The position numbers and the translations under genes are program-made. A DNA stretch of 64,000 nt from NCBI RefSeq assembly GCF_005796225.1, contig NZ_VAHO01000007.1:1-64000 (forward strand), written 5' to 3'. Positions 1-64,000 of this stretch are shown here, in pieces; the stretch's first letter is position 1, and every line of letters starts with the position of its first letter. Below the pieces are notes generated by a model, which was given only the letters and a program-made list of their open reading frames with translations, did not search any database and had not been told where the DNA came from. This DNA comes from Pseudarthrobacter sp. NamE5. Its GTDB lineage: Bacteria > Actinomycetota > Actinomycetes > Actinomycetales > Micrococcaceae.

Positions 1-35
1 ATAGCAGCTGCGTCCGGCGGGCATCGGTCCGGCTT

Positions 36-2549
36 TTACCGCTGAACGCCGTCGCGCGCTCCCGGCCTGGGCGTTACAGGCCAGGAGTGCGCGGCGGCTT
101 TTGCTGTCCTGGCGGCGAACTTCCCGGCAGCGATGAACGGGGTGGCCAGCAGCCGGCCGAGGCGGCGCGTGACCGACGCAGGGATCCAGGCAGCCTGCAG
201 CCTGGGCAGCAACGGGGCGTTGGCCCGCAGCGACAGTTCCACGGCAGTAATCCTTGTGGCCACTGTGCTTTCGTTGCCCTTGGCGGAGGGCGCGCCGCCA
301 TCCTGCGTGGTCCCAGGAACGGGAAGCGGCGGCCGGCCATAGTTGTGCCGTTCATAATCCGCCGTGAGTGAGAGTGCTGCCTGGTGCGCATCCCGGTCAA
401 ACCCGTCCGGGTCCCCCAGCAGGGCCCCGCGGAGCCGTGCGGTATAGGCCCGCGGTGTCTCGCTTGGCCCCGGGGGCAGGCCGTAGTCCGTGCCGAGGTC
501 CAGCAGCTCACGCCATCCCAGTGGTATAGCGGCGCCGGGGTCCTGCGGCCGGAGCCGCCTTGCCCGGATGCCTGTCCTCACCATCCGGGGAGCGGACAGC
601 AGAAGCAGTGCCCCCAAGATGCCGCCTAAGCCCAGGAGCCACGGCAGGAACGGCAAGCCCGCTTCAGTGCTTCCGCCGCCGCCGCCGGGGGCGGGGAGCG
701 GGGTGGCGTTCGGTACTGGAGCAGGGGCCGGAGTGGCATCCGGCACCAGGTCCTGGTTGTTTTCCAGCGCATTAGGGGCGGCTGGCGCCGCTGATTCGAT
801 GGCGTAATCGGGAACCACGCCGCGGGAAGGGGTGGGCTCGAAAGGCACCCAGCCCAGGCCCTGGAAATAAAGTTCGGGCCAGGCGTGGGCATCGCGGGCA
901 TCCACTTCGTACTCTGGCAGCGCTCCCTGGCCGGTCACCGTAACAGTGGCGCCGGTAAGCCTGCCGGGGGCGTATCCAACGGCTATGCGGCTGGGGATGC
1001 CTTCCAGCCGTGCCATGACTGCCATGGCGGACGCGTAGTGGATGCAGTAGCCGCTCTTCTGCTGCAGGAAGTCCGCGAGGACTGAGAGCCCGTTGCCGTC
1101 ATAGCCGCCCTGCACCGGCGATTGCAGGGAATAGGTGAATTCCACTGACCGGAGATACTTCTGGATCGCCAGGGCCTTTTGGTACGGCGTGCCCGCAGCG
1201 CCGGCCACGGTATCGGCAGTGGTGCGGACGATGTCGGGCACATTGCCTGGAATCCTGGTGAAATCGTCCGGAACGCCCTGCACCGGAGCCGAGGACTGCG
1301 CAAGGAGGCCGGCCGTCAGTTTGGGTACGGAGGAGGTGACCAGGTACTCCTGTCGCCGCGAGGTGGTGGACTCGGATCCCTTGATGGTCAAGGTGGCAGG
1401 GTCCCAGGTCCAGCGGCCGCTGAGCCCGCGTACGGATTCGGGTGCGTAGGGGGCAGGAAGGTAGGGACTGTTGAAGCTCCCGGCGTCGATGGCCGTGACC
1501 AGCCGCAGCTGTTCATCCGCCAGCACTGTGTAGCCGGGCTCGATCCGCCCGGCCATCGGCAGGCGGGAGGAGTCGCGGTCGTCCGGGCCCCAGGAATCGC
1601 CGTCGAAGTGGTCCACGGTGACAGAGCGCAGGTACAGCGGCGTTGACGCATTGGTGGCATAGGTGATCCGCCCGCTGCCGTCAGGGGTGCGGAGGCTGTT
1701 GCCAAGGGTGATCATGGGATTCAGGCCCGTTGAAGTGCCCCACGGATTGAGCCGGGACCCTTGCGGAAAGGTCCCCTGATCAAAGCCGGGAATGGCCAAG
1801 GGCACCACCAGGGTGGCCGCCAGGGCAACGGAACCGGTAAGTACTGCGCGCCTCGTTTGCCCCGGAGTGCGGCCGGAATCGCTCTGCAGCCTCACATCGG
1901 GCGCAAACCACTGGCTGCAGGCCAGGATCATCAGGTAGCCGGCCACGGTGGCTGAGAACCCCCAGAAGCCCACGCTCTGCGGCTTGATCATCGCCGGTAC
2001 CACCAGGAGGGCGAACAGTCCCACACCGGTGGCGGCCGGCATGCCGAGGGGCAGCGCGAGTGCGTCCACCAGGATGACCGCCAAACCCAGGACGGCGCAG
2101 ATGACCATGACGATCCCGACGTTGGGCGCCACGGGTGCGGTCTCGGAAAGTACCGTTTCGCTGGCACGGCGGATCAGGCGGTCCAGCTCTCCCAGGGTGC
2201 CGGGAGTGGGGACAACGCCGGCAATGCTGGAACCCCGGAAGAACGTCAGGGTCAATATCATGCCAAGGGAGAGGAACCCGCCGGTCGTCACCAGCAGTGG
2301 CTGCGCGCGCAGGGACCTCAGGGCGGCAAGCGTGAAGCTGACCACCAGCACGGTGGTCAGCGCAGGCCAATACCAGCCCCAGCCCCGGAGCACTCCGTTC
2401 AATGAGAGGGCCGCGCCGGAGACGGCAACGGTGATCGCCGCCGCCATGGCCCAGGGATAGGCGCCGACCTGGGGGCGCGTTGCTGGCCTTTCCGGGTAGG
2501 TTTCCGGCTGCTGGCCCGTTCCCGGACTGCGCGCTGGTGCCAGGGTCAC
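36..2549 (-). CDS. TgpA-like transglutaminase domain membrane protein
   Basis: This is a membrane-anchored transglutaminase-core protein of about 837 aa. The N-terminal third has several hydrophobic segments (DUF3488/TgpA-N type). An extracytoplasmic region leads to the core, with a catalytic Cys near residue 502 (KSGYCIHYASAMA) and His near 555 (DARDAHAWPEL). The usual Asp position reads FEPTP, so Glu replaces Asp. One more membrane segment (FLPWLLGLGGILGALLLL) precedes a cytoplasmic tail. I chose the GTG at 2549 because it overlaps the DUF58 stop codon as GTGA, the coupling expected in this operon; an ATG at 2624 would overlap that gene by 79 bases. It is the third gene of moxR-DUF58-transglutaminase. 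Substrate unknown; peptide or cell-wall processing is a family-based guess. Confidence 0.85.
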   Translation of the reverse strand: MTLAPARSPGTGQQPETYPERPATRPQVGAYPWAMAAAITVAVSGAALSLNGVLRGWGWYWPALTTVLVVSFTLAALRSLRAQPLLVTTGGFLSLGMILTLTFFRGSSIAGVVPTPGTLGELDRLIRRASETVLSETAPVAPNVGIVMVICAVLGLAVILVDALALPLGMPAATGVGLFALLVVPAMIKPQSVGFWGFSATVAGYLMILACSQWFAPDVRLQSDSGRTPGQTRRAVLTGSVALAATLVVPLAIPGFDQGTFPQGSRLNPWGTSTGLNPMITLGNSLRTPDGSGRITYATNASTPLYLRSVTVDHFDGDSWGPDDRDSSRLPMAGRIEPGYTVLADEQLRLVTAIDAGSFNSPYLPAPYAPESVRGLSGRWTWDPATLTIKGSESTTSRRQEYLVTSSVPKLTAGLLAQSSAPVQGVPDDFTRIPGNVPDIVRTTADTVAGAAGTPYQKALAIQKYLRSVEFTYSLQSPVQGGYDGNGLSVLADFLQQKSGYCIHYASAMAVMARLEGIPSRIAVGYAPGRLTGATVTVTGQGALPEYEVDARDAHAWPELYFQGLGWVPFEPTPSRGVVPDYAIESAAPAAPNALENNQDLVPDATPAPAPVPNATPLPAPGGGGGSTEAGLPFLPWLLGLGGILGALLLLSAPRMVRTGIRARRLRPQDPGAAIPLGWRELLDLGTDYGLPPGPSETPRAYTARLRGALLGDPDGFDRDAHQAALSLTADYERHNYGRPPLPVPGTTQDGGAPSAKGNESTVATRITAVELSLRANAPLLPRLQAAWIPASVTRRLGRLLATPFIAAGKFAARTAKAAAHSWPVTPRPGARDGVQR

Positions 2550-4018
2550 TGTGCCACCCCCGCTCCGCGCCGGACCTCCGCTGCGGGGACGGGCACGGCC
2601 ACCTCCTGGTCGAACTGGTTCCATGCAGCAGCCACCGACGCCGAGGGCGCGACGGCCACTGCCCGCCAGCCTCCCTGCCTAAGCACCTCCAGCACCTCCG
2701 TGAACTCTTTCGGTTTTTCAACAGCGACGATTGCGAAGGCATTGGTGGCATACGCTGCGGCCGGGGCCAACGCAAGTGCCTCCATCCGTGAAACGGCTCC
2801 CAGCACCGCTATCACCGGCCCCCGCATCCGGTGCGCGGACAGCTTGTCCATGAGCGCGTCACCAAACACCTCGGGCCCCGCCTCCTGCGGGCCACCCTCC
2901 CTGCCGCCCACGGCGCGACCGGGCGAGGTCTTCCCAAGTCCGCCCCTGGCCGCCAAATCGTGAAGGGGGTCGCGGCGGTTATGGAGCGGCCCGGTCAGCT
3001 GGATGGCAGCCAGGCTTTCACTGATGGACTGCAGGCCGGCGGCTCCGCTGTATTCCTCCACTTCGGGCTCCGGCGCGGACGGTGAGCGGAGGAAGGCCGG
3101 CTCGCCGCCGGTGTCCAGCAGGCGCAGGGCGTAGTTTCGTTCAGCCAGGTGCGCACTGATGGACATGACGGCGACCACGGACCACTCGAAGGTCCCGCTG
3201 GTGACCATGGCATGGCCATGCTGTGCCGCCTGCCCGGGCGTTCCCGCACCGGAGCCCACGGTGAACGCGCTGAACCTGTGGTCCATGATGATGGTGGCTT
3301 CGGGCGTCGTGACAGATTCCTCCTGCCGCACCATGAGGTCTCCGTGCCGTGCAGTGGCAGCCCAGTGCACCCGCCGCATCGGGTCGCCGTGGCGGTATTC
3401 GCGCGTCATCACATCATCGTCGCTGGGATTGGCCCGGATCCTGGTGGCGGTGACCCCGTCGTTGCCCCGTGCGCCGGCCAGCCCGGTCAGGGGAAGGACG
3501 ACGGCGGCAGGGGTCACGGTGAGGGTGTCGCCGTCGTCTATTGCCTGGCGGTGCAGTGATAGACCGAACGGGTCGGTGAATTCCGCGGTCACCGGGCCTA
3601 TGAGGAACTGGCCGCGCTGTGCTGAACGAAGGTGGTATTCATAGCGGCTGGTGCCGCCGGTGGCAGAACGCGAAGGGAAACTAAACGCGGGCGATTGGCC
3701 GAAACGCGGCGGAAGCCGTTCCTCCATCGTCGCCCTGCCGCTGCTGCTGCCTGTGCGGGCCACTGCGAGCCGGACAGCGGTGGGCGCTGACGTCTCTACC
3801 GGGGACGGGTTGAACTCGCGGTACACCTGGAACCTGGGCTTGATCAGCCGGATCCCGGCGAGGGAGACCAGGGGAAGGACTATCAGGAGCACGCTCAACG
3901 TCAGCAGGTCCCGGCGCCCCAGGACATGCGCAGCACCAAGGGCGATGCCACCCGCGGCAATCATGCCCCAGCCGCGGTGCGTGAAGAGGTGGCGGGGTAC
4001 CCTGTCCAGCAGCGTCAT
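2546..4018 (-). CDS. DUF58 domain-containing protein
   Basis: About 490 aa. Two hydrophobic segments at the N-terminus are followed by a soluble region. The DUF58 signature is clear: REYRHGDPMRRVHWAATAR, then LMVRQEE. DUF58 proteins are usually encoded next to a MoxR ATPase and are thought to be its client or partner in assembling or maturing envelope proteins. The start at 4018 (MTLLDRVPRHLF) lies 10 nt after the moxR stop. An open extension to 4213 overlaps moxR and has no family-like sequence, so I left it out. The stop overlaps the start of the downstream transglutaminase gene. The role is inferred from context; no enzyme activity is assigned to the family. Confidence 0.88.
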   Translation of the reverse strand: MTLLDRVPRHLFTHRGWGMIAAGGIALGAAHVLGRRDLLTLSVLLIVLPLVSLAGIRLIKPRFQVYREFNPSPVETSAPTAVRLAVARTGSSSGRATMEERLPPRFGQSPAFSFPSRSATGGTSRYEYHLRSAQRGQFLIGPVTAEFTDPFGLSLHRQAIDDGDTLTVTPAAVVLPLTGLAGARGNDGVTATRIRANPSDDDVMTREYRHGDPMRRVHWAATARHGDLMVRQEESVTTPEATIIMDHRFSAFTVGSGAGTPGQAAQHGHAMVTSGTFEWSVVAVMSISAHLAERNYALRLLDTGGEPAFLRSPSAPEPEVEEYSGAAGLQSISESLAAIQLTGPLHNRRDPLHDLAARGGLGKTSPGRAVGGREGGPQEAGPEVFGDALMDKLSAHRMRGPVIAVLGAVSRMEALALAPAAAYATNAFAIVAVEKPKEFTEVLEVLRQGGWRAVAVAPSASVAAAWNQFDQEVAVPVPAAEVRRGAGVAQ

Positions 4019-4028
4019 GGATGCCCGC

Positions 4029-5147
4029 CTAGTGATTCCTGCCCAGTCCTGTGACTGGGGCGGCCGCCCTTCCGCCGGCTCCAGTCCGGCCTGCACCGGC
4101 ACCTTCGGCAGCGACGGGCAGCCGGGACAGGATGCCCTTGAGGACGGTGTGCGGGGTCTCCCCGGTGCTGGCGGCCTTCCGGTCAAGGATGATGCGGTGT
4201 GCCAGCACCGCATCAGCTACGAGGACCACATCGTCGGGCAGGACGAAGTCGCGCCCGTCGAGGGCAGCGGTGGCCTTCGCTGCCCGCAGCAGCTGCAGCA
4301 TGGAACGGGGGCTGGCGCCCAGCCGAAGCAGGGGGCTTTCCCTGGTGGCCCTTCCCACCGATACCGTGTACTCCTTGACTGCCTGGGACACGTAGACCTG
4401 CTGGACCGTGGTGATCATCGCCGCAACATCGGCGGAGGTAACGACTGCGGAAACCTTGGACAGCGGCGACGCCGCCTGATGTGCTTCAAGCATTTCGATC
4501 TCGGCAGCCATGTCCGGGTATCCCATTGAAATTCTCGCCATGAACCGGTCCCGCTGCGCCTCTGGCAACGGGTAGGTCCCTTCCATTTCGATGGGATTCT
4601 GCGTGGCCACCACCATGAACGGTTCGTCCAGCCGGTAGGAAGTTCCGTCCACCGTGACCTGGTGCTCCTCCATGCATTCCAGCAGGGCTGACTGGGTCTT
4701 GGCGGAGGCGCGGTTGATTTCATCGCCGATGACGATGTTGGCGAAGACCGCACCGGGGCGGAACTCGAACAGCCGCGAGGACTGGTTGTAGATGGACACT
4801 CCCGTCACGTCCGAGGGCAGCAGGTCGGGAGTGAACTGGATCCGGTTGACACTGCAGTCGATCGTCCGCGCCAGGGTCTTGGCCAAGAGGGTTTTGCCCA
4901 CCCCCGGTACGTCCTCCAGCAGCAGGTGTCCTTGGGCCAGCAGGACGGTCAGCGCAAGCTTGGCGGCATCGGATTTCCCGTCGATGACCGTGTTAACAGA
5001 GGTGAGGATCCGCTGGCTGGCGGCATGAAAGGAAGCAGCGTCCATTGCGGCCGGGCGATGCCCGTTCAGCGGAACGGGGTTAGCCACCCCCGCTAATCCA
5101 CGGTTCGCAGCGCTCACATCGTTGGCAGTACGTCGGTGGGATTCCAT
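4029..5147 (-). CDS. MoxR family AAA+ ATPase
   Basis: A 372-aa AAA+ ATPase of the MoxR group. Walker A is VPGVGKTLLAKTLA, Walker B is IVIGDEINRASAKTQ, and sensor 1 is VVATQNPIEMEGTYPLPEAQ with the arginine-finger region RDRFMARI. These are typical MoxR sequences. MoxR ATPases act as chaperones for metal insertion or complex assembly, usually with DUF58 and VWA or transglutaminase partners, as found directly downstream here. The start at 5147 (MESHRRTANDV) has an AAAGG ribosome-binding site 6 nt upstream on the minus strand; a start at 5189 has none. It heads the operon and is divergent from tatD. Confidence 0.92.
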   Translation of the reverse strand: MESHRRTANDVSAANRGLAGVANPVPLNGHRPAAMDAASFHAASQRILTSVNTVIDGKSDAAKLALTVLLAQGHLLLEDVPGVGKTLLAKTLARTIDCSVNRIQFTPDLLPSDVTGVSIYNQSSRLFEFRPGAVFANIVIGDEINRASAKTQSALLECMEEHQVTVDGTSYRLDEPFMVVATQNPIEMEGTYPLPEAQRDRFMARISMGYPDMAAEIEMLEAHQAASPLSKVSAVVTSADVAAMITTVQQVYVSQAVKEYTVSVGRATRESPLLRLGASPRSMLQLLRAAKATAALDGRDFVLPDDVVLVADAVLAHRIILDRKAASTGETPHTVLKGILSRLPVAAEGAGAGRTGAGGRAAAPVTGLGRNH

Positions 5148-5231
5148 CGGCAACCTTTCAGCCCGGGGTTCACCTGGACGGGACAGCAAGCCTGCCTTCG
5201 CCCGTCGGTGGGCGTTGCATGTGTTCGTACC

Positions 5232-5237
5232 AGACTA
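5232..5237 (-). promoter_or_regulatory. Possible -10 element for the moxR operon
   Basis: On the minus strand TAGTCT lies about 85 nt upstream of the moxR start. It resembles the TAG-type -10 boxes seen elsewhere in this window. No convincing -35 box is visible at the usual spacing. Confidence 0.3.
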
Positions 5238-5297
5238 CTAACACAACTGCCGCTGCTGACAGAGAGTTCCGACAAATGTGGGGGCACCATCCACGGC

Positions 5298-5303
5298 TAG
5301 GCT
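5298..5303 (+). promoter_or_regulatory. -10 box of a leaderless tatD transcript
   Basis: TAGGCT is followed by 6 nt and then the ATG at 5310, which places the probable transcription start on or next to the start codon. No ribosome-binding site precedes the ATG. The same TAGGCTGGA context precedes maf in this window. Confidence 0.6.
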
Positions 5304-5309
5304 GGACCG

Positions 5310-6215
5310 ATGTGCACTTCGCTTCCCCCAGCCGCCTACCGCGACCCTTTAACGGTTGACGCCACGGAGCCCTCCGGCTCCCGGCAAAAGGCGTTTCCCC
5401 CGGCTCCGGAGCCCCTTCCGATGCCCGTCATGGACAATCACACGCATTTGGATTTCCCGGATGGGCAAGCACCCGTTGGCGTGAAAGCGGCCTTGGACGC
5501 GGCCGCGGCGGTGGGGGTGCAGGGTGCCGTCCAGGTGGGCTGCGACCTTGAGTCATCGCGGTTCACGGTGCAGGCCGTGGACCTGGACGAGCGCCTGCTG
5601 GGAGCCGTTGCCCTCCACCCCAACGACGCTCCCCGCTACGCTGCCCGCGGAGAGCTGGAGCAGGCACTGGCGGAGATCGAACGGCTGGCCTCCCATCCCC
5701 GGATCAGGGCGATTGGGGAGACAGGGCTCGATTTCTTCCGCACGGAAGGGGAAGGCCTGGCGCACCAGCGTTACTCCTTCCGGCGCCACATCGACATCGC
5801 CAAGCGCCTGGACCTGACGCTGCAGATCCATGACCGGGACGCCCATGATGACGTCGTGCAGGTCCTGCGCGAGGAAGGTGCGCCGGGGCGGGTGGTATTC
5901 CATTGTTTTTCCGGGGACGAGGAGCTGGCTAGGATCTGCAACAAGGAGGGCTGGTGGATGTCATTCGCAGGCACTCTCACCTTCCGCAACGCCGCAAACC
6001 TGCGCGCCGCGCTCGCGATCGCGGACCCGGCCCTGATGCTGGTCGAGACGGATGCGCCCTTCCTTACCCCGCATCCGCACCGGGGCCGGCCGAATGCGAG
6101 TTACATGGTTCCCTACACCGTGCGGGCGATGGCGGAATTGACAGGAACAGACTTGGCTGCACTGTGCTCGGGAATCAGCGAAAACACCATCCGGGCGTAC
6201 GGCAGCTGGGACTAG
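5310..6215 (+). CDS. tatD: TatD family metal-dependent hydrolase
   Basis: A 301-aa TatD-type TIM-barrel hydrolase. Metal-binding signatures are visible: DNHTHLD near residue 42, GETGLDF in the middle, IHDRDAHDD, FHCFSG, and a terminal ETDAPFL. The family includes 3'-5' DNA exonucleases and related phosphodiesterases. About 40 residues precede the DNHTH motif, longer than in the shortest family members, but the ATG at 5310 lies at the expected distance from a leaderless -10 box. The order tatD-rpfB-ksgA-ispE is conserved in actinobacteria and supports the call. Confidence 0.9.
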   Translation: MCTSLPPAAYRDPLTVDATEPSGSRQKAFPPAPEPLPMPVMDNHTHLDFPDGQAPVGVKAALDAAAAVGVQGAVQVGCDLESSRFTVQAVDLDERLLGAVALHPNDAPRYAARGELEQALAEIERLASHPRIRAIGETGLDFFRTEGEGLAHQRYSFRRHIDIAKRLDLTLQIHDRDAHDDVVQVLREEGAPGRVVFHCFSGDEELARICNKEGWWMSFAGTLTFRNAANLRAALAIADPALMLVETDAPFLTPHPHRGRPNASYMVPYTVRAMAELTGTDLAALCSGISENTIRAYGSWD

Positions 6216-6346
6216 GCATCGTTTTCCAAGCGTTATCGCAGGCATACCTGGTATGCAAATTTCTTGGCGACTTTATAACGCTACGGTTACAGTGAACATA
6301 CATTAGCCGGGGTCGGGGAAGGCCATCGGATAATTTCACTTCTTTC

Positions 6347-6387
6347 CGCAACAGGACTGCCGCGCCATGCCCGGCAGTCCTGTTGCG
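6347..6387 (+). terminator. Strong 15-bp hairpin between tatD and rpfB
   Basis: A perfect inverted repeat has arms 6347-6361 and 6373-6387 around an 11-nt loop. It could end tatD transcription or form part of the rpfB leader. No T-run follows, so a simple intrinsic terminator is not certain. Confidence 0.5.
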
Positions 6388-6492
6388 CGGAGTGTGGCGG
6401 CGCAACGGTGCCCGGACTGCCCTTACAGGCCGTGCCGGGCATTTCATTGCGCGTTTCCCCGTGCCCGGACAGACCTAGAGTTACGGGCAATC

Positions 6493-7671
6493 GTGATCAA
6501 GATCTTCACCTCGGACGGCAAGTTCAGCTTTGTCAAGGTTGGCGCCCAGCTGCTGGTGCTGTGCGCACTCGTCGTAGGCCTCGTAGCGTTTGTCGGCAAT
6601 AACAAAACCGTCACACTCAATGTTGACGGGAAGGTTTCGTCCGTGCAGACCTTCGGCGGAACCGTGGAACAGGTGATCAGGAGCGCCAACCTGCAGCTGA
6701 ATCCCGCTGACCGTGTGTCCCCGGCAGTCGGTGAGTCCGTCCAGGACGGCACTGTCATCAACGTGAACAAGGCCAAAGAGGTCAAGGTCAGCCTTGACGG
6801 CTCTGAAAAGACGGTGAATACCACGGCCCGGGACGTGGCAGGCCTGGTGACAGAACTCGGGGTCGCGAGCGCATCGTCGGTCTCCGTCCCCAAGGAGGCA
6901 CAGCTGTCCATCGCCGGTTCCTACGTGTCCATCTCCACGCCCAAGACCGTCAGCATTGTTGCCGACGGCAAGGTGGACACTGCCACCACTACGGCCGCCA
7001 CGGTGGGCAAGGTCCTTGAAGATGCCGGCCTGGCGCTCGGCGCAAACGACCGCACTTCCCAGCCCGCCAACGCCCATGTGGTCAACAACATGGTCATCAA
7101 GGTGTCCCGCGTAGACAACAGCCAGACCGCTGTCACCACCGAGGACATCCCGTTCGAGACGGAGACCAGCGAGAGTGCGGAACTGCTGAAGGGCGATAAG
7201 GAAATCACCCGGGCGGGCGCAGCAGGCAAGCTGGAGAAGACCTTCAAACTCGTACTGGTGGATGGCCGCGAAGCCTCCCGGACCCTGGTGTCGGAGGCGG
7301 TCTCGGTCCAGCCCGTCACGGAGAAGGTCACGGTAGGTACGAAGCCGAAGCCGAAGCCCGTGCCCCAGGCTGCTGCTCCGGCAGCCAGCGCAGGTGCCAA
7401 CACTGGTGCCGCCGCTCCGGCCATGATGAACGAAGCCATGTGGGACGCCATCGCCAAGTGTGAGTCCGGAGGAAACTGGAGCATCAATACCGGCAACGGC
7501 TACTACGGCGGCCTCCAGTTTGATATCCAGACCTGGATCGGCGCCGGCGGCGGAGCCTATGCACCCAACGCCAGCCTCGCCACCAAGACCCAGCAGATTG
7601 ACATTGCCAACCGAGTCTACGCGCAGCGCGGCCTGCAGCCGTGGGGCTGCGGATGGGCTGCCCGCGGCTGA
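6493..7671 (+). CDS. rpfB: Resuscitation-promoting factor RpfB-like transglycosylase
   Basis: A 392-aa secreted or membrane-anchored muralytic protein. One N-terminal membrane segment (VGAQLLVLCALVVGLVAFV, about residues 13-33) is followed by three DUF348 repeats, each with a V-DGK/DGS core, near residues 40, 97 and 155. A G5 domain follows at about 217-290 (DIPFETE...GKLEKTF). After a Pro/Ala linker comes the C-terminal Rpf lysozyme-like domain with CESGGNWSINTGNGYYGGLQF, whose Glu is the expected catalytic residue. Rpf proteins cleave peptidoglycan and promote exit from dormancy. The GTG at 6493 gives the conserved MIKIFTSDGKFSFVKVG start; an ATG at 6367 falls within the upstream hairpin and adds a non-family extension. 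Confidence 0.93.
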   Translation: MIKIFTSDGKFSFVKVGAQLLVLCALVVGLVAFVGNNKTVTLNVDGKVSSVQTFGGTVEQVIRSANLQLNPADRVSPAVGESVQDGTVINVNKAKEVKVSLDGSEKTVNTTARDVAGLVTELGVASASSVSVPKEAQLSIAGSYVSISTPKTVSIVADGKVDTATTTAATVGKVLEDAGLALGANDRTSQPANAHVVNNMVIKVSRVDNSQTAVTTEDIPFETETSESAELLKGDKEITRAGAAGKLEKTFKLVLVDGREASRTLVSEAVSVQPVTEKVTVGTKPKPKPVPQAAAPAASAGANTGAAAPAMMNEAMWDAIAKCESGGNWSINTGNGYYGGLQFDIQTWIGAGGGAYAPNASLATKTQQIDIANRVYAQRGLQPWGCGWAARG

Positions 7672-7699
7672 CCCTGGCGTTTGCCACCCTGCGGCACAC

Positions 7700-7734
7700 A
7701 GCGGCCGGGCCCCGAACCTGCGGGCCCGGCCGCT
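7700..7734 (+). terminator. Terminator hairpin after rpfB
   Basis: A perfect 13-bp GC-rich stem (arms 7700-7712 and 7722-7734) with a 9-nt loop lies 28 nt after the rpfB stop and is followed by GCCATTT. It separates rpfB from the leaderless ksgA promoter. Confidence 0.7.
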
Positions 7735-7825
7735 GCCATTTAACCCGACGGGCCGCCTCCGCACGCTTCCGCTTCAACCCTTCCCCGCCGCACGCGCTGG
7801 GGCCGGCCGGAGGTGCTGCGGGGGA

Positions 7826-7831
7826 TAGGAT
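7826..7831 (+). promoter_or_regulatory. -10 box of a leaderless ksgA transcript
   Basis: TAGGAT is followed by 6 nt and the GTG start codon at 7838, with no ribosome-binding site between them. The spacing matches the other leaderless starts in this window. Confidence 0.6.
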
Positions 7832-7837
7832 ACCTAG

Positions 7838-8710
7838 GTGACTGAACCCATCCCCGCCGCGCCCGCACCGCTGTTTGGTGCTTCCGACATTCGCAGGCTG
7901 GCGGAGGAGATTGGCATCAGGCCCACCAAGACACTGGGCCAGAACTTCGTCATCGACGGCAATACTATCCGCAGGATCGTGGCGGCAGCCGGCATCGGTC
8001 CGGAGGAGACGGTGCTCGAGGTAGGTCCCGGACTCGGCTCACTGACGCTCGGACTCCTCGACGCCGCAGCAGCCGTCGTCGCCGTCGAAATAGACCCCGT
8101 CCTGGCTGCAAAGTTACCTGAAACGGTCAGGAAATGGCGCCCTTCCGCCGTGGGGGCGTTCCACCTGGTCCAGGCCGACGCCATGAAGGTCACGGCGCTG
8201 CCGGTGCAGCCCACGGCGCTGGTGGCCAACCTGCCGTACAACGTCGCCGTCCCCGTCGTGCTGCACCTCCTGGAATATTTCCCCTCCCTGCAGCACGGGC
8301 TGGTCATGGTCCAGGATGAAGTGGCGGACCGCCTGGCTGCAGGTCCCGGATCGAAAACGTACGGGGTTCCCTCCGTCAAAGCCGCCTGGTACAGCCAGAT
8401 GCGCAAGGCCGGCGTCATTGGCATGAACGTCTTCTGGCCGGCACCTAAAATCCATTCCGGACTGGTGGCCTTTACCCGCCGCGAGCCTCCGGCCACGTCT
8501 GCCACCAGGGAGCAGGTGTTTGCCGTGGTTGACGCCGCCTTCGCCCAGCGGCGGAAAACCCTGCGCGCGGCCCTGGCCGGCTGGGCCGGAGGAGCGCCCG
8601 AGGCGGAACGGTTCCTGGTGGCCGCCGGCGTCGACCCCACAGCCAGGGGTGAAGTCATCGACATTAGGGCTTTTGCCAGGATCGCAGAAGCCAAAGAGGT
8701 AATTCAGTGA
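7838..8710 (+). CDS. rsmA: 16S rRNA dimethyladenosine transferase
   Basis: A 290-aa KsgA/RsmA enzyme that uses S-adenosylmethionine to dimethylate two adjacent adenosines near the 3' end of 16S rRNA during small-subunit maturation. The N-terminus has the [10 protein letters not shown] signature. The SAM-binding motif [14 protein letters not shown] and the catalytic motif NLPYNVAVP are intact, and a C-terminal helical domain follows ([13 protein letters not shown]). Length is normal. The stop overlaps the ispE start by 4 nt (GTGA), so the two are translationally coupled. Also known as ksgA. Confidence 0.95.
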
Positions 8711-9669
8711 GTGCAGCGGTGGGGCGCTTTGCTGCCAGGACCGTCCGGGTCAGGGCGCCGGGCAAGGTGAATGTCTCGCTGGATGTGGGTCCCTTGCGTG
8801 CGGACGGCTACCATTCCGTAGCAAGCGTCTATCTTGCGGTATCCCTCTACGAGGAAGTGGCCGCCACCAGCACCGAGACCCCGGGGATAACTGTCAGCCT
8901 CAGCGCCGACAGCACCTTGGACCTGAACGCTGCGAACATCCCGCTGGATGCCAGCAACCTTGCCTGCAAGGCGGCCGCGATCATGGCAGACGTTTCGGAA
9001 CGCCCTACCGGGGTCCATCTGGAGATCACCAAGCGCGTACCGGTGGCGGGCGGGATGGGCGGCGGGTCCGCAGATGCCGCCGCCACGCTGGTGGCGTGTG
9101 ATGCGCTGTGGAACAGCGGCCTGTCCCGCGACGAGCTTGCGCACCTGGCAGCCGAGCTGGGTGCCGACGTCCCGTTTTCACTCCTTGGCGGTACGGCGGT
9201 GGGGCTGGGGCTGGGCGATGAGCTCTCCCCGGCACTGGCCAAGGCGCAGACGCACTGGGTTCTGGTGACCGCCGATTACGGGCTTCCCACCCCTGAGGTG
9301 TACCGGACCCTGGACCGGATGCGCGAGGCTGAAGGCGTCAAGGCGGAGGAACCCACCGGAGTGGACCCCCACATCCTTGCTGCCCTGCGCGCCGGAGACG
9401 CCGAAGCGCTGAGCCGCGTCCTGGTCAATGACCTCCAGCGGGCGTCCATCGAACTGGCACCGGCCCTGCGGGATACGCTGGGTATGGGAGAGTCAAAGGG
9501 AGCCCTTGCGGGGATCGTCTCCGGATCGGGACCCACCGTGGCCCTGCTGAGCGATGATTCGGTGGCTGCAGAGGCCCTGGCCGCGGATCTGCGGCATCAT
9601 GGTCTGTCAGCGATGGCCGTCCACGGCCCGGTTCCCGGCGCACGCATCATTTCCGACACGCTCCTGTAA
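8707..9669 (+). CDS. ispE: 4-diphosphocytidyl-2-C-methyl-D-erythritol kinase
   Basis: A 320-aa GHMP kinase that phosphorylates CDP-methylerythritol in the non-mevalonate isoprenoid pathway. The N-terminal substrate motif [20 protein letters not shown], the ATP-binding loop [17 protein letters not shown] and the C-terminal [13 protein letters not shown] are all recognisable. It starts at a GTG overlapping the ksgA stop. A weak leader of about 37 nt separates it from the ABC-F gene, which may belong to the same transcript. Confidence 0.95.
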
Positions 9670-9706
9670 AACTTCCAGTCCTTACCCGAATCAGAAAGCA
9701 GTTCCT

Positions 9707-11533
9707 TTGGCACACCTTCTTGGCGGCGAAAACCTGACGGTTTCCTACGCGACCCGCACCGTCTTGGACGGCCTCACCCTGGGACTCGAAGAGGGTGACA
9801 GGATCGGCATGGTGGGCCGCAACGGTGACGGCAAGTCAACCCTGATGCGGCTGCTGGCCTTGCGCTCCACACCCGACTCCGGCCGTGTCACCAAGCGGGG
9901 TGACGTCAACATTGGCTATTTGGACCAAAGCGATGTGCTCGACGGCGACCTGACCGTGGGTGCAGCGATCGTGGGGGACCAGGCGGACTACGAGTGGGCG
10001 AGGAACCCGCGGATCCGGGAGATTATGGGCGGGCTGGTGTCCGACGTCGACTGGCACGCCAACGTGCACGCCCTGTCCGGTGGACAGAAGCGCCGGGTGG
10101 CGCTGGCGAAACTGCTGATTGAGGACCACGACGTCATCATGCTGGACGAGCCCACCAACCACCTTGATGTCGAGGGGGTTGCCTGGCTTGCCCGGCACCT
10201 GAAGTCGCGCTGGCGGGCCAACCAGGGTGCCTTCCTGGTGGTGACCCACGACCGCTGGTTCCTGGATGAAGTCTGCACCAAGACCTGGGAAGTGCATGAC
10301 GGCATTGTTGACCCCTTTGATGGAGGTTATGCCGCGTACGTGCTCGCCCGTGCCGAACGCGACCGGATGGCGTCTGTGGTGGAGAGCAAACGCCAGCAGC
10401 TGGTTAAAAAGGAGTTGGCGTGGTTGCGCCGCGGTGCACCGGCCCGTACCTCCAAGCCAAAGTTCCGCATCGAGGCCGCCAACGCCCTCATCGAGGACGT
10501 CCCCGCGCCCCGCGATTCCATGGCCCTGAGCAAGATGGCCACAGCACGCCTGGGCAAAGATGTGCTGGACCTGGAGAACGTCTCCCTGAACTTCCGGGGC
10601 GGCGACGACGGCCGGAAGCTTTTCGACAACATCACCCTGCGCCTTGCCCCCGGCGAACGCCTGGGCCTGGTGGGCGTCAACGGCGCCGGCAAGACGACGC
10701 TCCTGAAACTGCTCAACGGGGAGATCACGCCGGACGCGGGGAAGCTCAAGCGGGGCAAGACAGTGGTGACCGCGGTGCTCACCCAGGAGGTCAAGGAGCT
10801 CGACGACGTCGCCGACCTGCGTGTCATCGAGGTGATCGAGCGGGAAAAGCGCTCCTTCAGCGTGGGCGGCAGGGAGTTCACGGCCGGACAGCTAGTGGAG
10901 CAGCTTGGCTTTACCAACCAGAAGCAGTGGACACCGGTCAAGGACCTGTCCGGCGGCGAGCGGCGCCGCCTGCAGCTCCTGCGGCTGCTCGTAGGGGAGC
11001 CCAACGTGCTGATGCTGGACGAGCCCACCAACGACCTGGACACTGACACCCTCGCCGCCGTCGAGGACGTGCTCGATGGCTGGCCCGGCACCCTGGTGGT
11101 CGTCAGCCACGACCGGTACCTGCTGGAACGCGTCACCGACCACCAGATGGCCCTGCTCGGCGACGGCAAGCTCCGCGGGCTGCCCGGCGGAGTGGACCAG
11201 TACCTCGAGCTCCGGGAAGCGGCGCTGGCCGGTTCCACCGTCACCGGCGGCGGAAACCCGGTCACCAGCGGAGGGGGAGCCCTCGCCGACACCGGGACCG
11301 GACCCTCCGAAGCCGAAAAACGGGAAGCCCGCAAGGCCCTCAACAGGATTGAGCGCCAGCTCAAAAAGCTGGACCAGCAGGAGAAGAAACTCCACGACGA
11401 CATGGTCAAGAGCACCGAAAAGTCCGACTTCGATGCCCTCGCCGAACTGAACAAGCAGCTCAAGGACCTGGCCGACGAAAAGGACGCCCTGGAACTGGAG
11501 TGGCTGGAGTCCTCAGAACTCCTGGGCGACTGA
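9707..11533 (+). CDS. ABC-F family ATP-binding protein (Uup-like)
   Basis: A 608-aa soluble protein with two ABC ATPase domains and no membrane segments. Domain 1 has Walker A GRNGDGKST, signature LSGGQKRR and Walker B IMLDEPTNHLD. Domain 2 has Walker A GVNGAGKTT, signature LSGGERRR and LMLDEPTNDLD. The C-terminal 80 residues are a charged coiled coil (about 540-608), as in Uup-type ABC-F proteins. ABC-F proteins act on ribosomes or, for Uup, on branched DNA intermediates; which applies here cannot be told. The start is the TTG at 9707 with a GAAAG box upstream; an earlier ATG at 9554 lies inside ispE. Confidence 0.88.
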   Translation: MAHLLGGENLTVSYATRTVLDGLTLGLEEGDRIGMVGRNGDGKSTLMRLLALRSTPDSGRVTKRGDVNIGYLDQSDVLDGDLTVGAAIVGDQADYEWARNPRIREIMGGLVSDVDWHANVHALSGGQKRRVALAKLLIEDHDVIMLDEPTNHLDVEGVAWLARHLKSRWRANQGAFLVVTHDRWFLDEVCTKTWEVHDGIVDPFDGGYAAYVLARAERDRMASVVESKRQQLVKKELAWLRRGAPARTSKPKFRIEAANALIEDVPAPRDSMALSKMATARLGKDVLDLENVSLNFRGGDDGRKLFDNITLRLAPGERLGLVGVNGAGKTTLLKLLNGEITPDAGKLKRGKTVVTAVLTQEVKELDDVADLRVIEVIEREKRSFSVGGREFTAGQLVEQLGFTNQKQWTPVKDLSGGERRRLQLLRLLVGEPNVLMLDEPTNDLDTDTLAAVEDVLDGWPGTLVVVSHDRYLLERVTDHQMALLGDGKLRGLPGGVDQYLELREAALAGSTVTGGGNPVTSGGGALADTGTGPSEAEKREARKALNRIERQLKKLDQQEKKLHDDMVKSTEKSDFDALAELNKQLKDLADEKDALELEWLESSELLGD

Positions 11534-11572
11534 CGAAGGTGACGCCTGCACGAGCGGCGCAGGGGACCTTCG
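11534..11572 (+). terminator. Hairpin after the ABC-F gene
   Basis: CGAAGGT (11534-11540) pairs with ACCTTCG (11566-11572), and an inner CCTGC/GCAGG stem lies between. It begins directly after the stop codon. No T-run follows. Confidence 0.45.
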
Positions 11573-11688
11573 CGTAGGAGCGCATCGCGGCGCATCGGGC
11601 GCCGGAGGTCGCCCAGCGACCGCAGGTGCCCCTATGCGTCGTGTCTAAGCGACGGCGAAGGGCTTCTGTACCGCGAAGGCGACCAGGC

Positions 11689-12315
11689 CTAAGGCTCAGA
11701 CTTCAGCTCCGGATCCTTCTTGAGGCCCGTCAGGCCGTTCCAGGCAAGGTTGACCAGGTGCGCAGCGACGGTGTGCTTGTCGGGCTGGCGGCTGTCCTGC
11801 CACCATTGGCCGGTCATGGCCACCATGCCCACGAGCATCTGGGCGTACATGGCGCCGTCCTCGCCGCTGAATCCGCGGCGGGAGAATTCGTCGGAGAGTA
11901 TGTGTTCAACGCGTGCTGTGACGTGGGAGAGCAGGGTGGAGAAGGCGCCTTCGGGTTGTGACGGCGGTGCGTCCCGCATCAGGATGCGGAAGCCGTCGGT
12001 GCGGTCCTCGATATAGGTCAGCAGGGCAAGGGCGGCGCGCTCCACCAGCACGCGCGGTTTCGCCTCCTCCGTGAGGGCGGCGTTGATGGAGTCCAAGAGC
12101 GTCCTGAACTCGTAGTCCACCACCTGGGTGTACAGCCCTTCCTTGGAGCCGAAGTGTTCGTAGATGACCGGCTTGGACACTCCTGCGCACGCCGCGATTT
12201 CTTCAATCGTGGTGCCGTCCAGTCCCCGGACGGCGAAGAGGCCGCGTCCGACGTCGATCAGCTGCTTTCGCCGCTGCAGGCCTGTCATCCGTGTCCGCGG
12301 AGGGTTGTTGCTCAC
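11689..12315 (-). CDS. TetR/AcrR family transcriptional regulator
   Basis: A 208-aa TetR-type regulator. The N-terminal helix-turn-helix is clear: RRKQLIDVGRGLFAVRGLDGTTIEEIAACAGVSKPVIYEHFGSKEGLY, with the typical IYEHFGSKEGLY recognition end. The C-terminal ligand domain is generic and its effector unknown. The GTG at 12315 (MSNNPPRTR) is chosen because it has GATGG upstream and normal TetR length; a frame open to 12606 runs across the tRNA gene and is not credible. It lies opposite glmU and the tRNA; no obvious target is adjacent. Confidence 0.88.
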   Translation of the reverse strand: MSNNPPRTRMTGLQRRKQLIDVGRGLFAVRGLDGTTIEEIAACAGVSKPVIYEHFGSKEGLYTQVVDYEFRTLLDSINAALTEEAKPRVLVERAALALLTYIEDRTDGFRILMRDAPPSQPEGAFSTLLSHVTARVEHILSDEFSRRGFSGEDGAMYAQMLVGMVAMTGQWWQDSRQPDKHTVAAHLVNLAWNGLTGLKKDPELKSEP

Positions 12316-12451
12316 ATTTCCATCATGCCCTACCGGTGCACGCCCGCATTCCGGGGTGACGGGCCCCGGCACGCGGGGCCCGTGTCGCGCGCCGCCCCAA
12401 ACCCGTGGCAAAATAAGGACTTGTGCCCAGGGCCTTGCGCCTCCGGCATGG

Positions 12452-12523
12452 TCCGCTCTGGTGTAACGGCAGCACCCCGGCCTTTGGAGCCGTGGAGTAT
12501 AGGTTCGAATCCTATGGGCGGAA
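12452..12523 (+). tRNA. tRNA-Gln (anticodon TTG)
   Basis: A 72-nt cloverleaf. Acceptor arms TCCGCTC and GGGCGGA pair with one G-T wobble. The anticodon loop reads CTTTGGA, giving TTG. The T arm is ATAGG-TTCGAAT-CCTAT, and the discriminator base is A. CCA is not encoded. It lies about 100 nt upstream of glmU. Confidence 0.93.
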
Positions 12524-12623
12524 CTGCTGTGCGTGGAGCGTTCAGTAGGATGACATCCGGTGCCGCCCGCAAGAGGGCCGGGCACCTCCAGCGCCAGCGC
12601 AACCAAGCAAGGAGAGCCCGTAC

Positions 12624-14102
12624 GTGATCCCCGAGAATGCCGGCCCGGCCGCAGTTATCGTCCTGGCGGCAGGCGCCGGTACCCGGATGAAGTCGCGGAC
12701 TCCCAAGATCCTCCATGAGATCGGCGGCAGGTCGATGGTGGGCCACGCCCTCCTGGCAGCCCGCAGCATCAACCCCCGCCAGCTGGCAATTGTGGTCCGC
12801 CACGAACGCGACCTCGTGGCAGGGCATGTCTCGAAGCTGGACCCTGCTGCCGTGATCGTGGACCAGGACGACGTTCCGGGCACCGGCCGCGCCGTTGAGG
12901 TCGCCCTGCAGGCACTCGATGCCGAGCAGGAGCTCACCGGGACCGTCGTGGTGACCTACGGCGACGTGCCGTTGCTGTCCGGGGAGCTGCTCGCTGAACT
13001 CGTGGCCACCCATGAGCGCGAAGCGAATGCCGTGACGGTCCTGACCGCAGTCCTCGACGACGCCACAGGGTATGGCCGGATCCTGCGCGGGGAGGACGGA
13101 ACCGTTACCGGCATCCGGGAGCACAAGGATTCCTCAGAGGCGGAGCGGTTCATCCGGGAAGTGAATTCAGGCATTTACGCCTTTGACGCCGCGGTCCTCC
13201 GTGGCGCACTGGGCCACGTCACCACGGACAACTCGCAGGGTGAGAAGTACCTCACCGACGTGCTGGGACTGGCCCGCAAGGCGGGCGGCCGCGTTGCCGC
13301 CGTCGTCACCGCCGACCGCTGGCAGGTGGAAGGCGCCAATGACCGCGTCCAGCTCGCCGCCCTCGGAGCCGAACTGAACCGCCGTACCGTCGAAGCATGG
13401 ATGCGCGCCGGCGTTACCGTGGTCGATCCCGCCACCACTTGGATCGACTCCTCAGTCATTTTGGACGAGGACGTCCGCATCCTGCCCAACACGCAGCTGC
13501 ACGGTGCCACCACCGTGGCGAGGGACGCCGTCGTCGGTCCCGACACCACCCTGACGGACGTCACCATCGGCGAGGGTGCAAAGGTCACCCGCACGCATGG
13601 TTCCGGTGCCGCCATTGGAGCCGGCGCCGCCGTCGGGCCCTTTACCTACCTCCGCCCGGGCACGGTCCTGGGCGAGACCGGCAAGATCGGCGCTTTCTAT
13701 GAAACCAAGAACGTGACCATCGGCCGCGGCTCCAAGCTGTCCCACCTCGGCTACGCCGGCGATGCCGAAATCGGCGAGGACACCAACATCGGCTGCGGCA
13801 ACATCACGGCAAATTACGACGGCGAGAAGAAGCACCGCACGGTCATCGGCTCGGGCGTCCGTACAGGTTCCAACACGGTCTTCGTTGCCCCGGTCACCGT
13901 GGGGGACGGCGCCTACAGCGGCGCCGGCGCGGTGATCCGCAAGGACGTGCCCCCGGGTGCGCTTGCGCTGACTGTTGCCGCCCAGCGCAACACGGAAGGC
14001 TGGGTCGCCGCCCACCGGCCGGGAACCCGGTCCGCTGAACTGGCAGAGGCGGCCTCCACCGACTCCTCAAGTACCCCGGCATCTACAGAAGAGGGCAAGT
14101 AA
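12624..14102 (+). CDS. glmU: Bifunctional UDP-GlcNAc pyrophosphorylase / GlcN-1-P acetyltransferase
   Basis: A 492-aa two-domain enzyme making UDP-N-acetylglucosamine for peptidoglycan. The N-terminal nucleotidyltransferase has LAAGAGTRMKSRTPKILHEIGG, and TYGDVPLL is the usual metal-binding region. The C-terminal half is a left-handed beta-helix of hexapeptide repeats with the acetyltransferase segment GYAGDAEIGEDTNIGCGNITANYDGEKKH. The GTG start at 12624 has AAGGAGAG about 7 nt upstream. The C-terminus has a Ser/Thr-rich tail. prs begins 2 nt after the stop, so they form an operon. Confidence 0.95.
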   Translation: MIPENAGPAAVIVLAAGAGTRMKSRTPKILHEIGGRSMVGHALLAARSINPRQLAIVVRHERDLVAGHVSKLDPAAVIVDQDDVPGTGRAVEVALQALDAEQELTGTVVVTYGDVPLLSGELLAELVATHEREANAVTVLTAVLDDATGYGRILRGEDGTVTGIREHKDSSEAERFIREVNSGIYAFDAAVLRGALGHVTTDNSQGEKYLTDVLGLARKAGGRVAAVVTADRWQVEGANDRVQLAALGAELNRRTVEAWMRAGVTVVDPATTWIDSSVILDEDVRILPNTQLHGATTVARDAVVGPDTTLTDVTIGEGAKVTRTHGSGAAIGAGAAVGPFTYLRPGTVLGETGKIGAFYETKNVTIGRGSKLSHLGYAGDAEIGEDTNIGCGNITANYDGEKKHRTVIGSGVRTGSNTVFVAPVTVGDGAYSGAGAVIRKDVPPGALALTVAAQRNTEGWVAAHRPGTRSAELAEAASTDSSSTPASTEEGK

Positions 14103-14104
14103 CC

Positions 14105-15085
14105 ATGAGCGAAATTACGGCGCGCGGCGAGAAGAAGCTGGTGCTCGCCACCGGGCGGGCACACCCGGAGCTGGCCCGGGAGATCGCCAAGGAACTCGGT
14201 ACGGACCTGCTGCCCGTGGATGCCTACGACTTCGCCAACGGCGAGATCTACGTCCGTGCTGGCGAGAGCGTCCGCGGTACCGATGCCTTCGTCATCCAGG
14301 CACACCCGGCCCCGCTGAACAACTGGCTGATGGAACAGCTGATCATGATCGATTCGCTGAAGCGTGCATCGGCCAAGCGCATTACGGTTGTCTCACCGTT
14401 CTACCCCTACGCGCGCCAGGACAAGAAGGGCCGCGGGCGTGAGCCCATCTCCGCCCGGCTGGTGGCGGACCTATACCGCACCGCAGGCGCCGACCGGATC
14501 ATGAGCGTTGACCTGCACACCTCGCAGATCCAGGGTTTCTTCGACGGCCCGGTTGACCACCTGATGGCCATCCCGTTGCTCGCCGACTACATCCGCACCC
14601 GGGTGGAGGCAGAGAACATCACGGTCGTCTCCCCGGACACCGGACGCGTCCGGGTTGCCGAACAGTGGGCTGAGCGCCTGGGCGGCGCGCCGCTGGCGTT
14701 CGTACACAAGATGCGCGACCTGACGGTGCCGAACCAAGCGGTTTCCAAGACCGTGGTGGGCCAGATCGAAGGACGCACATGCGTCTTGATCGACGACATG
14801 ATCGACACCGGCGGCACCATCTCCGGCGCCGTCCAGGTGCTGAAGAACGCCGGCGCCAAGGATGTCATCATTGCCGCCACCCATGCCGTTTTCTCCGACC
14901 CTGCCGCCCGGCGGCTCTCGGAGTCGGGTGCCCGTGAAGTAGTGGTCACCAATACCCTGCCGCTCACCGCGGCACAGCGGTTCCCGCAGCTGACGGTGCT
15001 CTCCATCGCACCGCTGATCGCGCGCGCTGTCCGTGAGGTATTCGACGACGGTTCTGTCACCAGCCTGTTCGACGGCAACGCCTGA
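14105..15085 (+). CDS. prs: Ribose-phosphate pyrophosphokinase
   Basis: A 326-aa PRPP synthetase, which transfers pyrophosphate from ATP to ribose-5-phosphate for nucleotide, histidine and tryptophan synthesis. The family motifs are present: FANGEIYVR, PFYPYARQDKKGRGREPISA, SVDLHTSQIQGFFD, and the PRPP-binding loop VLIDDMIDTGGTISGA. Length is normal. It follows glmU by 2 nt. Confidence 0.96.
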   Translation: MSEITARGEKKLVLATGRAHPELAREIAKELGTDLLPVDAYDFANGEIYVRAGESVRGTDAFVIQAHPAPLNNWLMEQLIMIDSLKRASAKRITVVSPFYPYARQDKKGRGREPISARLVADLYRTAGADRIMSVDLHTSQIQGFFDGPVDHLMAIPLLADYIRTRVEAENITVVSPDTGRVRVAEQWAERLGGAPLAFVHKMRDLTVPNQAVSKTVVGQIEGRTCVLIDDMIDTGGTISGAVQVLKNAGAKDVIIAATHAVFSDPAARRLSESGAREVVVTNTLPLTAAQRFPQLTVLSIAPLIARAVREVFDDGSVTSLFDGNA

Positions 15086-15133
15086 GGCCTGAGCCGGCGA
15101 TGGCCCGGCGCCTGGGTGCACGCCGGCAGCGCT

Positions 15134-15159
15134 CCCTGGGCGGGCTTGCGGGCCCAGGG
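15134..15159 (+). terminator. Hairpin downstream of prs
   Basis: An 8-bp stem (15134-15141 with 15152-15159) and a 10-nt loop lie 50 nt after prs. A short GGCA/TGCC outer stem and a TTTT at 15174 follow. Plausible but not strong. Confidence 0.45.
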
Positions 15160-15175
15160 TGCCGACGGGACCGTT

Positions 15176-15205
15176 TTCAGTAAACGGGCGCCGCACTGGT
15201 AAACT
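15176..15205 (+). promoter_or_regulatory. rplY: Putative rplY promoter
   Basis: TTCAGT (15176-15181) and TAAACT (15200-15205) are separated by 18 nt. CCGTTT/AAACGG (15171-15176 and 15182-15187) forms a small dyad over the -35 region. Transcription from here would give a leader of about 180 nt. Confidence 0.4.
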
Positions 15206-15226
15206 CTTCAGCGATACCTTGGCGAG

Positions 15227-15350
15227 GGAGAGCAACCGGGAAACCGGTTTGCAGGTCTCCGTTATCGACTGGGTCTGATCTGCCCTTCCCCTGAAGGGCT
15301 GCCTTCTTGAAGGGCTGCCTTGTGCCGCCCGGCGTTGAAGGTCGCAACAG
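15227..15350 (+). promoter_or_regulatory. Structured 5' leader of rplY
   Basis: The leader has a stem-loop at 15227-15260: GGAGA/TCTCC, a 3-nt bulge, then an 8-bp stem capped by a GAAA tetraloop. A second stem pairs GCCCTTC (15282-15288) with GAAGGGC (15293-15299). An identical copy of that right arm (15309-15315) lies 16 nt further on, inside a 14-nt direct repeat (TGAAGGGCTGCCTT at 15292 and 15308), so the left arm has two alternative partners. A short AGGTC/GACCT hairpin follows at about 15338. An autoregulatory leader is inferred; no known RNA family was recognised. Confidence 0.45.
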
Positions 15351-15395
15351 ACCTCCGCCCTTGCTGAACACCGTTTAGTCTTCAAGGAGATTTCC

Positions 15396-16019
15396 ATGTC
15401 TGAGCAGAAGCTCGCAGCAGAAGTACGCACTGAATTCGGCAAGGGCTATGCCCGCCGCGCCCGGATGGCCAACCTCATCCCCGCTGTGATCTACGGCCAC
15501 GGTGCAGACCCCATCCACGTCACCCTGCCCGCCAAGGCCACCACCCTGGCCGTCCGGACCCCCAACGCCCTGCTGTCCCTGGACATCAACGGCGAAGGCC
15601 ACCTGGCCCTGGTAAAGGATGTCCAGCGCGACCCGATCAAGCAGATCATCGAGCACATCGATCTCCTGACCGTCCGCCAGGGCGAAAAGGTCACGGTCGA
15701 GGTCCCGGTCCACGTTGAAGGCGAAACCGCCCCCGGCACTGTGCACAACCTCGAACTGACCACGGTTTCCGTTGAGGCTGAGGCTACCCACCTGCCCGAG
15801 ACCCTGGCCGTCAGCATCGAAGGCCGCGCCGCCGGTGAGCACATCCACGCTTCCGACCTGGCACTGCCCAAGGGTACCGCCCTGCTGACTGACGCCGAGG
15901 CCCTCGTGGTGAACATCTCCGAGGCCACCGCGACCGAGGAAGAGGGCGCCACCGAAGGTGGCGAAGCCGTTTCCGGCGAAGCTTCCGAAGCTGCTGAGGA
16001 AGCTCCCGCAGCCGAGTAA
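15396..16019 (+). CDS. rplY: 50S ribosomal protein L25 (general stress protein Ctc type)
   Basis: A 207-aa long-form L25/TL5/CTC protein. The N-terminal 5S rRNA-binding domain is typical (LAAEVRTEFGKGYARRARMANLIPAVIYGHG, then HLALVKDVQRDPIKQIIEHIDLL). The C-terminal beta domain carries EKVTVEVPVHVEGE, and an acidic Glu/Ala-rich tail ends the protein. AAGGAG lies about 8 nt before the ATG. It is preceded by an unusually long leader and followed by a strong terminator, so it is probably transcribed alone. Confidence 0.95.
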   Translation: MSEQKLAAEVRTEFGKGYARRARMANLIPAVIYGHGADPIHVTLPAKATTLAVRTPNALLSLDINGEGHLALVKDVQRDPIKQIIEHIDLLTVRQGEKVTVEVPVHVEGETAPGTVHNLELTTVSVEAEATHLPETLAVSIEGRAAGEHIHASDLALPKGTALLTDAEALVVNISEATATEEEGATEGGEAVSGEASEAAEEAPAAE

Positions 16020-16034
16020 TCACCCGGTATTCCT

Positions 16035-16068
16035 GCAGTGGCCGGACCCAACAGGGTCCGGCCACTGC
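16035..16068 (+). terminator. Terminator of rplY
   Basis: A perfect 15-bp stem (16035-16049 with 16054-16068) closed by an AACA loop lies 16 nt after the stop codon. There is no long T-run, as is common in GC-rich actinobacteria. Confidence 0.75.
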
Positions 16069-16117
16069 CATGTCCGCGGGGCCTTGTGCCAGCGGCATCC
16101 GCCCGTCACCGCCATCT

Positions 16118-16123
16118 TAGGAT
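16118..16123 (+). promoter_or_regulatory. -10 box of a leaderless pth transcript
   Basis: TAGGAT is followed by 6 nt and the ATG at 16130. No ribosome-binding site is present. The arrangement is the same as at ksgA. Confidence 0.6.
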
Positions 16124-16129
16124 TGACCC

Positions 16130-16720
16130 ATGACTGACACCTGGCTGATCGTCGGCCTCGGAAACCCCGGCGTGCAATACCAAGGCAACAGGCACAACGT
16201 CGGCCAGATGGTGCTCGACGAACTTGCAGCCCGGATGGGCGCCGGTTTCAGAAGCCACAAGGCCCGTGCCCAGGTTCTCGAAGGACGCCTAGGCATCGGC
16301 GGGCCGCGGGTGGTGCTGGCAAAGCCGATGAGCTACATGAACGTCTCCGGCGGGCCGGTGGCCGCCCTGGCGAACTTCTACGGCATCGCGCCGGACCATG
16401 TGGTGGCAGTGCACGATGAGATCGATATCCCTTTTAATACGGTGAAACTGAAGATTGGCGGGGGAGAAGGCGGCCACAACGGCCTGCGGGACATTTCGAA
16501 GGCACTTGGCACCAAGGATTACCTGCGGGTCAGGGTGGGGGTGGGGCGTCCTCCCGGACGTATGGATACGGCCGATTACGTCTTGCGCGACTTTGGGACT
16601 GCAGAGCTCAAGGAACTGCCATTCCTGCTGGATGAAGCGGCAGACGCGGTCGAAGCCCTGTTGCGCGACGGCCTGACTGCAGCACAGCAGAAATTCCATC
16701 CCGCCAAGTCCCAGGGCTAG
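16130..16720 (+). CDS. pth: Peptidyl-tRNA hydrolase
   Basis: A 196-aa Pth that recycles peptidyl-tRNA released by stalled ribosomes. The N-terminal motif [23 protein letters not shown] includes the catalytic His. [45 protein letters not shown] and [18 protein letters not shown] are all canonical. Length is normal. It follows rplY, as in many actinobacteria, but has its own leaderless promoter after the rplY terminator. Confidence 0.96.
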
Positions 16721-16778
16721 CACAATCTGAACTTAAAGGTCTTTAGCCCTATTTCCTTGTCTCTGCGACGGGGTAGTC

Positions 16779-16788
16779 TACTTCCTAG
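16779..16788 (+). promoter_or_regulatory. TACTTCCTAG motif upstream of the first LuxR gene
   Basis: TACTTCCTAG lies 54 nt upstream of the start at 16843. A near match, TACTGCCTAC, occurs at 22352-22361 in the gap after the second LuxR gene. A shared operator is possible but unproven. Confidence 0.3.
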
Positions 16789-16805
16789 GCGGGGGAGCAA
16801 TGGGG

Positions 16806-16831
16806 CTACATCCCGCTATAGCGGGATGTAG
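16806..16831 (+). promoter_or_regulatory. 26-bp perfect palindrome before the first LuxR gene
   Basis: Half-site CTACATCCCGCTA is followed at once by its exact reverse complement, ending 11 nt before the ATG at 16843. It touches the GGGGAT ribosome-binding site. It may be a dimer operator, or an mRNA hairpin limiting translation. Confidence 0.6.
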
Positions 16832-16842
16832 GGGATAAGTTC

Positions 16843-19578
16843 ATGTCAATCGAGCCACTCAGCTGGGGACGTGGGTCAACACCTCACGACGCTGGGCTGA
16901 ACACAGACACCTCCGGAAGGCGGGAGGGGCAACTGTGGTCTGCCCCTGCCCGCGGCGCAAACCTTGAATCCGTTCGGACTGCACTCACCACAGAAGGCTC
17001 CCTTGGCGTGGTGATCACCGGCGGCCGCGGCGTGGGAAAGTCCTCCCTGGCCCGTGCCGCGGTAATGGACCTGGGACCGGACGTCTGGTCATTGCAGCTC
17101 CGCAGCGGGCCGGGAGGTTCCGCCACACCCTACGGTTGCCTATCCTTCCTCCTGGCGAGGCTTCCGCAGGCGTACATGGGTTCCCCCACGGCCATCCTGC
17201 GGGGCATCACGTCGCTCATTCGAAGCGACGCGGGGGGCAGGCCCTGCGTTATCACCCTGGACACATCGGGCAGCATTGACGACATGAGTGCCGGGGTGCT
17301 GCTGAACGTACTCTTGACCGGCACGGCAAAAATCATTGCTGTGGCACCGAAAATCAGTGATCTGCCTCCGGACTTCCACTGGCTTTTGACGGACCGGCGG
17401 CTGACCGAGGTCCGGCTCAGCAACCTCAACGAGCTGCAGACCCGCCAGGTTCTGTTGTCCCTGCTTGGCCATCGGGTCTCGGCGTCCCTGGTAAGCACCT
17501 ATCACCATATGGTGGGCGGCAACCCGCTGCTGCTCAAGGCGCTTGTGACCGAACAGCAGTTGTCCGGGAACCTGGTGCTGTCCGACTCCGTCTGGACCCT
17601 GCGGGACAAGGTGGTCCTCGACGGTGCCGCCAGCCTTGACGACATCGTCCGGTCCCGCTGGTCAAGGGAAACCTTGGAAGCCCGGGAAGTTATTGAAATG
17701 CTTTCCTGCGCCCGCCATGTGGAACTGTCCAGGCTAACCGCCATTTACAGCGCCGATGTCGTGGCCGACATGGAGGACGGCGGCCTGCTCGAAATCGACC
17801 AGTCCGACCATCGCTGGGTGTCCCTGCGCGAGAAATACATCGGCGACGTGGTGCGTACCTGGCTCAGCATCGCGCGGCGCCGGGAGCTGCGGGCCCTGCT
17901 CCTGGGCGGTTCCGAACCGGACCCTGCCGCGATGACAGTGGAAGAGCTGATGGCCTTTGCCGCCTGGACCCACGAATGCGAGGCGGACCTGAGCCCTGCC
18001 CTCGCCCTCGCCGCAGCAGAAGCCGCAGTCCAGCTGTTCGATCCCCGGTTCGCGCTGACCTACGCTGAAATGCTCCAGCGGAGGGACCGGCAGTGGGTTG
18101 CCGGTCAGCGCCAGAAAGCGGCCGCGTATCTGCAGTTGGATATGCCGGTCCAGGCCATGGCGGCGCTGGAGGAGATTTCGCAGCCTGAGCTGGAGGGCCT
18201 GGACGTCGGGGAATATGCCCGGGTCATAGCCGCCAAATCACAGGTAATGCTGTCGCTGCCGGAGCAGGCAGGCCGGGTGCCAAACCTGCTGCAGGAGGCC
18301 CGGAGGCGGCTGGAGGAGGCAGCGAACAACAAGGCCTGGCCGGAACCGGCTGTCATCGCAGCAAACCGGGTGGCCCTGAGCGAGTTCGAATACCGTGTAT
18401 TCGCGGGCGAGTATGCCGCCATCATTCCCGCCCTTGAGGCAGCGGCCGACCCGGCGCTGAATCCCGACACGCATTACCGTATGCACTCGGCCATCCTGCT
18501 CATGAAGGCCTTGGTCATGACGGGCCGGGAGATGGACGCACTGAGCATCCTGCGTCAGCTCGGAGGCCAAATCACCGATGCGTCCCACGTCGTGGGATTG
18601 CGGGAACGCTACACCAGGGAAGCCTACCTGGTCCTGTTGATGGCGGGACAGTGGCGGCGGTGCATCGACCTTCTGGGCCCGCAGGCAGCAGAGGAACCGC
18701 GCGGGCTCCCGTTCCGGAGTGCAGCAGCTGAGCTCGGGGCAGGCGTCGCCTATGTCTTCTCCGGCCGGGGTGCCGCCGCCCTTGAACCGCTCATCTCCGC
18801 GGCGGCGCAGCTGGAGCTTCAACCGGTGCAGGCTGCCCTCCGCTGTGCTTATGCAGCGATTGCCCTGGCACACGCCCAGACGGGCAACGCGGGGCAGGCG
18901 CGTAAGTACCTGGCCAAACTGCAGCGGGTGCCGGGGAAGTCCAGTTTCATCACCGAAAGCATCATCGAGTTCTGTTCCCTCGTGGCAGGGCGCTGGCTTG
19001 GCGATACCGATGCCGTGGCCGGCCTTAAGCAGGCCGCCCGCCACAACATGGAGGCGGGGCGCTTCACCCTGGCTGGAGTCAACCTGCTGGCCGCCACCGT
19101 GAACGGCAGCGATGCTGACTTCCGCCTGCTGGAGGAGATCGCCGGCCACCGCCAGGGTCCGCTGGCTGAGGTTTCCCGGCTGATCGCGGTGGGCAGCCGC
19201 ACCAAGGATGCCAAGATCCTCCTGGCCGGCGGCGAACTGGCGGCCACCCTGGAGCTGGATGCGGTGGAGGCGCGATGCATGGCCCTCGCCGTGGACTTTG
19301 CGCGCCAGAACAGCGATTCCCTTACCGCCCGGACAGCACAGGGCCGGTTGGACATCCTGGCCGCCACCGTGGCGAATCTTCCCATTGTGCCCAGCAGTGG
19401 AAGCCCGCTGCTGACCAGCAGGGAGCGCCAGATCGCCCGGCTGGCGGGCAGGGGTGCTTCCAACCGGGACATCGCACTGGAGATGGGCGTGTCAGTGCGC
19501 ACCGTGGAGGGCCACCTGTACCAGGTCTTCACTAAGCTCGGCGTAACTTCCAGGGGTGATCTGACTGGACTCGTCTAA
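16843..19578 (+). CDS. Large ATP-binding LuxR family transcriptional regulator (first of pair)
   Basis: A 911-aa regulator of the LAL/MalT-like type. An N-terminal STAND/AAA-type ATPase has Walker A GGRGVGKSSLARAAV near residue 61 and a beta strand VITLDTSGSI where Walker B is expected. A long helical middle, probably TPR-like, is followed by a C-terminal LuxR helix-turn-helix (LTSRERQIARLAGRGASNRDIALEMGVSVRTVEGHLYQVFTKLGV). The ATG at 16843 has GGGGATAAG upstream and a 26-bp palindrome just before that. The stop lies inside the start region of a second regulator of the same design. Such proteins switch on target promoters after binding ATP and an inducer. Inducer and targets are unknown. Confidence 0.85.
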   Translation: MSIEPLSWGRGSTPHDAGLNTDTSGRREGQLWSAPARGANLESVRTALTTEGSLGVVITGGRGVGKSSLARAAVMDLGPDVWSLQLRSGPGGSATPYGCLSFLLARLPQAYMGSPTAILRGITSLIRSDAGGRPCVITLDTSGSIDDMSAGVLLNVLLTGTAKIIAVAPKISDLPPDFHWLLTDRRLTEVRLSNLNELQTRQVLLSLLGHRVSASLVSTYHHMVGGNPLLLKALVTEQQLSGNLVLSDSVWTLRDKVVLDGAASLDDIVRSRWSRETLEAREVIEMLSCARHVELSRLTAIYSADVVADMEDGGLLEIDQSDHRWVSLREKYIGDVVRTWLSIARRRELRALLLGGSEPDPAAMTVEELMAFAAWTHECEADLSPALALAAAEAAVQLFDPRFALTYAEMLQRRDRQWVAGQRQKAAAYLQLDMPVQAMAALEEISQPELEGLDVGEYARVIAAKSQVMLSLPEQAGRVPNLLQEARRRLEEAANNKAWPEPAVIAANRVALSEFEYRVFAGEYAAIIPALEAAADPALNPDTHYRMHSAILLMKALVMTGREMDALSILRQLGGQITDASHVVGLRERYTREAYLVLLMAGQWRRCIDLLGPQAAEEPRGLPFRSAAAELGAGVAYVFSGRGAAALEPLISAAAQLELQPVQAALRCAYAAIALAHAQTGNAGQARKYLAKLQRVPGKSSFITESIIEFCSLVAGRWLGDTDAVAGLKQAARHNMEAGRFTLAGVNLLAATVNGSDADFRLLEEIAGHRQGPLAEVSRLIAVGSRTKDAKILLAGGELAATLELDAVEARCMALAVDFARQNSDSLTARTAQGRLDILAATVANLPIVPSSGSPLLTSRERQIARLAGRGASNRDIALEMGVSVRTVEGHLYQVFTKLGVTSRGDLTGLV

Positions 19579-22225
19579 CGGCCACAAGCCCACCACGGCA
19601 CACCGGTTCCTCTCCGGAAGGCGGGAGCCGCTCGAGCGGATCTGCGGTATTGTCCGGAACCTCACCAGCCAGGCGGTCTTCGTCATGGCAGGACCGGGCA
19701 TCGGAAAATCATCCCTAACCGCTGCAATCGCCGAGCGTCTCACCGGGGAACTGAACGTGCTGCAGATGCACGGGAGTTCAGCCCTGGCGGCGGTGCCGTT
19801 CGGTGTCCTGACTCCCTACACCGGCGAGCTGACGGCCGAAGAATCAGTTTCGCCCGTGGCCGTCCTGCGGTCCATGTGGAGCTACTTCGAGAAATTGAAG
19901 GCGGGCAACGGCGCACCCGTCCTGCTGGTGATTGATGATGCGCACTACCTGGACGAGGCTTCCGCGGGTGTAGTGGCCGACCTGATCTCCGCCGGGTGGG
20001 CAACAGTGGTGGCGGCTGCCAGGCCCCGGCCGGGCTTGCCCCAGCCGCTGGACCAGCTGTGGTATGACGGGCTGGCCGAGCGCGTGGACCTGCGTCCCCT
20101 GAACCGCGAACAGATTGAGGACGCGCTGGCCCACCTCCTCGACGGTACGGTTCCTGCCGCCACCGTAGACGCCGTCTGGACTGCCTCCGGAGGGAACCCG
20201 CGCCTTCTGGATGCCCTGCTGCACGATGCCGCCGAGGCCGGAATCCTGGCCAAGCGGAACGGGATCTGGATCCTGTTGGGAGCATTGCCCACGGATGGGG
20301 TGCGGCTGAAATCGGTGGTTACCAAGGATCACCTTCGGCGACGGCCGGATGAACAGGAAGCCCTGAAGCTCATTGCGCTGGCCGGCCCCGTCAGCAGGAA
20401 GGCGATCGAGGATGTCTGCGGGGCAGCGGTGGTCCGGTCCCTGCTGGACCAGCAAATGATTGTCGAAAACTCCGGCGTCCCGGCCGAGCTGACCCTGTGG
20501 AACGCCTTGTTCGCGAACGCCATCAGAAACACCATCTCGGTGTCACGCAGCCTCCAACTGCTGGAGAAACTCCGCGACCACCGGGATCCCGCTGCGCTTC
20601 GTGGCGAAGGCTGGCTGCGTTCTGTCGAATGGGCCTTGGAATGTGGCCTGCGGGTTTCCGACGCCGGGATGCTGGAGGCCGGCCGCGAGGCGCTGACACG
20701 CTTCCGCAACCAGGGTGCCCGCACTATCGTGGCCAAGGTTCACGACCCCGAACTCCTGCCGTTGGCCCAGGCCATCCGGGCACGGGCCCTCTACAACGAG
20801 GGCTCCTATGCCGAGGCTGCCATGTTGCTTGAAGACTGCTGGCCCAAGTTGGTGCACCATCCCGAGGGCCCCGCCGTGCTGTTGCTGAGGGTCTCTGCCC
20901 ACCTGGCAACCGGACAGCCGCTCGCAGCTCTGGCGGAGGCAATAAGGGGAGACGCGGAGGAGACACCGGAAGCGGCCCAGGCCTGGCAGGAGGAACTTCT
21001 GCAGTTGCTGCAGTCCGGTGCGGAGGTGGACTTCCAAGCACTCCTTACCCGAGCCGCAGATTTCAGGAACCGCAGGTCGGCAGAAGCCGGCGGTGACCCG
21101 GTCAGGGCCATTGGCGAGGCACTCCTGGCCCATGCGCTTGCTGCAGCGGGCAGGCCCGCGGAGGGACTCGATGCGGCGCTCCTGGCTGCCTCCGAACTCA
21201 CGCCCCTGGAGAACAGCCTGTTCTTCTTTCCGGAATTCGTGCTGGGACGTCTCGTGTCGGATTACCTGGCCATGGGCGAATGGGAATCGGCGGAGCGTGA
21301 GCTGGACAACTACGCTGCAGGACACGCGCGCGGAGCGGCAACCTTCAACGGCAGCCTGCAGATACTGCGCGGATATTCCATGCTGCGGCAAGGCCGGATG
21401 GAGCGCGCCTACCAACTGCTGTTGCCGGCTGTGGAAGCGCTGAGGCTCAACGACCCCCTGCAGCTGTTCCGCTTCGGCTCCGCCCTGGGCTTCTATGCCG
21501 CGGCCAGGCTGGGGGACACCGCGCAGGCGAAGCGCTTGGAACAGGACTACAAGGATGCTGTGGCCGGCAATCCCGCCCACGACTTCCTGGCCGGAGCCTA
21601 CGCCGCAGCTGCTGCGGAGTATCTGTCCCGGGACGGCAAGGGGCTCGCCTCACTGCACACGCTGGTCACCACTGCAGAGGCCTCTTCACGGAAGGGTGCC
21701 CTGCTGGAACTTCTCGCCCTCTGTTGGGACCTGGGGGACTTCTCAGTGATCCCCATGGTGCAGGAGGCAGCCCGGGGCGTGGAGGGCCGCTGGGCCGGAG
21801 CAATGCTCAAGCTTGCCACCGACTGGGAAGCCGCCAACGGGGACACCCTGATGGCCACCGCGGCCATGCTGGAGGAATCCGGCTTCGTCAACCTCGCCCG
21901 CGAGGCCTATGCCCGGGCCAGCACCGTGCTGGAGCAGTCCGGCGAGCGACGCCGGTCCCGACAGGCTGTTGCCCAGCGCGAAAAGTGCGACCACGAACTG
22001 GGTGAACGGTTCCGGGAGGGCCGTTTCATTGCGGCAGCTCCTGCCGTCCACCTGACCCGCCGCGAGCAGGACATCGTGGAGCTTGCCGTGCAGGGCCTGA
22101 CGGACCGAGAGATCGCCCAGCGGCTCATGGTGTCGGTCCGCACGGTGGAGGGACACCTGTACCGCACCTACGTCAAGCTGGGTGTGCGCAGCCGGGATGA
22201 GCTGGAGTCGGCCCTTCCCAAGTAG
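19565..22225 (+). CDS. Large ATP-binding LuxR family transcriptional regulator (second of pair), probable CTG start
   Basis: About 886 aa from a proposed CTG at 19565, with AGGGG 8 nt upstream. The first conventional start is the ATG at 19685, but that begins at MAGPGIGKSSL and removes the strand leading into Walker A. The upstream in-frame codons read FLSGRREPLERICGIVRN, then AVFV, which look like a genuine N-terminus and align in layout with the first regulator. Between the in-frame stop at 19562 and 19685 there is no ATG, GTG or TTG. The rest has Walker B VLLVIDDAHYLD, a long helical region, and a C-terminal LuxR domain (LTRREQDIVELAVQGLTDREIAQRLMVSVRTVEGHLYRTYVKLGV). It overlaps the first gene by 14 nt. 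Confidence 0.78.
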   Translation: MDSSNGHKPTTAHRFLSGRREPLERICGIVRNLTSQAVFVMAGPGIGKSSLTAAIAERLTGELNVLQMHGSSALAAVPFGVLTPYTGELTAEESVSPVAVLRSMWSYFEKLKAGNGAPVLLVIDDAHYLDEASAGVVADLISAGWATVVAAARPRPGLPQPLDQLWYDGLAERVDLRPLNREQIEDALAHLLDGTVPAATVDAVWTASGGNPRLLDALLHDAAEAGILAKRNGIWILLGALPTDGVRLKSVVTKDHLRRRPDEQEALKLIALAGPVSRKAIEDVCGAAVVRSLLDQQMIVENSGVPAELTLWNALFANAIRNTISVSRSLQLLEKLRDHRDPAALRGEGWLRSVEWALECGLRVSDAGMLEAGREALTRFRNQGARTIVAKVHDPELLPLAQAIRARALYNEGSYAEAAMLLEDCWPKLVHHPEGPAVLLLRVSAHLATGQPLAALAEAIRGDAEETPEAAQAWQEELLQLLQSGAEVDFQALLTRAADFRNRRSAEAGGDPVRAIGEALLAHALAAAGRPAEGLDAALLAASELTPLENSLFFFPEFVLGRLVSDYLAMGEWESAERELDNYAAGHARGAATFNGSLQILRGYSMLRQGRMERAYQLLLPAVEALRLNDPLQLFRFGSALGFYAAARLGDTAQAKRLEQDYKDAVAGNPAHDFLAGAYAAAAAEYLSRDGKGLASLHTLVTTAEASSRKGALLELLALCWDLGDFSVIPMVQEAARGVEGRWAGAMLKLATDWEAANGDTLMATAAMLEESGFVNLAREAYARASTVLEQSGERRRSRQAVAQREKCDHELGERFREGRFIAAAPAVHLTRREQDIVELAVQGLTDREIAQRLMVSVRTVEGHLYRTYVKLGVRSRDELESALPK

Positions 22226-22663
22226 CAGCCGCCGGTAACGGCACGGCACTGCCCCGCGCCATGGTACCGGCTGGAGCTTAGGGCTGCCCAGCCAATAGCG
22301 CCCCCGGGTACCGGCCGGTTACCCCGGTAGTACCCCGTCACCGAATTAGAGTACTGCCTACTCGTGTGCGCCCGGTCACTGCAGGATTTACTTAAGGAAG
22401 CAAAGCAACGGCAGGAAAAAGTAAGCAGAACCTGCCGGCAGCTCTGGAAGCCTCCGAAGTTTCCGGTCCCAGTGGCCGGGCCAGACGGGGCCGGCGACGT
22501 TAGAGTCTTCTGAGACCGAGACTCTCCCCCCAGCCGTCGCCGGCCCTCCTTTCCGCGGGCTGAAGCCCGGAGCGGCTGTGGCGGTTGCCCCTCCAAGGGC
22601 GGCCGCCACAGCCGTGCTGTGGGACAATTGAGTGTCATCCGTTGGCATCTCAAGGAGTAAGTC
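22226..22663. other. 438-bp non-coding region with four hairpins
   Basis: No convincing gene is present. It holds repeated GGTACCGG and TACCCCG words (22261-22340), a TACTGCCTAC motif (22352-22361), and four stem-loops: GGCAGG/CCTGCC (22410-22436); a 12-bp stem 22488-22499 with 22535-22546 enclosing a 7-bp stem 22502-22508 with 22519-22525; CGGGCT/AGCCCG (about 22557-22570); and 22573-22590 with 22597-22614 (18 bp including two T-G pairs). The last is probably a terminator. The others may be terminators, an RNA leader or a small RNA. Confidence 0.5.
22573..22614 (+). terminator. Strong hairpin upstream of sufS
   Basis: A continuous 18-bp stem (22573-22590 with 22597-22614, two wobble pairs) with a 6-nt loop. 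It lies 49 nt before the sufS start codon, so it either ends upstream transcription or belongs to the sufS leader. Confidence 0.55.
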
Positions 22664-23989
22664 TTGGCCGTAGTATCAACGCCAGCCACGCTGGAGCGTG
22701 CCTTGCCCGCTATGGATGACGCCGAGGTTCTGCGTATCCGCAACGACTTTCCGGTCCTGAATCAGCTGGTCAACGGCCAACCGTTGGTCTACCTCGATTC
22801 CGGGGCAACATCCCAGAACCCCCTGAGCGTCATTGAAGCCGAACAGGAATTCTACGAACAGCGCAATGCCGCTGTGCACCGGGGCGCCCATCACCTCGCA
22901 GTGGAGGCAACGGAGGTTTTCGAGGATGCCCGGCAGACCGTAGCGGATTTCGTCGGGGCTGACTACTCAGAGGTTATCTGGACGTCAAACGCCACCGAAG
23001 GCCTCAACCTGCTCAGCTACGCGTTCTCCAACGCAGGGATGTGGGCTGCCCAGGGCCGGGGTGATGAAAGGCTCAGGGAGCTCGCCCTGAACCCGGGTGA
23101 CGAAATCGTCGTCACTGAAATGGAGCATCATGCCAACCTGATCCCGTGGCAGGAACTCGCGTTCCGCACCGGGGCTGCACTCCGATATATCCCCGTCGAC
23201 GACGCCGGGGCCCTCCGCATGGATCTGGCCGGAGACATCATTGGACCCCGGACCAAAGTGGTGGCCTTCACCCACGCGTCAAACGTCCTGGGCGTCATCA
23301 ACCCGGTGGCGGAGCTGGTGGGGCTGGCGCGCAGGGCCGGCGCCCTGGTGGTGCTGGATGCCTGCCAGTCCGCCCCGCACCTGGCGCTGAACATCAAGGA
23401 ACTCGACGTTGACTTTGCCGTCTTCTCCGGCCACAAGATGCTTGCCCCCACCGGGATCGGCGTGTTGTACGGAAAGCAGGAGCTGCTGGACATCCTTCCG
23501 CCCTTCCTGACGGGGGGCTCCATGATCACCACCGTCACCATGGAACGCGCGGAATACCTGCCCGCCCCCCAGCGTTTCGAGGCCGGAACCCAGCGGATTT
23601 CCCAGGCGGTGGCGCTGGCTGCAGCAGCGAACTACCTGACGGAAACGGGACTGGACCGGATCCACTACTGGGAATCGGAGCTGGGCCAGCGCATGGTGGC
23701 CGGCCTGGAGGCCATTCCCGGGATTCGTGTCCTTGGCCCTGCCGCCGGGCAGGACCGCATTGGACTGGCAGCTTTCGACGTCGAAGGCGTCCATGCCCAC
23801 GACGTCGGGCAGTTCCTCGACTCAAAGGGCATCGCCGTTCGGGTGGGCCACCACTGCGCCCAGCCGCTGCACCGAAGGCTGGGGTTGACAGCCACCACCA
23901 GGGCCAGCGCCTACCTCTACAACACCACTGACGACGTCGACCAGTTCCTGAATGCCGTAGCCGGCGTGCGGGCCTATTTCCGCGCCTAG
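22664..23989 (+). CDS. sufS: SufS-like cysteine desulfurase
   Basis: A 441-aa PLP enzyme that removes sulfur from cysteine for iron-sulfur cluster assembly. Visible are the PLP-binding TSNATEGLN, the His region EMEHHANLIPW, DACQSAPH, the lysine motif FSGHKMLAPTGIGVLYG, and the SufS-type active cysteine in VGHHCAQPLHRRLG. The start is a TTG at 22664 preceded by AAGGAG. sufU follows 21 nt later, as usual for this pair. No sufBCD genes are nearby, so this may be a second sulfur-donor unit. Confidence 0.9.
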   Translation: MAVVSTPATLERALPAMDDAEVLRIRNDFPVLNQLVNGQPLVYLDSGATSQNPLSVIEAEQEFYEQRNAAVHRGAHHLAVEATEVFEDARQTVADFVGADYSEVIWTSNATEGLNLLSYAFSNAGMWAAQGRGDERLRELALNPGDEIVVTEMEHHANLIPWQELAFRTGAALRYIPVDDAGALRMDLAGDIIGPRTKVVAFTHASNVLGVINPVAELVGLARRAGALVVLDACQSAPHLALNIKELDVDFAVFSGHKMLAPTGIGVLYGKQELLDILPPFLTGGSMITTVTMERAEYLPAPQRFEAGTQRISQAVALAAAANYLTETGLDRIHYWESELGQRMVAGLEAIPGIRVLGPAAGQDRIGLAAFDVEGVHAHDVGQFLDSKGIAVRVGHHCAQPLHRRLGLTATTRASAYLYNTTDDVDQFLNAVAGVRAYFRA

Positions 23990-24010
23990 CAGGAAGACCG
24001 GAGCAACACC

Positions 24011-24460
24011 ATGAGCCTCGACCAGCTGTACCAGCAGATAATCCTGGACCATTCCAAGGCCCGGCACGGCAGCGGACTTGCCGGGACGGCAGCACCTGAT
24101 GGCACCTCCACAGGGCAATCGCACCAGCTCAACCCGGTGTGCGGTGATGAGGTTACCCTGAGGCTGGCGGTTGAGAACGGAAAGGTGGCCCAGGTTTCGT
24201 GGGACGGGGCGGGCTGTTCCATCTCCATGGCCTCCGCCTCAGTGCTGAGTGAACTGGCCGAGGGCATGACAGTGGAGGAGCTGCACCAGGCCATCGACAG
24301 CTTCCGCGAAGTCCTGCGGTCGCGGGGGAAGATTCCCGCTGATCCCGAAGTGCTGGGCGACGCAGCGGCCTTCGAAGGCGTGGCACGCTATGCCGCGCGT
24401 GTCAAGTGCGCCATGATTTCCTGGGTCGCGGCGGAGGACGCGCTGAACCAGGCCGCCTAA
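24011..24460 (+). CDS. sufU: SufU-like iron-sulfur cluster assembly protein
   Basis: A 149-aa SufU/IscU-type protein. The N-terminus LDQLYQQIILDHSKARHGSG is typical of SufU. Three conserved cysteines are present: NPVCGDEVTL, GAGCSISMASASVLSEL and RVKCAMISW. SufU proteins bind zinc and accept persulfide from SufS rather than acting as classical scaffolds. It sits directly after sufS and ends at a very strong terminator, supporting a two-gene operon. Confidence 0.92.
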   Translation: MSLDQLYQQIILDHSKARHGSGLAGTAAPDGTSTGQSHQLNPVCGDEVTLRLAVENGKVAQVSWDGAGCSISMASASVLSELAEGMTVEELHQAIDSFREVLRSRGKIPADPEVLGDAAAFEGVARYAARVKCAMISWVAAEDALNQAA

Positions 24461-24475
24461 GCCCATTGCCCGGGC

Positions 24476-24530
24476 GTGAAAAGGCCCTCCTCCCACTCAC
24501 CGGTCGGTTGTGGGAGGAGGGCCTTTTCAC
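24476..24530 (+). terminator. Terminator of the sufSU operon
   Basis: A 20-bp perfect stem (24476-24495 with 24511-24530), extended by one inner pair, lies 16 nt after sufU. The descending arm contains CCTTTTCAC and a partial copy follows. It also sits at the 3' end of the minus-strand gene at 24552, so it may act in both directions. Confidence 0.85.
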
Positions 24531-24551
24531 AGGGCCTTTTCACAGGGCTGT

Positions 24552-24773
24552 TCAGCCAAACAGTGCCATGACTCCGATCAGGGCCGTGGCGGCGCCGAGG
24601 ACCATCGAAATGCTGACCAGCACCACGTGCACGGTGAGGAATTTCGTGGCCTTACCGGCGGCGTCCCTGGCGCGCGGATCCTTCATGACCCGGCGAAGGA
24701 ACTGCGGCCAGACCACCAGCGACCAGACGCCGGCAATGATCAGGACCAGCGCAGCGAAGACGGGGAGTTCCAC
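24552..24773 (-). CDS. Small membrane protein, SCO4848-like
   Basis: A 73-aa protein with two hydrophobic segments: residues 4-23 (PVFAALVLIIAGVWSLVVWP) and about 48-70. They are joined by a basic loop (FLRRVMKDPRARDAAGKATKFLTVH). The loop and spacing match a small actinobacterial family I know as SCO4848-type; its function is unknown. It begins 3 nt after the DUF2505 gene and is probably cotranscribed with it. Confidence 0.75.
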   Translation of the reverse strand: MELPVFAALVLIIAGVWSLVVWPQFLRRVMKDPRARDAAGKATKFLTVHVVLVSISMVLGAATALIGVMALFG

Positions 24774-24776
24774 GGA

Positions 24777-25274
24777 TCAGTGGCTTTCCAGCCAGGCCTG
24801 TACCTGCTTGGCCTGCAGGTTCAGGGCCTTGGCCACCATGGGCTCCGCGGCGTCGGCAATCTTCCCGCCCAGGAACGGAACGGATGACGTCACGGCGCCT
24901 TCGAGTTCAACGCGGGTGCCGCCGTCTGCAGCCACCAGACGCTGAACTGCAGTGACGTCAACGGGAGCGCCGGCGATCTTCAGGGAGATGTTGCTCTGGC
25001 GGGAGCCGTCCGCCGCCGGGGCCTCCCACTTCTCCTCCTGGGTCACCTTCAGGTGCTCGCCCACGAACTTCCGGGCCATTTCCGGGAAGCGCGTGGTGGG
25101 CAGGGTCCGCACCGAGGTGGCGCTAAACGCTCCGGCAACGTCACCGTCAACCGTGAAGGACTCCAGCGAGCCGCCCACCAGCTGGCTGACGTGGCGCTGG
25201 AAATCCTCGTTCACCAGGACAGCGGCGACGCTGTCGACGGGATGCGGAAGGGTGGTGGTTGCGCTCAGGGCCAT
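24777..25274 (-). CDS. DUF2505 domain-containing protein
   Basis: A 165-aa soluble protein matching DUF2505, a START/SRPBCC-like fold common in actinobacteria. It begins MALSATTTLPHPVDSVAAVLVNEDFQ and contains the polyketide-cyclase-like pattern of alternating strands and a C-terminal helix (EPMVAKALNLQAKQVQAWLE). No catalytic residues are known. The ATG has GGAGG about 5 nt upstream. A hydrophobic-ligand-binding role is only a fold-based guess. Confidence 0.8.
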   Translation of the reverse strand: MALSATTTLPHPVDSVAAVLVNEDFQRHVSQLVGGSLESFTVDGDVAGAFSATSVRTLPTTRFPEMARKFVGEHLKVTQEEKWEAPAADGSRQSNISLKIAGAPVDVTAVQRLVAADGGTRVELEGAVTSSVPFLGGKIADAAEPMVAKALNLQAKQVQAWLESH

Positions 25275-25318
25275 GGGGTCCTCCTGGGACGTGGGGAACG
25301 GATTTAACTCAAAACATC

Positions 25319-26827
25319 CTACGGGGTCCGGCTAACCTGCTCCGCATCCACGAGTTTCCTGGCAGCCGCCGTGATGTTGCGGGCCATGGCCGGAAAGATC
25401 AGGTGGTGGAACGGAAGGACGGCCAGCCAGTACAGCCGGCCGCTCAGGCCCTTGGGGAAGAAGATGGCCCGCTGCCGGTAGCGGCTGCCGGTCCCGTCAG
25501 GTTCCACGGCAAGCTCCAGCCAGGCGCGTCCCGGAGCCCGCATTTCCGCCCGCAGCCGCAGCAGGCTGCCGTGCTCGATCCGTTCCACCCGCCACCAGTC
25601 CACAACTTCACCCGTTGACAGGGTCTTGGGGTGGCGCCGGCCGCGCAGCAGCCCTGCGCCTCCGGTCAGTTTGTCCAGCCAGCCGCGGACCTGCCAGGCC
25701 AGCGGCAGCGAGTACCAACCGTTGCGTCCGCCAATTCCTTCGATGACAGTCCATACGTGGGCCGGATCCACGTCACCATGGAACGTCCGTTCATCCATGT
25801 ACACCTTGTGGCCCGCCCAGTCGGGGTCACTGGGGAGGGGGTCGGACGCCACGCCTGCATTGGCCCAGGTGGTCTCCACCTGGCCGTCGCGTTCTTTGCC
25901 CAGTGCCAGGGCGACGGCGGCACGGTAGGGGGTCAGGCCGCCGTCGGGCTGGGGAACGTACTGGTCGATATCGTGCTCGTTGGACACGGCGTCATGCTGC
26001 AGGGACTGGACCAGCGGCACCGCCATGGACAGCGGAATGGGCGTGGTGAGTGCAACCCACATCCCGGCGAGCTTGGGGGCGGGGACGGGCAGCGCCAGCA
26101 CCACCCGGTGGGGGAGGCCTGCCTCTGCGGCGTATTCCTTCATCATCCCGGCATAGGTCAGGACCTGGCGGCAGCCGATGTCGAAGGTCCTGTTGATCCG
26201 ACCTTCCAGGGAGGCAGCAGCCGCGAGGTAGTACAGGACGTCGCGCACCGCGATGGCCTCGATCCTGTTCCTTACCCAACTGGGAGCCGGCATCAGTGGG
26301 AGTGTTTCGGAGAGGTGGCGGATCATTTCGAAGGATGCCGAACCGGATCCAATCACCACACCCGCCTGGAAGACGATGGCGTCCACGGGGCTGTCCAGGA
26401 ACACCTGGCCCACTGCCTCCCGTGACCTCATGTGCGTGGAGAGCTCCACGCCCTGGGGGTGCAGCCCCCCGAGGTAGACGATCCGGTGAACCCCTGCCGC
26501 CGCTGCAGCGTCTGCCGCGGTCCTGGCCATGGCCTTTTCCTTCGCTTCGAATCCCGCCCCTGCGGCCATGGAATGCACCAGGTAGTAGAACACGTCGACG
26601 CCGGCCAGCGCCTCCCGGAGGGCATCGCCGTCGTCAAGGCTGCTCTCCACCACGTCCACGTCGTCCCGCCACGGCACGCCGGCAATCTTGTCCGGGGACC
26701 GCACCAGCACCTTGACGGTGTGGCCGGCTTCCAGGAGTTTGGGCACCAGCCGCCCTCCGATGTAGCCGGTGGCGCCAGTGACCAGGACGGATCCGTGCGG
26801 ACGTGCGGTGTTGCTGGGTGCTGTCAT
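25319..26827 (-). CDS. SDR family oxidoreductase with DUF2867 domain
   Basis: A 502-aa two-part protein. Residues about 10-320 are an atypical NAD(P)-binding short-chain dehydrogenase with VLVTGATGYIGGRLVPKLLEAGH and VYLGGLHPQG. The C-terminal 180 residues match DUF2867 (HVWTVIEGIGGRNGWYSLPLAW...WWRVERIE, then PKGLSGRLYWLAVLPFHHLIF). The start at 26827 has AGGAG 6 nt upstream; a frame open to 27229 runs into mfd. Substrate unknown; related proteins occur next to quinone or lipid genes. It is divergent from mfd. Confidence 0.85.
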   Translation of the reverse strand: MTAPSNTARPHGSVLVTGATGYIGGRLVPKLLEAGHTVKVLVRSPDKIAGVPWRDDVDVVESSLDDGDALREALAGVDVFYYLVHSMAAGAGFEAKEKAMARTAADAAAAAGVHRIVYLGGLHPQGVELSTHMRSREAVGQVFLDSPVDAIVFQAGVVIGSGSASFEMIRHLSETLPLMPAPSWVRNRIEAIAVRDVLYYLAAAASLEGRINRTFDIGCRQVLTYAGMMKEYAAEAGLPHRVVLALPVPAPKLAGMWVALTTPIPLSMAVPLVQSLQHDAVSNEHDIDQYVPQPDGGLTPYRAAVALALGKERDGQVETTWANAGVASDPLPSDPDWAGHKVYMDERTFHGDVDPAHVWTVIEGIGGRNGWYSLPLAWQVRGWLDKLTGGAGLLRGRRHPKTLSTGEVVDWWRVERIEHGSLLRLRAEMRAPGRAWLELAVEPDGTGSRYRQRAIFFPKGLSGRLYWLAVLPFHHLIFPAMARNITAAARKLVDAEQVSRTP

Positions 26828-27010
26828 GGTTACTCCTTGTCGTCCGCCGTCCCTGTCATCCACAGTCCATTCGGAGCGGCGGGCCGGTTGGACGGCCGCC
26901 GGCTCCACAAGGTGCATCAGCAGCACCGGGAGAAACAGGGACTGTGCCAGCCTATGCCTGCTTCCTGAGCCGTCAGCCCGCGATGTCGCCGGCTCGCGGT
27001 AGGCTGGGAT

Positions 27011-27039
27011 AACCCGGGATTCGCAGCGAATTTCGGGTT
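27011..27039. promoter_or_regulatory. Interrupted palindrome upstream of mfd
   Basis: AACCCG (27011-27016) and ATTCGC (27019-27024) mirror GCGAAT (27026-27031) and CGGGTT (27034-27039) about a single central base. It lies 44 nt before the mfd start, in the region shared with the divergent SDR gene. This is consistent with a dimer-binding operator. Confidence 0.4.
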
Positions 27040-27083
27040 TTCGCGTTGCCTGCGATCCGCTGAACACCACAGGAGTTTCTGCC

Positions 27084-30000
27084 ATGAGCCTTCCCGGCCA
27101 GTCCACCGCCGGCGCATCCAGCACAGGCGCAGCCACCAGCCGCACCTCCGGTGACGGCAAGTCGAACGCCGCGACATCAGGCAAAGGTAAGTCGGCCACC
27201 GCCATGTCAGGCACCGGCAAGTCGGGCACAGGACCATCGCTGGACGGTCTGCGGCGTGCGCTCGCCGCAGACCAGACCTTTGCCCGCGTCCGCGCCGAGG
27301 CTGCGCGCGGCTTCGCTGTCCGGGGCCAGGACTACCAGATCAGCGCACCCGCCGGGCTGCGGCCGGTACTCCTCGCCGAGATGGCGGACGGCCTCACGGC
27401 CGCCACCACAGAACGGGCCGACGGCGGAACGCCGGGTGTGGTGCTGGCTGTCACCGCCACCGGACGCGAGGCCGAGGACCTGGCGGCAGCGCTGCGGGCT
27501 TACCTGCCCAGCGACGCCGTGGCTGAGTTCCCCAGCTGGGAAACCCTTCCGCACGAGCGGCTTTCGCCCCGTTCGGACACCGTGGGCCGTCGTCTTTCCG
27601 TCCTCCGCCGGCTGGCACATCCTGCTACTTCGCCGGCCGGGCCGCTCCGTGTGGTGGTAGCGCCCGTCCGCGCCGTGGTCCAGCCCGTCGTGGCAGGCCT
27701 CGGCGACCTGGTGCCGGTCACGCTGAAGGTAGGCCAGGACGTTCCGTTCTCGGAGGTGGTGCGAAGCCTTGCGGACGCAGCGTATGCGCGGGTGGACATG
27801 GTGACCCACCGCGGCGAATTCGCTGTCCGCGGCGGCATCATCGACGTCTTCCCGCCCACGGAGGACCACCCCGTCCGGGTGGAGTTCTTCGGTGACGAGG
27901 TGGACCAGATGCGCTGGTTCGCCGTGGCCGACCAGCGCTCGCTGTCCGCCCCCGGCATCCACCATCCCACCGAGCTGCACGCGCCGCCGTGCCGGGAAAT
28001 CCTCATCACCCCGTCCGTGATGTCCCGCGCAGCGACCCTCAAGTCCCAGCTGCCCGCCGCGGCCGACATGCTGGAAAAGATCGCCGGCGGTATCGCCGTG
28101 GAGGGCATGGAGTCACTGGCCCCCGTGCTGGTCGATTCCATGGTCCCGTTCGTGGACCAGCTGCCGGCGGATTCGATCTCCGTTGTCATCGAACCGGAAA
28201 AGGTCCGGACCCGCGCCCACGACCTCGCCGCGACTAATGAGGAGTTTCTCGAGGCTGCCTGGTCCACGGCCTCAGACGGCGGTGCGGCGCCGCTGGACCT
28301 GAGCTCGCAGGCCACGGCCGCCCTCCACTCCGCCAGCTTCCGTTCGCTGGCCGAGACGCGCACCTCGTCCCTCGAGCACAGCGTCTCGTGGTGGTCCATC
28401 ACGTCCCTGGCCCAGGACGAGGAACTGCTCCCGGAGATCGACGTCTTGAACCTGCATGCCCGCGAACCCCGGGGCTACCAGGGCGATGTGGCGGAAATGA
28501 TGGATTTCATCGGCTCCCACGTCCGGGACCAGTGGCGGGTGGTGGTGGCCACTGAAGGCCCGGGACCTGCTCAGCGCCTGGCGGAACTGTTCCACGAGAA
28601 CAACATCCCGTGCTCCCGCGTGGACAGCCTGGACCACGAACCCCAGGCGGGCATCATCGAGGTGACCACTGCCGCCGTCGGACGCGGTTTTGTCCTCGAC
28701 GGACTCAAGCTCGGACTGCTCACTGAAGCCGACCTCCTGGGAAGGACGTCCGCGGGGTCCACCAAGGACATGCGCCGCATGCCCTCCAAGCGGCGGAACG
28801 CGGTGGATCCGCTGCAGCTCGTGGCGGGCGACCATGTGGTCCATGAACAGCACGGCATTGGCAAGTTCGTGGAGCTGATCCAGCGCAAGGTGGCCGGCGG
28901 AAGCGACGGCGTGCGCGAGTACCTGGTGCTCGAGTACGCACCTTCAAAGCGCGGGGCTCCGGGGGACCGGCTGTTTGTTCCCACGGACCAGCTGGACCAG
29001 GTGACCCGCTACGTGGGCGGTGACACCCCGGTCCTGAGCAAAATGGGCGGTGCGGACTGGGCCAGCACCAAGTCCAAGGCACGCAAGGCCGTAAAGGAGA
29101 TCGCCGGGGAACTGATCCGGCTGTACTCCGCCCGGATGGCGTCCCGGGGCCACGCCTTCGCCCCGGACACGCCCTGGCAGCGCGAGCTGGAAGAAGCGTT
29201 CCCGTACGTGGAGACGCCTGACCAGCTCACCACCATCAACGAGGTCAAGGCGGACATGGAGCGCGAGATCCCCATGGACCGGCTGGTCTCCGGTGACGTG
29301 GGTTACGGCAAGACGGAGATCGCCGTGCGCGCCGCCTTCAAGGCAGTGCAGGACGGCAAGCAGGTGGCCGTGCTGGTGCCCACCACCCTGCTGGCCCAGC
29401 AGCACTACGAAACGTTCACTGAAAGGTTCTCCGGCTTCCCCCTGCGGGTGAAGCCGCTGTCCCGTTTCCAGGCGGCCAAGGAAGCGAAGGAGACGGCCGA
29501 GGGCGTCAAGAACGGTGCGGTGGACGTGGTGATCGGCACCCACCGGATGCTGTCCAAGGACTTCGAGTTCAAGGACCTCGGGCTGGTGATCGTGGACGAG
29601 GAGCAGCGCTTTGGCGTGGAGCACAAGGAAGCGCTCAAGAAGATGCGGACCAACGTGGACGTCCTCGCCATGAGCGCCACCCCGATTCCGCGCACCCTGG
29701 AAATGTCCCTGACCGGCATTCGGGAAACCTCCACGCTGGCCACGCCGCCGGAGGAACGCCACCCGGTCCTGACCTACGTGGGCCCGTACACGGATAAGCA
29801 GACCTCGGCCGCGATCCGCCGCGAGCTGATGCGCGAGGGCCAGGTCTTCTTCGTGCACAACCGCGTTTCCACCATCGAACGCACCGCCGCGAAGATCCGT
29901 GAACTGGTGCCGGAAGCCCGGGTGGAGGTGGCGCACGGCAAGATGTCCGAGAGCCGCCTGGAGCAGATCATTGTGGACTTCTGGGAGAAGCGCTTTGACG

Positions 30001-30866
30001 TCCTGGTCTGCACCACCATCATCGAAACCGGCCTGGACATCTCCAACGCCAACACACTGATCGTGGACGGCGCGGACAAGTACGGCCTGTCACAGCTGCA
30101 CCAGCTCCGCGGCCGCGTGGGCCGGGGCCGCGAACGCGCCTACGCCTACTTCCTCTACCCGTCCGAGAAGCCCCTGGGTGAAGTGGCGCTGGAGCGGCTC
30201 AAGGCCGTGGCCGCCCACAATGAACTGGGGGCGGGCATGCAGCTGGCCATGAAGGACCTCGAAATCCGTGGCGCCGGCAACCTGCTGGGCGGCGAGCAGT
30301 CGGGCCACATCCAGGGTGTAGGCTTCGACCTGTACATCCGCCTGGTGGGCGAGGCGGTGGCGGACTTCCGCGGCGAGGCCGAGGAGAAGGCCGCCGAGAT
30401 GAAGATCGAACTGCCGGTCAACGCCCACCTGCCGCACGACTACGTGCCGGGGGAGCGGCTGCGCCTGGAGGCGTACCGCAAGCTCGCGGCGGCTATCACC
30501 AACGAGGCCATCGACGAAGTCCGCGCCGAACTGGTGGACCGCTACGGGGAACTGCCGCTGCCGGCGCTGAACCTGGTGGAGGTGGCCCGGTTCCGGGTGG
30601 CGGCGCGGGAAGCGGGCCTGTCGGACGTGGCGCTGCAAGGCAACTTCATCAAGTTCTCACCGGCCACGCTGCCCGAGTCGAAAGTCATGCGGCTGAACCG
30701 GATGTACCCCGGATCCCAGTCCAAGCCCGCCCTCGACGCCGTGCTCATCCCCAAGCCGAAGACCGCAAGGATCGGTGGCCGGGACCTCCAGGATGCGGAG
30801 ATCCTGGAGTGGGCCAATGGGGTCATCCGCAACATCTTTTCCGATCAGCCCCTGCCCGTGGGCTAG
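27084..30866 (+). CDS. mfd: Transcription-repair coupling factor
   Basis: A 1260-aa Mfd. It displaces RNA polymerase stalled at lesions and recruits nucleotide excision repair. The UvrB-like N-terminal region has FPSWETLPHERLSPRSDTVGRRL. The RNA-polymerase-interacting domain is near residue 585 (HVVHEQHGIGKFVEL). The translocase has Walker A SGDVGYGKTEIAVRAAF near 736 and the DEEQRFG box near 838, and the C-terminal TRCF domain follows. The first ~50 residues are unusual: low-complexity Ser/Gly/Ala sequence with three imperfect copies ending in GKS, before the normal start GLRRALAADQTFARVR. The ATG at 27084 has CAGGAG upstream, and later in-frame ATG codons would trim this tail. Confidence 0.95.
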   Translation: MSLPGQSTAGASSTGAATSRTSGDGKSNAATSGKGKSATAMSGTGKSGTGPSLDGLRRALAADQTFARVRAEAARGFAVRGQDYQISAPAGLRPVLLAEMADGLTAATTERADGGTPGVVLAVTATGREAEDLAAALRAYLPSDAVAEFPSWETLPHERLSPRSDTVGRRLSVLRRLAHPATSPAGPLRVVVAPVRAVVQPVVAGLGDLVPVTLKVGQDVPFSEVVRSLADAAYARVDMVTHRGEFAVRGGIIDVFPPTEDHPVRVEFFGDEVDQMRWFAVADQRSLSAPGIHHPTELHAPPCREILITPSVMSRAATLKSQLPAAADMLEKIAGGIAVEGMESLAPVLVDSMVPFVDQLPADSISVVIEPEKVRTRAHDLAATNEEFLEAAWSTASDGGAAPLDLSSQATAALHSASFRSLAETRTSSLEHSVSWWSITSLAQDEELLPEIDVLNLHAREPRGYQGDVAEMMDFIGSHVRDQWRVVVATEGPGPAQRLAELFHENNIPCSRVDSLDHEPQAGIIEVTTAAVGRGFVLDGLKLGLLTEADLLGRTSAGSTKDMRRMPSKRRNAVDPLQLVAGDHVVHEQHGIGKFVELIQRKVAGGSDGVREYLVLEYAPSKRGAPGDRLFVPTDQLDQVTRYVGGDTPVLSKMGGADWASTKSKARKAVKEIAGELIRLYSARMASRGHAFAPDTPWQRELEEAFPYVETPDQLTTINEVKADMEREIPMDRLVSGDVGYGKTEIAVRAAFKAVQDGKQVAVLVPTTLLAQQHYETFTERFSGFPLRVKPLSRFQAAKEAKETAEGVKNGAVDVVIGTHRMLSKDFEFKDLGLVIVDEEQRFGVEHKEALKKMRTNVDVLAMSATPIPRTLEMSLTGIRETSTLATPPEERHPVLTYVGPYTDKQTSAAIRRELMREGQVFFVHNRVSTIERTAAKIRELVPEARVEVAHGKMSESRLEQIIVDFWEKRFDVLVCTTIIETGLDISNANTLIVDGADKYGLSQLHQLRGRVGRGRERAYAYFLYPSEKPLGEVALERLKAVAAHNELGAGMQLAMKDLEIRGAGNLLGGEQSGHIQGVGFDLYIRLVGEAVADFRGEAEEKAAEMKIELPVNAHLPHDYVPGERLRLEAYRKLAAAITNEAIDEVRAELVDRYGELPLPALNLVEVARFRVAAREAGLSDVALQGNFIKFSPATLPESKVMRLNRMYPGSQSKPALDAVLIPKPKTARIGGRDLQDAEILEWANGVIRNIFSDQPLPVG

Positions 30867-30872
30867 GAGTTG

Positions 30873-31685
30873 ATGGGAGGACACCACGCCGCGTCAGGGG
30901 CCGCGGCGTGGGTAGCTATTGCCTCAACGGGGCCGTACACCCTGGGCTGGTACCCGCTGGACGCCACCGGCATCCTGATCGGCGGGATGGCGACGGCGGG
31001 AAGCGCCCTGGTGTGCGATTGGGACCACCGCCACAGCACGGTGGCTAATTCGCTGCCGCCGCTGTCGAATGTGATTGCGGTCGGGATCGAGAATGCCAGC
31101 GGCGGGCACCGCCAGGGCACGCACTCGGTCCTCGGAGCGGCATTCTTCGTGCTGCTGGCTACGCTGGCCGGGCAGGTCCAGGTGGAGACCGCCTGGGGCC
31201 TGCTGTCCGTGGGAGCGGGGCTGCTGTGCATGTTCATGATCAACATCGCGGCCAAGGCACTGAAACTGTTTCCGAAGGCGGGCTTCATCAGTAACTGGAT
31301 CTTCGCCCTGACCATGGCCGGGCTGGTCACCTGGTTCGCGCCGGACCAGTGGACCTGGCTCCCTGTCTCGATGCTGACCGGCGTGGTGGTCCATATCGTG
31401 GGGGACCTCATCACCACCGGCGGCGTGCCGCTGCTCTGGCCGCTGGTGGTCAAACCGCCCAGGATGCTGCGCCGGGTGCCTCTGCTGCGCCAGGTCTGGC
31501 GGCCCAACGGCGCCTTGTCCCTGCCGCTGCTGGGCCGTGCCGGTTCGAAACGCGAATGGCTGGTGCTGATCCCCGTCAGCGCTTACGCCATGGTGGGAAT
31601 GTGCGTGGCAGCCTGGTCCATCGGCCGCAGCCACTGGGACCCTGCGGCAGACGCCGCGCTGGCCTGGGTCCGGCTCTGGCTGTAG
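30873..31685 (+). CDS. Membrane-bound metal-dependent hydrolase (YdjM/DUF457-like)
   Basis: A 270-aa integral membrane protein with about five hydrophobic segments. Family-like motifs are GHHAASGAAAWVA at the N-terminus, the acidic/His cluster CDWDHRHST, and GHRQGTHSVLGA, which resemble the metal-binding motifs of the YdjM/DUF457 family. The family's substrate is unclear. The ATG at 30873 lies 6 nt after the mfd stop, with AGGAG only 3 nt away; a TTG at 30870 is an alternative. It is probably cotranscribed with mfd. Confidence 0.8.
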   Translation: MGGHHAASGAAAWVAIASTGPYTLGWYPLDATGILIGGMATAGSALVCDWDHRHSTVANSLPPLSNVIAVGIENASGGHRQGTHSVLGAAFFVLLATLAGQVQVETAWGLLSVGAGLLCMFMINIAAKALKLFPKAGFISNWIFALTMAGLVTWFAPDQWTWLPVSMLTGVVVHIVGDLITTGGVPLLWPLVVKPPRMLRRVPLLRQVWRPNGALSLPLLGRAGSKREWLVLIPVSAYAMVGMCVAAWSIGRSHWDPAADAALAWVRLWL

Positions 31686-31716
31686 CCCCTGAAGTATCCG
31701 GCCGGACACATGACAA

Positions 31717-31741
31717 AACCCCCGGACAGTGTCCAGGGGTT
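31717..31741 (+). terminator. Terminator after the mfd operon
   Basis: AACCCC and GGAC arms pair with GTCC and GGGGTT arms (one C-A mismatch) around a 3-nt loop, 31 nt after the hydrolase gene. Confidence 0.6.
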
Positions 31742-31756
31742 CCGTGGTGCCATGTA

Positions 31757-31806
31757 GGTAGCAGCACGTGTTGGTTTGGAGTGTCAGAACGACACTTGCT
31801 GCTACC
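31757..31806. repeat. Long inverted repeat between convergent genes
   Basis: GGTAGCAGCA (31757-31766) and its exact complement (31797-31806) enclose a second hairpin GTGTC/GACAC (31781-31785 with 31791-31795). It lies 13 nt after the stop of the minus-strand gene, so it may be its terminator. Confidence 0.5.
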
Positions 31807-31818
31807 TGGTTGGGCTGC

Positions 31819-32082
31819 TTAGTGCTCGCCGGCGGAGTCCGAGCGGCCCAGGATGCTCTGCGGAATCCAGAAAGCCAGGGTGAACAGCACCAGGCAGACA
31901 GCCAGCGGCCAGGGGTTGTCCAGGGTAAGGAAGGAAAGGGAGTAGATCGCCCCGAAGAAGAGCGCGATCATGACCACGAAGAGGACAATGCTGGTTCCGA
32001 GCTTGTTCTCGTTCTGGGGGGTCTGGACAAATTCATCGTGGGACGTTGAGCCTTCGCTGGACCCGGTAATCTTGCTCGACAT
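31819..32082 (-). CDS. Small membrane protein of unknown function
   Basis: An 87-aa protein with a polar, Ser/Glu-rich N-terminus (about 28 residues) and two membrane segments: SIVLFVVMIALFFGAIYSL and PLAVCLVLFTLAFWIPQSI. It ends in a short acidic tail. The ATG at 32082 has GAGGAA about 5 nt upstream on the minus strand. I do not recognise a named family with certainty. It follows deoC by 55 nt on the same strand, but a functional link is not evident. Confidence 0.7.
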   Translation of the reverse strand: MSSKITGSSEGSTSHDEFVQTPQNENKLGTSIVLFVVMIALFFGAIYSLSFLTLDNPWPLAVCLVLFTLAFWIPQSILGRSDSAGEH

Positions 32083-32137
32083 GTTCGTTCCTCCTCGGCC
32101 CCCGCGGGCCTCAATCTGTGGCGGCGTCCGGTTGCTG

Positions 32138-32848
32138 TCAGTAGGAGGATGAACCCTGTTCACCCTTGACAATGGCAATCCCGGAGCTGGCACCAATACG
32201 TGTTGCACCTGCAGCAATCATAGCCTGCGCGTCAGCAAGGGAACGCACCCCGCCGGATGCCTTGACGCCGAGGACCGGACCCACCGTTTTGCGCATCAGG
32301 GCGATGTCCTCCGCGGTGGCGCCGCCTCCGTTGAACCCTGTTGAAGTCTTCACGAAGTCGGCACCGGCCTCCACGGCTGCTTCACAGGCGAGGACCTTCT
32401 GGCCGTCCGTAAGCAGCGCCGTTTCGATGATGACCTTCAGGATGGCGCCGCTGCCGTGGACGGCTTCCGCCACCGAGGTGATGTCCTCAACGAGAGCGCC
32501 CTTGTCTCCCGCCCTGGCGGCGGCAATGTTGATCACCATGTCCACCTCGTCAGCCCCGTCCAGCACAGCACCGCGGGCTTCAAAGGTTTTGACGTCCGTG
32601 GGAGTGGCGCCAAGCGGGAAGCCCACCACGGAACACGTCAGGACGCCTGAACCCTTGAGCGCCTTCTTCACCGTCTTAACCCAGACCGGATTGACGCATA
32701 CCGACTTGAAGCCGTACTCGGCGGCTTCCGCGCAGACCTTGAGGACGTCGGCCTCCGACGCCTCGGGCTTCAGCAGCGTGTGGTCGATGAAGGACGCGAT
32801 GCTGCCGGCAGCTGCTGCCTTAAGGGACGGGGCGGCTTCGTTGCTCAT
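32138..32848 (-). CDS. deoC: Deoxyribose-phosphate aldolase
   Basis: A 236-aa class I aldolase that splits 2-deoxyribose-5-phosphate to acetaldehyde and glyceraldehyde-3-phosphate in deoxynucleoside breakdown. The Schiff-base lysine motif [14 protein letters not shown], the second lysine in [10 protein letters not shown], and [14 protein letters not shown] are all present. The start at 32848 ([15 protein letters not shown]) has GGAG about 10 nt upstream; a longer frame to 32938 lacks family sequence. It shares purine/pyrimidine salvage logic with the phosphorylase at 41380 and the mutase at 39519, but they are not adjacent. Confidence 0.94.
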
Positions 32849-32945
32849 GGTGGTTTTCTCCAGGGGGCCGGTGGGCCGGTACGTTGATGGCGCCGGCACG
32901 TTTCGGGAACCATCTTGCCATAGGCGGGACAGCCCCAAGCCGCGT

Positions 32946-33806
32946 TCAGGCGGCGGCAGGCAGGGGCGCCGGAGATGAGGCAGCCGTCAGCAGCTGGGTG
33001 GCGCAGGCGCCCGCCGCGGAAGCCGCAGCAACCAGGAGCCCCAGCCGGACGCCGTCGTACGCTGCGGCGTCGCCGATGGCCCAGATCCCCGGAACCGACG
33101 TGCGGAAGCCGTCGCTGATGACAATCCCGCCATTGGCAGCGGTCCGCAGGCCGGCGCTTGCCGCGAGCCCGTCCCGTGAGACCCGCTCCTCCGCCAGGAC
33201 CACCAGGTCCCCGTTCATGCTGCTGCCGTCCTCGAAGATCACAGCGGACGCGGCGGGGCCTGCGGCGGACCTTGAGGGCACGATGGCGGCCGGTCGGGCC
33301 GTGGTGCGGATGGGCCGCACGCCCCTGGCGCGCAGCACTGCTTCAGCCTGGCCCGCTGCGGCGCCGGTACCCACCAGGATCCCCAGCGGACGTCGGCCCA
33401 ATTCCCGGGCCACCGCACTGACGGCTTCCCCGATGCGGGCAGCGTCGTCGATGGTGGAGTAGTTCAAGCACTGGGCAGCTCCTTCCACCGGATTGGCCAC
33501 GGGAGCCGAGCCGGTGGCAATGACCAGCTGGTCGTACGCGAATTCCATGCCGTCCGCGGTGGCAACGGTCCGGTTGACGGCGTCGATGTGGCTTGCGGGC
33601 TGGCCGAACCGGACCGAAACCTGCGGCAGCAGCGCCAGTTCCAGCAGCTCCTCCGGAGTATCGTCCCGGTTGCTCAGCACGGTGATGGTTCCGGCGAATT
33701 GGGCACGGCCAAGCTGCCTGACCAGAGCCTGGGCGGCAGGACCTGCTCCGGCGATGACTATGCGGGTGGCGGGGACGGTGGAGGGGGAGGGTGCCGGAGC
33801 GGACAT
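32946..33806 (-). CDS. Compact FAD-dependent oxidoreductase of the nitrite cluster
   Basis: A 286-aa flavoprotein related to the FAD/NAD half of NirB. It keeps the first dinucleotide motif [18 protein letters not shown], the ATGSAP motif and the second FAD motif [17 protein letters not shown]. The segment that in NirB reads YDRVALSKAL is missing, and the NAD-binding motif is altered ([16 protein letters not shown]). About 100 residues of the normal ~400-residue module are absent, and no Fe-S or siroheme part follows. It lies downstream of nnaR-like, cobA and nirB on the same strand, and carries GlnR-like half-sites about 80-140 nt upstream, so it probably serves nitrogen metabolism. Its partner and reaction are unknown. 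Confidence 0.75.
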
Positions 33807-33886
33807 GTGCTGGCCCTTTCGCTGGCGGCCGTTGACGGCCGGAACTTCGTGATGGACTCAGCGTAGGACCCTGCTTTTTCCAATGT

Positions 33887-33945
33887 GTTTCCCCGCAGTT
33901 GCTTTCTAACAGGCCTGTGTTCGCCAGTATTTACCGGCCGGTAAC
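33887..33945 (-). promoter_or_regulatory. GlnR-like half-sites upstream of the compact oxidoreductase
   Basis: On the minus strand GCAAC-6nt-GAAAC spans 33902-33887, and GTTAC-6nt-GTAAA spans 33945-33930. Both have the 5-6-5 spacing known for actinobacterial GlnR boxes. The second pair overlaps the palindrome TTACCGGCCGGTAA (33931-33944). Confidence 0.45.
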
Positions 33946-34019
33946 AGAGGCCGTGACCTGCCTCTCATTAGTTCGCCGGCCGACACATTCCGCACTGGTC
34001 CCGCAGGGACCGGGCCAGA

Positions 34020-35168
34020 TTAGACCCGGATGCGGTAGCCGCGCTTCACGACGGTCTCCACCAGCCGCCCGTCCGGAAGCGAGGAACGCAGCCGGCTCAC
34101 CGTCATGTCCAGCGCGTGGACCGAACCCCGGAGTTCCAGCAGTTCGGACAGCGATTCGCGGGACAGCACCGCGCCGCCGGCACCCAGCAGTGCGCGGAGC
34201 AGCAGCAGCGGCGCGGGTGCCAGTTCCACGGGCTGGCCATCGATGCGCAGGCTGCGGCCACGGAGCTCAATGTTGCCGGACCGGGTATCCAGCCGCCGGA
34301 CGTGGTTCAGGGCGAGGTGCTCGCATACCAGCCTGATCAGGGCGCCCATGCGAAAACGTTCCGGGATGAGCGGCGTCACCCCGGCGTCGAGCAGGGGCTG
34401 GGCCGTGACAGGGCCCACCACCGCGGTGGTGACGCTGGTTTTCAGAGTGTCGATGAGTTGCTTGTAGACGCCCATCTCGTGCGCGGTGCTCCAGAGGGCA
34501 TCGACGGCGGGCGCGCTGGTGAAGGTGAGGACGTCGAGGTTACCGCTGCACACGGCTTCGATGAGGCGGGGGAGCCTGTCCTCGCCGTCGGGCTTGACCC
34601 AGCGGTACGGGGTGACCGTGAGCACTGTGGCGCCGGACATGCGGAGGCGCTCAAGCTGCCTGACATCGGTGTAGCCGTGCAGCTGGACGGCGACTGTCTT
34701 GCCCCGGACGCCCTCGGCCAGCAGCATGTCCACCAGTGTTGCGGTGGTTTCGTCGCTGCTGATTCCGACGTCGGCAAGGCCGGCCGCGCGCACGGCACCG
34801 CGCGCTTTCGGTCCCCGGACGAACATCCGGCAACTGCCCAGGACTTCCAGCAACTGCTCGCCGATGCCAAAGGAATCCGCGGCCTCGCACCAGCGGCGCA
34901 TGCCATACGCGGTGGTGGCGATGCACAGGTCCGGCGTGGCCTCGATGATGGCCCTGGTGTCATCGATGAGCCGCATGTCCTCCTGCACGGGGGCGATCTT
35001 AAGGGCGGGGGCGTGCAGTACCTCAGCTCCGCGCCGTTCCAGGGCCTCGATGAGGTCGCTGGAGCGGCGGTCGGAGGTGACCCCGATGCGGAAGCCCTCC
35101 AGGGGTGATTCCGAGGTCTCCGGTGCTTCGTCAACCCGCGGGGCGTCGGCAGGGGCAAGTGCAGTCAT
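34020..35168 (-). CDS. nnaR: HemD-winged-helix fusion regulator, NnaR-like
   Basis: A 382-aa protein. Residues about 25-265 are a uroporphyrinogen-III synthase (HemD) domain (GFRIGVTSDRRSSDLIEALERRGAEVLHAP, TSAPAVDALW, VGPVTAQPLLDAGV). The last ~95 residues are an OmpR-type winged helix (LDTRSGNIELRGRSLRIDGQ...SRESLSELLELRGSVHALDMTVSRLRSSL). This architecture is that of NnaR, which works with GlnR to activate nitrite/nitrate assimilation in Streptomyces and mycobacteria. It is followed by a gap and preceded by cobA and nirB on the same strand, supporting that role. I chose 35168; a GTG at 35186 would overlap cobA by 4 nt. Residual synthase activity for siroheme cannot be excluded. Confidence 0.82.
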   Translation of the reverse strand: MTALAPADAPRVDEAPETSESPLEGFRIGVTSDRRSSDLIEALERRGAEVLHAPALKIAPVQEDMRLIDDTRAIIEATPDLCIATTAYGMRRWCEAADSFGIGEQLLEVLGSCRMFVRGPKARGAVRAAGLADVGISSDETTATLVDMLLAEGVRGKTVAVQLHGYTDVRQLERLRMSGATVLTVTPYRWVKPDGEDRLPRLIEAVCSGNLDVLTFTSAPAVDALWSTAHEMGVYKQLIDTLKTSVTTAVVGPVTAQPLLDAGVTPLIPERFRMGALIRLVCEHLALNHVRRLDTRSGNIELRGRSLRIDGQPVELAPAPLLLLRALLGAGGAVLSRESLSELLELRGSVHALDMTVSRLRSSLPDGRLVETVVKRGYRIRV

Positions 35169-35182
35169 GGGGGTCAATCCTT

Positions 35183-36217
35183 TCACGAACCCAGCAGCGA
35201 GGCCGCCAGCCGGTCCAGGTCGGCTGCGGCCCCGGCATGACCGCGGTTGGCCTCAGCCACCCGAACCACCTCGCCGATAACCAGTACGGCAGGGTTGCTG
35301 CACCCGGCAGCGGCGGAGGCGATGGTGCCCAGGTCGGCAATGGTGGTTCGCTGTCCGGGCCGGTACCCGCGCTCCACCACTGCCATGGGCATGTCGGGGC
35401 GCATCCCGGCCCGGCGCAGTCCTGCCGCGAGCTGGTGGAGGGTGCCGATGCCCATCAGCACCACGATGGTTCCGCCCAGGCCGGCAAGGTGTTCGTGTTC
35501 CTTGGCGGTCAGCGGGGCGTGCCCGGAGACCACGGTAAACATATGGCTCACTTCCCGATGTGTGACCGGGATGCCTGCGGCGGCCGGGACCGAGATGGCG
35601 CTGGTAACCCCGGAGATCACGCGGACTTTGACGCCGGCTGCCACACAGGCTGCAACTTCCTCGCCGCCCCGGCCAAAGACGTAGGGGTCCCCGCCCTTGA
35701 GCCGGACCACGTTGTTGCCGGCCAGTGCGCTTTCCACCATGAGCTTTTCAATCTCGCCCTGGCTCACCTTGTGGTGGCCCGGCTTCTTGCCCACGTCCAC
35801 CAGCTCGGCCGACGTCAGGGACGGGAGCTCCTGGTACGGCGCCAGCCGGTCGTAGAACACCACGTCGGCGTCGCGGAGGACCTTGGTGGCGGCGACGGTA
35901 AGGAGCTCCGTGGTGCCGGGGCCGCCGCCCACCAGGGTTACCTGGCCGGGGGCGCCGGCGGCGGGTTCGGCGGCGACGGGAATGCCGGCTGCACGGCACC
36001 GGTCCAGGAGATTGTCCCAGCCGGGCTGTCCGTCCTCCACCGCGGCCACCAGGAAGGGGCGTTCGGGCAGCGGCCCGTCAAACGGACCGCCCTGGGGACT
36101 GCTCAGGCGGGAGACGACGGCGCCCGCGGCCTGGTAGCGGCGCACCGCCTGCCGCGCTGCCTGGTCCGAGCCGGTCACCAGTACTTCCCGGCCAGTGAGA
36201 TCAATGCTGAGCTGCAT
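35183..36217 (-). CDS. cobA: Uroporphyrinogen-III C-methyltransferase (siroheme synthesis)
   Basis: A 344-aa protein of CysG-like layout. The N-terminal ~90 residues are a reduced precorrin-2 dehydrogenase-like domain (LTGREVLVTGSDQAARQAVRRYQAAGA) with a slightly degenerate Rossmann motif. The C-terminal ~250 residues are a SAM-dependent methyltransferase: VTLVGGGPGTTELLTVAATKVLRDADVVFYDRL, VRLKGGDPYVFGRGGEE and VVLMGIGTL. It makes precorrin-2 for siroheme, the cofactor of NirB encoded just upstream (2-nt gap). The start at 36217 is set by that junction. Whether the N-terminal domain still oxidises precorrin-2 is uncertain. Confidence 0.88.
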   Translation of the reverse strand: MQLSIDLTGREVLVTGSDQAARQAVRRYQAAGAVVSRLSSPQGGPFDGPLPERPFLVAAVEDGQPGWDNLLDRCRAAGIPVAAEPAAGAPGQVTLVGGGPGTTELLTVAATKVLRDADVVFYDRLAPYQELPSLTSAELVDVGKKPGHHKVSQGEIEKLMVESALAGNNVVRLKGGDPYVFGRGGEEVAACVAAGVKVRVISGVTSAISVPAAAGIPVTHREVSHMFTVVSGHAPLTAKEHEHLAGLGGTIVVLMGIGTLHQLAAGLRRAGMRPDMPMAVVERGYRPGQRTTIADLGTIASAAAGCSNPAVLVIGEVVRVAEANRGHAGAAADLDRLAASLLGS

Positions 36218-36219
36218 GC

Positions 36220-38862
36220 CTATGCCTCGATTCCGGTGTTTTCCGGCGTGCCGGGGCGGACCGGGATGGAGGCCCCGATCAGGACCTTCCCCTTCTCCTC
36301 CAGGGTGGCGGGGCGCATCTGGCCGCGCTCGTCCGGGACGAAGGTGATGGAATCGTCCTTCTGGTCGGGGGCATTGACGAAGGAACGGAACCGGCGAAGG
36401 CGCTCGGGATCCTTCAGGGTGTCTGCCCACTCATCGATGTAGGTGTCCACGTGCTTCGCCATCGCTGCCTCGAGGTCGGCTGCGATGCCAAGGGTGTCCT
36501 TCACGACGACGTCCTCGACGTGCTTGATGCCGCCGTCGAGCTCCTCCTGCCAGCGGGCGGTGCGCTGCAGCCGGTCCGCCGTGCGGATGTAGTACATGAA
36601 GTAGCGGTCTATGTACTTGATCAGGGTCTCGTCGTCGAGGTCCTTGGCCAGCAGCTGGGCGTGGGCCGGAGTGGCACCGCCGTTGCCGCCGACGTACAGG
36701 TTCCAGCCGTCGGCGGTGGCGATGACGCCCACGTCCTTGCCCCGGGCCTCGGCGCATTCCCGGGCACAGCCGGAAACGCCCATCTTGAGCTTGTGCGGGC
36801 TCCGCAGGCCGCGGTAGCGCAGTTCCAGCTGGATGGCCATGGCCACCGAGTCCTGGACGCCGAAGCGGCACCAGGTGGAACCGACACATGACTTCACGGT
36901 GCGCAGGCTCTTGCCGTAGGCCTGGCCGGACTCAAAGCCCGCGTCCACCAGTTCCTTCCAGATCTCCGGCAGCTGCTCCAGCCGGGCGCCGAACATGTCG
37001 ATCCGCTGGCCGCCGGTGATCTTCGTGTACAGGTTGTACTTCTCGGCAACGGCGGCGATCACGCCGAGCTTCTTGGGGGTGATCTCGCCGCCAGCAATGC
37101 GGGGGACCACCGAGTAGGTGCCGTCCTTTTGCATGTTGGCCAGGGCCCGGTCGTTGGTGTCCTGCAGGGTGCCGCGGCCGGCGTCCAGGACGTAGGCGCT
37201 GTTCTGGCTCGCCAGAATGTTGGCAATGGTGGGCTTGCAGATGTCGCAGCCTGCGCCGGTGCCGTACTTGGCCATGATCTCCTCGAAGGAGGTGAGCTCC
37301 AGGACGCGGATGGCGTCGAAGAGTTCCTGCCGGGAGAGTTCTATGTGCTCGCAGAGGGCCTTGGAAAATTCAACGCCGGACCTGGTCAGCTCGCTTTCCA
37401 GCAGCTTCTTCAGCATTGGCACGCAGGAACCGCACTGGGTGCCGGCCCGGGTGCAGCCCTTCAGCTCGCCGAGCTCCTGGACAGGGGCATTGCCCTCGCA
37501 GGCGCCGCAGCCGTTGATCGTATCGCGGATGGTTCCGGCGGTGACGTTGTTGCAGGAGCAGAGGGTGGCGTCGTCCGGAAGTTCGGTTTCAGGGGCGTCA
37601 CCGCCGCCGGCTGCATTGAGGAACGCGCCGGGCTCGGCGGGAAGTTCGCGGCCCAGGAGCGGACGCAGGCTCATGTACGGGGAGGCGTCGCCGACGAAGA
37701 TGCCGCCCAAGAGGGTCTTGGCGTCGTCAGTGGTAACGATCTTCTGGTAGACGCCGCGGGCGGGGTCCGCATAGACGATCTCGAGCGCGTGCTCGGTCTT
37801 GGCGAAAGCGTCGCCAAAGCTGGCAACGTCCACGCCGGAGAGCTTAAGCTTGGTGGCGGTGTCGAAGCCTGGGAAGGTGGCGTCGCCGCCGTGGAGCCGG
37901 TCTGCCACAATTTCCGCCATGGTGTTGGCCGGGGCCACCAGGCCAAGGCACATGCCGCCGAAATTGGCAACCTCGCCAATGGCCCAGATGCCGGGGACTT
38001 CCGTTGCGCAATAGTCGTTGATGGCCACGCCGCCGCGCTGGCCCAGGCTGAACACCTGCTCCTCGCCTTCGGCGGCGCGGAAAAGCTCGTCGCGCGGCCG
38101 GACGCCGATGGCGACGATCACGATGTCCGCGTCGATGACCCGGCCGTCCGCCATGAGGACACCGGTGACCTGGCCGTCGTCATCGGAAATCACCTCGGAC
38201 GGGAACACGCCGCCGTGAACCTCAAAGCCCTTGGCTTTGATCAGGCGGCCCATCGCCTGGCCCGCACCCTCGTCAAGCTGTGTGGCCATCAACCACTGCG
38301 AGCCGTCGATGACTATCGGATTTGCGCCCAGCAGCTCGGTGCCGGCAGCCGATTCGAGCCCCAGCAGGCCGCCGCCGATGGTGACGGCGTTGACCTTGCG
38401 GCCCAGCTTTTCGCGCAATTCCGCGATGGCCTTGTTGATGGCCCAGACATCCTCAAGGGTCCGGTAGACGTGCGTCTTGTCCGCTCCGGGGATGGGAAGG
38501 CGGGCCGCATTGGACCCGGTGGCCACCACCAGTTCGTCATAGGGGTAGCTGCCGCCTGCTGCGGTTTCCACCGTCTTGGCTTCCGCATTGATCTTGACCA
38601 CGCGTTCGCCCGTCTTCAGTTCCAGGGACGGGTGATCCCACATGGAAGCCGTGCCAAGGGTCAGGTCGACGTCCTTGTCAGTAAGGGCCTTGGACAGAGC
38701 GACCCGGTCATAGGGAAGGTGGACCTCTTCGGTGAGCACGGTGACATGCCAGCCATCGAGGCCACGGGCATGCATCGCGTCGGCGAAGCGGTGGGCTGCC
38801 GGGCCGCCACCGGCGACGACGATGCGGCGCGGAGTCTCTGTACGGGATGTCTGTTCGGTCAC
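36220..38862 (-). CDS. nirB: NADH-dependent nitrite reductase large subunit
   Basis: An 880-aa assimilatory nitrite reductase that converts nitrite to ammonium with NAD(P)H. It has an FAD motif VVAGGGPAAHRF near residue 15, an NAD motif TIGGGLLGLESAAG near 161, a BFD-type [2Fe-2S] domain with Cys 435, 437, 470, 477 and 480, and a siroheme/[4Fe-4S] domain with Cys 659 and 665 (CVGSTWC) plus Cys 699 and 703 (CARECAEA). All cluster ligands are intact. It heads a minus-strand series with cobA and the NnaR-like gene, and has three GAAAC boxes in 11-nt phase upstream. The small subunit lies on the other strand. Confidence 0.95.
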   Translation of the reverse strand: MTEQTSRTETPRRIVVAGGGPAAHRFADAMHARGLDGWHVTVLTEEVHLPYDRVALSKALTDKDVDLTLGTASMWDHPSLELKTGERVVKINAEAKTVETAAGGSYPYDELVVATGSNAARLPIPGADKTHVYRTLEDVWAINKAIAELREKLGRKVNAVTIGGGLLGLESAAGTELLGANPIVIDGSQWLMATQLDEGAGQAMGRLIKAKGFEVHGGVFPSEVISDDDGQVTGVLMADGRVIDADIVIVAIGVRPRDELFRAAEGEEQVFSLGQRGGVAINDYCATEVPGIWAIGEVANFGGMCLGLVAPANTMAEIVADRLHGGDATFPGFDTATKLKLSGVDVASFGDAFAKTEHALEIVYADPARGVYQKIVTTDDAKTLLGGIFVGDASPYMSLRPLLGRELPAEPGAFLNAAGGGDAPETELPDDATLCSCNNVTAGTIRDTINGCGACEGNAPVQELGELKGCTRAGTQCGSCVPMLKKLLESELTRSGVEFSKALCEHIELSRQELFDAIRVLELTSFEEIMAKYGTGAGCDICKPTIANILASQNSAYVLDAGRGTLQDTNDRALANMQKDGTYSVVPRIAGGEITPKKLGVIAAVAEKYNLYTKITGGQRIDMFGARLEQLPEIWKELVDAGFESGQAYGKSLRTVKSCVGSTWCRFGVQDSVAMAIQLELRYRGLRSPHKLKMGVSGCARECAEARGKDVGVIATADGWNLYVGGNGGATPAHAQLLAKDLDDETLIKYIDRYFMYYIRTADRLQRTARWQEELDGGIKHVEDVVVKDTLGIAADLEAAMAKHVDTYIDEWADTLKDPERLRRFRSFVNAPDQKDDSITFVPDERGQMRPATLEEKGKVLIGASIPVRPGTPENTGIEA

Positions 38863-38944
38863 TGATGGGCCTTTCGCATGGGCCGCAGGCAGTTTTCCCT
38901 GCAGCCTTCATTGACGAGCTGTCCATCCAGACTAGGAAGCCGCA

Positions 38945-38982
38945 GTTTCGCTTCAGTTTCCCGATTGTTTCGTCAGCTTAAC
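38945..38982 (-). promoter_or_regulatory. Putative GlnR operator upstream of nirB
   Basis: On the minus strand three GAAAC pentamers occur (plus-strand GTTTC at 38945, 38956 and 38967), with a fourth, GTTAA, at 38978. All start exactly 11 bp apart with 6-nt spacers. This matches the GAAAC/GTnAC-6nt repeat pattern known for GlnR. It lies 83-120 bp upstream of nirB and also faces nirD. Confidence 0.65.
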
Positions 38983-39137
38983 TTCTGCATCACGAACGCA
39001 TTTCCGGCTGCGTGAGGTGTCTTTTACGTGCTGGACACATTGGCTGCACGCCTGTGAAACACCCGGCGCCTAGCGTGGATTACGGCTGCAGAAGGGGCCA
39101 ATGAGAAGGACTATACGCACAGGGAGAGGAGCCGGAC

Positions 39138-39512
39138 ATGACGGCAACACTGGAACTTGGGGCACTTGAAGCCGGCCTGGACGAGGCCGCATCCGGCTGG
39201 CACAGCGTCTGCACGGTCGAGGACCTGGAACCGGCCTGGGGTGAAGCGGCGCTGATCGCAGGCCGCCAGGTTGCCCTCTTCCGCACGGGTGCCACCGAGG
39301 TTTTCGCAGTGGCACACGAGGACCCCGCCACCGGCGCACATGTCATGGCCCGGGGCATCCTGGGCTCGAAAGGCGCCCGTCCCACCATTGCCTCGCCCCT
39401 GCACAAAGAGGTCTACGACCTTGAAACCGGTGAGTGCTTCAGCACTCCGGGCTTGAGCCTGGCGACCTTCCGCACGCGGATCGTGAGCGGCTGCGTCCAG
39501 GTTCAGCTGTAG
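39138..39512 (+). CDS. nirD: Nitrite reductase small subunit NirD
   Basis: A 124-aa NirD, the Rieske-fold partner of NirB. The sequence has the expected layout: WHSVCTVEDLEPAWGEAALIAGRQVALFRT, EVFAVAHEDP, then SPLHKEVYDLETGECFS. It lacks the paired CxH/CxxH Rieske ligands, which is normal for NirD. AGGAG lies about 8 nt before the ATG. It is divergent from nirB rather than downstream of it, and its stop is only 6 nt from that of the convergent phosphomutase. Confidence 0.9.
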   Translation: MTATLELGALEAGLDEAASGWHSVCTVEDLEPAWGEAALIAGRQVALFRTGATEVFAVAHEDPATGAHVMARGILGSKGARPTIASPLHKEVYDLETGECFSTPGLSLATFRTRIVSGCVQVQL

Positions 39513-39518
39513 CAGGCG

Positions 39519-41279
39519 CTAAAGCCCCAGCGCTTCGCTGACGTCCCGAAGCACCTCATCCAACGCCGCCCGCACCGCCTGCCGTGCCGCCGGCAGCTCC
39601 GCCGCGGAACCCACGTGGTGGATCACCTCCAGGTAGCATTTGAGTTTAGGCTCGGTGCCGCTGGGCCGGATGATCACCCGGGTGAGGTCCCGGGTCACGT
39701 ACAACAGCCCGTCAGTGGCCGGCAGCTGCTCGCTGCCCTCAGCGAGATCGGTGTACACCTCCACGGCAGAAGAACCGAATGTCTCCGGCGGGGAGACCCG
39801 CAGCCGGTTCATCATGGCGTCCAGGAGCCCAAGATCCGCCACCCGGATGCTCAACTGGTCGCTCGCGTGCAGGCCGTGCTGCAGGTAGAGCTCGTCCAGC
39901 GTGTCAAAGACCGTCTTGCCTTCCGCCTTGGCGGCTGCAGCGAGCTCGGCAATCAGCAGCGCAGCCGAAATTCCGTCCTTGTCCCTCACCAGGTGGGGCG
40001 CCACGCAGTAGCCCAGCGCTTCCTCGTAGCCGTATACGAGTCCGGGGACGCGGGAGATCCACTTGAACCCGGTCAGGGTCTCCTGGTGGGCATAGCCTGA
40101 CGAGGCCGCGATCCGGGCCAGCAGCCGTGAGGACACGATGGAATTGGCAAAGACTCCCGTCGCGCTTTCCTCCGTGCCGCTGTCGTCCTTCGCTGCTGCT
40201 GCGGCGAGCCGGGCGGCGACGTGTGCGCCCAGCAGTGCACCCACTTCATCGCCGCGGAGCATCCGCCAGGCACCGGTGTCGGGGTCTTTGGCGGCGACAG
40301 CCGCGCGGTCGGCGTCAGGATCGTTGGCAATCACGATGTCCGCCGCCAGCCGTTCGGCTGCCTCCAGGGCCAAATCCAGCGCCCCGGGTTCTTCAGGGTT
40401 GGGGAAGCTGACAGTGGGGAAGTTGGGGTCCGGCTCGGCCTGCTCCGCCACGAGTGTGATGTCCTTGAAACCCGCCGCGTTCAGTACCCGCTGTGCAGTT
40501 CCGCCGCCCACGCCGTGCAGGGGCGTCAGGACGATCTGCAGCTCACGGGCCGGGAAATGCTCCGGAAGTGCCAAGGCCGCGGTCTCGCGTTCGTAGTCTG
40601 CGGCGAGGGAATCATCAAGGACTGTCCAGCCGGAAGGTGCGAGGGCTATTGTCTGCAGCGGCCCCACGGCGTTGATCCGGTCGGCGATGGCGGTGTCGTA
40701 GGGTGCAACGATCTGGGCGCCACGGCCGCTGTCGGCCACAGCGTGCCCACCCAGGTAGACCTTGTAGCCGTTGTCCTGCGGCGGGTTGTGGCTGGCGGTT
40801 ACCATCACGCCACCGTCGCAGTCCAGCGCCCGCACGGCGAAAGCCAGCAGGGGAGTGGGCAGCGCCGCCGGCATCAGGAAGGTCTCGATGCCCGCTGCCG
40901 TGAAAATCGCTGCCGTTTCCTCGGCGAAGATGTCCGAATTGTGGCGGGCATCGTAGCCGACGACGGCGCGCGGTCGGCTTCCGGGGGACGCCTCGCCTAC
41001 CGTCGAGCGGAGGAAGTCCGCCAGGCCGGCAGCGGCGCGGCGTACCACCACGCGGTTCATCCGGTTCGGCCCTGGACCAAGTGCCGCCCGAAGTCCCGCC
41101 GTGCCGAACTGCAAGGTGCCGCGGAAGCTGTCTTCCAGTTCCTGGCGGGCCGCCGCGTCGCCGCCGTCAACCAGCTGGACAAGCTCCAGGAGGACGGCCG
41201 ACGTTACGGGATCCGGGTCTTGGGCAGCCCATTCGCGGGCCTCCTGGAGCAGGCGGGAATCGGCATCGGAAGACGTCAT
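39519..41279 (-). CDS. Phospho-sugar mutase (PGM/PMM family)
   Basis: A 586-aa alpha-D-phosphohexomutase. The phosphoserine loop is VMVTASHNPPQDNGYKVY, the metal loop is NDPDADRAAV, the sugar-binding loop region contains GYEEALGYCVAPHLVRDKDGI, and the phosphate-binding end is VIIRPSGTEPKLKCYLE. The length matches PgmB/phosphopentomutase-like enzymes (about 560-600). The exact sugar (glucose, mannose or deoxyribose phosphate) cannot be told. A purine nucleoside phosphorylase gene lies directly upstream, which would fit a pentose-phosphate mutase. A leaderless -10 box precedes the ATG. Confidence 0.9.
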   Translation of the reverse strand: MTSSDADSRLLQEAREWAAQDPDPVTSAVLLELVQLVDGGDAAARQELEDSFRGTLQFGTAGLRAALGPGPNRMNRVVVRRAAAGLADFLRSTVGEASPGSRPRAVVGYDARHNSDIFAEETAAIFTAAGIETFLMPAALPTPLLAFAVRALDCDGGVMVTASHNPPQDNGYKVYLGGHAVADSGRGAQIVAPYDTAIADRINAVGPLQTIALAPSGWTVLDDSLAADYERETAALALPEHFPARELQIVLTPLHGVGGGTAQRVLNAAGFKDITLVAEQAEPDPNFPTVSFPNPEEPGALDLALEAAERLAADIVIANDPDADRAAVAAKDPDTGAWRMLRGDEVGALLGAHVAARLAAAAAKDDSGTEESATGVFANSIVSSRLLARIAASSGYAHQETLTGFKWISRVPGLVYGYEEALGYCVAPHLVRDKDGISAALLIAELAAAAKAEGKTVFDTLDELYLQHGLHASDQLSIRVADLGLLDAMMNRLRVSPPETFGSSAVEVYTDLAEGSEQLPATDGLLYVTRDLTRVIIRPSGTEPKLKCYLEVIHHVGSAAELPAARQAVRAALDEVLRDVSEALGL

Positions 41280-41286
41280 GGGGATA

Positions 41287-41292
41287 ACGCTA
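41287..41292 (-). promoter_or_regulatory. -10 box of a leaderless mutase transcript
   Basis: On the minus strand TAGCGT is followed by 7 nt and the ATG at 41279, with no ribosome-binding site. Confidence 0.5.
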
Positions 41293-41379
41293 TCGTCATT
41301 GGCCCGTCAGTTCCCGCAACCGGCACCACAGCTGGATCCCTCGGCCTGGCCGCACTGGCCCCTTTGCGTCCAGTCCGGG

Positions 41380-42198
41380 CTAGAGCCGGGCAATGATTTC
41401 CGCGAGCAGCTTTGAAATCCGTGGACCTGCCGCCTCTCCCGCTTCGAGGACTTCCTGGTGGCTCAGCGGCTCCGGACTGATGCCGGCGGCAAGGTTGGTG
41501 ACCAGGGAAATGCCGAACACCTCCATGCCTGCATGCCTCCCTGCGATGGCCTCCAGCGCCGTCGACATTCCCACCAGGTCGGCGCCGATCCGCTTGGCGT
41601 ACTGCACCTCGGCCGGCGTTTCGTAGTGCGGCCCCGGGAACTGGGCGTACACGCCCTCCTCCAGTGTTGCGTCAACTTCATGGGCAAGGCCGCGGATCCT
41701 TGACGAGTAGAGATCTGTCAGGTCCACGAAGGTTGCACCCTCCAGCGGGGAGGCGGCGGTGAGGTTGATGTGATCGCTGATGAGCACCGGCGTGCCCGGT
41801 GCCCACTGTTCCTGCAGCCCGCCGCAGCCGTTGGTCAGCACCAGGGTTTTGCACCCGGCGGCAGCTGCCGCCCGGATCCCGTGCACCACTGCGCGCACGC
41901 CCTTGCCCTCGTAGTAGTGCGTCCTTGCGCCCAGGACCAGCGCCCTCTTGCCGCCCTTGGTCAGTACCGAGCGGATGGTGCCCACGTGGCCTTCGACGGC
42001 TGGGGCATGGAAACCCGGTACCTCGTCCGCGGACAGGGTGGCCGTGGTCTCGCCAATCAGGTCGGCTGCTTCAGCCCAGCCCGAACCGAGCACCAGGGCG
42101 ACGTCATGGCCGTCCACTCCTGTTTCCTCGGCGATGTAGTCGGCCGCGGCGCGGGCGGCTGCGAAGGGATCGGTGTTCAGGAAGTCAGTTGTACTCAC
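41380..42198 (-). CDS. punA: Purine-nucleoside phosphorylase
   Basis: A 272-aa trimeric-type PNP that cleaves purine nucleosides with phosphate. Recognisable pieces are VALVLGSGWAEAADLIG, RTHYYEGKGVRAVVHGIRAA, LVLTNGCGGLQEQWAPGTPVLISDHINL, GPHYETPAEVQYAKRIGADLVGMSTALEAI and FGISLVTNLAAGI. The start is a GTG at 42198 with a leaderless -10 box. The mutase gene follows, so the ribose-1-phosphate or deoxyribose-1-phosphate released could be passed to it, and deoxyribose-5-phosphate to DeoC further along. Confidence 0.93.
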   Translation of the reverse strand: MSTTDFLNTDPFAAARAAADYIAEETGVDGHDVALVLGSGWAEAADLIGETTATLSADEVPGFHAPAVEGHVGTIRSVLTKGGKRALVLGARTHYYEGKGVRAVVHGIRAAAAAGCKTLVLTNGCGGLQEQWAPGTPVLISDHINLTAASPLEGATFVDLTDLYSSRIRGLAHEVDATLEEGVYAQFPGPHYETPAEVQYAKRIGADLVGMSTALEAIAGRHAGMEVFGISLVTNLAAGISPEPLSHQEVLEAGEAAGPRISKLLAEIIARL

Positions 42199-42204
42199 TG
42201 GTAC

Positions 42205-42210
42205 AAGCTA
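42205..42210 (-). promoter_or_regulatory. -10 box of a leaderless punA transcript
   Basis: On the minus strand TAGCTT is followed by 6 nt and the GTG at 42198. The same TAGCTT-6nt-GTG layout occurs before the symporter gene at 60968. Confidence 0.6.
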
Positions 42211-42301
42211 TCTTGCCGCACGTGATGCCGCCCACCCTCCCACTTTGCCCAGAGACCGTTTTCTTTGGCGGAGCGGCATAGCTGGAGGAGAATGGGGGAT
42301 T

Positions 42302-43717
42302 GTGACTACGCATCCAGATTTCAGTTCGCCCCGCATCGCAATCCTGGGAGGTGGGCCCGGCGGATACGAGGCCGCCATGGTGGCCGCTTCACTGGGGGCG
42401 CAGGTCACCATCATCGAGCGGGCCGGCCTCGGCGGATCGGCCGTGTTGACGGACGTCGTCCCGTCCAAGACCCTGATCGCCACCGCCGACCTCATGACCC
42501 GTGTGGGTGAAGCGGGGGAGCTGGGAGTCAAGTTCGACGTCGACGGCGGCGACTTCGTGCCGGTGATGCGCGCAGACCTCAAGCACATTAACGACCGCCT
42601 GCTGAACCTGGCCCGCAGCCAGTCGAAGGACATACACGACGGCCTGGAGCACCAGGGCGTGCGGATCCTTTCAGGGTCCGGCAGGCTGCTGGACGACCAT
42701 ACGATCGAGGTCCTGACCGCTGAAGGCACCGAAACAATAGAGGCGGACACTATCCTGCTTGCGGTGGGTGCCCATCCGCGCGAGCTCGAGACGGCCCGGC
42801 CCGACGGTGATCGGATCCTCAACTGGACGCAAATCTACGATCTCGATGAACTGCCCGAGGAACTGATCGTGGTGGGTTCCGGCGTGACCGGCGCGGAGTT
42901 CGCTTCCGCGTACAACGGGCTCGGTTCGAAGGTGACGCTGATTTCCAGCCGTGACCGGGTGCTGCCTGGCTCCGATGTTGACGCAGCTGTGGTTCTGGAG
43001 GAAGTGTTCGAGCGCCGCGGGGTCCGCGTCCTGTCCCGTTCCCGCGCCGAAGCCGTGGAACGGACGGAAGACGGCGTAGTGGTCACCCTCAGCGACGGTT
43101 CAAAAGTCACCGGCAGCCACTGCCTGCTGTGCCTGGGCTCCATTCCCAACACTGCCGGCATCGGGCTCGAAGAGGCCGGCGTTGCGCTCAGCGAGAGCGG
43201 ACACATCAAGGTTGACGGCGTGTCCCGGACCTCCGCCCCGAGCATCTATGCCGCAGGTGACTGCACAGGTGTGCTCCCGCTCGCCTCGGTGGCTGCCATG
43301 CAGGGCCGCATAGCCGTAGCGCACTTCATGGGAGACACCGTCACCCCGCTCAAGCTGCACCAGGTGGCGTCGAACATCTTCACCTCCCCGGAGATCGCGA
43401 ACGTGGGCGTTTCCGAAGCCGAGATTGATTCCGGCAAGTACCAGGGCGACGTCATCAAGCTGTCCCTGCGGAGCAACGCCCGCGCCAAGATGCGCAACCA
43501 CCGGGACGGTTTCGTCAAGATCTTCGCCCGCAAGGGCTCGGGCACTGTCATTGGCGGCGTGGTGGTGGGGCCAAACGCCTCGGAACTGATCTTCCCCATC
43601 TCCATCGCGGTGAAGCAGAAGCTGCACGTGGACGACGTCGCCAGCACTTTCACGGTGTACCCGTCCCTGAGCGGATCCATCTCCGAGGCCGCGCGGCGGC
43701 TGCACGTCCACCTGTAG
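42302..43717 (+). CDS. lpdA: LpdA-like NAD(P)H-quinone dehydrogenase
   Basis: A 471-aa flavoprotein of the pyridine nucleotide-disulfide fold. It has the FAD motif IAILGGGPGGYEAAMVAA, the NAD motif VVGSGVTGAEFASAYNGLG, the second FAD motif APSIYAAGDCTG, and a C-terminal dimer domain. The redox-active cysteine pair is absent: the segment reads GLGGSAVLTDVVPSKTL. The final HxxxxE also differs (VYPSLSGSISEAARRL). This matches the mycobacterial LpdA (Rv3303c) group, which reduces quinones instead of lipoamide. The GTG at 42302 has GGAGGAG upstream. It is divergent from punA and not close to the nas/nir genes. Confidence 0.88.
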   Translation: MTTHPDFSSPRIAILGGGPGGYEAAMVAASLGAQVTIIERAGLGGSAVLTDVVPSKTLIATADLMTRVGEAGELGVKFDVDGGDFVPVMRADLKHINDRLLNLARSQSKDIHDGLEHQGVRILSGSGRLLDDHTIEVLTAEGTETIEADTILLAVGAHPRELETARPDGDRILNWTQIYDLDELPEELIVVGSGVTGAEFASAYNGLGSKVTLISSRDRVLPGSDVDAAVVLEEVFERRGVRVLSRSRAEAVERTEDGVVVTLSDGSKVTGSHCLLCLGSIPNTAGIGLEEAGVALSESGHIKVDGVSRTSAPSIYAAGDCTGVLPLASVAAMQGRIAVAHFMGDTVTPLKLHQVASNIFTSPEIANVGVSEAEIDSGKYQGDVIKLSLRSNARAKMRNHRDGFVKIFARKGSGTVIGGVVVGPNASELIFPISIAVKQKLHVDDVASTFTVYPSLSGSISEAARRLHVHL

Positions 43718-43785
43718 GTGCGGCGGGGCAGGATTTGGGCCCCGCAGCCGGGCCGGAGGTCTGGACCCTTCCGCTGCCGCCTGCA

Positions 43786-43791
43786 TAGACT
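43786..43791 (+). promoter_or_regulatory. Possible -10 box for the 43871-44320 gene pair
   Basis: TAGACT lies 79 nt upstream of the GTG at 43871. A 9-bp inverted repeat (43803-43811 with 43828-43836) follows in the would-be leader. Confidence 0.3.
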
Positions 43792-43802
43792 CCTTCAAGG
43801 AC

Positions 43803-43836
43803 CGGCCGGGATTTTCATCAGCGAATTTCCCGGCCG
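43803..43836 (+). repeat. Inverted repeat upstream of the unknown 86-aa gene
   Basis: CGGCCGGGA and its exact complement are separated by 16 nt, ending 34 nt before the GTG at 43871. It could be the terminator of the LpdA-like gene or a leader hairpin. Confidence 0.45.
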
Positions 43837-43870
43837 TCCCTGCATCAGCCATCGACGCAAGGAGTAGCTC

Positions 43871-44131
43871 GTGGAACTGAAGGACGTCAAGTGGAACGAA
43901 CAGGCGCGCGAAAAAATCCTGCTGGATGCGGACCGGGCACTGCAGGAAGCGGTCCGGCAGGCAACCTCTTCCTTGGCAAATGCGGACAAGGAAGAGGTGT
44001 ATAAGTTCCTGTTCGAACAGCTGAAGGACCAGTTCGTGGACTTCCAGCCGGGACCGGACCTCACCCGTTACGCGGAGGCAGTGGCCAACGGGGACTTCAA
44101 CTCCAACTCGTCAGCCGAAACGGAAGGCTAG
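43871..44131 (+). CDS. Hypothetical protein, 86 aa
   Basis: An 86-aa soluble, acidic, mostly helical protein (MELKDVKWNEQAREKILL, ALQEAVRQATSSL, DKEEVYKFLFEQLKDQFVDF), ending in a polar Asn/Ser tail. I recognise no family. The GTG start has AAGGAG about 6 nt upstream. The PspC gene starts 3 nt after its stop, which suggests cotranscription and perhaps a role in envelope stress, but this is only context. Confidence 0.72.
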   Translation: MELKDVKWNEQAREKILLDADRALQEAVRQATSSLANADKEEVYKFLFEQLKDQFVDFQPGPDLTRYAEAVANGDFNSNSSAETEG

Positions 44132-44134
44132 GCC

Positions 44135-44320
44135 ATGACCACCGCCCTCGTAAGGCCCCGCCAGGGCAAGATCATCGGCGGCGTCTGTGCTGCCCTGGCG
44201 GCACGGTTCGGCCTCCCGAAATTCCTGGTCCGGCTCGGTTTCGTCATCTTTGGACTGGTGGGGGTGGGCGAGCTCGCCTACATCGTGCTCTGGATCATCA
44301 TTCCAAAGGCCCCGGTGTAA
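44135..44320 (+). CDS. PspC domain-containing protein
   Basis: A 61-aa protein consisting almost entirely of a PspC domain: RPRQGKIIGGVCAALAARFGL, then VRLGFVIFGLVGVGELAYIVLWIIIPK, with one clear membrane segment. PspC proteins act in membrane stress responses, though small stand-alone forms in actinobacteria have no defined role. It follows the 86-aa gene by 3 nt. The partner is unlike PspA, and no other phage-shock gene is present. Confidence 0.88.
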   Translation: MTTALVRPRQGKIIGGVCAALAARFGLPKFLVRLGFVIFGLVGVGELAYIVLWIIIPKAPV

Positions 44321-44325
44321 CTTTC

Positions 44326-44348
44326 CTTCCGTGCGGCGGGCCCGGAAG
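44326..44348. terminator. Short hairpin between convergent genes
   Basis: CTTCCG (44326-44331) pairs with CGGAAG (44343-44348) around an 11-nt loop. It lies between the PspC gene and the end of the nas operon and is weak. Confidence 0.35.
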
Positions 44349-44380
44349 CCGAGGCGGGGCGGCCAGGGCATGGTCTTCAC

Positions 44381-45943
44381 TCAGGCGGCTGAGACCGCCT
44401 GGAAGTGTTTTTCGATGAGCCCCTTGATGTCCTCGTGGCAGCCGCCGCAGCCGGTGCCGGCGCGCGTTACCTTGGAGACTTCGGCCACGGTGGCGCAGCC
44501 ATCCTCCACCGCCCCCTGGATCGTGGCCCCGCTGACGCCGGCGCACCGGCACACGGTGCCTTCCGGGCTGGCGGGGCCGGAGCCGGGAAGCTGGTCCGGC
44601 CCGTCGAGGCGCAGGAGGAGGGACCTGTCCGCGGGCAGTTCCGCGCCGCGCTCAAACAATCCCACCAGCTCCGCGGCAGTGCGGGGCATTCCCACCGCGA
44701 CCAGGCCTTCAAGGACCCCGCCGCGGGTGGTCATCTTGACGTAGCGGCCGTGTTCCGGGTCCGCCCACTGGGCAATCTGCAGGCGGGGACGGCCGTTGAC
44801 AGCGCCGGCGGCCAGCACGTCCTCATCCCAGGGCTCTGCGGAATTGTCCCCGGCCACCGCCATGTTCATGCCGCGGGCTTTGAGGACGATCACGCCAGCC
44901 TGCTCGGCGGGCAGTTCAGGCAGGAGGTCTGCGTCTTCCTGTACTGCTGATGCCAGCCGGCCCAGGTATTCGGCGAGCCATTCGGCCTGCCGCCAGCCGG
45001 GCCCCACCAGCCCGGACGGGCCTTTGGCGCTGCGGCAGCGGGTGCAGTCCGGGTCCGGGCAGCGGACCTCGGCGCAGTCACCGATGGCAAAGATGTGCGG
45101 CTCATGGTGGGCACGGAGTTTGTGGTCCACCAGGATGCCCGCGGATGTGGACAGCCCGCAGCCCTCGGCAAGTTCGGTTCGGGGACGGACACCGCACGAG
45201 ATGACCAGGAGGTCGCCGTCGATCGCTGACCCGTCGTCGAGCAGCAAAGCCGAGAAGCCGCCGTCGGGCGCGTTGTGCTCCACGCCCGTGGAGCGGGCGT
45301 TGCCGGCCACGCGGACGCCGCAGCGGCGGAGGCTCGCGGCGAGGACGGCGCCGCCGCCGCGGTCGATGTTGCGGCCCAGCGGGTGCGGCCCGTTGTGCAC
45401 CACGGTGACAGTGGCTCCCTCCTCCGCCGCGGCCAGGGCGGTTTCCAGGCCCAGCACGCCGCCGCCCAGGACCACCACCCGCTTCCCGCCGTCCACCGCC
45501 CGGCGCAGGGCCTCGGCGTCGCGCAGGTCGCGCAGCGCGGTGACCCCTGCCGGAAGCACAGGGGAGGTGGGGTCCGGGTTGATGCCGGTCAGGTTGGGGA
45601 TGACCGGTCGTGACCCCGTGGCAAAGACGAGGCGGTCATAGTGCGCAGCTGCGCCGTTGGACAGGAGGACCTGCTGCCGGGCCCGGTCCACCCGCCGCAC
45701 GCGCACTCCGAGGCGCACGTCCACCCCGTCGGCTGCCAGGGCTGCGGCGTCGGAGAGGGCCAGCGCCTCGGCTGTGGTGCGTCCCACGCCAAGGTCGGCA
45801 ACCAGCACCCGGTTGTAGGCAGCTTCTGCTTCGTCGCCCACGACTGTCAGGGCCACCATGCCGCTGCGGACGGCGGGCAGCAGCTCATCCACCAGCCGGG
45901 CGGCCACCGGACCGAATCCCACAATGACAATCTGCTCGCTCAT
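44381..45943 (-). CDS. nasB: FAD-dependent nitrate reductase electron-transfer subunit (NasB-like)
   Basis: A 520-aa flavoprotein with the NirB-type FAD/NAD module (IVIVGFGPVAARLVDELL; VVVLGGGVLGLETALAAAEEGA; EPHIFAIGDCAEV) and a C-terminal BFD-type [2Fe-2S] domain with Cys 465, 467, 499 and 502. It has no siroheme domain. It overlaps the nitrate reductase gene by 4 nt, so it most likely passes electrons from NAD(P)H to that enzyme. An extra CxxC pair (CPDPDCTRC) in mid-protein may add another metal site. The symbol follows the Klebsiella/Bacillus convention by analogy. Confidence 0.82.
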   Translation of the reverse strand: MSEQIVIVGFGPVAARLVDELLPAVRSGMVALTVVGDEAEAAYNRVLVADLGVGRTTAEALALSDAAALAADGVDVRLGVRVRRVDRARQQVLLSNGAAAHYDRLVFATGSRPVIPNLTGINPDPTSPVLPAGVTALRDLRDAEALRRAVDGGKRVVVLGGGVLGLETALAAAEEGATVTVVHNGPHPLGRNIDRGGGAVLAASLRRCGVRVAGNARSTGVEHNAPDGGFSALLLDDGSAIDGDLLVISCGVRPRTELAEGCGLSTSAGILVDHKLRAHHEPHIFAIGDCAEVRCPDPDCTRCRSAKGPSGLVGPGWRQAEWLAEYLGRLASAVQEDADLLPELPAEQAGVIVLKARGMNMAVAGDNSAEPWDEDVLAAGAVNGRPRLQIAQWADPEHGRYVKMTTRGGVLEGLVAVGMPRTAAELVGLFERGAELPADRSLLLRLDGPDQLPGSGPASPEGTVCRCAGVSGATIQGAVEDGCATVAEVSKVTRAGTGCGGCHEDIKGLIEKHFQAVSAA

Positions 45944-48183
45944 GAGGCCTCCGTCGTCTGAAGCACGTTGGTGGAACGGGGGACGGTAACGGGCCGGACC
46001 CACACGTTGTTGAACTTGAATTCGGGCATTCCGGAAATGGGGTCGGTGGCGGCCTCGGTGAGGCGGTTTGCGCTTTCCAGCTCCGGGAAGTGGAAGGGCA
46101 GGAAGACCGTTTCGGGGCGGATGGCGTTGCTGAGTTCCGCCCGGCACACCACCTCGCCGCGCTCGTTGGCCACGGACACGAAAGCCCCTTCGGTGATGCC
46201 CAGGGAGGCCGCTGCCGCCGGATGGATCTGCAGCTTCGCCTCCGGCTGCGATGCGAGCAGTTCCGTCACCCGCCGGGTCTGCGCCCCGGACTGATAGTGC
46301 TCCAGGAGGCGGCCGGTGATCAGGGTCATGGCCTGTGCGGCCGGGTCGGGGTCCGCGGCAGGAGTACGACGGCGGCGGGGCGCCACCGGGACCATCACGG
46401 CTTTGCCGTCGGCGTGGGCGAAGCTGTCCCGGAACAGGCGCGGAGTCCCGGTGCTGCCCGCGGGGTAGGGCCAGTAAGCGGCCTCGCCCCGGTCCAGCAT
46501 GGCGTAATCGATGCCCGAATAGTCGGCCAGCCCTCCGGCGGAGGCACGGCGGAGTTCTTGGAATACCGTTTCCGGGTCCTCGCTGTAGGTGGAGGGGGCG
46601 TCCAGGGCTTCGGCCAGCCGGGCCATGATCCAGAGCTCGCTGCGCGCACCGGGCGGCGGGGCCAGGGCACGGCGGCGGCGCAGCACCCGGCCCTCAAGAT
46701 TGGTCAGGGTGCCCTCCTCCTCCGCCCACTGAAGCACCGGGAGGATGAGGTCGGCCTCGGCCGCGGTCTCGGACATGAAGAAGTCGCAGACCATCAGGAA
46801 GTCCAGGCTGCGGAGCCCCTCGATCACGGCGCTGGCGTCGGGCGAAGCGACCGCAATGTTGGAGGCGTGGACGAAAAGGCAGCGGACGCCGTCGGGCTTT
46901 CCCAGCGACTTCAAAAGCTGGACGGCGGGCAGCCCGGGTCCGGGGATCAATTCCTCCGGGACACCCCACACGCCGGCAACATGTGCCCGGGCAGCAGGAT
47001 CGGTGATCTTGCGGTAGCCGGGCAACTGGTCGGCCTTCTGGCCGTGCTCGCGGCCGCCCTGGCCGTTGCCCTGGCCAGTGAGGGTGCCGTAGCCGCTGCG
47101 GGCAGACCCGGGCAGGCCCAGCAGGAGGCTCAGGTTGATGGCCGCGGTGGCGGTGTCGGTGCCGTCCACGTGCTGTTCCGCGCCACGGCCGGTCAGGATA
47201 TAGCTGCCGCCTTGGCGGGCACCCGCTGCGAGCCGGCGGGCCGTTTCCCGAATCAGGTCGGCGGGGACGCCGGTGAGGGACTGCACCCGCTCGGGCCAGA
47301 AGGAGTTGACGCTGCGGGCTACGGCACTGTAGCCGGAGGTCCGCTCCTGGAGGTAGGCCGTGTCCACCAGTTTCTCGTGGATGACCACGTGGGAGATGCC
47401 CAGCAGGAGGGCGAGGTCGGTGCCCGGCAAAGGCTGCAGGTGGATGCCGCCGCCGTCGGCCGTAAAAGCAGCCGTGGCGGAACGGCGGGGATCGACAACG
47501 ATCAGCCCGCCGGCGTCGCGCGTTCCCTTCAGGTGCTGCACGAAGGGCGGCATGGTCTCTGCCACGTTGGAGCCCAGCATCAGGATGGTGCTGGCCGTGT
47601 CCAGTGCCTCCAGCGGGAACGGCAGGCCGCGGTCCACTCCGAAGGCCCGCATTCCTGCGGCCGCGGCGGAGGACATGCAGAAGCGGCCGTTGTAGTCGAT
47701 GCGGGAGGTGCCCAAGGCGAGCCGGGCGAACTTGCCCAGCATGTAGGCCTTCTCATTGGTAAGGCCCCCGCCGCCGAAGACACCGACGGCGTCAGCACCG
47801 TAGCGTGCGCGGGCATCCCTGACAGCGGAGGCGGCCAGGTCCAGGGCCTGCTCCCAGCTGATGGGGCGGTGGACGCCGTCGCCGCCCTTCAGCAGGGGCT
47901 CGGTGATCCGGCCCGCGTGGTTCAGGAGGGTGGGGGAGGTCCAGCCCTTGCGGCAGAGGCCGCCGCGGTTGGTGGGAAAGTCGCGTCCCTGGACGGTGAG
48001 GGGCACCTCCGGGACGGGGGAGTTGACGGCGGACTGCCGTGCGGCGGGCGGCTTTGCTGCCATTGGTGCCGGCACGGGGTCTGGCCCCGGCTCGGGAGCC
48101 GGGGCCAGATCCTGGGAAGACGTGAGCGTCATGGCGCACTGCAGGGCGCAGTAGGGGCAGTGCGTGTCGGCGCTTTTGGTCAT
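45940..48183 (-). CDS. nasA: Assimilatory nitrate reductase catalytic subunit
   Basis: A 747-aa molybdopterin oxidoreductase reducing nitrate to nitrite. The N-terminal [4Fe-4S] motif is CPYCALQC (Cys 9, 12, 16), with a fourth Cys in RGGLCRKGW after an insert. Molybdopterin-binding regions are VGVFGGGGLTNEKAYMLGKFARLALGT, SNVAETMP and SLLLGLPG, and the C-terminal dinucleotide domain has LITGRLLEHYQSGAQTRR. The start at 48183 lies 1 nt after the narK stop and its own stop overlaps the FAD partner gene. An Ala/Pro-rich stretch of about 40 residues between the third and fourth cluster cysteines is an unusual insertion. Also called nasC in some genera. Confidence 0.9.
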   Translation of the reverse strand: MTKSADTHCPYCALQCAMTLTSSQDLAPAPEPGPDPVPAPMAAKPPAARQSAVNSPVPEVPLTVQGRDFPTNRGGLCRKGWTSPTLLNHAGRITEPLLKGGDGVHRPISWEQALDLAASAVRDARARYGADAVGVFGGGGLTNEKAYMLGKFARLALGTSRIDYNGRFCMSSAAAAGMRAFGVDRGLPFPLEALDTASTILMLGSNVAETMPPFVQHLKGTRDAGGLIVVDPRRSATAAFTADGGGIHLQPLPGTDLALLLGISHVVIHEKLVDTAYLQERTSGYSAVARSVNSFWPERVQSLTGVPADLIRETARRLAAGARQGGSYILTGRGAEQHVDGTDTATAAINLSLLLGLPGSARSGYGTLTGQGNGQGGREHGQKADQLPGYRKITDPAARAHVAGVWGVPEELIPGPGLPAVQLLKSLGKPDGVRCLFVHASNIAVASPDASAVIEGLRSLDFLMVCDFFMSETAAEADLILPVLQWAEEEGTLTNLEGRVLRRRRALAPPPGARSELWIMARLAEALDAPSTYSEDPETVFQELRRASAGGLADYSGIDYAMLDRGEAAYWPYPAGSTGTPRLFRDSFAHADGKAVMVPVAPRRRRTPAADPDPAAQAMTLITGRLLEHYQSGAQTRRVTELLASQPEAKLQIHPAAAASLGITEGAFVSVANERGEVVCRAELSNAIRPETVFLPFHFPELESANRLTEAATDPISGMPEFKFNNVWVRPVTVPRSTNVLQTTEAS

Positions 48184-48184
48184 G

Positions 48185-49660
48185 TTAGACGTGTCCCATC
48201 GCGTTTCGGTTGGCATTGCGGATGTAGCAGGCCCAGCAGACCGTGAGCATCAGGACGTAGGCCGCGACGAAGCCGTAGAAGGCGGGCGTGTAGGAGCCGC
48301 TGGCGGAGTTCGATGCGTTAAGGACCTGCGGGATCACGAATCCGCCGTAGGCGCCGATGGCCGAAATCAGGCCAAGGGCGGAGGATGCAAGGCGCTGGGT
48401 GGCCACCGAGCTGGCGCCCTTCCTGGCCGCCCGGCTGGAGGTTGCGAAGATGACCGGGATCATCCGGTAGGTGGCGCCGTTTCCGAAGCCGCTGGCGGTG
48501 AAGAGCATCAGGAAGAGGACCAGGAAGAGCCAGAAGTTCTTCAGCGGCAGGGTCCAGATCATGGTCAGGGTGATCACGGCCATGGCGGCGAAGGCTGCCA
48601 CGGTCATGCGGGCGCCGCCCATCCGGTCAGCCATCCGGCCGCCATAGGGCCGGGCAAGGGAACCGACCAGCGGGCCAAGGAAGGCCAGGGACAGTGCCAC
48701 GGTGCCCACTCCAATGGAGGAGAACGCGGGGAAGTAGTCCTTGATCAGCTTGGGGAATACTCCGGCGAAGCCGATGAAGGAGCCAAAGGTGCCGATGTAC
48801 AGCAGCGCCATGATCCACAGGTGCGGTTCCTTGACAGCTGCCACCGAGCCGGCCACGTCCCCCTTGGCGCTGGTGAGGTTGTCCATGTACTTGAAGGCGC
48901 CGAATGCCGCGAGCAGGATCAGCGGAACCCACATCCAGCCCGCCAGGGGCAGGTTGACCGTTCCCGCGGCCAGCAGGGTGATGGCAATGGGCACGGCGAG
49001 CTGTGCGACGGCGGCTCCCATGTTTCCGCCGGCGGCGTTCAGGCCCAGCGCCCAGCCCTTTTCCCGTGCAGGGTAGAAGAAGGTGATGTTGGCCATGGAG
49101 CTGGCGAAGTTGCCGCCGCCGAAGCCGGCCAGCGCGGCGATGAGCAGCATGACACCAAAGGGAGTTTCCGGGTTGGAGACGCACAGGGCGAGGCCGATGG
49201 AGGGAATCAGGAGCAGCAGCGCGGAAACGATGGTCCAGTTGCGGCCGCCGAAGCGGGGAACCATGAAGGTGTAGGGGATGCGGAGGGTGGCGCCCACCAG
49301 GCTGGGCATGGAGATGAGCCAGAAGATCTCCGAGGTGGAGAACGTGAAGCCCGCTGCGGGGAGCTGGACCACCACGATGGACCAGAGCTGCCACACGACA
49401 AAGCCGAGGAATTCGGCGAAAATGGACCAGTTGAGGTTGCGGCGGGCAATGGCCCGGCCGGCGGTTGCCCACTGCTCCTTGTTCTCGGCGTCCCAGTTGG
49501 CGATCCAGCGGCCGGGGCGGAATTCAAGCGCGGGTGCGTCTGTGGTGCGGGTGGTGCCGGGCTGTGCGCTGGCGGATGCGGTGGCGGTTCCGGGCCTTGC
49601 GGTGTCGTCAAGATCAAGGGAATTGCCGGTGCCGGCATCAGCTGTGCGATCAACAGTCAC
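48185..49660 (-). CDS. narK: NarK-type nitrate/nitrite MFS transporter
   Basis: A 491-aa major facilitator with about 12 membrane segments. Both nitrate-signature regions are visible: AGFGGGNFASSMANITFFYPAREKG in the first half and SGFGNGATYRMIPVIF in the second. A polar N-terminal extension of about 70 residues precedes the first helix (LNWSIFAEFLGFVVWQLWSIVVV). The GTG at 49660 has GGAGG 6 nt upstream; a frame open to 49843 lacks this. It heads the operon narK-nasA-nasB, with 1-nt and overlapping junctions, and has a GlnR-like site about 70 nt upstream. Confidence 0.93.
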   Translation of the reverse strand: MTVDRTADAGTGNSLDLDDTARPGTATASASAQPGTTRTTDAPALEFRPGRWIANWDAENKEQWATAGRAIARRNLNWSIFAEFLGFVVWQLWSIVVVQLPAAGFTFSTSEIFWLISMPSLVGATLRIPYTFMVPRFGGRNWTIVSALLLLIPSIGLALCVSNPETPFGVMLLIAALAGFGGGNFASSMANITFFYPAREKGWALGLNAAGGNMGAAVAQLAVPIAITLLAAGTVNLPLAGWMWVPLILLAAFGAFKYMDNLTSAKGDVAGSVAAVKEPHLWIMALLYIGTFGSFIGFAGVFPKLIKDYFPAFSSIGVGTVALSLAFLGPLVGSLARPYGGRMADRMGGARMTVAAFAAMAVITLTMIWTLPLKNFWLFLVLFLMLFTASGFGNGATYRMIPVIFATSSRAARKGASSVATQRLASSALGLISAIGAYGGFVIPQVLNASNSASGSYTPAFYGFVAAYVLMLTVCWACYIRNANRNAMGHV

Positions 49661-49730
49661 GGGGTACCTCCTTCGGGGGATGTTGTCCTTCCAAAGTAGG
49701 GACGCCGCGTTTCGCAGACCGACGATGTTT

Positions 49731-49746
49731 GTTAACGAGCTGTGAC
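49731..49746 (-). promoter_or_regulatory. GlnR-like site upstream of narK
   Basis: On the minus strand GTCAC-AGCTCG-TTAAC has the 5-6-5 layout and the AC-9nt-AC core reported for actinobacterial GlnR boxes. It ends 70 nt before the narK start codon. Confidence 0.5.
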
Positions 49747-49805
49747 ATTTGCCTATCGGGGCTCCCGGCAGGACGTGAGGCGCTGTTAGCCACGCAAAAA
49801 TGAGA

Positions 49806-49822
49806 CGGACGGCACACGTCCG
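49806..49822. repeat. Small inverted repeat in the narK/MHS intergenic region
   Basis: CGGACG and CGTCCG are separated by 5 nt. It lies between the divergent genes, and its role is unknown. Confidence 0.3.
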
Positions 49823-49842
49823 CATGCTGGACCTTTCGTCCA

Positions 49843-49870
49843 TTGACTGGACCGCGGGAACTAATATTGA
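49843..49870 (+). promoter_or_regulatory. Putative promoter of the MHS transporter
   Basis: TTGACT (49843-49848) and TATTGA (49865-49870) are separated by 16 nt. The ATG follows 64 nt later. Confidence 0.3.
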
Positions 49871-49934
49871 ACTCTAACTATTTCGAGCCGGAGCGCATCT
49901 GCTGCCTCCGGACGGCTCTCACGAAAGCGTTTAT

Positions 49935-51347
49935 ATGTCATCCACCGATACCTCCACGGTGCCCGGATCGCCGCAGCCGGTGAACTCCCGCGGCCGCGTG
50001 ATCGTGGCCAGCCTGATCGGCACCACGGTCGAGTTTTACGACTTCTACGTCTACGCAACGGCAGCGGTGCTGGTCTTCCCGCAGCTGTTCTTCCCCAGCC
50101 AGAACGAAACCACCCAGCTCCTGAGCTCCTTCGCAGTCTTCGGCGTGGCGTTCATCGCCCGCCCGCTCGGCTCGATCGTCTTTGGCCACTTCGGCGACAA
50201 GTTCGGCCGCAAGGGCACTCTGGTGGCGTCCCTGCTGACCATGGGTATTGCCACCTTCCTGATTGGCTGCCTGCCCACAGCGCTGGTTCCGGGCTGGGCT
50301 TTCTGGGCGCCGGCACTTCTGGTGGTCATGCGCTTCGCCCAGGGCCTGGCGCTGGGTGGCGAGTGGAGCGGGGCTGCGCTGTTGGCCACCGAGAACGCCC
50401 CGGCCAACAAGCGCGCCATCTACGGCACCTTCCCGCAGCTGGGCGCACCCATCGGCTTCATCATCGCCAACGTGATCTTCCTGGTCTTCAGCTACGCCCT
50501 GTCCCCGGCTGACTTCATGGCCTGGGGCTGGCGCGTGCCGTTCCTGCTCAGCGCCGTCATGGTGATCATCGGCCTCTACGTCCGCCTCAAGCTGATCGAA
50601 ACCCCCGCCTTCACCAAGGTGATCGAATCCAATGAGGTGGCCAAGCTGCCCCTGGGCCGCGTCTTCAAGACCAGCTGGCGCCAGCTGATCCTGGGCACGT
50701 TCATCATGCTGGCCACCTACGTGCTCTTCTACCTGATGACCACGTTCACCCTGACCTACGGCACCCGTCCCGCAAGCCTCGAGGCGGCCCGTGCCGCCGC
50801 CGAGAAGGCCGGCAAGCCGATGACGGAGGCAGCCGCTGCAGCGTTCGTTCCCGGCCTGGGCTACACCCGCAACGACTTCCTGTGGATGCTGATTGCCGGC
50901 GTCGTCTTCTTCGGTATCTTTACCCTCGTCTCCGGGCCGCTGGCGGAGAAGTACGGCCGCCGCAAGATGCTCCTTGCAGTGACCGGCGGCATCTTCGTGT
51001 TCGGCCTGCTCTTCGTTCCGCTGTTCAGCGGCGGCTTCATTGGCACCATGGCGCTGCTGGTCATCGGCTTCTCCCTGATGGGCCTCACCTTCGGCCCGAT
51101 GGGTGCGCTGCTGCCGGAGCTCTTCCCGACGAACGTCAGGTACACCGGTTCAGCCGTGAGCTACAACTTCTCCAGCATCCTGGGCGCAGCGGTGGCCCCG
51201 TTCATCGCAGTGGCGCTCTGGGAGACGGCCGACGGCAGCCCCGTACTGGTGGGGATCTACCTGACCTCCATGGCTGTCCTGACGCTCATCGCCCTGTTCG
51301 TGAGCAAGGAAACCCGCGACCTGGACTACGAAAACAACGTGGCGTAG
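49935..51347 (+). CDS. MHS family MFS transporter
   Basis: A 470-aa major facilitator of the metabolite:H+ symporter group. The N-terminus has VIVASLIGTTVEFYDFYVYATAAVLVFPQLFFP, then GHFGDKFGRKGTLVASL. The family motif RFAQGLALGGEWSGAALLATENAP is clear, and a second GPLAEKYGRRKMLL repeats in the other half. Members carry osmolytes, dicarboxylates or shikimate, so the substrate is unknown. A polar insert between helices 7 and 8 (ARAAAEKAGKPMTEAAAAAF) is typical of some subgroups. It is divergent from narK but no functional link is evident. Confidence 0.88.
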   Translation: MSSTDTSTVPGSPQPVNSRGRVIVASLIGTTVEFYDFYVYATAAVLVFPQLFFPSQNETTQLLSSFAVFGVAFIARPLGSIVFGHFGDKFGRKGTLVASLLTMGIATFLIGCLPTALVPGWAFWAPALLVVMRFAQGLALGGEWSGAALLATENAPANKRAIYGTFPQLGAPIGFIIANVIFLVFSYALSPADFMAWGWRVPFLLSAVMVIIGLYVRLKLIETPAFTKVIESNEVAKLPLGRVFKTSWRQLILGTFIMLATYVLFYLMTTFTLTYGTRPASLEAARAAAEKAGKPMTEAAAAAFVPGLGYTRNDFLWMLIAGVVFFGIFTLVSGPLAEKYGRRKMLLAVTGGIFVFGLLFVPLFSGGFIGTMALLVIGFSLMGLTFGPMGALLPELFPTNVRYTGSAVSYNFSSILGAAVAPFIAVALWETADGSPVLVGIYLTSMAVLTLIALFVSKETRDLDYENNVA

Positions 51348-51387
51348 CAGCGGAGCCTGTGCCTTCCAGCCCGGTTTGTGGCTCGAG

Positions 51388-51431
51388 ATGCCCGGCGTGT
51401 TCCCCGACTTTTCGGGGAGTGCGGCGGGCAT
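51388..51431. terminator. Bidirectional terminator
   Basis: TCCCCGA/TCGGGGA with a 4-nt loop (51401-51418) is embedded in an outer ATGCCC/GGGCAT stem (51388-51393 with 51426-51431), then TTTGGCTTTT. It lies between the convergent MHS and amidotransferase genes. Confidence 0.7.
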
Positions 51432-51501
51432 TTGGCTTTTCCGGCGCAAGTAAGCGGGCGGGAAGGCACGACGGCGAGGCGCTGGGTATGGAGTGGCGGC
51501 C

Positions 51502-52233
51502 TCACCGGGCGTAGCGGGCCACGAAGTTCCGGAGGATTTTCATGGGTTCGGTGGCAGTGAACTGCCGGGCGCTCTCCATCAGTTCTTCGGCCGACTCCGG
51601 CGGGAAGTAGCCTGCGTGCCGGTAGATGTCGATGCGGGTGCAGAGGCCTTCCGCGTCCAGTTCCGGATGGAACTGGGTGGCGTAGAGGTTTTCCCGGATC
51701 CGGAACATATGGACCGGGCAGGCCGCGGAACGGGCCAGCAGGACGGCGTGCGGCGGCAGAACGGTGCACGCCTCCTTGTGCCCCGTGAAGGCGGTAAACG
51801 TGCGGGGGAGTCCCTCGAGCAGTGGGTCTTCAAGACCGGCCTCGGTCAGCTCGATCTCCACCCCGCCAAGGGGTTCCCCGTATGTCCGGTCGATAACGGC
51901 GCCCTGGTGGGTGCCGAGGGTGCCCACGCCGTAGCAGGCGCCCAGGAAGGGGAAGTCCCGGGCCACCAGCTCATCCAGGAGCCCTGCAAGTTCCCGCTCC
52001 ACGCGGTGCTGGGCGGAGGACTTCTTCTCCGGCGGGTCGCTGGAGGTGAACGGGCTTCCGCCCACGATCACACCCGAGTAGTCCGAAAGGTCCACTTGGG
52101 GCAGCGGGGCTGCCTCCAGCCGGACCCGCACCAGCTCCCGCGGCTGCAGGCCGCCATACCGGAGGTACGCGGCATATTCATCTTCGGCGGCAGCGTCCTC
52201 GGCCCTGGACGCCAGGAGCAGGAAAGGCTTCAT
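51502..52233 (-). CDS. Class I glutamine amidotransferase-like protein
   Basis: A 243-aa protein of the GMP-synthase amidotransferase fold (GATase1). It has GVIVGGSPFTSSD, the nucleophile-elbow segment FPFLGACYGVGTLGTHQG with the catalytic Cys, and FRIRENLYATQFHPELDAEG with the His-x-Glu pair. The triad looks intact. Such stand-alone proteins are often annotated as GMP synthase-like or gamma-glutamyl peptidases; no synthetase domain is present and the acceptor is unknown. The gene precedes nothing obvious on its strand and follows the SnoaL-like gene by 36 nt. Confidence 0.85.
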   Translation of the reverse strand: MKPFLLLASRAEDAAAEDEYAAYLRYGGLQPRELVRVRLEAAPLPQVDLSDYSGVIVGGSPFTSSDPPEKKSSAQHRVERELAGLLDELVARDFPFLGACYGVGTLGTHQGAVIDRTYGEPLGGVEIELTEAGLEDPLLEGLPRTFTAFTGHKEACTVLPPHAVLLARSAACPVHMFRIRENLYATQFHPELDAEGLCTRIDIYRHAGYFPPESAEELMESARQFTATEPMKILRNFVARYAR

Positions 52234-52269
52234 GCGCTAAGTGTGCCGGTCGCGGACCCGGCCTGTCAG

Positions 52270-52704
52270 CTAGCCTGCCGGTTGGGTGAGCGAGCGGCGG
52301 GACTGCGGCCGGGCTGCCGGGTCGGCGTGGCGGTGTACGAGCTTCCAGTAGCCTTCCTCACGGCGGAAGATGCTGGTCACCCGCAGCGCGAACTCCTCCA
52401 CGGCGCCCCCGTCAAGGCGTGCCCGGAAGTGTTCGGTCTCCACCAGGTAAGCGGTGTCGCGGGCCGTGTAGGAGGTGATGGTCTCGAACCCGAGCATCTC
52501 GCCGTCCTGGAACTGCCGCGCTGCCTGGTCCAGCCGGGCCTCCACCTGGGCCCAGCCGCGGGCAATCCCGCCGAACGGGTTGGCCAGGGTCACGTCGTCG
52601 AGGCGGGAATAGAGCTCCTTGACGGGCGCGGGATTGCCCTGGGTAATATCCGGGACGGCCAGGTGGTAGCGGTCCACTTCTTCCTGGAAGCTGGGTGCGA
52701 GCAT
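52270..52704 (-). CDS. SnoaL/NTF2-like protein
   Basis: A 144-aa protein of the NTF2/SnoaL cone fold (DUF4440-like). It has PAPVKELYSRLDDVTLANPFGGIARGWAQVEARLDQAARQF, then ALRVTSIFRREEGYWKLVHRHADPAA, whose WKLVHRHAD ending is typical of the family. No catalytic residues can be assigned. GGAGG lies about 6 nt before the ATG. It is 18 nt downstream of the carboxylase alpha gene, so probably in that transcript. Confidence 0.82.
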   Translation of the reverse strand: MLAPSFQEEVDRYHLAVPDITQGNPAPVKELYSRLDDVTLANPFGGIARGWAQVEARLDQAARQFQDGEMLGFETITSYTARDTAYLVETEHFRARLDGGAVEEFALRVTSIFRREEGYWKLVHRHADPAARPQSRRSLTQPAG

Positions 52705-52722
52705 GGGTGCCTCCGGGGCTTT

Positions 52723-54537
52723 CTAGTCTTCGATCATGGCGATGATGGCGCCCGCGGACACCGTTTCGCCGGAGGACGCTTCAAGCCCGATGATGGTGCC
52801 GGAACGGTGCGCGGTGAGGGGCTGTTCCATCTTCATCGCCTCCAGGACCACCACCAGGTCACCTTCGGTCACTACGTCGCCATTGGTGACGGCGACCTTG
52901 ACGATGGTGCCCTGCATGGGGGAGGTCAGGGCATTGCCGGTGGCAGCGGCCGGACCGCCGGAGCGTGAACGCTTCTTGGACTTCGCAGGTTTCGCTGCAG
53001 ATGCTGCCCCGCCGGCTCCCACGGAACCCAGGGACGCGGGCAGGACCACCTCGAGCCGCTTGCCGCCCACTTCGACCACCACGCGCTGGCGCTCCTCCGC
53101 GGCACCGTCTGTAGCGGCAGCGCCGTCCGGCGCCCAGGCGGGAAGGTTGTTGACGAACTCGGTTTCAATCCAGCGGGTGTGGACCGAGAACGGACCCTCG
53201 GCCGGGGCGAAGGCGGGATCCGAAACCACGGCAAGGTCGAACGGGATGACGGTGGGAATGCCTTCCACCACCATCTCCTCCAGGGCGCGGCGTGCACGCT
53301 GCAGGGCCTGGGGTCGGCTGGCTCCCGTCACAATCAGCTTGGAAAGCATCGAGTCGAAGTTGCCGCTGATCTCGTCGCCCTGTTCAATGCCTGAATCGAC
53401 GCGGACGCCGGGGCCGGTGGGGTTTTTCAGGACGCGGATGGTGCCGGGGGCGGGCATGAAGTTCCGCCCCGGGTCCTCACCGGTGATGCGGAACTCGAAG
53501 GAGTGGCCGCGCACCTCAGGGTCGCCGTAGCCGAGTTCCTCTCCGCGGGCCAGCCGGAACTGCTCGCGCACCAGGTCGATGCCGGTGACTTCCTCGGAAA
53601 CGCAGTGCTCCACCTGGAGCCGGGTGTTGACTTCCAGGAAGGAGATGGTGCCGTCCTTGCCCACCAGGAATTCGCAGGTGCCGGCGCCCAGGTAGCCGGC
53701 TTCCTTAAGGATGGCCTTGGAGGATTCGTAGAGGCGCCGATTCTGGTCTTCGGTGAGGAACGGGGCCGGTGCCTCCTCCACCAGTTTCTGGTTTCGGCGC
53801 TGGAGCGAGCAGTCACGGGTGGAGACGACCACCACATTGCCGTGGGCGTCCGCCAGGCACTGGGTTTCCACGTGCCGCGGAGCGTCCAGGAAGCGCTCGA
53901 TGAAGCATTCCCCGCGGCCGAATGCGGCGGTGGCTTCACGGACGGCTGATTCGTAGAGCTCGGGGATCTCCTCCCGGGTGCGGGCCACCTTGATGCCGCG
54001 GCCGCCGCCGCCGAAGGCGGCCTTGATGGCTACCGGAAGCCCGTGCCGGTCCACGAAATCGAGGATCTCCCCGGCAGACTCGACAGGATCGGCCGTGCCG
54101 GGGACCAGCGGAGCGCCTACCTTCTCGGCAATGTGCCGGGCCTGGACCTTGTCACCGAGGGCGGAGATGGCCTCCGGGGACGGGCCGATCCAGGTGATGC
54201 CCGCCTCGATCACGCGCGCAGCGAACTGGGCGTTTTCGGCGAGGAAACCGTAGCCGGGGTGGATGGCGTCGGCGCCCGACTGGACCGCGGCGGCAATGAT
54301 CTTATCCATCACCAGGTAGGACTCCGCGGCGGTGTTCCCGCCCAGGGCGTAGGCCTCGTCGGCGAGGCGCACGTGGAGGGCATCCCGGTCCGGGTCGGCG
54401 TAGACCGCGACCGAGGCGATGCCTTCGTCGCGGGCTGCGCGGATGATGCGCACGGCGATTTCACCGCGGTTTGCGATCAGCACCTTTGTGAGGGTCGACT
54501 GCTTGGTTCCTGCGGACTGCTCCAAATATGCTGACAA
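52723..54537 (-). CDS. accA: Acyl-CoA carboxylase alpha subunit (biotin carboxylase + BCCP)
   Basis: A 604-aa alpha chain as in actinobacterial AccA3/AccA2/PccA. The biotin carboxylase part (about residues 18-460) has [37 protein letters not shown], the glycine-rich [13 protein letters not shown], and [25 protein letters not shown] spacer of about 60 residues leads to the C-terminal biotin domain ([12 protein letters not shown]), with the biotinylated Lys in [11 protein letters not shown]. It fixes CO2 onto biotin for the beta subunit, partly seen at 63248. maf lies upstream on the same strand. Confidence 0.93.
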
Positions 54538-54700
54538 GGCGTCTCCTTCTTTCCTTCAGGGAGCCTAGCGCGGTTTTGAGGGTTCCGCCGATATTACTTG
54601 CGGAATCCGCGTGTAAACGGGTCGGGCTTTGTAGGGAAGCTACAAGACTTCGCGAAATGCGGCGCTTTTGCCTTCACGGACAGGCAGGGTTTGCAGGGCG

Positions 54701-55342
54701 TCAGGCGGACCACAGGTCGGTGATGCGCACGTTTGCGGAGGCCAGCAGGCCGCGCAGCGTGGAGACCGAAAGTCCGACGACGGTGTGCGGGTCGCCATCA
54801 ACCTTCCGGATGAACGCCCCGCCCAGGCCGTCAATGGTGAAGGATCCGGCGCAGTGCAGTGGTTCGCCGGTAGCGATGTAGGCATCGATTTCTGCCGTCT
54901 CCATCTCCAGGAAGGTGACCTCGGCCGAGGCCACGGTCCCCAGGGTTGCACCCGTGCCGGGCTCGCCGCCGTCGTCGGGATCCGTGTCCCGGCAGTCCAC
55001 CAGCCAATGCCCCGTGTGGAGCACTCCGGAGTTGCCGCTCATTCGCAGCATCCGCTCACGCGCAACGGTGGCCGTGTAGGGCTTGCCGTGGGCCTCTCCG
55101 TCAAACTCGAACACCGAGTCGCATCCAAGGACCAATGCCCCCTCCGCATCCGGGAGCGCTGCTACCGCTTCGGCTTTCGCCCTGGCCAGCAGCAAGGCAG
55201 TATCGTGTGGATCGGTCACGCCGTACCGTGCCTGTACGGCGTCCTCGTCCACGTCAGAGACCAGCACCGAGTGCCGGATGCCGGCCTCCGCCAGGAGCTT
55301 GGTGCGGGCGGGGGACTGGGAAGCGAGAATCAGGCGGACCAC
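54701..55342 (-). CDS. maf: Maf-like nucleotide pyrophosphatase
   Basis: A 213-aa Maf/HAM1-like protein that hydrolyses non-canonical or selected nucleoside triphosphates. Family motifs are LILASQSPARTKLLAEAGI at the N-terminus, VLGCDSVFEFDGEAHGKP, and a C-terminal VVGLSVSTLRGLL. The start is a GTG at 55342 with a leaderless -10 box. maf beside carboxylase genes is a typical actinobacterial arrangement. Confidence 0.92.
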   Translation of the reverse strand: MVRLILASQSPARTKLLAEAGIRHSVLVSDVDEDAVQARYGVTDPHDTALLLARAKAEAVAALPDAEGALVLGCDSVFEFDGEAHGKPYTATVARERMLRMSGNSGVLHTGHWLVDCRDTDPDDGGEPGTGATLGTVASAEVTFLEMETAEIDAYIATGEPLHCAGSFTIDGLGGAFIRKVDGDPHTVVGLSVSTLRGLLASANVRITDLWSA

Positions 55343-55349
55343 GGTCTCC

Positions 55350-55355
55350 AGCCTA
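55350..55355 (-). promoter_or_regulatory. -10 box of a leaderless maf transcript
   Basis: On the minus strand TAGGCT is followed by 7 nt and the GTG at 55342. The sequence TAGGCTGGA is the same as before tatD. Confidence 0.6.
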
Positions 55356-55407
55356 GTGGACCGGCGCCAGCCAGGAAGACCAGCGCCGGCCCGATGGACC
55401 AGCGGTT

Positions 55408-57930
55408 CTAGTGGACCAGTTCCCCGGCCGCCGGAGCTGTCTCGGGACGGCTGAGCCTGGCCCCCTCCACATCCACGTCAGGCAGGATCCGGTCCAGCCA
55501 GCGCGGCAGCCACCAGGACTTTTCGCCCAGGAGGTACATCACGGCCGGCACCAGGGTCATGCGCACCACGAAGGCATCCAGCAGCACACCAAACGCCATG
55601 GCGAAGCCGAGCGGCCGGACCATGGTGAGGTGGCTGAAGATGAAGCCGGCAAAGACGCTGACCATGATGATGGCGGCGGCAGCCACCACGGCGGCGGCGT
55701 GGCTGAAGCCCACCCGGACCGCCTCCTTGGCCGTGGAACCGTGCATGTACGCCTCGCGCATGCCGGAGGCGATGAACACCTGGTAGTCCATGGCCAGCCC
55801 GAACAGCACCCCGATCAGGATGATGGGCAGGAAGCTCAGCACCGCGCCGGGGTTGGCCACGTCGAAAACGCTGCCCAGCCAGCCCCACTGGTAGACGGCC
55901 ACCACGGCGCCGAAGGCTGCGGCGAGGGAGAGCAGGAACCCGCCGGTGGCGAGAAGCGGCACCACAATCGAGCGGAACACCAGCAGCAGCAGGACAAGGG
56001 ACAGTCCGACGACGATGGCCAGGTACGGCGGCAGGGCGCCACCGAGCTTGGTGGAGACATCGATGTTTCCGGCGGTCTGCCCGGTCAGGCCCAGGGTCAC
56101 GTCGTATTTGGACTGGACCTCTTCGTTCAGGCCCCGCAGTTCGGAAACCACCTGGACGGTGCTGGCGCTGGCCGGGCCTTCCTTGGGGATCACCTGGAAC
56201 ACCGCGGTCCGGCGGTCCTCGCTCAGGGCGACGGGTACTGCTGCTTCAACGTTGTCCACAGCGCGGAGTTCGTCTGCGACGTCGTACTGCAGGGTCTGCG
56301 CCTGGGCCTCGTCCAGGCCGGCGGGGAACTCGCCGACGGCCACGATGGGGCCGGTGACGCCTTCACCGAAGCTGCGGGCGGTCAGGTCGTATGCCTGATA
56401 CGCCTCGGATTCCACCGGCTCCGATCCACCGTCGGGCAGGGCAAGCTGCAGCTGGGTGGCAGGCAGGGCCAGGGTGCCCAGCAGGAGGACGCCGGCCAGG
56501 AGGGCCAGCACGGGGTGCCGGGTGACCAGGCCGCCCCAGCCGTGGATGCTGCGCTCGCGGTCCTTGGCCTCATCTTCGACTTCATGGCCCGGTTCAGCAT
56601 TGTGGGCTTCGGCTTTGGCCCAGGCCCGCCGGGAGATGATGCGCCGGCCAATCAGGGAAAGCATGGCAGGGGTGAGGGTGATGGCCACCAGCACTGCCAC
56701 TGCCACGGTTCCGGCCGCGGCCAGGCCCATGACGGCCAGGAACGGCAGTCCGGGCACCACCAGGGCGGCAAGGGCGATGATCACGGTGAGACCGGCGAAC
56801 ACGACGGCGTTGCCGGAGGTTCCGGTGGCACGGGCCACCGACTCCTCAGGCTCCATTCCGGCGAGCAGCTGGGTCCTGTGCCGGTTGACAATGAACAGCG
56901 AGTAGTCGATGCCCACGGCCAGGCCCAGCATGAGGGCCAGCATGGGGGAGATGGAGCTCATGTCGAAGAGCCCGGACAGGGCGAAGGTAATGCCGACGCC
57001 CACGCCTACTCCGACGATGGCCATCAGCAGCGGAAGCCCGGCGGCGATGAGGGTTCCGAGCATGAGGATCAGGACCAGGGCCGCGACCGCGATGCCGATG
57101 ATCTCGGCGGCACCGAAGAGCTCGGAAATGTCCTCGGTAATCTCTTTGCTGGCGTAGGCGGTGACGCCTGCAGCGGAGGTTTCGTGCGCGATGTCCTGGA
57201 CCTGCTGGCGGACCTCGGGGCTCAGGCCGTTGATGGACGTGTCGAACTGGACCTGCGCCACGGCGGCCCGGCCGTCCTCCGATATAAAGCGGATGGCAGA
57301 GGACGCATCAACCTGGCGCTTGCCGAGCTCAAGCTTTTCCTTGCTGGCCTCCAATTCGCTTGCCCCGGCCTGCAGGCGCGCCTCTCCTTCTGCCATTGCG
57401 GCCTTCTGCTGGCCGAGCTGGGCTTCAATAAGGGCGGCGGGGGCACCGGCTGCAGCCAGCTGCTGTTCTGCTGCTGCGAGCTGCGCCTTGCCGGCTTCAA
57501 GCTCGGCGCGGGAGGCATCCAGCTGTGCCTGTCCTGCCGCAAGCTGCTGCTCGCCGTCGCTGATGGCCTGGCCTGCCTGGTCCACCTGGGCCTGCGTGGC
57601 GAAAGGATCCACGGTGCCGCGCACATCCTGCACCGACTCCAGTTTCTTCAGCGCATCTGTGACGGCGGTCCGGCTCTCGGCAGTGAAGCCGCCGTCGGGT
57701 GCTTCGAAGACGATCGTCGCCGTGCCCCCTGAGGCGGAAGGGAGCTCTTCCTTCAGCTTGTCGGCAATCCGCTGTGTCTCGGTGCCGGGAATCTGGAAGT
57801 TGTTGGACAGCGTGCCGTGGAACGCGGCGGCCGACCCGCCAACGACCGCCAGGGCGGCAAGCCACAGCGAGATTACCAGCCAGCGCCGGCGGTAGGAGAA
57901 CTTGCCCAGGCGATAAAGGAACAAAGCCAT
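55408..57930 (-). CDS. MMPL/RND family transporter
   Basis: An 840-aa membrane protein with two MMPL halves. A first membrane helix near residues 18-37 is followed by a periplasmic loop with a strong coiled coil (about 115-200, repeated ELEAGKAQLAAAEQQL type), then helices with GLAVGIDYSLFIVNRHR (first half) and GLAMDYQVFIASGMREAY (second half), the Asp-Tyr motifs of the RND proton relay. Such proteins export lipids, drugs or siderophores. It follows a TetR gene on the same strand by 36 nt, so it is probably under that regulator. The substrate is unknown. Confidence 0.9.
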   Translation of the reverse strand: MALFLYRLGKFSYRRRWLVISLWLAALAVVGGSAAAFHGTLSNNFQIPGTETQRIADKLKEELPSASGGTATIVFEAPDGGFTAESRTAVTDALKKLESVQDVRGTVDPFATQAQVDQAGQAISDGEQQLAAGQAQLDASRAELEAGKAQLAAAEQQLAAAGAPAALIEAQLGQQKAAMAEGEARLQAGASELEASKEKLELGKRQVDASSAIRFISEDGRAAVAQVQFDTSINGLSPEVRQQVQDIAHETSAAGVTAYASKEITEDISELFGAAEIIGIAVAALVLILMLGTLIAAGLPLLMAIVGVGVGVGITFALSGLFDMSSISPMLALMLGLAVGIDYSLFIVNRHRTQLLAGMEPEESVARATGTSGNAVVFAGLTVIIALAALVVPGLPFLAVMGLAAAGTVAVAVLVAITLTPAMLSLIGRRIISRRAWAKAEAHNAEPGHEVEDEAKDRERSIHGWGGLVTRHPVLALLAGVLLLGTLALPATQLQLALPDGGSEPVESEAYQAYDLTARSFGEGVTGPIVAVGEFPAGLDEAQAQTLQYDVADELRAVDNVEAAVPVALSEDRRTAVFQVIPKEGPASASTVQVVSELRGLNEEVQSKYDVTLGLTGQTAGNIDVSTKLGGALPPYLAIVVGLSLVLLLLVFRSIVVPLLATGGFLLSLAAAFGAVVAVYQWGWLGSVFDVANPGAVLSFLPIILIGVLFGLAMDYQVFIASGMREAYMHGSTAKEAVRVGFSHAAAVVAAAAIIMVSVFAGFIFSHLTMVRPLGFAMAFGVLLDAFVVRMTLVPAVMYLLGEKSWWLPRWLDRILPDVDVEGARLSRPETAPAAGELVH

Positions 57931-57966
57931 GTAAGGAAACCGATCTGATCAGGAGGAACGGGAGTT

Positions 57967-58668
57967 TCAGGAAGCCGGGCCGGCCGGCGCAGGGCTGGAT
58001 CTCCCCGCGCCGCCGGCGTGTCTGCGGGAGTTGAAACCGGCTCCGAGCAGGGCCATGGCGTCGATAAGCAGTTGCCGGAGCTCGGCGAGGGATTCCGCTG
58101 AGAGGTCAGCGCCGCGGCGGCTGAACCACACCTGCATGGCTGCCTTGCCGCAGGAGATGACGGAGCCGGCCAGCGCTTGGACGTACAGTTCGTCCTCACC
58201 GCCAGGTGTTACGGCCACGCGTTCCCGGGCCACGGCAAAAACCTGCTCCCGGCAATGGTCCCACGCCTGGAGTTCCGTATTCGCCATGAGCGGGCTGTGC
58301 TGGGTCAGGGTGAACAGTTCCGCCAGCGGTGCCACTGCCTTGGGGTCGGCGAGGGCCATCAGGGCTGCCTGGGCTGATTCCAGGACAGGTTCTTCCGCCG
58401 GCCGCAGCCTCAGCTGCTGGATGGCGTTGTCCAGGAACGCATGGACGACGGAGGCCAGCGCGGCATCGGTGCTGCTGAAGTAGTTGAAGAACGTCCGGCG
58501 CGAAATTCCGGCCGAGTCGGCGATTTCTTCAGCCGTGAAGTTACCGGGGCCCTTGGCTCGCAGGAGGGCCAAGGCTGCATCAGTGATGGCTTGGCGGGTG
58601 GCGGCTTTATTCAACTCGCGGCGGGAAGGGGCTCCGGCAGTGTAAGCGGTCGATGAGGAAGCAATCAC
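57967..58668 (-). CDS. TetR family regulator of the MMPL transporter
   Basis: A 233-aa TetR regulator with the helix-turn-helix ATRQAITDAALALLRAKGPGNFTAEEIADSAGISRRTFFNYFSSTDAALASV. The C-terminal domain (about residues 95-205) is generic. It lies 36 nt upstream of the MMPL gene on the same strand. A 14-bp dyad (GTGCAA-CT-TTGCAC) sits 14 nt before its start, suggesting autoregulation. The ligand is unknown. Confidence 0.9.
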   Translation of the reverse strand: MIASSSTAYTAGAPSRRELNKAATRQAITDAALALLRAKGPGNFTAEEIADSAGISRRTFFNYFSSTDAALASVVHAFLDNAIQQLRLRPAEEPVLESAQAALMALADPKAVAPLAELFTLTQHSPLMANTELQAWDHCREQVFAVARERVAVTPGGEDELYVQALAGSVISCGKAAMQVWFSRRGADLSAESLAELRQLLIDAMALLGAGFNSRRHAGGAGRSSPAPAGPAS

Positions 58669-58681
58669 GCTCTTACACTAC

Positions 58682-58695
58682 GTGCAACTTTGCAC
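58682..58695. promoter_or_regulatory. Putative TetR operator
   Basis: GTGCAA and TTGCAC form a perfect dyad with a 2-bp centre, 14 nt upstream of the TetR start codon and between it and the divergent secreted-protein gene. Confidence 0.5.
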
Positions 58696-58831
58696 TCTGC
58701 GCAACTTGCCTTCACAGGAGAATGAAAGGTTCTGGACAGGTTCACCAGAAGTTGATCCCGGACGCTGGAGATACCCGCAAGGGGCAAACCGACAACAGCC
58801 GTCATCCGACGGCAGTACCAGGAGACAAAGA

Positions 58832-59392
58832 ATGTCACGCACAAAGAACATCACCCTTGGCCTGTCCGCCACGGCGCTGGCCGTGGTTGCCGGAATCGGC
58901 GTTGCCGGGATGGCCTCCGCCACCACCACACCCGCTCCCACACCGAGCGCAGGTTCGAGCGCATCGGCGGACGCCGGCACCACTCCCGGGAGCGGCATAG
59001 GTAAGCACGGCGGACGGGGCGGGGAGCGCGGTCTTGCGCAGGCAGCTGCCCTTGGGGAGAAACTGGGCGTGGAGGAAGCCAACGTGACGGAGGCGTTCGA
59101 GGCCTTCCGGGAGGCAAGCCGACCGACCACGTCGCCGGCAGATGGTGAGAAACCTGACGCTGCCACCCGTGACGCCGCGCTGGCCAAGTCGCTGGCTGAA
59201 TCACTGGGCATTGAAGAGTTCAAGGTCACCGCCGCGCTGGAGGAGCTCCGCAGTGAAAGGCAGGCACAGAAGACTGCAGAGCTGAAGACCCGGCTGGACC
59301 AGGCGGTAACGGACGGGAAGCTGACACAGGCTGAGGCCGACGCCGTCACCAGGGCAGTAGAAAGTGGAGTGGTTGGCGGCGGCCGCCACTGA
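58832..59392 (+). CDS. Secreted helical protein of unknown function
   Basis: A 186-aa protein with a typical signal peptide (MSRTKNITLGLSATALAVVAGIGVAGMASA, cleavage near residue 30). A Thr/Pro/Ser/Gly-rich spacer follows, then two helical repeats: EKLGVEEANVTEAFEAFREAS and ESLGIEEFKVTAALEELRSER. A third partial helix ends with LTQAEADAVTRAVESG. AGGAG lies about 8 nt before the ATG. The repeat type LG(V/I)EE-x-V(T)xA occurs in several actinobacterial exported proteins of unknown function. It is divergent from the TetR gene; the shared region carries the TetR-like dyad, so it may be coregulated. Confidence 0.78.
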   Translation: MSRTKNITLGLSATALAVVAGIGVAGMASATTTPAPTPSAGSSASADAGTTPGSGIGKHGGRGGERGLAQAAALGEKLGVEEANVTEAFEAFREASRPTTSPADGEKPDAATRDAALAKSLAESLGIEEFKVTAALEELRSERQAQKTAELKTRLDQAVTDGKLTQAEADAVTRAVESGVVGGGRH

Positions 59393-59463
59393 AGTGCCTG
59401 GCGCTGAGGCCTGTGGCACAGACGCCCCCGGCAGAAGCTTGGGCACTGAGGCGCCTGAAACGA

Positions 59464-59497
59464 AAGAAGCCCCCGGGAGATTTCCCGGGGACTTCTT
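59464..59497. terminator. Bidirectional terminator
   Basis: AAGAAG and CCCCGGG pair with CCCGGGG and CTTCTT around a 6-nt loop, with one C-A mismatch (59470 with 59491). CTTCTG follows. It lies between convergent genes. Confidence 0.7.
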
Positions 59498-59525
59498 CTT
59501 CTGCTGCAGGGTGGGCAGCTGGCTG

Positions 59526-60968
59526 CTAGGCCTTGGAACCTGCGAGCTCGCGCGGAGCGGTGTCCGTAGTGGTTCCATCGGTGGAAGCGGCAGGCTCAGC
59601 GTCGACCGTCTCGTCAACAAACGGCGTGCCGTTCCGGGCGGCGTTGTACACCTGCTCGTCCAGGATCCCCTGGCGCTTGGCCACGATGGTGGGGACCAGC
59701 GCCTGGCCGGCCACGTTCACGGCTGTGCGGCCCATGTCCAGGATCGGGTCGATGGCCAGGAGGAGTCCGACGCCTGCCAGGGGCAGTCCCAGCGTGGACA
59801 GCGTCAGGGTGAGCATCACCACGGCACCGGTGGTTCCGGCGGTTGCGGCGGAGCCGAGGACGGACACCAGGGCGATCAGCAGGTACTGGCTGAAGTCCAG
59901 CTGGATACCGAAGAACTGGGCAACGAAGATCGCCGAGATGGCGGGGTAGATGGCGGCACAGCCATCCATCTTGGTGGTGGCGCCCAGCGGTACGGCGAAG
60001 GAAGCGTAGGCGCGGGGGACGCCGAGGCTGCGCTCAGTGACCCGCTGGGTGAGGGGCAGGGTGCCTACGGAGGAGCGGGATACGAAGGCCAGCTGGACGG
60101 CGGGCCATACTCCGGAGAAGTACTGCTTGATGGACAGGCCGTGGGTGCGGATCAAAATGGGGTAGACCGCGAAGAGCACCAGGGCCAGGCCGACGTAGAT
60201 GGCGAAGGTGAACTTGCCGAGGGAGCCGATGGTGTCCCAGCCGTAGACGGCGACGGCGTTGCCGATCAGGCCGACGGTGCCCAGCGGTGCGATGCGGATG
60301 ATCCACCAAAGGACCTTCTGGATGACGGCCAGGGCCGAGGCGTTGAGGTTCAGGAACGGTTCCGCAGCCTTGCCCACCTTGAGGGCAGCGACGCCGACGG
60401 CGATGGCAATCACCAGGATCTGCAGGACGTTGAAGCTGACGGACGTGGTGACGGCACCGGACTCAGCGACGGTGGAGTTGGCACCCAGGCCCAGGAAATT
60501 CTTGGGGAACAGTCCCACCAGGAATGCCCACCAGTCACCGGACTTGCCGGAGTACTTCGCCTCCTCCGTAATGCCGGTGTTGGAACCGGGCTGCAGGAGG
60601 ACGCCCAGGCCGATACCGATCAGGACGGCGATCAGCGAGGTGATGGCGAACCAGAGCAGGGTGTTCCATGCAAGCTTCGCGGCGTTGGACACCTGGCGAA
60701 GGTTGGAGATGGAACTGACGACGGCGGTGAAGATCAGGGGTACAACCGCGGTCTGCAGCAGTGACACATAGCTGGAGCCTATGGTCTGCAGCGTGGCACC
60801 GAGGCCGTTGGGGTTGGCCTTGGTGCTGCCGGTGTACTTGGCCAGCAGGCCGAGGCCAAGCCCGACGATGAGGGCGGCAATGATCTGGAAGCCGAACGAA
60901 CCAGCCCACTTGGGCAGCTGGAAACCGGTCTTCCCTGCGGGGGAGGGGGTGCTTGTCTGAGTGCTCAC
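59526..60968 (-). CDS. Dicarboxylate/amino acid:cation symporter
   Basis: A 480-aa DAACS (glutamate/dicarboxylate:Na+ or H+) symporter with about eight membrane helices and two re-entrant loops. Family motifs include the serine-rich FVSRSSVGTLPLTQRV, PLGATTKMDGCAAIYPAISAIFVAQ and VLLAIDPILDMGRTAVNVAGQALVP. The Met-Asp-Gly segment of the substrate loop is present. Acidic and Thr-rich residues end the protein. It starts at a GTG at 60968 with a leaderless -10 box. Confidence 0.92.
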   Translation of the reverse strand: MSTQTSTPSPAGKTGFQLPKWAGSFGFQIIAALIVGLGLGLLAKYTGSTKANPNGLGATLQTIGSSYVSLLQTAVVPLIFTAVVSSISNLRQVSNAAKLAWNTLLWFAITSLIAVLIGIGLGVLLQPGSNTGITEEAKYSGKSGDWWAFLVGLFPKNFLGLGANSTVAESGAVTTSVSFNVLQILVIAIAVGVAALKVGKAAEPFLNLNASALAVIQKVLWWIIRIAPLGTVGLIGNAVAVYGWDTIGSLGKFTFAIYVGLALVLFAVYPILIRTHGLSIKQYFSGVWPAVQLAFVSRSSVGTLPLTQRVTERSLGVPRAYASFAVPLGATTKMDGCAAIYPAISAIFVAQFFGIQLDFSQYLLIALVSVLGSAATAGTTGAVVMLTLTLSTLGLPLAGVGLLLAIDPILDMGRTAVNVAGQALVPTIVAKRQGILDEQVYNAARNGTPFVDETVDAEPAASTDGTTTDTAPRELAGSKA

Positions 60969-61300
60969 CAGAACAAGCTAGACCCCCACCCAATACCACG
61001 GCGAACAAACATTTAGAAACATTACGCGCCCCAAATCTCATCTCCAGCCGCAAAACCCCGAAAAATCAGGGTTTCAGCCCCTGATGTTACGTATTCCCGG
61101 CCAAGGTGTGCTTAATGTCTCCCTGGCGCTCGGGGAAAAGGACCGACGTGGCTGCCTTCCGGCAGCTTGCTCCCCAACGGTTCCCTAGCCTCGCAAGCTC
61201 GGCCAGGGAACCCTGCTGGCATGGGCCCAAAGAGCAACGAAGGAGCAGCAAGCAGAGGAAGGCGCCCACGGCGGGCCGGTGTGGCCCCATCCAGTGAAAC
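60969..61300. other. 332-bp intergenic region with several hairpins
   Basis: No gene is seen. The region holds the symporter -10 box (60975-60980), an AAACCC/GGGTTT hairpin (61053-61074), a perfect 6-bp GCTGCC-TTCC-GGCAGC hairpin (61151-61166), and an 8-bp inverted repeat GGTTCCCT/AGGGAACC (61179-61212). The last two lie downstream of the DUF885 gene on the minus strand and probably terminate it. Confidence 0.55.
60975..60980 (-). promoter_or_regulatory. -10 box of a leaderless symporter transcript
   Basis: On the minus strand TAGCTT is followed by 6 nt and the GTG at 60968, with no ribosome-binding site. Confidence 0.6.
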
Positions 61301-62983
61301 TTAGAGCAATGCCCGGCGGAGGGTGTCCAGCCCTACAGAGCCGACGTTGAGGGCCTTTGTATGGAACTCCTTGAGGTCGAACCCGGGGCGCGCCTCAAGC
61401 TCGGCGCGGATCTGTTCCCAGAGGCGCTGCCCCACTTTGTAGGAGGGTGCCTGGCCGGGCCAGCCCAGGTAGCGGGTGAACTCGAAGTTCAGCTGGCCTT
61501 CGCTGATGGGCAGGTTCCCTTTGAGGAATTGGTAGCCCTTGTCCGCAGTCCAGGTGCCGGTGCCCCAGCGTTCGGGGATGTCGAGTTCAAGGTGCACACC
61601 GATGTCGAACACCACGCGGGCGGCGCGCATGCGCTGCATGTCCAGCATGCCCATGTGGTCGCCGGGGTCGTTCAGGTAGCCCAGTTCCTGCATCAGCTTC
61701 TCGGCATACAGCGCCCAGCCTTCGCCGTGGCCGGAGGTCCAGCAGACGTTGCGCCGCCACTTGTTGAGCAGTTCGCGCCGGTAGGTGGCGGTGGCCACCT
61801 GGAGGTGGTGCCCGGGAACGCCCTCGTGGTAGACGGTGGTGGTTTCGGCCCAGGTGGTGAAGGTGTCTTCCCCGGCGGGGACGGACCACCACATGCGGCC
61901 GGGCCGGCTGAAGTCGTCGGAGGGTCCGGTGTAGTAGATGCCGCCCTCGTCAGTGGGGGCGATGAGGCATTCCAGCTTCTTCATGACGTCCGGGATGTCG
62001 AAATGGACGCCGGCCAGTTCAGCCACCGCTTTGTCGGAAAGTTCCTGCATCCATTCCCGCAGGGCTTCCTTCCCCTTCAGCTGGCGGGCGGGATCGTTGT
62101 TCAGGATGTCCTTGGCTTCGGCGATGCTGGCGCCGGCCTTGATGCTGTCCGCCACCTGTTCCTGCTGGGCGATGATCCGGTCGAGTTCCTCCACGCCCCA
62201 GGCATAGGTTTCCTCCAGGTTTACAGTGGCGCCCAGGAAGGAACGGGAGGCCAGCGCGTAACGGGCCCGACCCACGGCGTCCTTTTCCGGCGCGGCGGGG
62301 AACAGCTCAGTGCGGAGGAATTCGGCCAGCCCGGCGTAGGCCGTCCGGGCGGCGGCAGCACCGCCGTCGAGCTTTTGCTGGACGGCGGCGGGCAAGGGCC
62401 CGGCGGATGTGGACGCTCCGGCAGCCAGCTTCGCAAAGAAGCCGTCCTCCGCGGCGTACTTGGTGACCTGCTCGATGACGATCTTCACCTGCCGCACTGC
62501 GGCCACCCTGCCGGCGTCCTTGGCGAGGCGCAGCGATTCGATGTAGCCATCGATGGCTGCAGGGACGTTGTGGGCGCGGCCTGCAATATGGAGCCAGTCC
62601 TGCTCGGTCGCGGTCGGCATCAGGTCGAAGATGGCGCGGATGTCCTGGGCCGGGGAGGCGATGTTGTTGAGGTCCGCGTAGTCCCAGCCCGAGGCGTGGA
62701 TCAGCAGCTGCAGGCCCAGCCGCTCCTGCATGGCGTCAAGGGTGACGGCATCGACGTCGTCCTCCGGCTCGAGGCCTTCAAGGTCCGCCAGGGCCTTCCG
62801 GGCAACTTCCGCGAATTCGGCGATGCCGGCAGGGGAGAAGTCCTGGTACTCGGTTTCGTGCCCGGGGACGCCGAGGGTGGTGGCGAAGGACGGGTTGAGC
62901 CTGATGAGCGTCTCGGTGTAGTCATCTGCGACGGCGTCGATGCGGGTGTGCGGGCGGGTGGCAGGAGAAGTGTCTGTAGTCAC
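61301..62983 (-). CDS. DUF885 domain-containing protein
   Basis: A 560-aa soluble protein matching DUF885, a metallopeptidase-like family. The C-terminal half has TTVYHEGVPGHHLQVATATYRRELLNKWRRNVCWTSGHGEGWALYAE, with the HExxxHH zinc-like motif and a downstream Glu. The rest is helical. No signal peptide is seen. The start is a GTG at 62983 with a leaderless -10 box. It lies between the symporter and accE on the same strand. The substrate is unknown; peptidase is inferred from the motif. Confidence 0.88.
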   Translation of the reverse strand: MTTDTSPATRPHTRIDAVADDYTETLIRLNPSFATTLGVPGHETEYQDFSPAGIAEFAEVARKALADLEGLEPEDDVDAVTLDAMQERLGLQLLIHASGWDYADLNNIASPAQDIRAIFDLMPTATEQDWLHIAGRAHNVPAAIDGYIESLRLAKDAGRVAAVRQVKIVIEQVTKYAAEDGFFAKLAAGASTSAGPLPAAVQQKLDGGAAAARTAYAGLAEFLRTELFPAAPEKDAVGRARYALASRSFLGATVNLEETYAWGVEELDRIIAQQEQVADSIKAGASIAEAKDILNNDPARQLKGKEALREWMQELSDKAVAELAGVHFDIPDVMKKLECLIAPTDEGGIYYTGPSDDFSRPGRMWWSVPAGEDTFTTWAETTTVYHEGVPGHHLQVATATYRRELLNKWRRNVCWTSGHGEGWALYAEKLMQELGYLNDPGDHMGMLDMQRMRAARVVFDIGVHLELDIPERWGTGTWTADKGYQFLKGNLPISEGQLNFEFTRYLGWPGQAPSYKVGQRLWEQIRAELEARPGFDLKEFHTKALNVGSVGLDTLRRALL

Positions 62984-62989
62984 ACACCG

Positions 62990-62995
62990 AGACTA
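62990..62995 (-). promoter_or_regulatory. -10 box of a leaderless DUF885 transcript
   Basis: On the minus strand TAGTCT is followed by 6 nt and the GTG at 62983. It lies between the DUF885 start and the accE stop. Confidence 0.55.
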
Positions 62996-63014
62996 ACGCC
63001 TCGGGATGTGGGTT

Positions 63015-63251
63015 TCAGCCGCGGCTTCGCTTCCACGCGCCGGGGCCGGGCGTAGGCTCCAGCCTGAGTTGCTGGCGGCGCACCCAGTGCCGGACCGGCG
63101 GCTTGTCCGTCCGGGCCGGTTCGGCGCCGCCCAGGGAGAGGACGACGGCGGTCAGGGCCGCCAGTTCCTCGGCAGTGGGCTGTCCTTTCACCACGGAGAG
63201 CAGTGGTTCAGCGGCCGGCTGGCCTACATCAGCAGGTTCGTTGGCGATCAC
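63015..63251 (-). CDS. accE: Acyl-CoA carboxylase epsilon subunit
   Basis: A 78-aa protein of the actinobacterial AccE/PccE type. The core is [25 protein letters not shown], then a variable loop and a basic tail ending [25 protein letters not shown]. The KGxPTxEELAALxAV pattern and terminal W(K/R) are characteristic. The subunit links alpha and beta chains and raises activity. The GTG start overlaps the beta-subunit stop by 4 nt. Confidence 0.88.
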
Positions 63252-64000
63252 AGCGGAATGTTCCCATGTTTCTTGGTGGGCAGGCTCGCCCGCTTGTCGC
63301 GCAGGGCGCGCAGGCCCTTGATGATCTGCAGCCGGGTGTCGGACGGGGCGATGACGGCGTCCACGTAGCCCAGCTCGGCAGCCTGGTAGGGGTTCAGAAG
63401 TTCCTCTTCGTACTGCCGGATGACTTCGGCGCGGCAGGCCTCGACGTCGCCGCCGGCTTCGGCCACTGCCGCGAGGTCGCGGCGGTAGAGGATGTTGACG
63501 GCGCCCTGCGCGCCCATGACGCCAATCTGTGCGGTGGGCCAAGCCAGGTTCAGGTCGGCGCCCAGCTTCTTGGATCCCATCACGATGTACGCGCCGCCAT
63601 AGGCCTTGCGGGTGATGACGGTCAGCTTGGGCACGGTTGCTTCTGCATAGGCGTAAAGGAGTTTGGCTCCGCGGCGGATGATCCCCTGGAACTCCTGGTC
63701 CTTGCCGGGCAGGAAGCCGGGAACGTCCACCAGGGTGATGATGGGGATGTTGAAGGCGTCGCAGTGCCGGACAAACCGGGCGGCCTTCTCCGAGGCGGCG
63801 ATGTCCAGCGTGCCGGCGAACTGCAACGGCTGGTTGGCAACGATGCCCACGGTGTGGCCTTCCACCCGGCCGTAGCCGATCATCACGTTCGGGGCGTACA
63901 GCGCCTGCATTTCCAGGAAGTGTCCGTCGTCGACGATCTGCTCGACGACGGTGCGCATGTCATAGGGCTGATTGGCGGAATCGGGGATGAGCGCGTCCAG
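63248..64000 (-). CDS. accD: Acyl-CoA carboxylase beta subunit (carboxyltransferase), 5' end cut by the window
   Basis: The C-terminal ~250 residues of an AccD/PccB beta chain; the N-terminus lies beyond the window. Visible are the CoA/biotin-site pieces [86 protein letters not shown], and the tail [21 protein letters not shown], all typical of the carboxyltransferase domain. The frame stays open to the end of the window ([14 protein letters not shown] precedes the first internal Met). It is coupled to accE. Its alpha partner is probably the gene at 52723. Acetyl- versus propionyl-CoA use cannot be told from this part. Confidence 0.93.

Follow-up and report, generated by a model that had tools for sequence, protein, structure and literature searches.

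Known promoters under GlnR and NnaR control

GlnR controls nirB in Mycobacterium smegmatis and M. tuberculosis (PMC3662644, PMC4950008), and its classical targets are glnA, amtB, ureA and nirB (PMC10704036). The operator at glnA and amtB of Streptomyces coelicolor follows an a-b-a-b order, gTnAc-n6-GaAAc-n6-GtnAC-n6-GAAAc, and the published standard GlnR element comprises two 22-bp boxes, that is, four half-sites (PMC10704036, PMC5826061). In the GlnR-controlled nas promoter of Amycolatopsis mediterranei, sites a1-b1-b2 are needed, and a2 is dispensable (PMC5826061).

Promoters of nirB, narK and other genes that combine GlnR with NnaR are known in S. coelicolor, M. smegmatis and M. abscessus. 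The defining architecture of NnaR is a HemD-like domain joined to an OmpR-type DNA-binding domain (PMC11162112). Its published motif, CTCAC[A/C]-16N-[T/G]GTGAG, lies a short, almost constant distance from GlnR boxes (PMC6277429, PMC11162112), and the two proteins bind cooperatively at the S. coelicolor nirB promoter (PMC10704036). The nirBD genes of M. tuberculosis are described as one operon (PMC4950008), and narK3-nirBD-nnaR-sirB forms one operon in M. abscessus (PMC11162112).

A phased GAAAC array upstream of nirB

The stretch of DNA analyzed here (the window) consists of 64,000 nucleotides from Pseudarthrobacter sp. NamE5. It carries nirB and nirD, nnaR, and siroheme, nitrate-reductase-like and narK genes together, and the region is therefore a nitrate/nitrite assimilation cluster (Table 1). 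The gene nnaR is located downstream of nirB in 75 relatives.

Table 1. Genes and predicted regulatory elements of the nitrite reductase locus, with comparable arrays (window coordinates unless a contig is given)
Feature	Position	Strand	Details
NirB-N-terminus-like NAD(P)/FAD oxidoreductase gene	32946..33806	-	286 aa; PF07992; partial TIGR02374 match; adjoins nnaR
GlnR-type array GCAAC-n6-GAAAC-n6-GAAAA	33876..33902	-	10 bp before TACGCT (33860-33865); upstream of NirB-like gene
nnaR	34020..35186	-	388 aa; NF005568, 506.9 bits; PF02602 + PF00486 (HemD-like + OmpR-type DNA-binding domains)
Uroporphyrinogen-III C-methyltransferase gene (siroheme synthesis)	35183..36430	-	TIGR01469, 251.9 bits; downstream of nirB
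nirB, nitrite reductase large subunit	36220..38862	-	TIGR02374, 904 bits
Predicted nirB -10 hexamer TAGTCT	38929..38934	-	Exactly 10 bp past last GAAAC; TAnnnT at such spacing in 81/81
nirB-proximal GlnR-type array GTTAA-n6-GAAAC-n6-GAAAC-n6-GAAAC	38945..38982	-	Elements kept in 81/81, 81/81, 80/81 and 74/81, the first two counts partly by construction (search anchor)
Probable NnaR palindrome CTCAC-18N-GTGAT	38989..39016	.	Between two arrays, 6 bp from each; spacing as in published motif, half-sites the same but for last base
nirD-facing GlnR-type array TTTAC-n6-GACAC-n6-TGCAC-n6-GAAAC	39023..39060	+	
Predicted nirD -10 hexamer TAGCGT	39071..39076	+	Exactly 10 bp past last GAAAC; TAnnnT in 64/64 with strict core
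nirD, nitrite reductase small subunit	39138..39512	+	TIGR02378, 88.3 bits; divergent from nirB
Flavoprotein gene	44381-46147		
Molybdopterin nitrate-reductase-like gene	45940-48216		
MFS transporter gene taken as narK	48185-49660		
Weaker GlnR-type array GTCAC-TTAAC-CGTCG-GAAAC	49709..49746	-	10 bp before TACTTT (49693-49698); 48 bp before narK
ATAAC-GAAAC-GAAAC array	contig C2:76753-76784 (L119)		10 bp before TACTGT; upstream of urease operon (ureA, ureB, ureC)

The minus-strand reading of positions 38945-38982 is GTTAAgctgacGAAACaatcggGAAACtgaagcGAAAC. Within it, GTTAA (38978-38982) is followed by GAAAC at 38967-38971, 38956-38960 and 38945-38949, all four starting exactly 11 bp apart, and the array lies 83-120 bp upstream of the nirB GTG (38862). 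The initial annotation, which had pointed out these four elements, was exact as to coordinates and spacing. Its further view that four phased half-sites are longer than usual is ruled out by the four-half-site standard in the literature (PMC10704036, PMC5826061), and by the glnA array of the same genome.

Compared with the S. coelicolor operator, the order at nirB is a-b-b-b, with one GTTAA and then three GAAAC. As in the A. mediterranei nas promoter, one a-site and repeated b-sites appear to be enough for a nitrate/nitrite gene cluster; however, the position equivalent to the non-essential a2 is occupied here by a perfect b-type GAAAC.

The window contains two exact GAAAC-n6-GAAAC pairs, both inside the nirB array, whereas a third-order Markov model of the window predicts 0.11 per 64 kb (100 runs). 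No GAAAC triple arose in the 100 simulated 64-kb windows, and the triple is far beyond chance. Across the 4.06-Mb genome the pair occurs 11 times, versus six for a control pattern, and the only overlapping copies, which make up a triple, are those of the nirB array.

Conservation among relatives

A scan of a genome collection yielded 80 loci, almost all of which belong to Arthrobacter, Pseudarthrobacter or Paenarthrobacter; counts out of 81 refer to these plus the window. The search was anchored on the first two elements, GTTAA-n6-GAAAC, which match exactly once in every relative. A phased 11-bp array is found ahead of nirB in all 80 relatives, and in 81/81 sequences with the window included. 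Its distance to the nirB start varies from roughly 65 to 105 bp, whereas its internal spacing is constant. This comparison of nirB upstream regions had been proposed along with the initial annotation, and it revealed the pentamers and their 11-bp phase to be retained rather than lost in relatives.

Two local features of these alignments were also observed. The spacer GCAGAA (minus-strand reading, 38983-38988), between GTGAT and GTTAA, is near-invariant (0.989), whereas the other spacers are not, which suggests that an additional protein contact may occur at this position. Upstream of nirB in Arthrobacter bambusae (locus L069), a 17-bp tandem duplication of GTGATnCGGAAGTTAA breaks the 11-bp phase.

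In a wider comparison across the order, a nirB relative was found in 201 of 248 genomes, and 40 loci supplied upstream regions. In 22 of the 40 (one from the same genus, and 21 of the 39 from other genera), the array reached a score attained by none of 200 shuffles.

One could suppose that the repeat arose by chance or was simply inherited within the lineage, and has no regulatory role. Common descent of the 80 close relatives means that agreement among them does not by itself count as independent evidence. However, the simulations gave no triples, the pentamer columns are better conserved than the array spacers (0.994 versus 0.848), and other genera show the layout again, built from different pentamers. 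We consider a repeat without function to be very improbable.

Predicted promoter geometry at nirB

The sequence ahead of the predicted nirB -10 element has no evident -35 consensus. The array itself, 10 bp from this hexamer, is placed as would fit an activator of the OmpR/PhoB type. In class II activation by PhoB at PHO boxes, 11-bp direct repeats replace the -35 element and lie about 10 bp from the -10 element, and activators of the PhoB/OmpR type recruit RNA polymerase directly. The nirB promoter is similar in that 11-bp repeats stand where a -35 element would be, at ~10 bp from the -10 element, although the regulator and signal differ.

A mirrored array facing nirD

The region between nirB and nirD carries a second array of the GlnR type, on the opposite strand. 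Its plus-strand pentamers TTTAC, GACAC, TGCAC and GAAAC begin at 39023, 39034, 39045 and 39056, again 11 bp apart. A strict core (GTGAG-n6-TTTAC-n6-GACAC) is present in 64/81 sequences, the misses being due mostly to a CTAAC variant of the adjoining half-site. The third half-site, TGCAC, is poorly conserved among the 64 strict-core sequences. Both arrays start 6 bp from opposite arms of one palindrome, in mirror image.

The initial annotation had placed a single array between nirB and a divergent nirD. The divergence is borne out in 79/80 relatives, but the idea of one array for both genes is ruled out, since a separate array and a separate predicted -10 hexamer face nirD, with the probable NnaR palindrome lying in between.

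The central palindrome

The palindrome reads CTCACG-16N-CGTGAT in the window. Its spacing is exactly that of the published NnaR motif; the final base (T versus G) and the inner flanking bases differ. GTGAT, upstream of the nirB array, is kept in 81/81 sequences, and CTCAC is found in 66/81, with CTAAC in the remainder (about 15). The chance expectation for such a palindrome in the window is 0.23, so its occurrence alone is not beyond chance. The palindrome is probably an NnaR site.

Other genera provide a further view of this element. Of the 21 other-genus nirB loci with a significant array, 19 have CTCAC at a distance of 32-34 bp upstream of it, and 11 have GTGMG 10-11 bp upstream; neither sequence entered into the array score. 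Several other genera carry the full CTCAC...GTGAG at the palindrome position. Eleven other-genus loci with an upstream, divergent nirD were examined, and in eight of them the best nirD-facing array lies exactly 11 bp from GTGAG, which is the mirror position. Outside the order, CTCAC at -34 accompanies an array in 4 of 20 nirB upstream regions, with GTGMG at -11 in three of those four, and none has an upstream nirD.

GlnR might instead run nirB from a longer array, with CTCAC-18N-GTGAT not being an NnaR site, and with GTGAT and a GAAAY upstream of it extending the array to five or six half-sites. The 11-bp phase does continue upstream through GTGAT (81/81) and GAAAT or GAAAC (76/81), and the S. 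coelicolor amtB promoter has three boxes (PMC5826061). However, the near-fixed CTCAC and the GTGMG at -10/-11 in other genera fit the inverted repeat of NnaR and not a direct repeat, and GAAAY is lost at that position in more divergent relatives, such as those represented by loci L069, L078 and L080. We therefore regard a longer array in place of an NnaR site as unlikely.

The arrangement of palindrome and arrays resembles that of known GlnR- and NnaR-dependent promoters, in which an NnaR palindrome closely precedes a GlnR box at a nearly constant distance, and the transcription start is downstream of the GlnR box (PMC6277429). It differs in that two divergent genes with mirrored arrays appear to share one palindrome.

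GlnR and comparable arrays elsewhere in the genome

The genome encodes GlnR (PF21695, 142.9 bits). The best solved relatives of this protein are 8hih and 8hig; its stretch GGTRTVDVHVRRLRAKLG is identical in 8hih, and alignment to 8hih shows a recognition-helix region identical to that of M. tuberculosis GlnR.

Similar arrays precede other nitrogen genes. The glnA promoter (contig C9, minus strand) carries GTAAC-GAAAC-GACAC-GAAAT, then 10 bp, then TAGGCT; no array was found at a second glnA-type gene on the same contig. Three ammonium-transporter (amt) genes are preceded by arrays. Two ammonium-transporter genes (contigs C67 and C16; loci L115 and L116) each have two separate array-like elements, located 138 bp and 85 bp upstream of the start in both, and these pairs recall the multi-box amtB promoter.

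An array like that at the NirB-like gene of the window is present in 51/75 relatives under a strict pattern. The array ahead of narK scores p = 0.005 with its -10 element and p = 0.049 alone. All p-values from the array score are approximate, because the score was picked manually with the nirB site already in view. A genome-wide pattern of two half-sites, 10 bp and TAnnnT has four matches, compared with none for a control. Three of them lie at nirB, the NirB-like gene and the urease operon, and the fourth is doubtful. The doubtful match (contig C13, near 341230) is probably due to chance, as its flanking genes have no evident nitrogen link.

Upstream of the array at the NirB-like gene, positions 33931-33944 form a perfect 14-bp palindrome, TTACCGGCCGGTAA. 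It occurs in 38/75 relatives (36 identical), in 31 of which the distance to the array match is exactly 53 bp. This element is possibly a site for a further regulator.

The presence of a GlnR gene, the phased conservation, the -10 hexamer at 10 bp and the same layout at further nitrogen genes such as glnA and ureA all support the proposal of the initial annotation that the GAAAC array is a GlnR operator, which it very probably is.

Another OmpR-type regulator, chiefly one of the MtrA or PhoP/RegX3 type, could use these arrays as operators, alone or in competition with GlnR. The genome encodes MtrA (395.9 bits) and a RegX3/PhoP-like regulator, which may recognize 11-bp repeats of a similar kind, their motifs overlapping that of GlnR. 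In mycobacteria, MtrA has a motif almost the same as that of GlnR and has been reported bound at nirB (PMC6277429). PhoP and GlnR also compete at S. coelicolor amtB (PMC5826061). Nevertheless, such arrays mark nitrogen genes in this genome (glnA, ureA, three amt genes, narK, nirB and nirD), and competition would add to GlnR rather than replace it. An assignment to one of these other regulators is, in our estimation, quite improbable.

Proposed bidirectional control of nirB and nirD

Our favored reading, to which we assign a probability of roughly 85%, is that the intergenic region is a bidirectional nitrogen-control region in which mirrored GlnR arrays around a shared NnaR palindrome co-activate both nitrite reductase genes. 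Under nitrogen limitation, GlnR would bind as tandem dimers to four 11-bp-spaced half-sites before nirB and four before nirD. Each array would stand in for a -35 element and end 10 bp before the -10 element, such that bound GlnR could recruit RNA polymerase directly. Both promoters would share a single NnaR dimer as coactivator, bound at the central palindrome 6 bp away from where each array starts. As a result, nirB and nirD, plus siroheme synthesis and nnaR downstream of nirB, would be switched on together. Protein binding, activation, cooperation between GlnR and NnaR, and shared use of one NnaR site are all inferred from the arrangement of sequence elements.

A more specific proposal is that one NnaR dimer co-activates the two mirrored GlnR promoters such that the two subunits, transcribed apart, are made in fixed ratio in response to nitrogen shortage as well as the NnaR signal, and that this device is conserved across several families of the order. 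We consider the chances of this proposal to be about even.

Neither GlnR boxes nor NnaR sites are new, and the two have been found paired before. The literature searched, which lacked most subscription journals, contained no case of one NnaR palindrome flanked by mirrored GlnR arrays for nirB and nirD, and the two-way layout seems to be undescribed so far. The same literature yielded no GlnR binding study in Arthrobacter-type soil bacteria.

The locus thus extends the GlnR/NnaR scheme of nitrate and nitrite control to Arthrobacter-type soil bacteria, with exact coordinates. The mirrored layout constitutes a natural test of how a single coactivator site might serve a pair of GlnR promoters. Moreover, nirB and nirD usually share one operon, and the layout suggests in simple terms how they may be kept in balance when they are transcribed apart.
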